DNA from: a virus
IMG/VR virus record: IMGVR_UViG_3300033153_016016
Coordinates: 1 to 31,080 of that record
DNA: 31,080 nucleotides
Strand: one strand, 5' to 3'
Part shown: positions 1 to 31,080 of the stretch, piece after piece
How positions within the stretch are numbered: the first letter of the stretch is position 1
Layout: each line of letters begins with the position of its first letter
The notes under the pieces: model-generated
Databases searched by the model: none
The model's input: the letters and a program-made list of their open reading frames with translations, nothing else
Told to the model about the DNA's origin: nothing
Position numbers and translations under genes: made by a program

Positions 1-249
1 TCACAGTCGCATTGCCAGGTATTTCCCTTTTGTAATCACCTTGGAGTTCTCAAGAATGTGTTGTATAATTTCTGGGCACGAAACGTCGGCGAGGGCAGTT
101 CCCCCGCCCCAGTGCCACACCTCTCCTCTTTTTTGGCAAAGCTCGACTAGACGGCGCATTTCACCATAACTCTTGCTGTCACATCGCCCAGCGTTTGCTA
201 ACCTTGCGGGGCAGGTCTTGCAAAAGCTTGGGATGCCATCTTTTTCCAT
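1..249 (-). CDS. Small Cys-containing protein, unknown function (82 aa)
   Basis: I do not recognise this protein. The start is ATG at 249, because AAGGAGG lies 8 bases upstream; a longer reading up to 378 would run into the next gene. The N-terminus has C-x2-C followed by a further Cys (FCKTCPARLANAGRC, about residues 7-21), and another Cys follows near residue 34, so a small metal knuckle is possible. The rest has a basic/acidic helix-like stretch and a Gly-rich WHWGGGTAL segment. It is the most downstream gene seen of the leftward block, and its stop codon is the first three bases of the window. Function unknown; the reading frame is supported by the ribosome binding site. Confidence 0.6.
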   Translation of the reverse strand: MEKDGIPSFCKTCPARLANAGRCDSKSYGEMRRLVELCQKRGEVWHWGGGTALADVSCPEIIQHILENSKVITKGKYLAMRL

Positions 250-263
250 ATCTCGTCCTCCTT

Positions 264-277
264 GCCACAATTGTGGC
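264..277. promoter_or_regulatory. 14-bp perfect palindrome in a 52-bp gap
   Basis: GCCACAATTGTGGC is a perfect palindrome directly upstream of the Shine-Dalgarno of the gene starting at 249. GCAATAACT, a core shared with the iteron family near 5.3 kb, lies just beyond it at 292-300. A dimeric repressor site or a short transcript hairpin would both fit. Confidence 0.4.
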
Positions 278-301
278 GTGGTATTGACAAGGTGCAATAA
301 C

Positions 302-553
302 TCACAGACTATGGAGAAGGGCGAATTCCCTATCCCATCTTGCCCCACACCCGGCTCTGCCTCCGAAGCCAGCTTCATGTAGGTCTTTGTGATTTTTTGG
401 CCGTGTACAGCGCCAGCTTAGGCTAGTTGCCAAGATGACTTCTTCACACATCGTGCTAGGGTCCCAACTCTTATCATGGTCTTGGTAATGTTCCTTTTCG
501 AGAATGTCCCCGTGCCATTCTGACACATCTATGACAAACTTCTTCGGTTCCAT
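302..553 (-). CDS. CTR-GH-HEA family protein, paralogue A (83 aa)
   Basis: One of three related small proteins in this block (others at 770-997 and 1342-1572). The shared part is the C-terminal half: here M-C near residue 36, then W-R-C-T-R-P-K-N-H, then L-H-E-A-G-F, a C-G-A-R-W, and an acidic/Leu tail. Spacing of Cys, His and Trp suggests a small metal site. A similar C-x-(8)-GH-x-(3)-H pattern occurs in short phage proteins, but I cannot name a family. GAGGAG stands about 12 bases upstream of the ATG, rather far but usable. The N-terminus (MEPKKFVIDVSEWHGD) is not shared with the paralogues. Function unknown. Confidence 0.65.
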   Translation of the reverse strand: MEPKKFVIDVSEWHGDILEKEHYQDHDKSWDPSTMCEEVILATSLSWRCTRPKNHKDLHEAGFGGRAGCGARWDREFALLHSL

Positions 554-556
554 GGC

Positions 557-760
557 TTATAACATCTCCTCTACTGTCGCCTTTCGGATTTCGTTTGCGC
601 TGAACGGGATGGGGTGCGATCCTGGGTGGTCTTTGTCCCGGCCAAAAATCGTCCTTGTCCCCACTCTTGTGACCTCAAAGAACTTGTCCACGAACGAACA
701 GCCCGTCTGTCTGTGGCACTTATGGTGAACTATGAGGTCACCGATCTTGAATTTGGACAT
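557..760 (-). CDS. Small SH3/KOW-like protein (67 aa)
   Basis: The start is ATG at 760, preceded by GGTGA with 5 bases of spacing; a GTG at 769 lies inside that ribosome binding site and is rejected. The protein begins MSKFKIGDLIVHHKC, the usual opening of a small beta-barrel (F-K-x-G-D-x-V), followed by F-F-E-V-T-R-V and R-T-I-F-G strands and an acidic tail. This supports an SH3-like or KOW-like barrel, a fold common in short viral nucleic-acid or protein binders. The family call is structural inference only. It is packed between two CTR-GH-HEA paralogues, with gaps under 10 bases, so it is surely in the same transcript. Confidence 0.6.
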   Translation of the reverse strand: MSKFKIGDLIVHHKCHRQTGCSFVDKFFEVTRVGTRTIFGRDKDHPGSHPIPFSANEIRKATVEEML

Positions 761-769
761 GAGTCTCAC

Positions 770-997
770 CTATAATTGCATCGCCAGTATCTTGGGCATT
801 ATCTCTGCCATTTCCTCTTTTGTGCCCCAAATTGCGTAACAGGTGTAGCCGCCCGCCTCGTGCGGGCCACTATGGCCACGGCTGCGGGTACATATGAAGC
901 CATCTTTATGGTCCTTGACCTGGCATGAGAGCGAACAAGGGTCGTGATCCTTAAAGAGAACTCGGTGACTCGATCCTTCATATCTTACCGTTTTCAT
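770..997 (-). CDS. CTR-GH-HEA family protein, paralogue B (75 aa)
   Basis: Second member of the triplicated family. The signature is clearest here: C-S-L-S-C, then F-I-C-T-R-S-R-G-H-S-G-P-H-E-A-G, then C-Y-A-I-W, spanning roughly residues 22-58. The four Cys and two His could hold one metal ion. The N-terminus (MKTVRYEGSSHRVLFKDHDPC) shares KDHD with paralogues A and C, so homology extends beyond the knuckle. A GAGGGGGAG ribosome binding site precedes the ATG. The gene ends 10 bases before the start of the SH3-like gene. Role unknown; early position and small size suggest a host-interaction or regulatory protein. Confidence 0.7.
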   Translation of the reverse strand: MKTVRYEGSSHRVLFKDHDPCSLSCQVKDHKDGFICTRSRGHSGPHEAGGYTCYAIWGTKEEMAEIMPKILAMQL

Positions 998-1027
998 AGC
1001 TCCCCCTCTCTTTGGTCGGGCCCGCGC

Positions 1028-1201
1028 TTAGAGACTATTGAGCAACCTTCTTTCTTCGAGGATCTCAGTTTTGGCCTCTTCTGGGAGGAAGCGCCAGAAC
1101 TCTGCACAGGCACTACATATCTTTTTGCGGTCTTCGGTCCATTCGCCTACATTGCTTTTGCAGCAGGATAGTATGCCGCGGACTAGGTGCTCATAGTTCA
1201 T
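1028..1201 (-). CDS. Small Cys-rich protein (57 aa)
   Basis: Starts at ATG 1201 with GAGG 7-8 bases upstream; a TTG at 1237 has no support. The protein has C-C at about residues 13-14 and C-S-A-C at about 31-34, so two Cys pairs 17 residues apart could make a small zinc site. The C-terminal half is a charged helix (FLPEEAKTEILEERRLL). I do not recognise the family. The 140 bases upstream are a regulatory gap with two copies of the recurring GCAATA element, so this gene may have its own promoter or operator. Confidence 0.6.
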   Translation of the reverse strand: MNYEHLVRGILSCCKSNVGEWTEDRKKICSACAEFWRFLPEEAKTEILEERRLLNSL

Positions 1202-1272
1202 ATTTTTGCCTCTATTCTCACAGGAAAAGGAACGCAAGAAGACATAGGGAAAAGGACTAGGGGTTCATTTTC

Positions 1273-1340
1273 GATTCTGATGAATCTCAATGAACGCTTG
1301 TAGCAATAACCGTTCTCAACGGTCGCTTGTGCAATAGCTG
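1273..1340. promoter_or_regulatory. Regulatory gap with GAACGC/GCAATA element, copy 1, and hairpins
   Basis: The 140-base gap at 1202-1341 holds no gene. At 1290-1318 there is ATGAACGCTTGT followed by A and GCAATAACCG and TTCTCA. The same arrangement returns at 1596-1624 and, more loosely, at 2540-2567. A second partial copy (CGCTTGT then GCAATAGCTG) lies at 1324-1340. Overlapping inverted repeats are GATTC/GAATC (1273-1286) and ACCGTT/AACGGT (1309-1323, 3-base loop). The gap precedes the leftward gene starting at 1201. No clear TATA box is seen, so an operator or processing element is as likely as a promoter. Confidence 0.5.
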
Positions 1341-1341
1341 T

Positions 1342-1572
1342 TTAGATTTTCTCCGCGACTGCTCTGAGATGGTCCCATCTGGCGCAGCAGTGGCCTACGC
1401 CGGCTGCCTCACACATGTCGGCGTGGCCTTTCTTTCTGGTACAGATGAATGTGTTTGTGAATGGGTCTTCGCGCCCGCATAGATTCTTTTCCCCGTTATT
1501 ATGATCTTTGTATATGAGTGGTTCTACTATGCCTTTTTGTCTAAAGGCATGAAAATCTTCTGGTTGTTTCAT
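1342..1572 (-). CDS. CTR-GH-HEA family protein, paralogue C (76 aa)
   Basis: Third member of the family. It carries N-L-C-G-R, then F-I-C-T-R-K-K-G-H-A-D-M-C-E-A-A-G, then C-C-A-R-W-D-H, about residues 32-68. The first His of the H-E-A motif is replaced by Cys (M-C-E-A), which would still bind metal. IYKDHNNGEK matches the KDHD region of paralogue B. GGAG stands 8 bases before the ATG. The C-terminus ends in a short helix (LRAVAEKI). The gene is flanked on both sides by copies of the GAACGC/GCAATA element, which suggests separate control. Function unknown. Confidence 0.7.
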   Translation of the reverse strand: MKQPEDFHAFRQKGIVEPLIYKDHNNGEKNLCGREDPFTNTFICTRKKGHADMCEAAGVGHCCARWDHLRAVAEKI

Positions 1573-1595
1573 AGTTCATTCTCCTGTTCAGTCGA

Positions 1596-1624
1596 ATGAA
1601 CGCTTGTGCAATAGCCGGTTCTCA
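1596..1624. promoter_or_regulatory. GAACGC/GCAATA element, copy 2
   Basis: ATGAACGCTTGT is followed directly by GCAATAGCCGG and TTCTCA, matching the copy at 1290-1318 apart from a shifted single base and one substitution. GAACGC and GGTTC form an imperfect dyad around the GCAATAGC core. It sits about 24 bases upstream of the ATG of the leftward gene starting at 1572, a place where an operator would act. Confidence 0.5.
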
Positions 1625-1653
1625 CACTGTGTGGGCCACTGCTTCGGCGTTGC

Positions 1654-1719
1654 TCAGTTTGTGGTTGGCTGTGGCATTATCCGGACCCATGTGCCCACCT
1701 TGACATCTTTCGGACTCAT
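1654..1719 (-). CDS. Possible 21-residue micro-protein
   Basis: The ATG overlaps the TGA of the gene at 1716-1835 in an ATGA junction, the usual coupling in this genome. It reads MSPKDVKVGTWVRIMPQPTTN and stops. V-K-V-G-T-W-V-R-I resembles the first strand of an SH3-like barrel, so it may be the remains of a longer protein or a real micro-protein. There is no independent ribosome binding site beyond the coupling, so support is thin. Confidence 0.25.
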   Translation of the reverse strand: MSPKDVKVGTWVRIMPQPTTN

Positions 1720-1835
1720 TCGCCGCACCTGTCACAGACACCTTTTGTTGCATTGGCTCTGGCGTCCCTTTTCTTTTCCTTTATTGTTTCCTTTTGGCAT
1801 TCTGCTAGCATTAAGCAGTTATAGCACAGCCCCAT
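1716..1835 (-). CDS. Zinc-ribbon mini-protein (39 aa)
   Basis: A 39-residue protein with C-Y-N-C at residues 4-7, a further Cys at 13, and C-D-R-C-G at about 34-38, joined by a Lys/Glu-rich helix. Two C-x2-C pairs are the layout of a rubredoxin-like zinc ribbon. The start is supported by GGGAG 5-6 bases before the ATG, and the gene follows the 45-residue zinc ribbon after only 9 bases. Probably a nucleic-acid or protein-binding module; no family recognised. It is too short for most gene finders, but the ribosome binding site and Cys pattern make it credible. Confidence 0.6.
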   Translation of the reverse strand: MGLCYNCLMLAECQKETIKEKKRDARANATKGVCDRCGE

Positions 1836-1844
1836 GTTTCTCCC

Positions 1845-1982
1845 TCAGATTCTTGCCTTGCATCCGCCGCACAGATTGTTCTCGTCTCTCTTCCTCAGCT
1901 TGCTGCATATATCGCAGTTTCCGATGTTGTTCCCTCTCCCCGGGCGGGTCGAGTGAACGCTTGTATAGTTTTTATTGGTCAT
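1845..1982 (-). CDS. Zinc-ribbon mini-protein (45 aa)
   Basis: Reads MTNKNYTSVHSTRPGRG, then N-C-D-I-C at residues 22-26, a charged KLRKRDEN helix, and C-G-G-C at 38-41, ending KARI. The two C-x2-C pairs mark a short zinc ribbon. The ATG at 1982 is preceded by GGACGTGA, one mismatch from the full GGAGGTGA Shine-Dalgarno. The upstream leader is structured (see 1983-2144). GAACGCTTGT, the left half of the regional regulatory element, occurs inside its coding sequence near 1955. Function unknown; likely a small binding protein cotranscribed with the 39-residue zinc ribbon that follows. Confidence 0.6.
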   Translation of the reverse strand: MTNKNYTSVHSTRPGRGNNIGNCDICSKLRKRDENNLCGGCKARI

Positions 1983-2144
1983 TATTTCACGTCCTAACAA
2001 GCGTCCGTGGAGGCGTCTGCCGACACGGACTCACCAAATGAAGCCACTTGAAGCGGCTTTAATAAAAAAAAGAGATGTTCATAGTCCTCCGGACTCTGAC
2101 CATCGTTTGAAAAATGTTCATTCGGGTCCTGGGACTCGAATGGA
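1983..2144 (-). terminator. Structured gap with T8 run, hairpins and leader
   Basis: This 162-base gap contains no gene. Read leftward after the gene ending at 2145 it holds a hairpin CATTCG/CGAATG with inner GTCC/GGAC (2116-2141), a second hairpin AGTCC/GGACT (about 2083-2096), and then a run of eight T on the minus strand (2064-2071), typical of archaeal termination. Beyond the T run come a hairpin AAGCC/GGCTT (2041-2060) and a perfect 7-bp stem GTCCGTG/CACGGAC (2003-2030) in the leader of the gene starting at 1982. Termination plus a new leader is the simplest reading. Confidence 0.5.
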
Positions 2145-2462
2145 CTACTCCCTGTCTAGGACTGCGACGACCTCGGCTGCCCTGAACTCGGGCAACTTCT
2201 CATTGCCTTCCTTGTCCAGCTTGCCCGGCCTCTTGTACCACTCTATCACGTCCTTCAGTGGCATCTGCCTTGGCTCGCCATCCTTGTGCTCTTGGGTCCA
2301 TTTCAGCATCTGCGGTGCATCTATCACGTTGCCATCCTTTACAAGGATTTCTCCGTGAAAGAATCCCAACTCCAGGTCCACTGCGTAGGTCTTGTGGTCA
2401 TCTGCCGCGGGATACATTGCAGCTGGCAATGCTGGCTTGGCCTCTTTCTCATTCTCTTCCAT
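2145..2462 (-). CDS. Acidic W-T-Q / EWYKRPGK family protein, paralogue 1 (105 aa)
   Basis: Unknown family, but clearly paralogous to the protein at 3638-4021: both have M-Y-P-A-x-D-D, V-D-L-E-L-x-F, x-A-P/C-Q-M-L-x-W-T-Q, L-K-D-V-I-E-W-Y-K-R-P-G-K and P-E-F-R-x-A. The start has a perfect GGAGGTGA ribosome binding site, among the strongest in the window, so high expression is likely. The protein is strongly acidic with no membrane segment or Cys. The alternating strands and single amphipathic helix suggest a compact alpha/beta fold. Charge and early position would suit a DNA-mimic or host-protein binder, but that is speculation. A 9-bp inverted repeat lies in its leader. Confidence 0.7.
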   Translation of the reverse strand: MEENEKEAKPALPAAMYPAADDHKTYAVDLELGFFHGEILVKDGNVIDAPQMLKWTQEHKDGEPRQMPLKDVIEWYKRPGKLDKEGNEKLPEFRAAEVVAVLDRE

Positions 2463-2517
2463 TCGTTCTCACCTCCTATTCTTTTACGCACGACGCGCTT
2501 CAATAGTTCAAGCGTGG

Positions 2518-2567
2518 AGTGCGTTCTCGACGCTGTCTCGAACGCACTATGCAGTAACTGCGTTCTC
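2518..2567. promoter_or_regulatory. 9-bp inverted repeat plus GAACGC/GCARTA element, copy 3
   Basis: AGTGCGTTC (2518-2526) and GAACGCACT (2540-2548) form a perfect 9-bp inverted repeat in the leader of the gene starting at 2462. GAACGC of its right arm also starts a third, looser copy of the regional element: GAACGC, ACTAT, GCAGTAACTG, then CGTTCTC (2540-2567). The right part overlaps the last codons of the gene at 2547-2774. The dyad layout suggests a protein binding site or transcript hairpin. Confidence 0.5.
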
Positions 2568-2774
2568 GGCATTTATCTTTAACAGGCGCAATTCGAACGC
2601 TTTCATTTCGTCTTTTGTTGCGGGTCGGATGTGTACTTCTTCTCCGTTTCTTAGTGCTATTGTGATAAAGCCCCAGTCTGTGCGGGCGATTCCGCCCTCT
2701 TTTATTTCATACACGGGACTCATTATGGTCCCGGAGTCTTCATAGAATCTATCTCCGATAAATATTACTTTCAT
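2547..2774 (-). CDS. Small beta-rich protein (75 aa)
   Basis: Begins MKVIFIGDRFYEDSG at ATG 2774, with GAGGTGA five bases upstream; a GTG at 2783 lies inside that ribosome binding site and is rejected. Alternating hydrophobic strands (VIFIGD, SPVYEI, GFITIAL, EVHIRP) then a C-terminal helix (TKDEMKAFELRLLKI) suggest a small barrel with a terminal helix. No Cys, no membrane segment, no family recognised. It lies in the leftward block between the acidic paralogue and a basic protein. The last residues (A-V-T-A) are encoded by the GCAGTAACT core of a regulatory element. Confidence 0.6.
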   Translation of the reverse strand: MKVIFIGDRFYEDSGTIMSPVYEIKEGGIARTDWGFITIALRNGEEVHIRPATKDEMKAFELRLLKINAENAVTA

Positions 2775-2803
2775 CCTTTTCACCTCTTAATAAGAGCGAC
2801 CAT

Positions 2804-2965
2804 TCACAGCGCCCCCGCAACCTTGAAGGGCTTCTCCCTGTGGATCTTTTTCTTGATCCTTGTGGCGCGCTTCTCACCTATTTTTCCTTTGCCTCGGATC
2901 TTTTTCTTTGGAGCAAACGGAGTCTTCTCATTCGAATGGATGTATGGCATTCCCTTCTTTGGCAT
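2804..2965 (-). CDS. Very basic small protein (53 aa)
   Basis: Starts MPKKGMPYIHSNEK at ATG 2965, with GAGGT about 7 bases upstream. About a third of its residues are Lys or Arg, concentrated in KKKIRGKGKIGEKR and RIKKKIHREK. This suggests a nucleic-acid binding tail or ribosomal-protein-like peptide, but no fold or family can be named. The ATG overlaps the end of the frameshifted zinc-ribbon reading frame (TAATG junction). An upstream start at 2998 is less likely, as it lies within that zinc-ribbon frame. Confidence 0.55.
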   Translation of the reverse strand: MPKKGMPYIHSNEKTPFAPKKKIRGKGKIGEKRATRIKKKIHREKPFKVAGAL

Positions 2966-3070
2966 TACACAACCTCTGATGGTATCGGTTGATTGCATTT
3001 AGGACATTTCAACAACATGCAATCGACATCTTCTCCGCAATGGAAGCACTTGACGACTCTGTATGACATC
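2965..3070 (-). pseudogene. Zinc-ribbon mini-protein with apparent 1-base frameshift
   Basis: One frame encodes R-V-V-K-C-F-H-C-G-E-D-V-D-C, then K-C-P-K-C-N-Q-P-I-P and a stop overlapping the next ATG (TAATG), a typical C-x2-C plus C-P-x-C zinc ribbon. That frame has no ATG, GTG or TTG start. The only ATG with a ribosome binding site (ATG at 3070, reading M-S-Y) is one base out of frame, and the two would join if one A near 3060 were absent. Either the gene is broken, the assembly has an extra base, or expression uses frameshifting. About 34 residues when repaired. Confidence 0.45.
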
Positions 3071-3223
3071 TTACTTCTCCTTCTCGTCGATGATTGTCAT
3101 CAGGCCTTTTGTGGCTATGTTCTCCGTTGACCCGTTTGTGTATCTCAGCATAGCCGTAAGCTTGTCCTTGAAGATTATGCTTATTATCTTGCGGTGTTCT
3201 CCATTTTCAAATATCACAATCAT
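3071..3223 (-). CDS. Small beta-rich protein (50 aa)
   Basis: Begins MIVIFENGEHRK with GAGGTGA four bases before the ATG. It reads as three or four strands (MIVIFE, KIISIIF, LTAMLRY) and ends in GLMTIIDEKEK. The pattern resembles short phage proteins of the type that set a strand-turn-strand around N-G, but no family is recognised. It is packed 4 bases after the gene starting at 3512. No Cys or membrane segment. Function unknown. Confidence 0.6.
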   Translation of the reverse strand: MIVIFENGEHRKIISIIFKDKLTAMLRYTNGSTENIATKGLMTIIDEKEK

Positions 3224-3227
3224 AATT

Positions 3228-3512
3228 TCACCTCTTCTTTCTGTGTTGGACGAAGGCTGGGTGCCACTGCATGTGGCCTTCGTGCCTATGGTTCTCGACA
3301 AGTGCGCCCCTGAAGAAGCCCATCCTTCGTTCCTCATCTGGGCGCGATGACAGCTTTGGTATGGATTCGTGCTCCTTTTTGCGGGCCACCTTGTCCTGTT
3401 TGCCCTGTATCTCGCGGATTTCTTGGCGAAGCTCGACGACTGTAACTGTGCTGTCGTCCGGCTTCTCAAGAGCCCAGCACACAATGTTATCCCATTTCTC
3501 TTTTTCTTTCAT
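3228..3512 (-). CDS. Charged coiled-coil-like protein (94 aa)
   Basis: ATG at 3512 follows AAGGTGA with four bases of spacing. The protein starts MKEKEKWDNIVCWALEK, then T-V-T-V-V-E-L-R-Q-E-I-R-E-I-Q-G-K, a probable coiled-coil of about 30 residues, then a basic/acidic tail with several His (VENHRHEGHMQWHPAF, near residues 76-91). Metal binding by the His cluster is possible but not supported by a known motif. No family recognised. It is preceded by a gap with three tandem hairpins, so it may head its own transcript. Confidence 0.55.
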   Translation of the reverse strand: MKEKEKWDNIVCWALEKPDDSTVTVVELRQEIREIQGKQDKVARKKEHESIPKLSSRPDEERRMGFFRGALVENHRHEGHMQWHPAFVQHRKKR

Positions 3513-3534
3513 AATCTCACCTTGAAATGTAAGT

Positions 3535-3627
3535 GCCCAGCTTTGGGGTACCCGTGCTGGGCGACGGGCGAACATAAACCTCTGTTAGCGGAGGTTTGAG
3601 AGTAAGTAGCCAGGGTTTCCCCTGGCT
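3535..3627. ncRNA. Three tandem hairpins in an intergenic gap
   Basis: The 125-base gap between the leftward genes ending at 3638 and starting at 3512 has three perfect inverted repeats in a row: GCCCAGC/GCTGGGC (3535-3562), AAACCTC/GAGGTTT (3576-3597, 8-base loop) and AGCCAGGG/CCCTGGCT (3608-3627, 4-base loop). The first arm spans a GGGGTACCC near-palindrome in its loop. No T run follows, so this is not a usual archaeal terminator. A structured leader, processing site or small RNA are the options. Confidence 0.4.
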
Positions 3628-3637
3628 TGGGCTCCTC

Positions 3638-4021
3638 CTAGAGGATGCCCACGATTTTGGCGCTCCTGAACTCTGGCGCCTTTGTTTCTCCTTCCGCGTC
3701 TGTCTTGCCAGGGCGCTTGTACCACTCGATGACATCCTTCAGTTGTGTCCTTCTTGGCGTTCTCCCCTCATCATTGTAGTGCTGAGTCCAGTTCAGCATC
3801 TGGGGGCAGTCCACGACGATGCCCTTCTTGACCAGCAACTCGGCGCTGCAGAAAGACAGCTCAAGGTCGACGATGTATATGGTCTCGTCATCCTCTGCTG
3901 GGTACATGGCTACCGGAAGCGCAGGCAATGCTGCTACCGGGGCAGGCTCTGGTGGGTTCGTTGAACCGTCCGATTCAACGGACTCGGGGACGGGAGTTCC
4001 GTCCGGCTCGTTTTCGCTCAT
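3638..4021 (-). CDS. Acidic W-T-Q / EWYKRPGK family protein, paralogue 2 (127 aa)
   Basis: Paralogue of the 105-residue protein at 2145-2462, sharing MYPA-x-DD, V-D-L-E-L-S-F, C-P-Q-M-L-N-W-T-Q, L-K-D-V-I-E-W-Y-K-R-P-G-K and P-E-F-R-S-A. It carries an extra N-terminal Pro/Ala/Glu-rich linker of about 35 residues (PESVESDGSTNPPEPAPVAAL), probably disordered. No Shine-Dalgarno is visible before the ATG at 4021, unlike the paralogue, so leaderless or coupled translation is possible. Two diverged copies 1.2 kb apart in one early block suggest duplication followed by specialisation. Function unknown. Confidence 0.65.
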   Translation of the reverse strand: MSENEPDGTPVPESVESDGSTNPPEPAPVAALPALPVAMYPAEDDETIYIVDLELSFCSAELLVKKGIVVDCPQMLNWTQHYNDEGRTPRRTQLKDVIEWYKRPGKTDAEGETKAPEFRSAKIVGIL

Positions 4022-4060
4022 CGTTAGATTTGAGCGGAATAAGAGCCGCAGTCGATGACC

Positions 4061-4372
4061 TCATCGACTCACGGTGTTGCAAAGGAAACATGTTAGGTGC
4101 TGGACGCGGTTGCGGTCACTGAACTCGGCGCTCCAGTGCGACTTTGCATAGACGACCTCATTGTTGTGCTCGGTGATTTGGCCACAATGATTGCAGTAAT
4201 GCAGGGCGTTCATGGCCATGTCGGTTGGTACATTGAACGTTTCATCCATTCTGATTGGGTCGCCCTTTTCGTTTGTGAAGTTACTTCTCGGGGCGGCTGG
4301 TTCGTTGTACAGCGGGTCAACCTCAGTGACTGGGCGAAGTCTTGGTTCCCGGCCAGGGTATAGCGCGCTCAT
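4061..4372 (-). CDS. Zinc-ribbon protein (103 aa)
   Basis: ATG at 4372 (MSALYPGREPRLRP) is preceded by AAGGTGA and overlaps the stop of the small upstream gene in an ATGA junction; longer readings are therefore rejected. The second half holds C-N-H-C (about residues 60-63) and C-F-L-C (about 96-99), separated by a strand-rich stretch with several Asn, His and Trp. This is the layout of a treble-clef or zinc-ribbon domain. The N-terminal 50 residues are Pro-rich and likely flexible. Probably a small nucleic-acid or protein binder; no family recognised. Confidence 0.6.
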   Translation of the reverse strand: MSALYPGREPRLRPVTEVDPLYNEPAAPRSNFTNEKGDPIRMDETFNVPTDMAMNALHYCNHCGQITEHNNEVVYAKSHWSAEFSDRNRVQHLTCFLCNTVSR

Positions 4373-4494
4373 TGTTTCACCTTCTTTGCCCTCGCTGGCG
4401 AACTCAGAGCTTCGTGGAACATCACGATTGGGAACTTGAAACCACCGGACAGGGCCGCTTCCCATGGCGGGCAGAGCATCGGGAGGAGTCTCAT
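4369..4494 (-). CDS. Small hydrophobic/basic protein (41 aa)
   Basis: Its ATG overlaps the TGA of the upstream gene (4491-4793) and its TGA overlaps the ATG of the next gene (4061-4372), so it fits exactly between them through two ATGA couplings. It reads MRLLPMLCPPWEAALSGGF, continues with KFPIVMFHEALSSPARA and ends KKVKQ. There is no clear membrane helix or motif. The double coupling is the main evidence, as the composition alone would not convince. It may serve mainly to carry translating ribosomes to the zinc-ribbon gene. Confidence 0.45.
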   Translation of the reverse strand: MRLLPMLCPPWEAALSGGFKFPIVMFHEALSSPARAKKVKQ

Positions 4495-4793
4495 TCAATC
4501 AACCTCCGCAGCCATGCAAGGACGCCCTTTGGTTTCTTGAGACTTGCAAGCAGTTCCTCCTGGGCCCTGATAGCTCTGGGTGTGACTATGATGTCGGGAT
4601 GCTCCCATAGATACCGAGCGTAGTCGAGGTCATCCACGAACTTGTCCCCGTGGCCCCAGTGCTCGGCCAGCCAACAAGTGTCGCACTGTATCTTTGCACC
4701 CGGCTGGGGTTCAAGGTCGAGGAACCACATTGGGTCTTGGCAGTCACAGCATTCCGTTGCGGGCTCTGTTGTTACGCACTCGTTCGATGTCAT
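4491..4793 (-). CDS. Zinc-ribbon protein, first gene of the leftward block (100 aa)
   Basis: N-terminal third holds E-C-C-D-C-Q-D (residues 14-18) and I-Q-C-D-T-C-W (about 36-40), a four-Cys zinc ribbon, followed by W-G-H-G-D-K-F-V-D-D. The C-terminal part is helical and basic (PRAIRAQEELLASLKKPKGVLAWLRRL). A DNA- or RNA-binding regulator is a fair guess, but no family is recognised. No Shine-Dalgarno precedes the ATG; instead an 8-bp inverted repeat (4785-4812) overlaps the start codon. It is the first recognisable gene leftward from the 5 kb control region. Confidence 0.65.
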   Translation of the reverse strand: MTSNECVTTEPATECCDCQDPMWFLDLEPQPGAKIQCDTCWLAEHWGHGDKFVDDLDYARYLWEHPDIIVTPRAIRAQEELLASLKKPKGVLAWLRRLIE

Positions 4794-4812
4794 CGCTCGC
4801 GATGTGACATCG
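4785..4812. promoter_or_regulatory. Inverted repeat over the start of the first leftward gene
   Basis: CGATGTCA (4785-4792) and TGACATCG (4805-4812) form a perfect 8-bp inverted repeat with a 12-base centre that includes the ATG complement (4791-4793). It could be an operator for autoregulation or a hairpin that hides the start codon in the transcript. No Shine-Dalgarno is present to compete with it. Confidence 0.45.
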
Positions 4813-5176
4813 ATAAGAGTGTAGCACGCCGTAGCGTGCGCATGTGTTCAGGACGACCTAATGCTATTGTGTGGCACGCGTTTCCAATTCGATGTAGCTT
4901 ATAGGAGCGGAGCGAGTGCTCTTTGCAGGAGGGCGCCGAGTAGGCGCATTGTGTAGGAGCACGAAGTGGATGCGAACAATTATGTAGCATTTCGAGGACG
5001 CAGTGTAGGGCAGCATGCCGAGCCGCAGTGAGGATGGCTGCCGCATTGGTGGCCGAGGGAAGGATAAGATGATTGCGACGCAGCGCTACGATGCCCTGCC
5101 GCAGCAGGGTTGATGGAGCGCAAGGCGGTGAGGAGAGAAAGGATAAACTAATAGGTGAGGCCGCTAGGCCGAGCAT
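4813..5176. repeat. Field of short inverted repeats and AGCG/GTAG motifs
   Basis: A GC-richer stretch without a credible gene. It holds closely spaced short stems: GCACG/CGTGC (4826-4841), GAGC/GCTC (about 4905-4922), GCGCC/GGCGC (4934-4948), GGCAGC/GCTGCC (about 5010-5042), CCCTGC/GCAGGG (5094-5109) and GGCC/GGCC (5159-5170). Motifs such as GGAGCGGAGCGAG, GTGTAG and GAGGATAAG recur at 20-40 base intervals, and a relative, GAGCGAAGCGAGGATAAG, stands alone at 5639-5656. This resembles a degenerate repeat family or a structured leader of the leftward transcript. A 134-codon open frame on the minus strand here has non-protein-like composition. Confidence 0.45.
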
Positions 5177-5299
5177 GGACAGATTAAAAAACACTTTCTC
5201 TTCTCACGTCAATCATCTTAGTTGGACAGGCATATATAGATACTAACCCCAAAACACGTTTTCGAGACATTTTCAGTTTTGGGTTTAGCATATACTTGT

Positions 5300-5343
5300 C
5301 AGTAGCTGAGCAATAGCCGGGCAGTAGCTAAGCAGTAACTGAT
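5300..5343 (+). repeat. Four tandem 11-bp iterons
   Basis: Four consecutive 11-mers: CAGTAGCTGAG, CAATAGCCGGG, CAGTAGCTAAG, CAGTAACTGAT. The consensus is CARTARCYRRG. A period of 11 bp places each unit on the same DNA face, as expected for cooperative binding of an initiator or repressor. The middle 22 bases recur almost exactly at 5534-5555. Confidence 0.7.
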
Positions 5344-5376
5344 CACCACCCTAATGTCCAACGAAAGGGCTCTCAA

Positions 5377-5392
5377 GGGGCGCGAACGCCCC
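5377..5392. other. GC-rich hairpin
   Basis: GGGGCG and CGCCCC form a perfect 6-bp stem closed by CGAA. It stands 34 bases after the tandem iterons, in an otherwise gene-free region. Confidence 0.5.
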
Positions 5393-5483
5393 CCGTCAAT
5401 AAGTTATTGCACCTTGTTAATGCCGCGCTGTACCACGGTGCACTAACTTTGGCCATGCCCCTATTATACCGTTACTCACATAT

Positions 5484-5515
5484 GTACTTTGGGGGTGTGA
5501 TCACCCCAAAAGTAC
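5484..5515. other. Strong 14-bp hairpin with TGAT loop
   Basis: GTACTTTGGGGGTG (5484-5497) pairs with CACCCCAAAAGTAC (5502-5515) with a single G-T wobble and a 4-base loop. It is the most stable simple stem in the window. It lies between the first and second iteron clusters and may be a cruciform of an origin, a bidirectional terminator, or a transcript structure. Confidence 0.6.
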
Positions 5516-5534
5516 TTTACAAACGCCTCAAATG

Positions 5535-5556
5535 CAATAGCCGGGCAGTAGCTGAC
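5535..5556 (+). repeat. Second iteron cluster (two tandem 11-mers)
   Basis: CAATAGCCGGG and CAGTAGCTGAC in tandem, preceded by G as in the first cluster; 21 of 22 bases match 5310-5331. Confidence 0.65.
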
Positions 5557-5585
5557 CATCAAAAACGAATCGCCAACCCGGGCAA

Positions 5586-5719
5586 CAGTAGCCGCAGTTA
5601 TTGCACTACGGTGCGCTAACTAGCTACTAGACTTGCCCGAGCGAAGCGAGGATAAGGTAATGTACAGTTACTGGTGATCGGATATTGCAACAGTTACTGT
5701 TACTTAATGCAATAACTGC
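5586..5719. repeat. Third iteron cluster, mostly inverted copies
   Basis: CAGTAGCCG (5586-5594) is followed by GCAGTTATTGC (5594-5604), CAGTTACTG (5665-5673), CAGTTACTG within AACAGTTACTGTT (5689-5701) and GCAATAACTGC (5709-5719). GCAGTTATTGC and GCAATAACTGC are perfect 11-bp inverted copies of each other. The two CAGTTACTG copies are 26 bases apart. This cluster leads into the rightward TATA promoter. Confidence 0.6.
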
Positions 5720-5730
5720 GCGCCCGCGTT

Positions 5731-5805
5731 CGAAGTGGGCTACTTCGCAGAAAAGTATAAATAAGAGGAACGATATAGTCTATTTAGCACAAGTACTAAA
5801 TAGAC
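5731..5805 (+). promoter_or_regulatory. Rightward TATA promoter with two flanking dyads
   Basis: AAAAG followed by TATAAATA (5756-5763) is a strong archaeal-type TATA box with a purine-rich BRE-like flank; no bacterial -35 is seen. A perfect dyad CGAAGT/ACTTCG (5731-5747) lies just upstream. A perfect 10-bp dyad GTCTATTTAG/CTAAATAGAC (5778-5805, 8-base loop) covers the expected start of transcription. This arrangement suits an operator that blocks initiation or a hairpin at the 5-prime end of the transcript. GAGGAACGA (5765-5773) between TATA and dyad recurs at two other sites. Confidence 0.65.
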
Positions 5806-5822
5806 ATTTTGGAGGGTTTGAA

Positions 5823-6377
5823 ATGAATGAAGTAACATTAGTAGTTGGCCGCGATAGCGGCCCAGATGGAGAAGCAGTGCCCGGATACTATGCCATGATC
5901 GCGAACGGCGATAGCGTTTTTGCGGGTGCAACAGTTGAAGAGGCCATAAGTGACCTGTTTGGATCACTCTACCCGGCAGTGACACGTCATACTGGACGCC
6001 TTAAGAAGAACTGGCCGCCATCATCCATCGAAGATGGAAGTATTATGAATTTTTATCACCCAAGATGGGACGAGTTCGTGGAGCGACTAGATGGTCCGGA
6101 GGGATGTAACTTTCGAAAGGATGACGACGGAGAGATACACTGGGACTGCACGGCAAAGAAAGATCGAGGCCACGCCATAAAAATAATGAAAGACATGGGC
6201 GTAAAGGACATCGAGGGATCATTACTGTTCTTCAACGAGAATGGTGGCTTTTGCGACTGCGAGATTTTGTTCAATGTAAATGTTCCAGCTAAGAGGGAGG
6301 CCGCGGAGCGACCGACACTCGTCGAAGAGGCTAGTTCAAAGTCGGACGGCGCTGGATCAGAAGGTAAACTAAACTAA
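5823..6377 (+). CDS. DUF2695-like protein (184 aa)
   Basis: First rightward gene. ATG 5823 follows GGAGG by 7 bases. Residues 1-60 (M-N-E-V-T-L-V-V-G-R..., Y-Y-A-M-I-A-N-G-D-S-V-F-A-G-A-T-V-E-E-A-I) resemble a HicB-like beta-alpha module. Residues 75-160 resemble the DUF2695 type seen in archaea and bacteria: L-D-G-P-E-G-C-N-F-R, I-H-W-D-C, A-I-K-I-M-K-D-M-G, and G-G-F-C-D-C-E-I-L-F-N-V. The conserved Cys residues could bind metal. The last 25 residues are a Ser/Glu-rich tail. The biochemical role is not known. Expression is directly under the promoter and dyad at 5756-5805, so it may be a very early protein. Confidence 0.7.
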   Translation: MNEVTLVVGRDSGPDGEAVPGYYAMIANGDSVFAGATVEEAISDLFGSLYPAVTRHTGRLKKNWPPSSIEDGSIMNFYHPRWDEFVERLDGPEGCNFRKDDDGEIHWDCTAKKDRGHAIKIMKDMGVKDIEGSLLFFNENGGFCDCEILFNVNVPAKREAAERPTLVEEASSKSDGAGSEGKLN

Positions 6378-6390
6378 GGAGGATAAGAAC

Positions 6391-6510
6391 ATGGAAACTT
6401 TAAAGATGTATAGAAAACCAGAAAATGTGGGCTGGCTAGGATGGATCGAAAACAGTTGGGGACAAGCTATGGCGTATGTTAAGCTGGACGGAACGATCGT
6501 GCGTGGGTAG
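6391..6510 (+). CDS. Small Trp-rich protein (39 aa)
   Basis: A 39-residue reading frame (METLKMYRKPENVGWLGWIE, then NSWGQAMAYVKLDGTIVRG) with a strong GGAGG ribosome binding site 9 bases before the ATG. The G-W-L-G-W-I-E, then A-M-A-Y-V-K-L-D-G-T-I-V pattern suggests a small beta sheet. No family recognised. It lies between the DUF2695-like gene and a coiled-coil gene in the same transcript. Confidence 0.6.
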   Translation: METLKMYRKPENVGWLGWIENSWGQAMAYVKLDGTIVRG

Positions 6511-6520
6511 GCGTCAGATC

Positions 6521-6724
6521 ATGAAACAACCCAGCGAAACTTCTGTAGGGGTGGCCGCGGCGGCCGAAGAACAGCCCGAACTTGACATGCGCGAAGAGTT
6601 GGTGCGGCACGCCGATCAGATTTTAGAGTTGATGGGGCGCATTGAGGCGCTCGAAAAGGAGATCCATAAGGACACATCGACTATTTGGATGGAAAACCAG
6701 GTGGAGGTGGCGCCCGATGAGTGA
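6521..6724 (+). CDS. Small coiled-coil protein (67 aa)
   Basis: Starts MKQPSETSVGVAAAAEEQ at 6521 with a weak ribosome binding site. Residues 20-50 form a leucine-rich heptad-like helix (LVRHADQILELMGRIEALEKEIHK), a probable coiled-coil. The stop overlaps the next start by 8 bases, showing translational coupling. Probably an oligomerising accessory protein; function unknown. Confidence 0.55.
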   Translation: MKQPSETSVGVAAAAEEQPELDMREELVRHADQILELMGRIEALEKEIHKDTSTIWMENQVEVAPDE

Positions 6725-6932
6725 GTGGCGATATGAGTGTCCGAATTGCGGGGGCAAGTTCTATGAGTGGGCCCCAAAGAAGGGGACGATGGGGTGGGCA
6801 TGTCCGTTTTGTGGGATTGATATGTTCAGCCATGACCCGAACAAGGAAATCAAGAAGATAGACGCCAAACCGGCATCTCCAAACGGAACAATGCCGAGAG
6901 CAGGTTCAAAGGGGGCACGGAAGCGTGTCTGA
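6717..6932 (+). CDS. Zinc-ribbon protein (71 aa)
   Basis: Reads M-S-E-W-R-Y-E-C-P-N-C-G-G-K-F, then G-W-A-C-P-F-C-G-I-D-M, placing C-P-N-C near residues 8-11 and C-P-F-C near 30-33, a textbook zinc ribbon. A basic tail (KEIKKIDAKPA, then RAGSKGARKRV) follows, suited to nucleic-acid contact. ATG overlaps the end of the coiled-coil gene and its own end overlaps the next gene, so the three are coupled. Similar short zinc ribbons in phages are often of unknown role. Confidence 0.7.
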   Translation: MSEWRYECPNCGGKFYEWAPKKGTMGWACPFCGIDMFSHDPNKEIKKIDAKPASPNGTMPRAGSKGARKRV

Positions 6933-7095
6933 TATAATCACACTGTCTGCCGATAAGAAGTACGTGGTGATCGTTGATAAAGAGGTGCCGCTCGCGACGC
7001 GGGAGGCCATTACGGAAATGTTCAGCAATCATCAGCGAGGTAACATTTCAATAATTCCAGAAACTTTGATCAAAGAAATATTGGAGGTTGAATAA
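6925..7095 (+). CDS. Small alpha/beta protein, GTG start (56 aa)
   Basis: Starts at GTG 6925, overlapping the previous stop by 8 bases. It reads (M)SDIITLSADKKYVVIVD, continues through V-P-L-A-T-R-E-A-I-T-E-M-F to G-N-I-S-I-I-P, and ends in an amphipathic helix LIKEILEVE. The strand-helix-strand order and V-V-I-V-D suggest a small alpha/beta fold. No family recognised. The next gene starts directly after its stop (TAAATG), and its C-terminus encodes that gene's GGAGG ribosome binding site. Confidence 0.6.
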   Translation: MSDIITLSADKKYVVIVDKEVPLATREAITEMFSNHQRGNISIIPETLIKEILEVE

Positions 7096-7302
7096 ATGGA
7101 AAAGGTAAAAGAAGGCGAGGAGCTCGTGGCCATCACGCATAAATTGTTTGTGGTGGCAGACAAGTACAAGATCGATTTCGACGAATTGAAAGAAATCATT
7201 TACTGGGCGTCATTGCTTCAATCGAGGGCCGATCCAGCATATCAAGAGGCGTTGGTCCGAGCGAACGGGAGGGACAACAATGCACGACCAATGTCAATGT
7301 GA
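7096..7302 (+). CDS. Small helical protein (68 aa)
   Basis: ATG 7096 follows GGAGG by 9 bases. The protein is mostly helical (MEKVKEGEELVAITHKLFV, then FDELKEIIYWASLLQSRA) with no Cys or membrane segment, and a basic/Asn-rich tail. No family recognised. It overlaps the next gene by 23 bases. Confidence 0.55.
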   Translation: MEKVKEGEELVAITHKLFVVADKYKIDFDELKEIIYWASLLQSRADPAYQEALVRANGRDNNARPMSM

Positions 7303-7753
7303 AGAGTGTAAGGCGGCGCGGAAGTGTCTCCATATCGTATGCAACTGTCAAAAATGTGAGGACTTTCGGAAGGAGCACCCGAAGTGGCGGCCGCGCGAAG
7401 AGATTGCTAAGAAACCTATGGAACATGCGGGGACCACTGAAAGATTCTTAGAGCACATACTCGAAGTTATGCTCGACACCCGCGACATGATGCGGACACA
7501 AGATGCCCGGCTGAGCGACATACGAGACGCCCTTATTGAAATGGGCAAGCCAGCGATGCCTTGGACCCCATGGTACCCGCCGCTCGATACAGGAACCTGG
7601 CCAGACACCGGCCCAACAAACCCAACATGGAAATATGAGACGATTTGTGGGACGTCTTCTGGTTTCAATTGCCCAATATGTCACACTGTGAATCCAACCA
7701 CCGCAACAAAATGTTACGGGTGTGGCGCCTCGTTCACGGATTCACTTCTATGA
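7280..7753 (+). CDS. Protein with N-terminal Cys cluster and C-terminal zinc ribbon (157 aa)
   Basis: GGAGGGACAACA precedes ATG 7280. The first 30 residues hold a dense Cys set: C-Q-C-E-E-C, C-L-H-I-V-C-N-C-Q-K-C. Residues 55-95 are a helical, probably coiled-coil, segment (RFLEHILEVMLDTRDMM). A Pro/Trp/Gly-rich linker (about 95-120) follows, and the C-terminus is a zinc ribbon with C-P-I-C and C-Y-G-C-G. Metal-binding modules at both ends of a coiled-coil suggest a bridging or adaptor protein. No family recognised. The stop overlaps the next start in an ATGA junction. Confidence 0.65.
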   Translation: MHDQCQCEECKAARKCLHIVCNCQKCEDFRKEHPKWRPREEIAKKPMEHAGTTERFLEHILEVMLDTRDMMRTQDARLSDIRDALIEMGKPAMPWTPWYPPLDTGTWPDTGPTNPTWKYETICGTSSGFNCPICHTVNPTTATKCYGCGASFTDSLL

Positions 7754-7905
7754 CCGGGGCAGCATTTACTGTCCTACTTGTCGCGTTTCTGGTCGCATGG
7801 TATCTGTTGAGCTGCGCGGTGCGACACATATTGGCCGACAACTACGACATGGAAGCGGAACTCGACAAAATCGAAATGGAAGTCCTAATCGAAAACTATA
7901 AATAG
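7750..7905 (+). CDS. Single-pass membrane protein (51 aa)
   Basis: Coupled by ATGA to the preceding gene. Residues 4-22 (AAFTVLLVAFLVAWYLLSC) form one hydrophobic membrane helix, followed by an acidic amphipathic helix (MEAELDKIEMEVLIENYK). The layout is typical of small phage membrane or accessory proteins. First of three successive membrane-linked genes (with 7934 and 8194), so they may act together at the cell membrane. Role unknown. Confidence 0.65.
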   Translation: MTGAAFTVLLVAFLVAWYLLSCAVRHILADNYDMEAELDKIEMEVLIENYK

Positions 7906-7933
7906 CACAACTAACTATTAATAGGTGGATAAT

Positions 7934-8197
7934 ATGACGGCGAAATTCCAAATGGACAAATTTTTGCACTACACGGTCGTCTTCGCAATAACGTTCTTCG
8001 GATCGATATTGCTCGGGCCAGCCATAGCCATCCTGTCAGCACTCGCCATTGCTGTCGGCAAAGAGCTCTATGACGAATTCTTCTACCGATACTTCGGCGA
8101 AGGATCCGGCTGGTCCTGGGGCGACCTTATTGCAGACGCATCTGGGCTCGTGGCGGGCCTCCTGTCGTTCGCCGCCCTATGGTGGTACCTTGCATGA
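7934..8197 (+). CDS. VanZ/YfiM-like membrane protein (87 aa)
   Basis: ATG 7934 follows GGTGG by 5-6 bases; the GTG at 7925 lies inside that site. The protein has D-K-F-L-H-Y (about 8-13), two membrane helices (about 14-46), G-K-E-L-Y-D-E-F (about 42-50), a glycine-rich loop with G-S-G-W-S-W-G-D-L-I-A-D-A-S-G, and a last membrane helix ending in LSFAALWWYLA. D-K-x-x-H plus K-E-x-x-D-E plus D-x-x-A-D-x-x-G is the pattern of YfiM/DUF2279 and VanZ-like proteins. Their biochemistry is not well settled. It is coupled by ATGA to the nuclease gene, so cooperation with that membrane-anchored enzyme is plausible. Confidence 0.65.
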   Translation: MTAKFQMDKFLHYTVVFAITFFGSILLGPAIAILSALAIAVGKELYDEFFYRYFGEGSGWSWGDLIADASGLVAGLLSFAALWWYLA

Positions 8198-8697
8198 TCG
8201 AAGTGGCCCTCGGGGCGGCACTATTTGGACTTGCAATATACACTATCTGGTCACATAGGCGGAACACGGTTAATGTGCAGTTACTGTCAGATAATGCACG
8301 GCTACTGGCGGATAATGCACAGCTACTGGAAGAGTACAGGCAACTCTTTAATGCTTCGCAGCTAGAAGTGCGCAGAATGATTGGTGAGAGGGGCGAAGAA
8401 GAAAAGAAAATTCGAGCCGACGCTGCCAAAAGATCGAGGTCATCGATCAAAGGCAAAGTCGGTGAAACTTGGGCACCCTTCCTACACGACTTCCCATATA
8501 ATAGCGAGGACTGTCATTTTCTGGGACAGCCAGTCGATTATCTAATTTTTGATTGGGGGCCCGAAAAGGAACTGAAGCAGATTGTATTGCTTGAGATCAA
8601 GACTGGGACCGCAACGTTGAGTACACGTCAGAGGCGCGTTAGAGACGCCATCAAGGATGGTAAGGTGATATGGGATGAGTACAGAATTGATGGGTAG
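8194..8697 (+). CDS. Membrane-anchored nuclease related to archaeal Holliday junction resolvases (COG4741-like, 167 aa)
   Basis: Residues 3-20 form one membrane helix, 28-80 a coiled-coil, and 84-162 a PD-(D/E)xK nuclease domain. The nuclease part reads G-K-V-G-E-T-W-A-P-F, F-P-Y-N-S-E-D, G-Q-P-V-D-Y-L-I-F-D, V-L-L-E-I-K-T-G, and L-S-T-R-Q-R-R-V-R-D-A-I. Likely catalytic residues are E91, D115, E134 and K136. This matches the group described as predicted endonucleases distantly related to archaeal Holliday junction resolvases. It would cut DNA, probably branched, at the membrane. It is coupled by ATGA to the VanZ-like gene. The coiled-coil codons contain three CAGYTACTG-like sites at 21-base spacing. 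Confidence 0.8.
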   Translation: MIEVALGAALFGLAIYTIWSHRRNTVNVQLLSDNARLLADNAQLLEEYRQLFNASQLEVRRMIGERGEEEKKIRADAAKRSRSSIKGKVGETWAPFLHDFPYNSEDCHFLGQPVDYLIFDWGPEKELKQIVLLEIKTGTATLSTRQRRVRDAIKDGKVIWDEYRIDG

Positions 8698-8851
8698 ATA
8701 TCAACTTATATTTGATGACAAAACGAGAACTATAAATCTGCTCGATTTTGACGGTGCTCTAGAAGCTATAGCCGGACAACGCGTTGGTGGTGTAACATAC
8801 GAATGGCTAGTAAAACGGATACTTGAAAACCGATTCATAAAGGAGTTGTAA
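8675..8851 (+). CDS. Small protein (58 aa)
   Basis: ATG 8675 lies inside the 3-prime end of the nuclease gene and is preceded by AAGGTGA at good spacing, so the overlap looks real. The protein begins MSTELMGRYQLIFDDKTRTI and contains G-A-L-E-A-I-A-G-Q-R-V-G-G-V-T-Y-E-W-L-V-K-R-I-L, a mixed strand-helix pattern. No family recognised. It ends with an AAAGGAG site that points to a start at 8854. Confidence 0.55.
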   Translation: MSTELMGRYQLIFDDKTRTINLLDFDGALEAIAGQRVGGVTYEWLVKRILENRFIKEL

Positions 8852-8940
8852 ACTATGCCTTGGAATTCAATATCACACGGGGGCAATTCGAAAGATTCTA
8901 TGAGATAGAGAATAATAGGTGGGTAAAAAGGAGTGAAAAA

Positions 8941-9540
8941 ATGACAGAATTGGAATGTGAATGTATTAAATGTGGAAACAAGATGACAACGGGTCAACAT
9001 TGTATGGATGTATCATGCCCAAAATGCGGTGGGAGTATGCGCAGAGTAGACAGGCCCGGGAGAGGAGTTGGACCAGCATACACGTCTGAGCATGACGAAG
9101 CGATATTGACTATGGAACAAGAGTCCACAAATCAAATGAAAGAGATATACGACGAGTTGCGGGTGCACGGGGCACATAACCCGACGAAGGCGCCAGAGGG
9201 CCGCCCGTGGGACGGGAGTGGTGCACGCAAGAGGCTTGCGAAATGGGCGTCATCCGATGGATCGGGTGACAAGGACAAGATGAGCTGGACGAAGTACTTT
9301 AATGGATTTGTTTATGTCGATTCAGAGAACACAGAGAGTTTTGGATCGTACAAACTACCCCATCATGATATCGTTGCTGGAAACTTTGCAACAGTCTGGA
9401 CGGGCGTTGCTGCAGCCATGGGTGCACTCTTAGGTGCGCGTGGCGGGGTGCACGTGCCAGAGTCTGAGAAGAAGAGCGCCTATAACCATCTGGCCAACCA
9501 CTACAGGCAGTTTAAACGTGATGTGCCAGAGTACCGGTAA
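8941..9540 (+). CDS. Zinc ribbon fused to phage WASSDGSGDKDK domain (199 aa)
   Basis: ATG 8941 is preceded by AAGGAGTGA. Residues 1-36 are a zinc ribbon (C-x-C-I-K-C-G, C-x(4)-C-P-K-C-G-G). Residues 90-199 match a domain that I recall from many phages, either alone or beside structural genes: P-W-D-G-S-G-A-R-K-R-L-A-K-W-A-S-S, S-W-T-K-Y-F-N-G-F-V-Y-V-D, Y-K-L-P-H-H-D, A-A-A-M-G-A-L-L-G-A-R-G-G-V, and a C-terminal Y-N-H-L-A-N-H-Y-R-Q-F. Its function is not established. The frame stays open upstream to a TTG at 8860 with protein-like sequence (EFNITRGQFERFYEIENNRW), so an extended form or a frameshift at 8854-8860 is possible. Confidence 0.7.
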   Translation: MTELECECIKCGNKMTTGQHCMDVSCPKCGGSMRRVDRPGRGVGPAYTSEHDEAILTMEQESTNQMKEIYDELRVHGAHNPTKAPEGRPWDGSGARKRLAKWASSDGSGDKDKMSWTKYFNGFVYVDSENTESFGSYKLPHHDIVAGNFATVWTGVAAAMGALLGARGGVHVPESEKKSAYNHLANHYRQFKRDVPEYR

Positions 9541-9541
9541 G

Positions 9542-9588
9542 TATTTATATGAGGAACGAGTATATTATATGTACCCCTTTGGGATACA
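9542..9588 (+). promoter_or_regulatory. Second rightward promoter with downstream dyad
   Basis: GTATTTATAT (9541-9550) is a TATA-like box directly after the stop at 9540. GAGGAACGA follows at 9551-9559, as at the 5.76 kb promoter, and an imperfect dyad TGTACCCC/GGGATACA (9570-9588, 7 of 8 paired) lies near the expected start of transcription. Layout and GAGGAACGA motif repeat those of the first promoter, which suggests common control. Confidence 0.5.
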
Positions 9589-9600
9589 GGAGTGATAAGA

Positions 9601-9771
9601 ATGGTTACTAAACAGGAATTGATAGCTGCACAAGGAAAGCGTGCGCGGAAGGAAGAGCCAAAGAAGAAGAAAGCGACGAAGAAGAAAGGAAAGTCCAAGA
9701 AAAAGGCCGAAGTGAAGACTGAAGAAAAGGCCGAGGACGAAAAAGAGAGCGCCTTTGAACCCGAGGAATAG
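9601..9771 (+). CDS. Lys/Glu-rich tail protein (56 aa)
   Basis: ATG 9601 follows GGAGTGA by 5 bases. The N-terminus (MVTKQELIAAQGKRARKEEP) is helical, followed by alternating Lys blocks (KKKKATKKKGKSKKK) and a Glu-rich tail. This is low-complexity, likely disordered, and suited to DNA or acidic-partner binding. Histone-tail-like viral proteins of this kind can condense DNA, but I have no evidence beyond composition. Directly under the promoter at 9542. Confidence 0.55.
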   Translation: MVTKQELIAAQGKRARKEEPKKKKATKKKGKSKKKAEVKTEEKAEDEKESAFEPEE

Positions 9772-9773
9772 AC

Positions 9774-10025
9774 ATGGCCGAGGAGCCCGAGAGAAAGGTT
9801 CTCGACCCAAAGAAGGTCGAGCAGACTGCCCACAACATGGTGACGATCCTTTACGAGGGATTTGTTTCTGTGACCAAGCTAATGGCACAGCTAAAGGAAG
9901 AGAACGAAGGTCTGCGGACTGAGAAAGTGCGCCTACAGGGCCGCGTTGATGGGCTCCTAGATAAATTTCTAAACGGTGATGAAAACGGTACGAAGAATGA
10001 GAGCACAGATCCCGATTCAGCTTGA
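9774..10025 (+). CDS. Coiled-coil protein (83 aa)
   Basis: ATG 9774 stands 3 bases after the previous stop, with GAGG upstream. Residues 15-66 form a long helix with heptads (VSVTKLMAQLKEENEGLRTE, then KVRLQGRVDGLLDKFL), a clear coiled-coil. The last 16 residues are Asn/Asp/Ser-rich. Probably an oligomerising accessory protein; no family recognised. Its 3-prime end overlaps the next small gene by 29 bases. Confidence 0.6.
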   Translation: MAEEPERKVLDPKKVEQTAHNMVTILYEGFVSVTKLMAQLKEENEGLRTEKVRLQGRVDGLLDKFLNGDENGTKNESTDPDSA

Positions 10026-10128
10026 TCGGGAAGATGTAGTCAACCTAATGCAGGGGAACGCTATCCAATACACGATGGGTAAGATTGACGTGTTGATTAG
10101 CCTCGCCGAGAGCTATTTTAACAGATAA
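9997..10128 (+). CDS. Small protein (43 aa)
   Basis: Reading frame MRAQIPIQLDREDVVNLMQG followed by a helix ending KIDVLISLAESYFNR. It overlaps the coiled-coil gene by 29 bases. A weak GGTACGAAGA lies upstream. Two amphipathic helices are likely; no family recognised. The TAA lies in the AT-rich stretch before the next gene. Support is moderate because of the short length. Confidence 0.45.
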   Translation: MRAQIPIQLDREDVVNLMQGNAIQYTMGKIDVLISLAESYFNR

Positions 10129-10148
10129 ATATATATGGGAGGAACGAT

Positions 10149-10532
10149 ATGGTAGATAGTGCTCAGGAGGCGGATGGGGATACCCCCATCCTGTCTTCCA
10201 TTTGCCCAAGGTGTGCTAACGCCTGTATAACGTGCAGTCGCTGCGAGCTCCCGTTAGACGATATGCGAGACATGGAAACAACTCTGGCGCCGAACAATAT
10301 AATTATTGACTGTAATAAGTTTATCATGAGGGGAATCAATGAAGAAGAAACTAACAGTAACGATGTCGGTGAAGGAATTCATTTCACTGAACGAAGGGTT
10401 CTTTCAGATGGATTGCGAGGAAATGTCGTTGAATGGGAAGAAGATGAAGAAAACGGACAAATTTACATTAGAATTCAACTCGACAGAAAAACTGCAGAAG
10501 GAAACTGTGCCGGAAAAGAGGACAAAGACTAA
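10149..10532 (+). CDS. Cys-rich protein with long overlap into the next frame (127 aa)
   Basis: ATG 10149 follows GGGAGG by 6 bases. The N-terminal third contains C-P-R-C, C-I-T-C, and C-E-L in close order (residues 19-33), a zinc-ribbon-like cluster. The C-terminal part (G-N-V-V-E-W-E-E-D-E-E-N-G-Q-I-Y-I-R-I-Q-L-D-R) reads as an acidic beta hairpin. From 10339 to 10532 it shares DNA with another gene in a different frame, also protein-like. Both cannot be constrained fully, so one C-terminus may be recent or spurious. AT-rich ATAAATATATAT lies 10 bases before the ribosome binding site. Confidence 0.55.
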   Translation: MVDSAQEADGDTPILSSICPRCANACITCSRCELPLDDMRDMETTLAPNNIIIDCNKFIMRGINEEETNSNDVGEGIHFTERRVLSDGLRGNVVEWEEDEENGQIYIRIQLDRKTAEGNCAGKEDKD

Positions 10533-10575
10533 AAAGGTCGACGACGGTGCGAATGCAGAAGGCATGTTTGCGTGA
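10339..10575 (+). CDS. Basic protein overlapping the Cys-rich gene (78 aa)
   Basis: ATG 10339 has GAGGGG at good spacing. The protein begins MKKKLTVTMSVKEFISLNEG and is Lys-rich, with a C-terminal block (PEKRTKTKKVDDG). It uses a different frame from the Cys-rich gene for 194 bases. The strong ribosome binding site and natural composition support it. No family recognised; charge suggests nucleic-acid binding. Confidence 0.55.
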   Translation: MKKKLTVTMSVKEFISLNEGFFQMDCEEMSLNGKKMKKTDKFTLEFNSTEKLQKETVPEKRTKTKKVDDGANAEGMFA

Positions 10576-10579
10576 TAAA

Positions 10580-10708
10580 ATGGTAATATGTGATCGATGT
10601 GGTGCTTATTTACATTATAAGGTAGGGAGCAATAATGTGCCGTTCAGAGAGTGTCCTCAATGTGGGAAGAAGTTCTGTTATCCAGAAGACGGTGATCCAA
10701 AATGTTGA
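10580..10708 (+). CDS. Zinc-ribbon mini-protein (42 aa)
   Basis: Reads MVICDRCGAYLHYKVGSNN, then F-R-E-C-P-Q-C-G-K-K-F-C-Y-P. C-D-R-C-G at residues 4-8 and C-P-Q-C-G at about 25-29 make a compact zinc ribbon with an extra Cys. It starts 4 bases after the previous stop and overlaps the next gene by 7 bases. Very similar in style to the mini-ribbons of the leftward block, but not an obvious paralogue. Function unknown. Confidence 0.65.
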   Translation: MVICDRCGAYLHYKVGSNNVPFRECPQCGKKFCYPEDGDPKC

Positions 10709-10986
10709 AATCAATGTCTTCGGACGATTTGGCTAAAGCCATCGAGAGGGCCGAGGTGCTGACGACTTTCATACAGAGCGTAGACTGGGGCGCAGTCCGT
10801 CAGGTTATTGTGGAGTGGGCGGACGACGCCGAAGAAATAGAACCGGAGACGTTCGGTCAACGAGAGGTAAAAAAGAAGAAACCGACGAAGGAAATTATGT
10901 CTATTCATATTGTATGTGAACCGGGAACATTGCCAGTACCGAGAAAAGCTGACGGGTCACCCGATGGTGAGGGAGTTTTCTTATGA
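10702..10986 (+). CDS. Small acidic/helical protein (94 aa)
   Basis: ATG 10702 follows GGTGA by 6 bases and overlaps the zinc ribbon. The N-terminal half is helical (SSDDLAKAIERAEVLTTFIQ, then W-G-A-V-R-Q-V-I-V-E-W-A-D-D-A-E-E). A Lys block (VKKKKPTKE) and a strand-rich tail (I-M-S-I-H-I-V-C-E-P-G) follow. No family recognised. It is coupled by ATGA to the following gene just before the terminase. Confidence 0.55.
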   Translation: MLKSMSSDDLAKAIERAEVLTTFIQSVDWGAVRQVIVEWADDAEEIEPETFGQREVKKKKPTKEIMSIHIVCEPGTLPVPRKADGSPDGEGVFL

Positions 10987-11363
10987 GAGAGTTCCTTTCT
11001 TACGACGAGATCTATGGGATGTTGAAAGGAGACATGGGTGACGCCCTCGACGAGAAACGCTTTGCTATCAGTGCCCTATCGGCACGCATATACGAAGAGC
11101 TCGTGCTGTGGAAAAGGCTAAATAAACTGTTGGAGGGGCTGAATAAACATCCGCTCGAACCAGAAGAATGGGACGAATATGGCATCCTTTCAAAGAAATC
11201 CGAATCTCTTACGCAGCTGATAGTGAGATCTGTGAAAGAGTTAGGGATTGAAAATAAGAAGTCCGTAAAGGAGCTTATAAATACACTCGACGAACGGATG
11301 CTTGGTGGTACGAATGACGATGAGACAAAGAGGACAAATGGAACAGCATCTGATAACTCTTGA
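10983..11363 (+). CDS. Helical protein, possible terminase small-subunit candidate (126 aa)
   Basis: GAGGGAG precedes the ATG and an ATGA junction joins it to the previous gene. The protein is nearly all helical and charged, with E-E-L-V-L-W-K-R-L-N-K-L-L-E-G-L and E-E-W-D-E-Y-G-I-L-S-K-K-S-E-S-L-T-Q-L in the middle and a Thr/Asn-rich tail. Helical proteins of 100-180 residues shortly before the terminase large subunit are often small terminase subunits, which bind the packaging site. No sequence motif proves that here, and no winged-helix or HTH segment is obvious. The position is the main support. Confidence 0.45.
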   Translation: MREFLSYDEIYGMLKGDMGDALDEKRFAISALSARIYEELVLWKRLNKLLEGLNKHPLEPEEWDEYGILSKKSESLTQLIVRSVKELGIENKKSVKELINTLDERMLGGTNDDETKRTNGTASDNS

Positions 11364-11448
11364 GGACGAAGCGAAATTCTTTGGATTCAAGACAAAGAGA
11401 TTGGGCGGCCAACTTATCATATTTTATGAGGAACAACAAGATGTCTGA
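11314..11448 (+). CDS. Small protein nested at a gene junction (44 aa)
   Basis: ATG 11314 follows GGTGG by 5 bases and lies inside the end of the previous gene; its stop overlaps the next gene by 8 bases. The frame reads MTMRQRGQMEQHLITLEDEA, then F-F-G-F-K-T-K-R-L-G-G-Q-L-I-I-F-Y-E-E-Q-Q-D-V. The GGQLIIFYEE strand is natural. It fills the gap between two genes in the manner of this genome, so it is probably real. No family recognised. Confidence 0.5.
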   Translation: MTMRQRGQMEQHLITLEDEAKFFGFKTKRLGGQLIIFYEEQQDV

Positions 11449-11797
11449 ATCAGATAAGAAAGACGATTTGCCAGATATAGAGGACTTCTTAGAGGCAGAC
11501 TCACAGTCGATCAATGGAGTTATCTCGGCGATAGCTTCTGCGCTCAAAGATAACAACTTTTGTAACTGCCATATACAACTGGGAGAAATCTCAGTCAACG
11601 CTTCGAGAAAGGAAAAGAATAGTTTGATAATGAATCTTGGGACGTTTAGAATTGAGATGTCGGACCCTGATACCACACTGAACGAAAAAGTTAAGAAAGT
11701 GATGTACATATTACGGACTATAAACAAACTTGGGTTTAGGCCGGATAAAATGGTTACCGAGTCACAACACCCCGTGCCAGAGGAGTTATATCAATAA
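11441..11797 (+). CDS. Protein of unknown function before the terminase (118 aa)
   Basis: ATG 11441 follows GAGG by 9-10 bases; a longer reading from 11360 has poorer sequence. The N-terminus is acidic (MSESDKKDDLPDIEDFLEAD), followed by a helix (INGVISAIASALKDNNF), C-N-C-H, and strands (IQLGEISVN, NLGTFRIEMS), then a C-terminal helix (NEKVKKVMYILRTINKLGF). No family recognised. A TAATG junction couples it to the terminase gene, so a packaging role is possible. Confidence 0.6.
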   Translation: MSESDKKDDLPDIEDFLEADSQSINGVISAIASALKDNNFCNCHIQLGEISVNASRKEKNSLIMNLGTFRIEMSDPDTTLNEKVKKVMYILRTINKLGFRPDKMVTESQHPVPEELYQ

Positions 11798-13377
11798 TGG
11801 TCGAAGAGAACAAACTCATAAAACTCAGGGAGCAGTTCGACGCAGTTCGCGGGGATCGAATTGCCCTGGAGAGGCTGATCAAGAAATTTTGTGAGACTTT
11901 TTTGATCGACAACAAGAGACGCCCACTTAGGCTGCGCCCCATGCAGATACAGATTGTAGCAGAATGTCTTACTAACCGATATTTGATGCTTTTGGCTCCA
12001 AGAGGTTCTGGAAAGTCAAAGGCGCTCAGTGTAGCTATAACAATGTGGATGTATTACTATCGCAGCGGCGAAAAGATTGCGATCGTGGCCCCACAGATGA
12101 AGCAGTGCAAAATTATATTTGGCGACGTTGTAGAGAATTTTATAGAATCGCCCGTGCTGTCAAAAATAGGTATTATCCATAATGTGAGGCACGAAAACGA
12201 CCCAATTTTGAAATTGGACGGTGGGTCGGTAGCTCAGCCACTTCCAGCAGAAACAAAGCGGGAAGGTCAGAGCATCCGTGGGTTTCACGCTACATTTTGT
12301 GTAGTGGATGAGAGCCCCATGATACCAGACAATCTTTTTGAATCTAATATAGAACCAATTGTGTTAGCGGAAGAAGCGCCATTTATTAACATAGGCACCC
12401 CAAAAACGAAGGATAACCACGCTTATCGATATCTATTTGACAAACGCTACGACCACTTTACAAGAAAAACGTTCACATATATAGAGGCCATGATAAAGGG
12501 CGACGCATATAAGACTCCGTATACCAAAAAGGACATTGAGATAAAGAAGAAGACGTGGGGCGAGGACAGTATTAAGTTTAGAACTGAATATCTTTGTGAA
12601 TTTATTGAACACACTGGGCAATTTTTTACAAGTGATGATTTTTCCAGGTCAGTATATAAGCTCGACTATTTCATTCGTGACCCAAAGAATATTAATGGTG
12701 ACACATTCGTAACAGTTGATTTGGCCCAGTCCCACAATTCAATAGTGTATGCGCTGTGGGAAGCGGGCGAAAAGTACGGGAAGGATATACTCTTCTTACG
12801 AGACTTACACGAAATAAAACCACCATCGAGTGGTATAGACCCAAAGCTAGTTAGGACTACGCTCTTAGACTATTGTCGGTTTTTCAACTGTCGTGCAATA
12901 ATTCTCGATTCAACCGGCGCTGGGAAGACTATGTTCGGCGACTTCAAACGCGAGGCGATGGAAGCGGGCCTTATGTTAAAGGTGATTCCGTTTTATTTTA
13001 GTATCAACAAAGCGGAACAATATGCGATGTACAAACATAAGCTAAGAGGCGGCTACATTATGCTTCCAAAAACACAAGCGCTGAAGAAAGCGTTCGAAAG
13101 GAAGATTATGAGTAAGTGTATGGAACAACACTTCACAATATCGTATGGTTTTGCAAAGGATCTAAAGAATGTGCTCATCAGAGCGCAGCAACACAGACAC
13201 GACGATTTTCCTGATTGCTTGTGCATGGCGCCTTTGTTAATGGGCAAAGTCAAACACAATCCAATAGTCCTTGGTGTAACAAGAGATAAGGCCCCACGTC
13301 ATGCGGTCAGGGCGTATGATTTTAGGGCTCTCGACGAGGAATTTGATAAAAGAAAATATGGCGAGGGGATAGGATGA
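11797..13377 (+). CDS. terL: Terminase large subunit (526 aa)
   Basis: The packaging motor ATPase and nuclease, which pumps DNA into the prohead and cuts concatemers. Walker A is A-P-R-G-S-G-K-S (residues 67-74), Walker B is C-V-V-D-E-S with D171/E172, and the coupling motif is I-N-I-G-T-P-K-T near 197-204. The RNase H-like nuclease domain shows D308 (T-V-D-L-A-Q-S), D371 (I-I-L-D-S-T-G-A-G) and the acidic cluster H-D-D-F-P-D around 468-473. Length is normal for the family. The ATG is joined to the previous gene by TAATG. The next gene starts in an ATGA overlap. All expected active-site residues are present, so the enzyme should be active. Confidence 0.93.
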   Translation: MVEENKLIKLREQFDAVRGDRIALERLIKKFCETFLIDNKRRPLRLRPMQIQIVAECLTNRYLMLLAPRGSGKSKALSVAITMWMYYYRSGEKIAIVAPQMKQCKIIFGDVVENFIESPVLSKIGIIHNVRHENDPILKLDGGSVAQPLPAETKREGQSIRGFHATFCVVDESPMIPDNLFESNIEPIVLAEEAPFINIGTPKTKDNHAYRYLFDKRYDHFTRKTFTYIEAMIKGDAYKTPYTKKDIEIKKKTWGEDSIKFRTEYLCEFIEHTGQFFTSDDFSRSVYKLDYFIRDPKNINGDTFVTVDLAQSHNSIVYALWEAGEKYGKDILFLRDLHEIKPPSSGIDPKLVRTTLLDYCRFFNCRAIILDSTGAGKTMFGDFKREAMEAGLMLKVIPFYFSINKAEQYAMYKHKLRGGYIMLPKTQALKKAFERKIMSKCMEQHFTISYGFAKDLKNVLIRAQQHRHDDFPDCLCMAPLLMGKVKHNPIVLGVTRDKAPRHAVRAYDFRALDEEFDKRKYGEGIG

Positions 13378-13688
13378 TTTCAATAGACACGAAAATCAAA
13401 CTGGCGATAGCGTCAACGAAGATGATTGGTAGAATGGTTCCGCTAGACGCTTTAGCCGAACATTTGCGCGACTCGTTTGGCGTCGAATTGTCTGATAGAC
13501 AGATCGCGGCTATATTTTCTCAATGGCGAAAGATGAAATTTAAGATCGAAAAGAAGCGGCACACTCACACAGAAGGCGGTTGTAATCGTGTGCGCTCACT
13601 TTATAGAACTGATGCGAAAACTATAAAAAGGTTGTTAGACCTTCTATATAGAAGACAATATATTTTCGACAAATCGTCTTTGAGGTAG
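13374..13688 (+). CDS. Small basic, probable helix-turn-helix protein (104 aa)
   Basis: ATGA overlap with terL and GAGGGGATAGG upstream. Residues 10-55 contain helices with the pattern V-P-L-D-A-L-A-E-H-L-R-D-S-F-G-V-E-L-S-D-R-Q-I-A-A-I-F, which looks like an HTH (helix, turn after F-G-V, second helix R-Q-I-A-A-I). The remainder is very basic (KMKFKIEKKRHTH, RVRSLYRTDAKTIKRLLDLL). Most likely a DNA-binding protein of the packaging module, possibly a displaced terminase small subunit, but this is inference from composition and position between terL and portal. Confidence 0.5.
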   Translation: MISIDTKIKLAIASTKMIGRMVPLDALAEHLRDSFGVELSDRQIAAIFSQWRKMKFKIEKKRHTHTEGGCNRVRSLYRTDAKTIKRLLDLLYRRQYIFDKSSLR

Positions 13689-13693
13689 TTTCC

Positions 13694-14929
13694 ATGGCTG
13701 AACACGAGAGAAAGACCCCCAAGGGCCGGATGAAGGGTTTCCAGACAGTCTATGATTTCAAAAAAGGACAGCCGCACATAGGTGACTTTACGTTTTATCG
13801 TAAGACCTATTTAACCGATCCGGTAGTTCAGACAAATATCAACATCCCGTGTAGATACATTTGGAAGAGCGGGTGGTATATACAAGGAACACATAAAAAG
13901 GCTGTGGCAGCTGTTCGTGAATATCTCGACAAGGTCGGGATCGACCACAAGGGTTATATTTTTGCTAAGGATTCTAAGATTTTTGGAACTGGGTACATGG
14001 AGTACACTAGTGAGGACTTATATATCAGAAATCCTGATACCATGTTTGTAAGGGTGGACAGCAAGGGGAGAATCAGAGGCTGGGAGCAGCGGACTCCGAG
14101 TAGGCTTGAACCCATCAAGTTCAGGAAGGAAGAGATCATATATATGGCTAACAATCCATTCTCTGACTCTGTATATGGCGTTTCGGACATAGAGGCGGTC
14201 CGGTATGTTGTGCGTTATCTCAAGGATCAAGCAGAGAGAGATGTTGGAGCCATGCTCAATAAGTATGTTGGTACGAAGTTCCTTATTAAGGGAGGGGCCA
14301 TGGATAATCCGTTTCAGGCGCCCGAGCTAGAGGAGCTGCGCGATTATTTTTCTGAGCTCAAGTTTCCGGAAGATATAATAACTGCTGGAGACGTGGACGT
14401 TAGTCTGTTAAACAGTCCTGGTCAAGGCATGGACTTTCGTGCATATCTCGATTACATCATCATGATTCTATCGATTGGTATGAACGTCCCGATCGTTTTT
14501 TGGGAAGGCAAGAGCTCAACGAACGCCACTGCAACCGTGCAATTGAAAGTGTTCGAGTCCTATGTCAAGTTCTTGCAAACTCAGATTGAAGACGCATTCA
14601 ATACACAGCTAATACCAAATATCATTCAAGATAAGATTGGCGACTCTGTCAAACGGGTGGACTATCCGAAATTTGTATTTAGGCCAGTTAACGTAGACGA
14701 GCTGTTTGTACAGGCCAAGACAGATTTGATATATCTGCAAAACGCGGTGCGCGACTCTTCAGAAGTTCGCGACGAGCGCGGCTTTGCTGAGAGGACTGAT
14801 CTACCAGCAGCGCCACGGAAAGTCGTCCCCTCTAATATTTCTGGTCAGACGGGCAAACCCGACCTTGCAAAAGAGATTGGGAAGCAGACTGGACAAAGCG
14901 ACATCGCATCCAAAGAGGTGAACAAATGA
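13694..14929 (+). CDS. Portal protein (411 aa)
   Basis: Forms the dodecameric ring at one capsid vertex through which DNA passes. Position directly before the prohead protease and capsid genes, length about 400 residues, and sequence (V-V-Q-T-N-I-N-I-P-C-R-Y-I-W-K-S-G-W, F-G-T-G-Y-M-E, N-P-F-S-D-S-V-Y-G-V-S-D-I-E-A, and the helical R-Y-V-V-R-Y-L-K-D-Q-A-E region) fit the HK97/SPP1-type portal family. A helix around M-I-L-S-I-G-M-N-V-P-I-V-F-W-E (residues 255-269) followed by K-S-S-T-N-A-T-A is also typical. The C-terminal tail is Lys/Gln-rich and likely disordered. GAGG stands about 8 bases upstream of the ATG. Confidence 0.85.
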   Translation: MAEHERKTPKGRMKGFQTVYDFKKGQPHIGDFTFYRKTYLTDPVVQTNINIPCRYIWKSGWYIQGTHKKAVAAVREYLDKVGIDHKGYIFAKDSKIFGTGYMEYTSEDLYIRNPDTMFVRVDSKGRIRGWEQRTPSRLEPIKFRKEEIIYMANNPFSDSVYGVSDIEAVRYVVRYLKDQAERDVGAMLNKYVGTKFLIKGGAMDNPFQAPELEELRDYFSELKFPEDIITAGDVDVSLLNSPGQGMDFRAYLDYIIMILSIGMNVPIVFWEGKSSTNATATVQLKVFESYVKFLQTQIEDAFNTQLIPNIIQDKIGDSVKRVDYPKFVFRPVNVDELFVQAKTDLIYLQNAVRDSSEVRDERGFAERTDLPAAPRKVVPSNISGQTGKPDLAKEIGKQTGQSDIASKEVNK

Positions 14930-16674
14930 GGACACGTAGAGTGAGCACGATCGACGAGTGGCTTGGACTCGAAGAGGAAAAACCGTTTGCTATAGTGAAG
15001 GCTTTGAGCACTGGGGACTTCCCAGGATATGGAAAAATTGGGAAGGTGGAGCTTGAGGAGCTTACACCGAAGCTCAGGGGCATTCCGGTGTATCTCGGGC
15101 ACCAAGTGACTCCGGACGACCTCGTGGGCGAGGTCACTGAGTCATGGTTTGAACGCGACGCAATAACTAACAGTTACTGTGCAAAAGCTAAAGTAACTAT
15201 CAATAAGGGGTCAAACGCATATGGTAAGCTATTGCAACTACTGGAACAACAACTATGTGACTCTGTGAGTCTACAGTTCAAATATGAATCAATGGGCGCG
15301 GGCGACAATGTCGATATGATGGGGATTGAGCCCATTGAGTTGAGTTTTGTGGAAAGGCCCGTATGCGAATCTTGCAAGATTGAATACGCGCAGTTTTCTA
15401 AAGGAGAGAGACAGATGTTAGATGAACTTTTTGACGAAGATGGTTTTGTACGACTACAGCACATAAGCGCGTTCGAAAATTCTGACGTAAAGCGCGACAC
15501 AGAAACAAATCGTGTCACAATCAAAGGAATTGCACTAAAGCCGGGCACGTTCAATGAACTTGAATACACGTGGGACGGGTTGAAGAATTCGTCGCCATCA
15601 CTTATTGGGCAATCAATCACAGTCGACCACAGCACATCTGTGCACGACGTAATTGGACAGGTAACAGATGCGTGGGCCGATGACCACGAAGAGGTAATAA
15701 TGTTTGAGGGCTTTATTGAAGACGAAGACATTGCCAAAAAAATAGAAAGTGGTCTATTGACTGCAATCAGTCCAGAAATTCGTGGGAAACCCACGAATCA
15801 GACGTTACCGATTATATTAACAGACGTTTTATTTACCGGAATCAGTGTCGTCGCCCGTCCCGCTTGCAAGGGCTGCAGGCTAACAACAAAATCAATGAAC
15901 TTTGCTAGGTTACTCGCGAAGTACTTTGAAGCTGGTGAAGAAGCGACAAAAGAAGCTCAAGAAAGCGAAAAGTATTTAAAGGATGATCGTGCTAATGGTA
16001 CAAGTACGGTTGAGACTAAAAATTCTGAAGGAGGAAATACCGTGACTGATGAAACAAAGGTTGAAGCTCAGGCCGATAAGACACAAGAGACAGTGGCCGC
16101 AGAGCCAGAGAAGCAGGTCGAGACTCAGGAAGTTGTTGCAGAGAACTCTGAGACTACTAGCGATGTAGGGACCCCACCGGCGCCTGCCGATGGACTCATC
16201 GAGAGAGAAGTCAAAGAAGAAATTGTGGCAGAAAACTCCGAGGAAGCTCCGGCTACAAAGCCAGAGAAGACCGAAGAAGAGCAAGTCACTACGGAAAAGG
16301 ATGTTGATACGGCTGAGAAACAGCCCGTTGAGCAGCCTATTTCTCAGGTGAACGATGAGCTTGCACAGAAGTTTGATACACTGACCACAAAGTACGCCGA
16401 GCTCGAGCAGTCCCACAAGGCACTGCTTGCCATAAACATTAATAAGAAAGAGCTCGAACTTGGACATCAAGTTGGCGACAAGAGGGTCGACGAACTTATG
16501 AGCAAGTCGACAGAAATATTAAACGAACTTTGGCAGACTATTAAGGACGTCAAAGGCAACGCCAAATTTGGCGACGAACCAAAGGGAGAGACTGTCGCTG
16601 TAGCACACACAGAAACACCAGCAGCGAAACCACAGAACCCGATGAAAGACGTCTATGATGGCTTGCATTATTGA
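14926..16674 (+). CDS. Prohead protease with duplicated domain, fused to scaffold (582 aa)
   Basis: Two related domains lie in tandem. Domain 1 (about residues 20-152) has G-H-Q-V (H59), D-D-L-V-G-E-V, D-S-V-S-L-Q-F (S113/S115) and V-E-R-P-V-C-E-S-C. Domain 2 (about 195-318) has V-D-H-S (H235), D-V-I-G-Q-V, A-I-S-P-E-I (S282) and V-A-R-P-A-C-K-G-C. His, then G-x-V, then Ser fit the S78/U35-type prohead maturation protease, which cleaves scaffold and capsid proteins. Residues 350-582 are Glu/Gln/Thr-rich with a coiled-coil (A-Q-K-F-D-T-L-T-T-K-Y-A-E-L-E-Q-S-H), a scaffold. Internal ribosome binding sites precede M164 and V373. GAGGTGA precedes the first ATG. Confidence 0.85.
   Translation: MRTRRVSTIDEWLGLEEEKPFAIVKALSTGDFPGYGKIGKVELEELTPKLRGIPVYLGHQVTPDDLVGEVTESWFERDAITNSYCAKAKVTINKGSNAYGKLLQLLEQQLCDSVSLQFKYESMGAGDNVDMMGIEPIELSFVERPVCESCKIEYAQFSKGERQMLDELFDEDGFVRLQHISAFENSDVKRDTETNRVTIKGIALKPGTFNELEYTWDGLKNSSPSLIGQSITVDHSTSVHDVIGQVTDAWADDHEEVIMFEGFIEDEDIAKKIESGLLTAISPEIRGKPTNQTLPIILTDVLFTGISVVARPACKGCRLTTKSMNFARLLAKYFEAGEEATKEAQESEKYLKDDRANGTSTVETKNSEGGNTVTDETKVEAQADKTQETVAAEPEKQVETQEVVAENSETTSDVGTPPAPADGLIEREVKEEIVAENSEEAPATKPEKTEEEQVTTEKDVDTAEKQPVEQPISQVNDELAQKFDTLTTKYAELEQSHKALLAININKKELELGHQVGDKRVDELMSKSTEILNELWQTIKDVKGNAKFGDEPKGETVAVAHTETPAAKPQNPMKDVYDGLHY
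16042..16674 (+). CDS. Possible nested scaffold protein from internal GTG (210 aa)
   Basis: Within the protease gene and in frame, GGAGG (16030-16034) stands 7 bases before GTG at 16042, residue 373 of the long protein. Starting there yields V-T-D-E-T-K-V-E-A-Q, the whole low-complexity scaffold with its coiled-coil, and no protease domain. Nested scaffold genes inside protease genes are known in phages (for example lambda Nu3 within C). The site is as strong as those before real genes here. A similar site, AAAGGAG before ATG 15415 (M164), could give protease domain 2 plus scaffold. Confidence 0.5.
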   Translation: MTDETKVEAQADKTQETVAAEPEKQVETQEVVAENSETTSDVGTPPAPADGLIEREVKEEIVAENSEEAPATKPEKTEEEQVTTEKDVDTAEKQPVEQPISQVNDELAQKFDTLTTKYAELEQSHKALLAININKKELELGHQVGDKRVDELMSKSTEILNELWQTIKDVKGNAKFGDEPKGETVAVAHTETPAAKPQNPMKDVYDGLHY

Positions 16675-16692
16675 AAAAAAGGAGATGAATAA

Positions 16693-17094
16693 ATGGCTTT
16701 TGGAACATATTCAGACGTCGAGCCGCTCGAAAATGCGAACGGACTCGTGAACAAAGACACTCTGTATACAACGACTCTGGACCCAACTGACGCAACTATT
16801 CTTGACGCTGGTGCGATTGATGACACTCTCAATGTGAGAACTGTCATTAGGCAGGGCACGGCACTTATAGTTGCAGTCAACAGCGCCCAGGATGGCTTGG
16901 AGATTACAGAAATTGAAACCGATGGAAATGAGACTACACCGAACGCGTGCTTGATCACAGAGATCAACTTTCTGGGTACTGGAACCGGTACACCGTTAGT
17001 TCTCGACAGGCAGGGAAATCCGCTTGACGTACAGACAGTGGCGATGAGCCTAATTATCTGTGCGAACGAGGCAGGAGAGTTCTATCTAATATAA
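16693..17094 (+). CDS. Probable capsid decoration or head protein (133 aa)
   Basis: ATG 16693 follows GGAGATGA by 4 bases. The protein is all-beta in pattern (T-L-Y-T-T-T-L-D-P-T-D-A-T-I, V-R-T-V-I-R-Q-G-T-A-L-I-V-A-V-N) and Gly/Thr/Asp-rich, with no Cys-rich or membrane segment. Its place between the scaffold and the major capsid protein is the standard place for a decoration protein that trims the outside of the capsid and locks it. No family motif proves it, so the call rests on position, size and composition. Confidence 0.55.
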   Translation: MAFGTYSDVEPLENANGLVNKDTLYTTTLDPTDATILDAGAIDDTLNVRTVIRQGTALIVAVNSAQDGLEITEIETDGNETTPNACLITEINFLGTGTGTPLVLDRQGNPLDVQTVAMSLIICANEAGEFYLI

Positions 17095-17107
17095 GGAGGG
17101 ATAAAAC

Positions 17108-18043
17108 ATGGTAGGAGTTATAGGAATGAAATCAACCGCTGATCTCGACTTAGAAGCACTCTGGGAAGAGATGAAGCGGATGACTTTGGAATCGGTCAAA
17201 GATCCGGACTTCACGTTCAAAAAGGTGTTTGTCAGGCCAGTTAGCTCACTGAAGGTTAAGGTGCCAAAGGAGTCTTACCTCTATCCACAAGAGATCGAGG
17301 ATGGGGCCACACCCGACTATCAGAAGCTTATTGGCGACTACATGCACTTCGATCTAGACCTCAAAGAATACGTGATCGCAACTGGTATTACTAGGAACAC
17401 CATCGAGGACTCCGACGAGACCGAGATAAGGTGGCACGCTGCGAGGGCTCTCAGGGCTATGAAGGACAATCAGGAAAGGAAGATCGTCGAGGTCATCGAC
17501 AACACTTGGTTGGACTCATTGGCTGGCACAGATCCAAGGTTCCCGCCAACTTATGGCGCGAACGTTATGGCTGATCCACATACCCACATCACTACAATTG
17601 GTGGAGCAATATCGCTTGCAACCATCGACGCTGCAATCGCTCACATAGACGAGCATGGCCACACCACGAACTGGATTTTGTGCAATCCTATGAGTAGGGA
17701 GAACCTCCTGAACCTCATGGTTGACGTAGCCGGTTATGGTGCTACCAGTACCGCTAACCACGAGAGGGAGTCGTATTTCGACAAGGCCGGCATGGAGCAG
17801 GGAAAACACGCCGTTGGAAGGATCAGGGGACTGAGCATACTAACTAACCCATGGGTAACCAGGGGCTATTATTATCTGTTCGATTCCAAGATCAAGCCCG
17901 TTGCGTGGTATGAGAAGAGGACGATCACTGCAGAACAGGACCCACGTGCCGGATTCGGTATCGTTGGTACATGGTATTCCAACAGGTTTGCCGTGGCCCT
18001 TGTCTACGCGACCGCGATCTATAAGCTCATAGCCACTGGCTAA
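17108..18043 (+). CDS. Major capsid protein, HK97 fold (311 aa)
   Basis: Builds the icosahedral shell. Strong AAGGAGGG ribosome binding site, the right position, and length near 310. The sequence fits the HK97-fold family: N-terminal helix (LDLEALWEEMKRMTLESVK), E-loop region with R-P-V-S-S-L-K-V-K-V-P-K-E, spine helix with D-S-D-E-T-E-I-R-W-H-A-A-R-A-L-R-A-M-K-D-N-Q-E, P-domain N-W-I-L-C-N-P, G-L-S-I-L-T-N-P-W and a final strand region with W-Y-S-N-R-F-A-V-A-L-V. No long N-terminal delta domain is present, in agreement with a separate scaffold. A hairpin terminator follows immediately, allowing high expression. Confidence 0.88.
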   Translation: MVGVIGMKSTADLDLEALWEEMKRMTLESVKDPDFTFKKVFVRPVSSLKVKVPKESYLYPQEIEDGATPDYQKLIGDYMHFDLDLKEYVIATGITRNTIEDSDETEIRWHAARALRAMKDNQERKIVEVIDNTWLDSLAGTDPRFPPTYGANVMADPHTHITTIGGAISLATIDAAIAHIDEHGHTTNWILCNPMSRENLLNLMVDVAGYGATSTANHERESYFDKAGMEQGKHAVGRIRGLSILTNPWVTRGYYYLFDSKIKPVAWYEKRTITAEQDPRAGFGIVGTWYSNRFAVALVYATAIYKLIATG

Positions 18044-18050
18044 ACATATA

Positions 18051-18083
18051 ATGGGCCTTCGGGCCCATATTAATTTCTTTTTT
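18051..18083 (+). terminator. Terminator after the capsid gene
   Basis: ATGGGCC, a TTCG loop, and GGCCCAT (18051-18068) form a perfect 7-bp stem, 7 bases after the capsid stop codon, followed by T-rich sequence including seven T (18077-18083). Both bacterial-style and archaeal T-run termination would fit. Confidence 0.8.
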
Positions 18084-18092
18084 TATATTTTG

Positions 18093-18161
18093 TACTTCAT
18101 TTGCAAATTGATCCTGAGAGATCAATGGGGACAACCCCGGAGAAATGACGAAGTAGGGAGG
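18093..18161 (+). ncRNA. Putative three-way-junction RNA ahead of a structural gene
   Basis: Outer stem TACTTC/GAAGTA (18093-18098 with 18150-18155), continued by ATTT/AAAT (18099-18102 with 18143-18146) with a 3-base bulge. Within it are stem ATTGATC/GATCAAT (18107-18126, 6-base loop CTGAGA) and stem GGGG/CCCC (18127-18138, ACAA loop). The outer stem ends exactly where GGGAGG, the Shine-Dalgarno of the gene starting at 18168, begins. It could be a translational switch, processing signal or ribozyme-like element; I match it to no known family. The hammerhead core CTGATGA is absent. Confidence 0.55.
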
Positions 18162-18167
18162 TATTAG

Positions 18168-18551
18168 ATGATACATGGAGCAGATACTAGTGGATATCCG
18201 AGAGCCGTCGCAGTGGAAGAGTCGACGCCCGGTTCTGGAATTTGGCTTTTAAAGGTTAATGTTGCTGAGGATGGAACTTTACCGACAGCGGCATTCAACG
18301 ACACAGATACGATCGGCGCAACAGAGACGCAACTCAACGGTGGCACGGCACAAGCTGTAGAGCGTGGTGTGACGGTGCAAGCGGATAACACGAACACCGA
18401 ATCGGTATTTGTGGGCGTCTCTGGCGTTACGTTGGGAATTGGAATTGAACTCACGTCGGGCGAAAGTTTTCCAATTGAAATAGATGACATTTCTAAAGTT
18501 TATGCTATTTGTGCTAGTGGCGGTCAGTCGCTGCGGTGGTTCGGGAGCTGA
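18168..18551 (+). CDS. Phage structural protein, head fibre/decoration-like (127 aa)
   Basis: GGGAGG precedes the ATG. The pattern (I-G-A-T-E-T-Q-L-N-G-G-T-A-Q, A-V-E-R-G-V-T-V-Q-A-D-N-T-N-T-E-S-V-F-V-G-V-S-G-V-T, G-I-E-L-T-S-G-E-S-F-P-I-E-I-D-D-I-S-K-V-Y-A-I, G-G-Q-S-L-R-W-F-G-S) is widespread among phage structural proteins, with G-V-x-V-x-A-x-N-x-N-T and G-E-S-x-x-I-E-I-D-D as the conserved parts. Such proteins are beta-rich and found in virions; I recall them as baseplate or capsid-associated. The gene heads the fibre cassette and sits directly after the putative RNA switch. Confidence 0.7.
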   Translation: MIHGADTSGYPRAVAVEESTPGSGIWLLKVNVAEDGTLPTAAFNDTDTIGATETQLNGGTAQAVERGVTVQADNTNTESVFVGVSGVTLGIGIELTSGESFPIEIDDISKVYAICASGGQSLRWFGS

Positions 18552-18556
18552 TGTAA

Positions 18557-21214
18557 ATGCCAGCGCCTGTAAGTCATAGACGAAAGCACGATGTGGGTGA
18601 TGCCAACGATCATGAAGGTGATATCTATGGTGCGTTGGTAGGGGCAGTTAATGCTCTGACAGCTGCCAATGTGGCTGTTGATACCCAGACTATGGTTGAC
18701 GCGATAGCTGCGGCTATAGTTGGGATGCAATGGCAACCCCCAATTATCAGATTCGAGGCGATGGTAACCAATGAACCAGGTGCTCCGAGCGATGGCGATA
18801 GATATATCTCCACCGAAACTGGGACAATGCCCTCTACTACTCAGGCCGTTGTGACAGACGACGTTTGCGAGTGGGATTCTGGAACCTCGCTTTGGATAGT
18901 TACAACCCCAGAGGACGGTTGGGCGGTCATAGAACAAGGAGTCGATCCAAATATCGCTTGGTGGTATTCGGGAGCTGCATGGAGAAAGCTTGGCACCATA
19001 GTTGACCATGCCAATCTACTCAATCTGAACTGGAGCGTCGCCGCTCACGTTATGGATACTGATTTGGCGATGGGAACTCACCAAATCACTGGTGTGGTTG
19101 ACCCCACGCTTGCCCAGGACGCAGCAACAAAAAAATATGTTGATGATCAGGACCTCTTAAACGTCTTATTAGCAGGTAGGGCAGGGGGCCAAGCCATTAA
19201 TGGCGGTACTGGTGTTGGTGAAGATTTAACGCTTGAGTCTACGAGCAATGGGACAAAAGGACAAGTTAAAGTATTAGACGAAATGGATATGAACTCCAAA
19301 AAAATTGTAAGCGTCCTTGACCCAGCAGCGAATCAAGATGCGGCAACGAAGAAATATGTTGACGACCAGGTTGGTGGAAAAGATGAGTTTACTGAATTGG
19401 ATGATACACCGGCCAACTACACAAATGACGCAGGTAAGGCCGTTCGTGTTATTCCTAAAGAAGATGCGTTGGTGTTTTTCCATGACAGTTGGCAACTTCC
19501 TATTATTGATTTCGTGGTTACATTACCAGCACCTGGTGCAGTTGTAGCAGGAGCACGATACATAGTAACTTCTACTTATGATACTTTCACAACGAATGAT
19601 ATTTGTGAAATAGCCGATGTTGGCGGAACTCCTTATTGGACAAACCACGCACCCACTGATGGAATGTTCATTTATGATAAAACCACTGATTTGACTTATA
19701 AGTTTGATGGCGCAAATTGGATAGAATATACACTGAATCCAATAGCACATAAAGATACACATGACCCAGAAGATGGGTCTGACCCGTTGGATGCAGCTGC
19801 TCCTGGTTCAATAGATGAAAATGCTAATGCAGAGGGTACGGCGCATAGTTTTGCAAGAAGCGATCATAACCACCAACATACAGCAGCATTACATGAAAAT
19901 GGTGGCGGGGCCGAGATAGAAGTTTCCAGCATGGGGACGTCCGAATCAAATACTGCTAAGGTTCTGAAACCAGATGGCGCTGGTGGTATTGGCTGGCAGG
20001 ACGACGCGACAGGAACCGACGAAAAAGTCAAGTCTGATGCAACCGACCCAGCCGCTGGATTTCTTGATGCAAAAGTTGATGGAACCACAATTGAAGTAAA
20101 TGCAACATCACATGAAATGAATGTGAAGAGTGGTGTATTTGAACCAGTATTTTCAAAGAATACCGGTTTCAATAAGGACTTCGGACAAGCCGCCGGAACA
20201 GTTCTTGAGGGAGACACATTAACTCAACCGAACCAGCTTGACATATATGAGGTGTCGGGAAGTAGGGGCAATTCGGGATATACGGGCGGCCATTATGACC
20301 CGTTTGATACTATTCAGCACGCCATTGATGGAATGGGGGCCGCAAGTATTATAAATATCCTGGTCGATGAAACTGTCGTCGATGAGACATTTACAGTTCC
20401 CGCAGGAAAAACAGTCATGTTGGATAGCACAAGTCCAGGCATAGGACCAACTTCTATTTATCCTAATAAATATATTGGTATCATATCGGATGGGTCAGCG
20501 TTGGCCGTAAAGGGCCTTTATTTTAGCCAGATTAGAGAAGCCTTCGGAATGGCGAGTGGGATTTTAGTCATTGAGAATTGTATAGTTGAATCAATCAATG
20601 ATGTTAGTGGAGGTGGAGACCCCACAAAGCTTCATATATATTGTGGCGGTTCATGGATAACAACCGCGGCCCTTGGTCAAATAAATAATGCGGCATCTCA
20701 AAGAGGGTATGTTTTTAACACGGATACTGATAGTACTGTCATCTTTGGTCAGCTCGATGCGAATGGACATAAAACAATTAACTTGCTGGACCCGACTGCG
20801 GCACAGGACGGGGCAACGAAAAATTATACTGATAATGGGCCACAGAAAATAATACAGGGCGCTGTTGACACAGAATTCACTACGACAAGCGATGTATTTA
20901 CACAAGCAAAAAGAATCACGCTTGCTACTGGGCCGAAAATGTACTTGGTTAAAATGAGCTGTGAGATATACCAGTCCACACTTAACGTGGGTGTTGTTGT
21001 TCAGGGCGAGATTGACGACACAACTCATGTATTTCAGCAATGGCAACACGTTGCTAAAAGTGGTTATACAGACGAGCCGGCCATGGTTTATGGAGAGATT
21101 ATTCTGAACCTATCCGGAGCAGATCATGATTTCGATTTTGATATTAAGAGGGTTGGCATTGGAACTGCAAAGGCAAAGAACTTCCGAGTAGTCCTAATGG
21201 AGGTGATTGAATGA
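18557..21214 (+). CDS. Large fibre protein with KKYVD repeats (885 aa)
   Basis: A modular fibre, the longest protein here. N-terminus R-R-K-H-D-V-G-D-A-N-D-H-E-G-D resembles the fibre at 21720. Two DUF2793-like domains (about 62-148 and 312-395; G-D-R-Y-I, I-C-E, D-G-M) are present. Three copies of the phage fibre repeat G-x-x-I-x-x-V-x-D-P-x-x-x-Q-D-A-A-T-K-x-Y-V-D occur near 173-201, 243-270 and 735-760. An S-F-A-R-S-D-H-N-H-Q-H segment (about 434) and a beta-helix-like part (about 574-640) follow. The C-terminal ~115 residues look like a beta-sandwich receptor-binding head. Trimeric assembly and host attachment are the expected role. Weak ribosome binding site. Confidence 0.82.
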   Translation: MPAPVSHRRKHDVGDANDHEGDIYGALVGAVNALTAANVAVDTQTMVDAIAAAIVGMQWQPPIIRFEAMVTNEPGAPSDGDRYISTETGTMPSTTQAVVTDDVCEWDSGTSLWIVTTPEDGWAVIEQGVDPNIAWWYSGAAWRKLGTIVDHANLLNLNWSVAAHVMDTDLAMGTHQITGVVDPTLAQDAATKKYVDDQDLLNVLLAGRAGGQAINGGTGVGEDLTLESTSNGTKGQVKVLDEMDMNSKKIVSVLDPAANQDAATKKYVDDQVGGKDEFTELDDTPANYTNDAGKAVRVIPKEDALVFFHDSWQLPIIDFVVTLPAPGAVVAGARYIVTSTYDTFTTNDICEIADVGGTPYWTNHAPTDGMFIYDKTTDLTYKFDGANWIEYTLNPIAHKDTHDPEDGSDPLDAAAPGSIDENANAEGTAHSFARSDHNHQHTAALHENGGGAEIEVSSMGTSESNTAKVLKPDGAGGIGWQDDATGTDEKVKSDATDPAAGFLDAKVDGTTIEVNATSHEMNVKSGVFEPVFSKNTGFNKDFGQAAGTVLEGDTLTQPNQLDIYEVSGSRGNSGYTGGHYDPFDTIQHAIDGMGAASIINILVDETVVDETFTVPAGKTVMLDSTSPGIGPTSIYPNKYIGIISDGSALAVKGLYFSQIREAFGMASGILVIENCIVESINDVSGGGDPTKLHIYCGGSWITTAALGQINNAASQRGYVFNTDTDSTVIFGQLDANGHKTINLLDPTAAQDGATKNYTDNGPQKIIQGAVDTEFTTTSDVFTQAKRITLATGPKMYLVKMSCEIYQSTLNVGVVVQGEIDDTTHVFQQWQHVAKSGYTDEPAMVYGEIILNLSGADHDFDFDIKRVGIGTAKAKNFRVVLMEVIE

Positions 21215-21699
21215 GCGAAACATACCCATATAATAAGGCAAGTGTGAATAATGATAAGCTAGAGCTGGAGATACTTGCAGAGGCCGGAATTACAAAAACG
21301 TTAGAAAGGGTTAGTTGGGCAGTCACCAATAATTTGAATATTACATTCGACGCCGCTCTTTCAGGTGGAGAGGAAACGTTATTGGATACGATAGCCGCGA
21401 ACCATGACGGCAATCCGGCAACTATATACCCTAAATTCTGTATGTGTTGCAGCACAGGACAAAAAATTACTGCACTTACAGAACCGACAGATTGTCCTTG
21501 CTGTGGTAAGACAGGATGCTTAGTTGATTGTCCGTGTACAAGTGGGCTCGCACTTCGTGGCTTCACTTACAGGCAGGACACTGAACCAACTTTAGAGAGG
21601 GACGATGACTGGTGTCTTTGGTACGATACGAATGATGACGTTATATGGATGATATTCAGGGTCGGAAGCGGTGACCAAAGGAAAGTAGAAATGACATAG
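21211..21699 (+). CDS. Cys-rich fibre-associated protein (162 aa)
   Basis: A perfect GGAGGTGA precedes the ATG, which overlaps the fibre stop as ATGA. Residues 75-108 hold a dense Cys set: F-C-M-C-C, D-C-P-C-C-G, G-C-L-V-D-C-P-C. The flanks are beta-rich; the N-terminus (MSETYPYNKASVNNDKLELE) resembles fibre accessory proteins, and the C-terminus has W-C-L-W-Y-D-T-N-D-D-V-I-W-M-I. The Cys cluster could hold zinc or form disulfides outside the cell. Unknown family; structural or attachment role inferred from neighbours. Confidence 0.6.
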   Translation: MSETYPYNKASVNNDKLELEILAEAGITKTLERVSWAVTNNLNITFDAALSGGEETLLDTIAANHDGNPATIYPKFCMCCSTGQKITALTEPTDCPCCGKTGCLVDCPCTSGLALRGFTYRQDTEPTLERDDDWCLWYDTNDDVIWMIFRVGSGDQRKVEMT

Positions 21700-21719
21700 A
21701 ATAGGAGGAGATGATTATA

Positions 21720-23213
21720 ATGGCAGGACATATGAAGAAACACGATATAGACAACGCTGACGACCATGGCGGAGCAACTTCGGCAACCGAAAACGGCATC
21801 GTTGCATTTGATGCAAATGGTTTGCCTAAGGAGCCGTCAACGGATATTGCAGTTGGACAAAAATTGACTGGGATAACTACTCCCACAGCTGATGGAGATG
21901 CCGCGACAAAGGGATACGTGGATGCATTGGCAGAGGGGCTTGCACCTAAGGATTCAGTTAGAGTCGCGAGTTTGGTAGATATTACACTGAGCGGTGAACA
22001 AACTATTGATACTGTGGATATTGTGGTTGGTGACAGGGTTCTTGTCATGACACAGGATACCGCCGTAGAGGATGGCATATATGTCGCTTCTGCAACTGCT
22101 TGGGCTAGAGCCGATGACATGGCTGCGGGTAGTTCGGCAGCTGGTGCATATACATTCATTGAAGAGGGTACATATGCCGATGAAGGATGGGTATGTAGTA
22201 ATGATAAGGGCAGTGATGTAGTTGCAACTGATGCACTTACATTCACGCAGTTCAGTGGAATGGGCCACGTAACGGCAGGAACTGGCTTGACAAAGGACGG
22301 CGACACGATAAATGCAATCGGTGGCGATGGAATTACGGCCAATGCTGATGACTTGGCAGTTGACCTCCATGACACGAACCCGGGCTTGGAGATAGACACC
22401 ACACAGTTGAGGGTGAAGGCCGACGGGGCTCATGGAATCGTTAGGGGCGCATCTGGTATGGAGGCCGAACTAAAGGCCAATTTTGGTCTGAGTGTTGACG
22501 CTGATGGATTAGCTGTTGATTTGGTTGCGGCTGGAGCCGGCACCGGTGGTCTGGAACTATCTGGTGGGGACATACAAGTAAAGACCGACGGCGACCATGG
22601 CGTCATACTCACGAGCACTGGGGTAGAAGTCGAAGTTGAAGCCAGCAAGGGTTTGGCCGTTGGTGCGAGTGGCTTGGCGATAGACCCCGATTCGGAGACT
22701 GGTGTGACTGTTGCCCCAATAGCACTCTGTGCTAATGGCGCTGGTATGACTGTGGATAACGTTACAATCGACCACGACACTGGGACACTCAGGGTTAAGG
22801 ATGCGGGCGTTGATAAGGACAGTCTTAATACCGACGTCGCTGGTGCTGGCTTAACTGGTGGTGCAGGAAGCGCACTTTCTGTGGACCTGACAGACACAAA
22901 CAAGTTCTTGGCAACAAGTGCTGGTGCCGGAAGTTCAGGATGTGGTATCATTCTCGATGCTGGCGGTCACGTCGACGCAACAATGATAAATGATGCCGAC
23001 GTAAGCCACGACGACATAGCCGACCAGAGGTATACCGGGGCATATGCGATCCATCTGAGGGCTGATATTACCTCTGACCACGCTGTCCCAGAGCAGGATG
23101 AATTCGGTGCTTGGGCGGTCGGGGATGCCGGATTTGGTATCGGCTCAGATAGCTCTGTCTGGCTTGTTAGAAAGACTGCATCTGATGCCATCAAATTGGT
23201 ACAACTATCGTAA
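21720..23213 (+). CDS. Fibre protein 2 (497 aa)
   Basis: ATG 21720 (MAGHMKKHDIDNADDHGG) sits 5 bases after a GGAGATGA site, better than the ATG at 21711. Domains: an N-terminal K-H-D-x-x-x-A-D-D-H-G motif as in fibre 1; A-T-K-G-Y-V-D near 60; a common fibre domain (about 75-180) with V-R-V-A-S, G-E-Q-T-I-D, G-D-R-V-L-V-M-T-Q, and G-I-Y-V-A; then a long Gly/Asp-rich repetitive beta stretch (G-L-x-V-D, A-D-G-L-A-V-D), ending with a compact head domain. Function: host attachment or capsid/tail decoration. A hairpin plus T-run terminator follows. Confidence 0.78.
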   Translation: MAGHMKKHDIDNADDHGGATSATENGIVAFDANGLPKEPSTDIAVGQKLTGITTPTADGDAATKGYVDALAEGLAPKDSVRVASLVDITLSGEQTIDTVDIVVGDRVLVMTQDTAVEDGIYVASATAWARADDMAAGSSAAGAYTFIEEGTYADEGWVCSNDKGSDVVATDALTFTQFSGMGHVTAGTGLTKDGDTINAIGGDGITANADDLAVDLHDTNPGLEIDTTQLRVKADGAHGIVRGASGMEAELKANFGLSVDADGLAVDLVAAGAGTGGLELSGGDIQVKTDGDHGVILTSTGVEVEVEASKGLAVGASGLAIDPDSETGVTVAPIALCANGAGMTVDNVTIDHDTGTLRVKDAGVDKDSLNTDVAGAGLTGGAGSALSVDLTDTNKFLATSAGAGSSGCGIILDAGGHVDATMINDADVSHDDIADQRYTGAYAIHLRADITSDHAVPEQDEFGAWAVGDAGFGIGSDSSVWLVRKTASDAIKLVQLS

Positions 23214-23214
23214 T

Positions 23215-23237
23215 GAGGGGATGACCCCCTCTTTTTT
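23215..23237 (+). terminator. Terminator after fibre 2
   Basis: GAGGGG (23215-23220) pairs with CCCCTC (23226-23231) across a 5-base loop, followed by six T (23232-23237). It lies directly after the stop codon of fibre 2. Confidence 0.7.
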
Positions 23238-23259
23238 CTCTTAAATGGAAGGTGAAAAA

Positions 23260-23937
23260 ATGGTTCATGAAGAATATCATGCGGGCGAGCACGTAAATGG
23301 AGAGGACGACATACAAGATGCCACGGATTCACAGAAAGGTCTCGCAACATCCACACAGATAACTAAGTTGGATGGAATGGCCGAAGGGGCAACGGATTAC
23401 GATAACGCCGATGCGGTTGTCGCGATGGGTGTGAAGGGCGACGAGAATACTCTTAATCACGACAAGTATTTGGACGCCGCCGCTGTGAGTGCGGTCGAGG
23501 CAAATGGTTTAGACCTGGAATCTGGAAAGAACATGAAGGTTGTGTCCGCTCTAACGTCCGATAATACGTGGTCGGGAATGACGGCGGTGCTTACTGCTGG
23601 GGAGAATTTAGCAATCAATGAGTTAGGGTATATTAAGAGCGACGGGAAGGTTTGGAAGGCCAAGGCCGATGCCGCTGCAACGATGCCCTGTGTGGTCATT
23701 GCTACTGGGACCATCAATGCTGATAATGCGGGCGTGTTTTTGATGTTGGGGTTCATGAGAGATGATGATTGGGACTGGACACCGGGAGGGTCTATCTATG
23801 TTAGTGAGGCCACTGGAGGCGCTTTAACTCAGAGCGCACCCGATGGCGCTGGGGAGCAAGTTCAAATATTAGGTGTAGCACTTACTGCGGATATCATTAT
23901 GTTTAAGCCTGATTTAACCCTAGTGGAGATATCATAA
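23260..23937 (+). CDS. Fibre-type protein 3 (225 aa)
   Basis: The ATG at 23260 follows GGTGA by 5 bases, so it is preferred to 23245. N-terminus M-V-H-E-E-Y-H-A-G-E-H-V-N-G-E-D-D-I-Q-D-A-T with S-Q-K-G-L-A-T-S-T-Q-I-T-K-L-D-G-M is a frequent phage-fibre opening. The C-terminal ~110 residues (S-G-M-T-A-V-L-T-A-G-E-N, N-A-G-V-F-L-M-L-G-F-M-R, G-G-S-I-Y-V-S-E-A-T-G-G-A-L-T-Q, E-Q-V-Q-I-L-G-V-A-L-T-A-D-I-I) match a phage structural domain seen at fibre C-termini. Likely a short fibre or spike. Coupled to the next gene by TAATG. Confidence 0.7.
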   Translation: MVHEEYHAGEHVNGEDDIQDATDSQKGLATSTQITKLDGMAEGATDYDNADAVVAMGVKGDENTLNHDKYLDAAAVSAVEANGLDLESGKNMKVVSALTSDNTWSGMTAVLTAGENLAINELGYIKSDGKVWKAKADAAATMPCVVIATGTINADNAGVFLMLGFMRDDDWDWTPGGSIYVSEATGGALTQSAPDGAGEQVQILGVALTADIIMFKPDLTLVEIS

Positions 23938-24251
23938 TGACAGAAAAGGTCTGGAGATATAAGTATAAGGATACTATCAAGAAAACAATAGATACAGATA
24001 GCGCTGTCCTATTGGTGTCACACACCGAAGAGACCTTTATGACTGCCGAACACCATCCTGGGTGGAATGCCCCGATAGTGTATGATAAAGATGGCATCAC
24101 CTGTTATATCTATACCGATATTCCAAAAGCTCTAGTGGAAGGGGATAAGACAGGAGAGGAAGAGCTGATAGAAGACGTGGAATCATTCATAGAGTGGTGT
24201 GATAAAGATATGCTTGAATTAGTCGGAGAAAATGTAATATTAGGGGATTAA
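23937..24251 (+). CDS. Unknown protein in the fibre cassette (104 aa)
   Basis: TAATG coupling and GGAG 8 bases upstream. It opens MTEKVWRYKYKDTIKKTIDT, then has A-V-L-L-V-S-H-T-E-E-T-F and Y-D-K-D-G-I-T-C-Y-I-Y-T-D, a beta-rich middle, and an acidic helix (EEELIEDVESFIEWCDKDML). No Cys pattern, signal or membrane segment. No family recognised; it may be a fibre chaperone or a cytoplasmic accessory, given its position between two fibre/lectin genes. Confidence 0.5.
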   Translation: MTEKVWRYKYKDTIKKTIDTDSAVLLVSHTEETFMTAEHHPGWNAPIVYDKDGITCYIYTDIPKALVEGDKTGEEELIEDVESFIEWCDKDMLELVGENVILGD

Positions 24252-24253
24252 CA

Positions 24254-24940
24254 ATGACTATTATATTTAATAATAATTTCGACGATGAAGATGAAGGTAC
24301 TGCGCCCGATGATTGGACTGATAGTGCGATTAAGCCGTGCGCGAATCTTGAGATTGATGATACACAATCACATAGTGCGCCCCATAGTATGTGGATAAGA
24401 GCGCCTGCCGGAAATCAGGCCAGGGCATATCATGATGGTACAGTGATTGATGAGGAACCAATAACGCTCTGGGTATATTTTCCTACCCTAAGTGTTGGAG
24501 GAGACCACAAAACGATTATCTATTCTTTGGGCCAAGTTGGAGACCCAGCAGATGCCGATACGATGGCTTATATAATGATATATACTGGTGATGGTTCGGG
24601 TGATATACGATATTACGACAATGGATATAAGGACACTGGAGTAAATGCACACGTTGGGTGGAATAAATTTACTATAGTACATAATTTATCAGCCAATACG
24701 TTTGATTTATATTATGAAGGTGTAAAAATCATAACTGGTGGGTTCTATTTTCTTCTTCACACCGCCACTACTATAAAATCCGTCGCTTGCCAAACAGGAG
24801 GTCCTGCCTTTGACCCAACAGAAATGTGGGTAGACGACGTGATAATAGGGGTTTGGACAGGCAAATTAAGTGGAATTGAAAATCCGGCGAAAGTGTCCGG
24901 AATAGACGTAGGTAATATAGCAACAATATCGGGGATATAA
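24254..24940 (+). CDS. Lectin-like (concanavalin A/LamG-type) protein (228 aa)
   Basis: GGGGATTAACA precedes the ATG, 3 bases after the previous stop. The first ~200 residues fit a jelly-roll lectin: N-N-N-F-D-D-E-D-E-G-T-A-P-D-D-W-T, S-M-W-I-R-A-P-A-G, W-V-Y-F-P-T-L, W-N-K-F-T-I-V-H-N-L-S-A-N-T-F-D-L-Y-Y-E-G-V-K, M-W-V-D-D-V-I-I-G-V-W. The order of N-F-E-D-G at the start and W-x-D-D-V near the end is typical of ConA-like/LamG domains. The C-terminal 20 residues carry two repeats (S-G-I-E-N-P-A-K-V-S-G-I) known from fibre tips. Role: binding host glycans. Confidence 0.68.
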   Translation: MTIIFNNNFDDEDEGTAPDDWTDSAIKPCANLEIDDTQSHSAPHSMWIRAPAGNQARAYHDGTVIDEEPITLWVYFPTLSVGGDHKTIIYSLGQVGDPADADTMAYIMIYTGDGSGDIRYYDNGYKDTGVNAHVGWNKFTIVHNLSANTFDLYYEGVKIITGGFYFLLHTATTIKSVACQTGGPAFDPTEMWVDDVIIGVWTGKLSGIENPAKVSGIDVGNIATISGI

Positions 24941-24952
24941 GGAGATGGTCTG

Positions 24953-25300
24953 TTGAATGGCGAAGAGAAACAATTCTTTACGAAGCTCTTTTCTGGGCAC
25001 GCCCAGCTACTCGGCAAACTAGAGGAAGGGCAACGCGATATACGCGAGGACATTGGCGAAGTCAAAGTAGAGCAAAGGGAGCTCAGGCGCCGCCTCAACG
25101 AAAAATGTGCCGACAAACACGAAGTGGACGAGGCCATCGGTGTCGCAGTAACTGGGCACTATGACAAATACCACGATCCAGATAAGGTCACGGGGAAGTT
25201 CATCAATGAGAACAAGCATAACTTTTTAAAGGTTGCCCTCATTGTACTAATCATAGTGGATGCTATCCTGGGAACAGCATATGCATCTACAATAATGTAA
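24953..25300 (+). CDS. Coiled-coil protein with C-terminal membrane helix, TTG start (115 aa)
   Basis: Starts at TTG 24953 with GGAGATGG at proper spacing; a nearby ATG is out of frame. Residues 18-50 form a charged coiled-coil (LLGKLEEGQRDIREDIGEVK, then VEQRELRRRL). Residues 90-113 (FLKVALIVLIIVDAILGTAY) form one membrane helix, ending in ASTIM. This layout resembles XhlA-type or other phage coiled-coil/TM proteins that act with holins, but also tail-sheath or anchoring proteins. With the following three-helix membrane protein it looks like a two-gene membrane module. Confidence 0.6.
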   Translation: MNGEEKQFFTKLFSGHAQLLGKLEEGQRDIREDIGEVKVEQRELRRRLNEKCADKHEVDEAIGVAVTGHYDKYHDPDKVTGKFINENKHNFLKVALIVLIIVDAILGTAYASTIM

Positions 25301-25311
25301 GGAGGTATACT

Positions 25312-25665
25312 ATGGTATATGAATCTATGATAGTGGCGATATTGGTCGCGGTCTTCGGTGGCTTTATGAACATACTCTATGAGAGGAAGTTCGCCGGCAA
25401 AGGTTTTGCAATCGATAAGAAGCTATTATTGAATAGGCTTGGAATGGCCGCCGCGGCGGGCGCACTTGTGTTCTATGGGCTTGCTGATGCCGCTAGTACG
25501 AGTCTAAACTTGGTCGAAATCGTGCAGTCGTTCGGTTTTGCCAAGGTGGCCGATTTCTTTGCCTTTGCGCTACCCTTCGTGGCTAGCGGGTACTTCGCAG
25601 ATGATGTCTTGGACGTCTTCTGGGATAACTTGAAGAAGAAGCTACACGTAGGCGATCTCGTCTAA
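25312..25665 (+). CDS. Multi-pass membrane protein, holin-like (117 aa)
   Basis: AAGGAGG before the ATG. Likely membrane helices: about residues 5-22 (SMIVAILVAVFGGFMNIL), 43-64 (LGMAAAAGALVFYGLADAAS) and 82-97 (FFAFALPFVASGYFAD). A basic linker and Lys-rich tail (NLKKKLHVGDL) are at cytoplasmic-type positions. Size, three helices and basic tail suit a holin. In an archaeal virus lysis is poorly known, so this may be another membrane-acting protein. It follows directly after the coiled-coil/TM gene. Confidence 0.55.
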   Translation: MVYESMIVAILVAVFGGFMNILYERKFAGKGFAIDKKLLLNRLGMAAAAGALVFYGLADAASTSLNLVEIVQSFGFAKVADFFAFALPFVASGYFADDVLDVFWDNLKKKLHVGDLV

Positions 25666-25677
25666 GAGAGGATTAAA

Positions 25678-26733
25678 ATGGCTATCGAATACATCCCTTT
25701 GCAAATCGATGACGTCGATAATACGTACTACAATCAGACGATACAACACTCAACACGGGTACTGAGCCCAAATGTGGTGCCATCGTTGGCGCCAGACTCT
25801 GGGTCATGGTTCTCTGAGGCTGCAACGGCAGAACTTTTGAGCGTGGATCTCGTCGTGAAGAGTGTCAACTCTACTGGCACGCCACCGACGCTTTATGGAC
25901 ATGCGGGGATGCTTTTTTCTTTTTCTATTTCATCTATTTCAAAAATCATAACGGGCTATAAGCTCGAACTCAATCTTACACAATATCAACCGGTTGTGGC
26001 CGGTTCAGAAGACGGCACACTGAGCGTCTATATCATGAATTATTCGACTGGAACGTGGGAAAAGCTCGGAAACTCGTTCCCAGCCAGCGCCAGCGCACAA
26101 CCGTGGGAATACGAAATCACGGCCCAGAACGACATGTCAGTCGACTATTCATTCGGAGACGAGATTCACTTAATGCTCTTTGAAGAGGGCGCGGACAGCA
26201 CGTCGACAGAGATGACGATAGAGCTTGACTATGCGAAGCTAACCCTCTACGCAGAGAGTGGTGGACCAACCGCCGCCCAATATCTTCGATCAATTAAGGC
26301 ACGCGTACGCGCCATGACTAGTTTCGAGGAGATATCTCTACCGAACACACAGCTCGAGACACTGATCGACATTGCAATCGACGAAGTTGGAAATGCTATT
26401 ATAAGTAGCATAGATCTGGCGGACAAATATCATTTTCTTGCGACTATGTACTTTTCGTGCTACCTATCAATGGTCGCGGTATACGGCCCCGGAATAAAGT
26501 CATACAGGCAGGACGACAACTATGTGTCATTCGGCGACCCGTACACAAAGTCCAAGGCTTCTTGGTATCTCGACAGATATGCTGAAAGTGTTAGGAAGGC
26601 CGGCGGTTTCATAGCCAAATCAGAGTATGACATACGGACATACGTGCCACCTGACACGGACAAAGAAGATCTAAAGAAGATGCCAGAACTGTACTGTTCT
26701 GAGCAGTTAGATGACTTGGACACGGGGGGTTGA
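25678..26733 (+). CDS. Head-tail adaptor with N-terminal beta-sandwich extension (351 aa)
   Basis: GAGGATTAAA precedes the ATG. The first ~195 residues are a beta sandwich (K-L-E-L-N-L-T-Q-Y, G-T-L-S-V-Y-I-M-N-Y, G-D-E-I-H-L-M-L-F-E-E-G, M-T-I-E-L-D-Y-A-K-L-T-L-Y), like a DNRLRE/jelly-roll module. The last ~150 are helical (Q-Y-L-R-S-I-K-A-R-V-R, L-E-T-L-I-D-I-A-I-D-E-V-G-N-A-I-I, H-F-L-A-T-M-Y-F-S-C-Y), matching gp6-type head-tail connector subunits that form a ring under the portal. An added beta domain on a connector is uncommon and may decorate the neck or bind other factors. Connector role well supported by neighbours. Confidence 0.65.
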   Translation: MAIEYIPLQIDDVDNTYYNQTIQHSTRVLSPNVVPSLAPDSGSWFSEAATAELLSVDLVVKSVNSTGTPPTLYGHAGMLFSFSISSISKIITGYKLELNLTQYQPVVAGSEDGTLSVYIMNYSTGTWEKLGNSFPASASAQPWEYEITAQNDMSVDYSFGDEIHLMLFEEGADSTSTEMTIELDYAKLTLYAESGGPTAAQYLRSIKARVRAMTSFEEISLPNTQLETLIDIAIDEVGNAIISSIDLADKYHFLATMYFSCYLSMVAVYGPGIKSYRQDDNYVSFGDPYTKSKASWYLDRYAESVRKAGGFIAKSEYDIRTYVPPDTDKEDLKKMPELYCSEQLDDLDTGG

Positions 26734-26741
26734 AGCGATTC

Positions 26742-27341
26742 ATGAACAAGGTAATGCCCCAACTCATACGGGCTTTTTCTTCTGAAGGACTCGGGGCGGC
26801 CGAGAAGTTCGTGTGGCGTATTATTGGTGAGCCAACTCAAAGTGAGCTTGGGAGTCCATCGGTCTCTGGAGAAACCGTCGACACGATAGTCGAGGGAATT
26901 TTTGGTACAAGCACGATTGACGACAGTTATATTCAGACTCAAACTAGCGGGCTCATGTCATCAGGCAAGAAGATTGTCCACCTTAGACCCGATATTTCGC
27001 TCTATCACGGCCAGAGGACGCTTCTCGCTGGAGATCTCTTTTATCGCTATGCTGAGGATACCCTGAGCATTATCGTTGAAGGAGCGGAAACTAAGGCCTA
27101 TATCAGGCCAGAGGCGATCGAGATCGTCATGACAATGACATACGACAATGTTACGCGGTTACTTACAGACAGTGACTATACCTATGATGCAGTAGCCGGT
27201 ACAGTAGCCTTTATAGTGTCAATCCCAGTTAATGCGGCTATTGCATGCAGCTACTATTACGATAAATATATTATAGAGGACGTCAACAACTATGGAAAGG
27301 TTTATATAGAAGTAATCCTCAATAAGATATCGGAGACCTAG
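26742..27341 (+). CDS. Neck/head-closure protein (199 aa)
   Basis: The ATG at 26742 follows a G-rich site (GGGGGG at about 26724-26729); a TTG at 26730 overlapping the previous stop is possible. N-terminal helix (MNKVMPQLIRAFSSEGLGAA) precedes a beta-rich body: Y-I-Q-T-Q-T-S-G, K-K-I-V-H-L-R-P-D, R-T-L-L-A-G-D-L-F-Y-R-Y-A, D-T-L-S-I-I-V-E-G-A-E-T-K-A-Y, Y-T-Y-D-A-V-A-G-T-V-A-F. Order (adaptor, this, tail terminator) and size suit a stopper or head-closure protein. No signature motif. The gene ends with C-terminal I-E-V-I-L-N-K-I. Confidence 0.5.
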   Translation: MNKVMPQLIRAFSSEGLGAAEKFVWRIIGEPTQSELGSPSVSGETVDTIVEGIFGTSTIDDSYIQTQTSGLMSSGKKIVHLRPDISLYHGQRTLLAGDLFYRYAEDTLSIIVEGAETKAYIRPEAIEIVMTMTYDNVTRLLTDSDYTYDAVAGTVAFIVSIPVNAAIACSYYYDKYIIEDVNNYGKVYIEVILNKISET

Positions 27342-27521
27342 ATGAACGAGCAGGAGTTTCAGGATTTGGTCGCGCAGGGCAAGACGGCCCTTGGGCTAAC
27401 GTGGGAAGTTATAGCCCTGAAGCTCGAGGAAGTTGAGGGGCAGGGCTGGCGTCTTTCTTTCTATGAAGTGATAGATGGTGAGCCGCGGTTCGAAGTCGAG
27501 GAGGTTTGGGAATCATGGTAG
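27342..27521 (+). CDS. Small protein between neck and tail-terminator genes (59 aa)
   Basis: Reads MNEQEFQDLVAQGKTALGLT, W-E-V-I-A-L-K-L-E-E-V, W-R-L-S-F-Y-E-V-I-D, and ends E-E-V-W-E-S-W. GGAG stands 6-7 bases before the ATG. Alternating helix and strands suggest a compact alpha/beta fold. The C-terminal codons provide the GGAGG of the next gene, and the stop lies inside it. No family recognised; probably a minor neck or chaperone protein. Confidence 0.6.
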   Translation: MNEQEFQDLVAQGKTALGLTWEVIALKLEEVEGQGWRLSFYEVIDGEPRFEVEEVWESW

Positions 27522-28894
27522 ACGTGATATCAACAAAGGCCGACTTCGATGCTGGAACATATACTGACACAATGTCGGAAGAGGTGCCTGGAGTTATACC
27601 TCCCGACTGCTTGAGTTTGTTAATGGAACACGTTCTCTATTTTTCTGCGGATAATACAAGCTTGGGCCAGTTTGCCGTTGGGAACGTAGGTGGGAACTTT
27701 TTTGAATCCGGGCAATCATTTATTGTAGCGTCGCCAATGACAATTAGCAAAATCGAAATGTTTTTTACAAATTTCGGTGGGGGTGGCTCTGGCACTCCAG
27801 TTTTATATGCAACAATAGTCGCAGATGTCGCCGGCAATCCTGACACGGTTGTCATTGTAGAAAGCAATCACTTTTCGTTTACTATAAGCGAGGGCTATCA
27901 AACGTTTAATTTTTCGTCTATAGAATTGCCCCCAGGCACGTATTGGTTCGTTCTTCAATGTGAACCAGGGACGCCTCTCGACAATTATAGACTTCTAAGA
28001 ACTGCACAACCGTCGTCATACCCTTATGGTCATGCTGCGTCTAAAGGTGGCTCGGGCATTTGGACTCATTATTCGAACCACGACGTCATAATGAACGCAT
28101 ACAGATGGGGGATTGCAACTTCTGGCAGTTGGAGGAGCGACGAGCGCGACACACCCGCCGTATCAAAAATTGCAAACTTTGTCTTTGATATAAACGCTGG
28201 ATCGGGCGACGCCAATAACTACATCAGTGGGATTGATATCATCCGAGCCGAGGACATGTCAGTCGTTGGAACCTATTCGACAGCAATTCAAGATGACGTC
28301 ACGCTCACACTGACAGATTTTGGGATTACAGAGATTCTAAATTTTGATTGGTACTTTGACGTGAGCATGGTTGGCGATTCGACTACGAGCATTCAGCTCA
28401 ATTCAATAACAACTAACTTCGTGTCGATGAGTCTCTATAACGCTGTATTGCTCGATTTAAAACGAGCCATTGTGGCCGAGTTTACGGACTTCAAGGTTGA
28501 GATTGCGGGCACCAGCGAGAAAAAGCGCGACGCAAATCAGCCGTATATTTACGTCGTGCCACTAAACATATCGACAGCGTTCGATCCGATCGGGCGCGAG
28601 ACGGCCACAGGGCATGGGGAAGGCCAGATATGGAACTTTTCTCTTGCTGTAATAACGAGGAGAGGCATCTTCGTGGACGGGGAGAGCGAATCAGAAATGC
28701 TTCGCGAAGTCGGAGAGCGGGCTTACAAGTTCCTTCGGAACACGGAAGAGAACCTGGGCGACGTCTTTGATGAAACGATCGACTATCTCAGATATTTTTC
28801 TGTTGGTGGTTTAACGACGACTCTTTACAATCCTGAGACAGAAGAATTTAGAATTGATATTGATTTTCGCATCGAGTTCAATATAACGAGGTAA
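27515..28894 (+). CDS. Tail terminator with large N-terminal beta domains (459 aa)
   Basis: ATG 27515, overlapping the previous stop, is preceded by GGAGG. Residues 35-160 look like a choice-of-anchor-type beta sandwich (G-Q-S-F-I-V-A-S-P-M-T-I-S-K-I-E-M-F-F, T-P-V-L-Y-A-T-I-V, G-T-Y-W-F-V-L-Q-C-E). Residues 180-300 form another beta region. The last ~150 (Y-N-A-V-L-L-D-L-K-R-A-I-V-A-E-F, D-A-N-Q-P-Y-I-Y-V-V-P-L-N, E-M-L-R-E-V-G-E-R-A-Y-K-F-L-R) fit tail-completion/terminator proteins of siphoviruses and myoviruses. As with the adaptor, a virion beta domain has been added to a normally small protein of about 150 residues. Confidence 0.6.
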   Translation: MVDVISTKADFDAGTYTDTMSEEVPGVIPPDCLSLLMEHVLYFSADNTSLGQFAVGNVGGNFFESGQSFIVASPMTISKIEMFFTNFGGGGSGTPVLYATIVADVAGNPDTVVIVESNHFSFTISEGYQTFNFSSIELPPGTYWFVLQCEPGTPLDNYRLLRTAQPSSYPYGHAASKGGSGIWTHYSNHDVIMNAYRWGIATSGSWRSDERDTPAVSKIANFVFDINAGSGDANNYISGIDIIRAEDMSVVGTYSTAIQDDVTLTLTDFGITEILNFDWYFDVSMVGDSTTSIQLNSITTNFVSMSLYNAVLLDLKRAIVAEFTDFKVEIAGTSEKKRDANQPYIYVVPLNISTAFDPIGRETATGHGEGQIWNFSLAVITRRGIFVDGESESEMLREVGERAYKFLRNTEENLGDVFDETIDYLRYFSVGGLTTTLYNPETEEFRIDIDFRIEFNITR

Positions 28895-28896
28895 CT

Positions 28897-30171
28897 ATGG
28901 CAAATTTACAACAAACGCCCCCATTCTATGGGGTAAATCTGCAGACGGGCTTCGTAGGGATGCCTGGGAAATATCAGCTCGGTCAAGGCCGAAAAATGAT
29001 GATGAGATCGGCCATGATGTTCAAGGACATTCAGCAATCAATGCAAGTCGTGATCAAGGGCGACGAGGCGAGTATGCGCAGAACGATGGGGTTGCTCGAT
29101 CAGATGGCTTCAAAATATAAGCGAATCGTCTGGGAAGAATTCAAGAAAGCCATACCAGAGCTTCATGCGCGGGCAGGGTACTATGCGACTAGATCGGGCG
29201 TCCCTTGGGACGTGCTCGGAAGATATGCCATAGCTGAGACAATACCGAGAACGTCACCGTCCCACATCACGTCTGCAGGCCCGACGGCAATAGGGGTCGG
29301 TGCAACATCAAAGCGTGGTCAGATGGGAACTCAGTGGTCTCACTATTCGAAGAGTGGCAAACTGGCATCAACTGGTGTTGCCGGTTTGAAGCCTGGTTCG
29401 GTGCGCGCCTTGGGAGAGTATAAGGGCGGACAAGGTCCAGTCGGTTTTGGATTCAAGCTCTTTGATGCCGGTATGGTTGTTAGAGAGGCGGCGTTCGAGG
29501 GCACTTCTGGAATCGCTCAGTCACAAGAGTGGGAAGGAATCCCATATGCTAAGGGCTGGGCAATACCGCAGCCAGGGTGGGAAGGATCACTATTCGGACC
29601 GTCGCCATGGTTCAATGGGCGCAATTGGCCCCCAAAGTCTGGTAGGAAGTATCCACACGCCAAGTGGCTATGGAGAGAAGAGCTTGGCCTGCTTGGTACG
29701 CAAACCACAGAGCTTGTCAAAGAAGCTCTTATGTCGATTGGGAAGGAACATTGGTGGCCGGCCCCGGAATATACACGAGATCGCATAAGTGGCAAGTTGG
29801 CAACAAAAGGAAAATCCAAGCAAGGTGGAGCATTGGCGATGGGTGTCAACCCATATCAATCGCCCAATATGTTGATTGGTGGAATCAAAGTTGGTTACCA
29901 CTGGGTGCCACCGTCATATAAAGAGCACAAGGAGGGCAAAAAGGCGGAGTTTCAGCCGGGCCCCGGATTGGTGCCTAAGTACTTCATGCGCGGAGCAACA
30001 GTAGAGATGACGCAGACGGTTGCTCAACGGTGTGTGGTTCGCTTGGGCAAAGAATATCAACGAATGTCGGACGCTGATAAGCAGGCGTTTAGCAAATTTA
30101 GGGCGGCGGTGACGGGGCCTGGAATGCCGTCTGTTAGTACAGTATCAACAAGAACAAATCCGTTCATGTGA
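28897..30171 (+). CDS. HK97-gp10-like tail/neck component with large insertion (424 aa)
   Basis: GAGGTAACT precedes the ATG. N-terminal helices (Q-V-V-I-K-G-D-E-A-S-M-R-R-T-M-G-L-L-D-Q-M-A-S-K-Y-K-R-I-V-W) and a C-terminal helix (K-Y-F-M-R-G-A-T-V-E-M-T-Q-T-V-A-Q-R-C) are as in HK97 gp10-type proteins, normally 120-160 residues. Between them lies a Gly/Trp/Pro-rich insert of over 200 residues (about 110-330), for example K-G-W-A-I-P-Q-P-G-W-E-G. Position between tail terminator and tail tube genes is exactly that of gp10. The insert has no homology I can name; it may be a decoration or specific binding segment. Confidence 0.55.
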   Translation: MANLQQTPPFYGVNLQTGFVGMPGKYQLGQGRKMMMRSAMMFKDIQQSMQVVIKGDEASMRRTMGLLDQMASKYKRIVWEEFKKAIPELHARAGYYATRSGVPWDVLGRYAIAETIPRTSPSHITSAGPTAIGVGATSKRGQMGTQWSHYSKSGKLASTGVAGLKPGSVRALGEYKGGQGPVGFGFKLFDAGMVVREAAFEGTSGIAQSQEWEGIPYAKGWAIPQPGWEGSLFGPSPWFNGRNWPPKSGRKYPHAKWLWREELGLLGTQTTELVKEALMSIGKEHWWPAPEYTRDRISGKLATKGKSKQGGALAMGVNPYQSPNMLIGGIKVGYHWVPPSYKEHKEGKKAEFQPGPGLVPKYFMRGATVEMTQTVAQRCVVRLGKEYQRMSDADKQAFSKFRAAVTGPGMPSVSTVSTRTNPFM

Positions 30172-30180
30172 GGTGAAAAG

Positions 30181-31080
30181 ATGGGATACATATCAGGAAC
30201 AACAACTGAAATATATTTCGCCGGGCTGAAGGTCGGCGAGGCTATGGGGTTCAGCAAGGACCCAACTGTCAAATGGTCTGAGAACGACTTTGTTGGCAAT
30301 CCAGTCACGCAATACATTCCAATAAAGGTTGACGCAACTGGAACAATAGAGAAGTTCGAGCCAGATTGGCAGATGTTTGCGTTAGCCCTGGGCTATACGT
30401 ATTACAATGAGACCGCGGAAGCGGGCGAGTTCTTTAAGAACGCCGAAAATAACCCAGATGTCCTTTGGAGATATTTGGAAGTCTTTGATCTACCATATGC
30501 TGCGGTCGGCACGGCTGATTATGACTTAGACGATGGTCCGTCGTTCCCATACACGCTAGGCGAGTTTACTGCCAGGTGTCCTCTGGCCAATTATCTCAAG
30601 ATCAAAGCCGAAGACTCTGGAATCACAGTTGACGGGGACGTTGTGATAGAGATTGCTGACATAGATACACTAACACAAGCTGTCACATTTACGCTAGATA
30701 CAACGCTACTCGCTGGCAGCTTGGGGTGGATTGAGCTCTCTCCGACTCAAGGCGCGGACTTTGTGATTGGGGACGAGTATAGGATTAGGATTATTAGCGC
30801 TGGGACGGATGCAACAGGCTCATTGGTGACGGCCAAAAGCTTTAAATACAATGCATCACCTAATATAAGGAGTGCATTCGTCTTAGGGTTACAGCAGAAC
30901 GCTAACGACGAAGGATTCGAGATTCGCGTATATAACCGAAAAGAAAACGGCGACTTGGCATATATCGAGGATTTCACTGGTGTGAAGTTCCTTCGAGACA
31001 GCTTTGAAATAACGCCGAATGAACTCACGAAAGTGAGCATCGACTGGTATGCCGCGGAATACCGAATATATAAACCTTAG
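30181..31080 (+). CDS. Major tail protein / tail tube (299 aa)
   Basis: A perfect GAGGTGAAAAG precedes the ATG, which suggests abundant product. The sequence is beta-rich with G-Y-I-S-G-T-T-T-E-I-Y-F-A-G at the start, W-Q-M-F-A-L-A-L-G-Y in the middle, a Gly/Asp-rich insertion (G-I-T-V-D-G-D-V-V-I, about 157-166) and C-terminal D-S-F-E-I-T-P-N-E-L-T-K-V-S-I-D-W-Y-A-A. The C-terminal phrase, K-x-x-x-x-W-Y-A or similar, occurs in tail tube proteins of phages. Location after the gp10-like gene is correct. The stop codon is the last three bases of the window. Confidence 0.68.
   Translation: MGYISGTTTEIYFAGLKVGEAMGFSKDPTVKWSENDFVGNPVTQYIPIKVDATGTIEKFEPDWQMFALALGYTYYNETAEAGEFFKNAENNPDVLWRYLEVFDLPYAAVGTADYDLDDGPSFPYTLGEFTARCPLANYLKIKAEDSGITVDGDVVIEIADIDTLTQAVTFTLDTTLLAGSLGWIELSPTQGADFVIGDEYRIRIISAGTDATGSLVTAKSFKYNASPNIRSAFVLGLQQNANDEGFEIRVYNRKENGDLAYIEDFTGVKFLRDSFEITPNELTKVSIDWYAAEYRIYKP

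Follow-up and report, generated by a model that had tools for sequence, protein, structure and literature searches.

The 31,080-nucleotide window analysed here, which is the whole of record IMGVR_UViG_3300033153_016016, carries between two divergent gene sets an array of short repeats with an 11-bp period, which share a 9-bp core that recurs elsewhere in the genome and in one related virus. On balance, we favour reading the array as a dispersed set of operators at which one DNA-binding regulator would bind cooperatively to control the divergent promoters; this protein and its fold, promoter use and the sign of regulation are inferred. A cooperative regulator is suggested because the core is near-palindromic and repeated at one helical turn, occurs in direct and inverted copies, contacts a putative promoter on the left, lies upstream of another on the right, and has extra copies in the gaps between leftward genes.

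The virus and its gene layout

The record is classed as linear and is therefore probably a fragment; stop codons at both termini (positions 1 and 31080) suggest that a longer contig was cut back to gene boundaries to give it. It encodes a tailed virus, with a large terminase at 11797, a portal at 13694 and a major head protein at 17108. The large terminase is flanked by an all-helical protein (10983–11363) and an HTH-like protein (13374–13688). An archaeal host is likely, not proven: among named viruses the terminase has its best match in the archaeal Halogranum tailed virus 1, and the TATA/BRE-like elements described below fit as well, as does a PF10107 protein whose description relates it to an archaeal Holliday junction resolvase. 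Consistent with the divergence of two transcription units given in the preliminary description, the first minus-strand gene starts at 4793 and the first plus-strand gene at 5823, leaving approximately 1 kb of noncoding DNA between the leftward and rightward gene sets, with the array inside it.

Sigma-70 promoters and terminators in the window were no more frequent than chance, and the DNA of the array region showed no similarity to named phages. Among the leftward genes, 2145–2462 and 3638–4021 are paralogues (61% identity), and a Cys/His-rich trio (302–553, 770–997 and 1342–1572) was judged by eye to be paralogous, pointing to repeated gene duplication.

Structure of the repeat array

The four abutting 11-mers first noticed at 5300–5343 are letter-exact, and TRF calls the array with a period of 11 and 3.5 copies (5300–5337). 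The second, 22-bp copy at 5534–5555 is identical to 5310–5331 at 21 of 22 bases, the inverted relatives at 5594–5720 were recovered as a pair of arms (5593–5621 and 5692–5720), and both hairpins (5377–5392 and 5484–5515) were found. The adjoining AT-rich DNA is present, but only moderately so, with 37% GC at 5170–5300 against approximately 50% in the array.

All array copies reduce to the core CARTARCYG, which is close to the palindrome CAGTWACTG. Positions 5300–5718 hold ten exact cores and two near copies, centred at 5303, 5314, 5325, 5336, 5406, 5538, 5549, 5589, 5600, 5670, 5696 and 5713. The 11-bp period is borne out by these centres as well as by TRF, neighbours being exactly 11 bp apart in 5 of the 11 gaps, one inverted pair among them. 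The positions CA.TA.C are invariant in all 20 strong sites of the window and the relative L007; as these sites were picked by similarity, their invariance is a description of the motif rather than a test of it. The array comprises the following elements.

5300–5343, plus strand: four abutting 11-bp repeats with cores at 5300, 5311, 5322 and 5333, the third of which, CAGTAGCTA, is a near match
5399–5411, minus strand: core copy CAATAACTT within the palindrome CAATAAGTTATTG, seen in the sequence (13.5 bits)
5535–5554, plus strand: second tandem pair with an 11-bp step, near-identical to 5311–5330
5586–5603, both strands: inverted core pair with centres 11 bp apart (5586–5594 plus, 5595–5603 minus)
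5665–5673, minus strand: core copy in the exact palindrome form, CAGTAACTG
5691–5718, both strands: the two cores nearest the rightward promoter (5691–5699 minus, 5710–5718 plus)

A 34-nt inverted near-repeat (82%) was also observed between 276–309, at the end of a left-arm gene gap, and 5395–5428 in the array region, with GTTATTGCACCTTGT in both.

Putative promoter elements beside the array

Putative promoter elements were read by eye from the sequence on both sides of the array.

5231–5238, minus strand: TATA-like TATATATG, a second possible leftward promoter
5289–5294, minus strand: TATA-like TATATG, a possible leftward promoter
5756–5763, plus strand: TATA box TATAAATA preceded by the BRE-like GAAAAG, a putative rightward promoter
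5778–5805, plus strand: hairpin with 13-bp arms, near the expected start of the rightward mRNA
5823–6377, plus strand: first rightward gene (MNEVTLVVGR...), with a weak DUF2695 match and an N-terminus conserved in L007

On the left, the tandem array begins 5 bp upstream of TATATG and covers the expected BRE. On the right, approximately 38 bp separate the end of the last core (5718) from the TATA box downstream of it, and GAAAAGTATAAATAAG on the plus strand (TATA box at 5756–5763) is predicted to be a good archaeal-type promoter. An inverted repeat, CCCAAAAC...GTTTTGGG, lies at 5246–5285 between the two leftward TATA-like elements and may be another operator.

Over-representation and dispersal of the core

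Exact matches to CARTARCYG number 21 in the window, compared with 1.26 ± 1.21 expected and a maximum of 5 in 100 dinucleotide shuffles. Only the 12 array sites were used to train a weight matrix, so that densities outside the array provide an independent test. At a threshold of at least 12 bits, the array holds 12 sites in 532 bp against 0.04 with column-permuted matrices, and the densest 430-bp stretch in 100 Markov genomes had two. The left arm contains 4 such sites (0.22 with column-permuted matrices) and the right arm 9 (1.41 with column-permuted matrices; 1.50 under synonymous-codon reshuffling), and unrelated genome loci gave 0.039 sites per kb with the same matrix and threshold.

Neither these copies in the two arms nor those in the relatives figure in the preliminary description. 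The left-arm cores start at 1304, 1332, 1609 and 2552. Three of the four lie in gaps, which make up 18% of the arm, the fourth adjoins a stop codon, and all four share one orientation relative to transcription. The right-arm cores are of mixed orientation (4 plus, 5 minus) and mostly inside genes. The following copies lie outside the array.

1304–1340, plus strand: two cores in an intergenic gap of the leftward set
1609–1617, plus strand: core copy in the gap upstream of the leftward gene starting at 1572
2552–2560, plus strand: core copy next to the stop codon that closes the leftward gene at 2547
8278–8328, minus strand: three core copies with 21-bp spacing in a coding repeat

The last three belong to a 21-bp tandem repeat (8271–8333) inside a nuclease gene; they share one helix face and may be a by-product of a heptad-coding repeat. 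Likewise, the cores at 27190 and 27235 overlie codons whose protein sequence is conserved in the related contig L010. The independent events in the right arm are hence fewer than nine.

Two further sequences were seen. In the left arm, the core has another motif, ACAAGCGTTCAYT, as its neighbour (1285–1301, 1591–1607 and 1948–1964). The 16-bp GTTCAYTNNANYGAAC, with one copy in the window and two in tandem in L007 (1846–1881), was considered as a second shared motif and judged too weak to claim.

Conservation in a related virus

The whole comparison rests on L007, the only relative found with the array region, whose terminase is approximately 64% identical to that of the window virus. Its gene order is the same, with leftward genes, a long noncoding stretch and then a syntenic rightward gene, the first 47 residues of which match the first rightward gene of the window with 36% identity. 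The noncoding stretch upstream of this gene contains three sites of at least 12 bits in 183 bp, against 0.02 expected, and none of 300 simulations reached three. Two of the three, joined by a weaker copy, make up a tandem at 2063–2096 in 11–12 bp steps. The left part of L007 has 3 sites (0.14 expected) and the rest of it 4 (0.84 expected); L010, which continues the contig of L009, has 4 (0.89 expected), all at the same threshold. Loss of the 11-mers with gene order kept, named in the preliminary description, together with the absence of a skew change, as what would refute an origin, was thus not seen, as L007 retains cores upstream of the syntenic gene.

L008 and L009 appear to be the same virus as L007 and are without the array region, as is the 6-kb relative L006, in which the related pattern GCARTARCY was absent. 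Queries with the terminase, portal, capsid, first gene and left arm returned only L006 and one other virus (L007–L009), and a provirus search in genomes found none. Matches from a scan of viral contigs and genomes for the tandem pattern were background-like, many of them from one Anaerolineales assembly, and were treated as unrelated. Short 11-bp tandem arrays of the GCAATAACTGN type, mostly intergenic, were seen in unrelated bacteria (L025, L036, L052, L088 and others); these surfaced because the search pattern selected for them.

Several other features of the two viruses were recorded. Long noncoding stretches that are GC-rich or hairpin-rich, with GAGCGNAGCGAG-like words, occur at 4794–5170 in the window and approximately 690–1750 in L007; they matched no Rfam family and their folding did not consistently surpass that of shuffles, and an Rfam search of the window and L007 as a whole gave no RNA family. 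GMFG, GMFA or GVFL, preceded by an acidic or charged tail, closes several small proteins (window 10339–10575 and 10702–10986; L007 6690–6917 and 7780–8190) and is perhaps part of a shared protein-binding tail. In L010, the counterpart of window gene 27506–28894 is present two or three times in a row (927–2309, 3541–3930 and 4363–5361).

A model for regulation at the divergent promoters

In the model that we favour, one sequence-specific DNA-binding protein, probably a small virus-encoded cooperative dimer, would bind CARTARCYG. Cores one helical turn (11 bp) apart would let dimers sit next to each other and coat the stretch that separates the divergent promoters. Where the array abuts the putative TATA/BRE on the left, bound protein could either block or recruit TBP/TFB. 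On the right, the last sites, approximately 38 bp upstream of the TATA box, are placed as might be expected for an archaeal activator or a spreading repressor. Single cores, in the leftward gene gaps or elsewhere, would act as secondary, weaker sites.

Cooperative binding to several operators is known from RHH regulators of archaeal viruses (PMC5569661). Among them, F55 of SSV1 (Fuselloviridae) binds two tandem 11-bp repeats, ATAGATAGAGT, at or next to early promoters, overlapping the BRE or the transcription start site (PMC5569661). The window resembles this system in being from a probably archaeal virus with several sites per genome and with tandem 11-bp repeats at or next to putative promoters, the array abutting the TATA-like element at 5289–5294. 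It differs in the larger array, the 9-bp near-palindromic core, the presence of inverted as well as direct copies, and the tailed virus that carries it. By analogy, the layout fits an array that works like the tandem 11-bp sites of F55. Membership of the F55 system is not claimed, because the F55 consensus ATAGATAGAGT was not above chance in the window and no F55/RHH homologue was found among the scanned window proteins. Searches of Pfam, PHROGs and NCBIfam for an RHH or HTH regulator near the array gave only weak zinc-ribbon matches and, adjacent to the terminase, an HTH-like one, and no RHH regulator was recognised among the scanned proteins of this incomplete fragment. Structure prediction for two conserved small proteins, at low to moderate confidence, gave no RHH or regulator fold, and the second of them had no PDB relative.

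Alternative functions for the array

The preliminary description proposed a candidate replication origin, in which an initiator would bind the repeats as iterons and melt the AT-rich DNA beside them. This ranks second, behind an operator array for a regulator, as a possible but rather doubtful reading. Of that proposal, the 11-bp-period array at the divergence is real and conserved with synteny in the relative. As in theta-plasmid iteron origins and Orc1/ORB archaeal origins, tandem direct repeats lie in noncoding DNA next to a moderately AT-rich stretch (37% GC at 5170–5300), here in a long divergent region that also has strong hairpins, and L007 is arranged in the same way, its AT-rich stretch being strongly so. 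Unlike those origins, the window offered no excess of Orc1 ORB boxes over chance (28.9 loose matches expected and 16 found, none of them in 5300–5822) and no recognised initiator gene among the scanned proteins of the 31-kb fragment, which is incomplete, so that an initiator may lie outside it. Nor did cumulative skew turn near 5.3 kb, as had been expected of an origin: the minima, at 3841 (GC), 4924 (AT) and 4798 (purine), track gene direction, the purine minimum falling where the first leftward gene starts. When third-position GC skew is taken along the coding strand, the left genes come out negative and the right genes positive, and therefore the plus strand keeps one sign through the region. 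The skew result weakens the origin proposal without excluding it, because skew is also affected by transcription and is of little use where replication is unidirectional. Moreover, the cores are dispersed, and their presence in gene gaps and elsewhere suits a regulator or a centromere better than the iterons of a single origin. If the array were an origin, it would be one of few mapped in tailed archaeal viruses.

The same dispersal recalls the stoperators of L5-type mycobacteriophages, at which a repressor on dispersed copies stops elongating RNA polymerase; such a role here is unlikely. As in cluster A phages, which have 20–30 stoperators per genome (PMC6550527), a short motif is over-represented across a tailed-virus genome and is also found at promoters, with approximately 21 exact cores in 31 kb, and the left-arm copies, in gaps in three of four cases, share a single orientation relative to transcription. 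Stoperators of the L5 type are mostly in one orientation (PMC6550527), whereas the mixed, largely intragenic right-arm copies are not; the core is near-palindromic rather than clearly asymmetric, and some of the dispersed copies may have a secondary cause (27190/27235 over protein-conserved codons and the coding repeat at 8278–8328). The L5-like phages also have a bacterial host and a known repressor, against a binding protein that is only postulated here. With a similarly low probability, one regulator on approximately 20 dispersed sites and the dense array at divergent early promoters might act on both initiation and elongation, as an archaeal counterpart of stoperator immunity. A partition centromere, at which a ParR-like protein would bind the array and segregate an extrachromosomal form of the virus, seems less probable still. 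ParR of plasmid R1 requires at least two 11-bp direct repeats (PMC9426499), and those of parC, near a promoter and bound in groups, are comparable to the array; the copies here are also inverted and dispersed, no parM or parR gene is seen among the neighbouring proteins, the scanned proteins gave no match to ParM, ParA, TubZ or ParR, and the fragment shows no plasmid-like sign of maintenance. Least credible is a packaging site (pac/cos) bound by a small terminase subunit. Other tailed phages have repeated sites for terminase binding, and the all-helical and HTH-like proteins that flank the large terminase count in its favour, but the array, on divergent promoters, is separated from the terminase genes by more than 5 kb, and its cores are dispersed.

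Significance

To our knowledge, few regulators and operator systems have been described in tailed archaeal viruses. An operator array of this kind, with a 9-bp core and a dozen clustered sites, could readily serve as bait for its protein, and finding that protein would tell whether tailed archaeal viruses have a switch of the lysis/lysogeny type.
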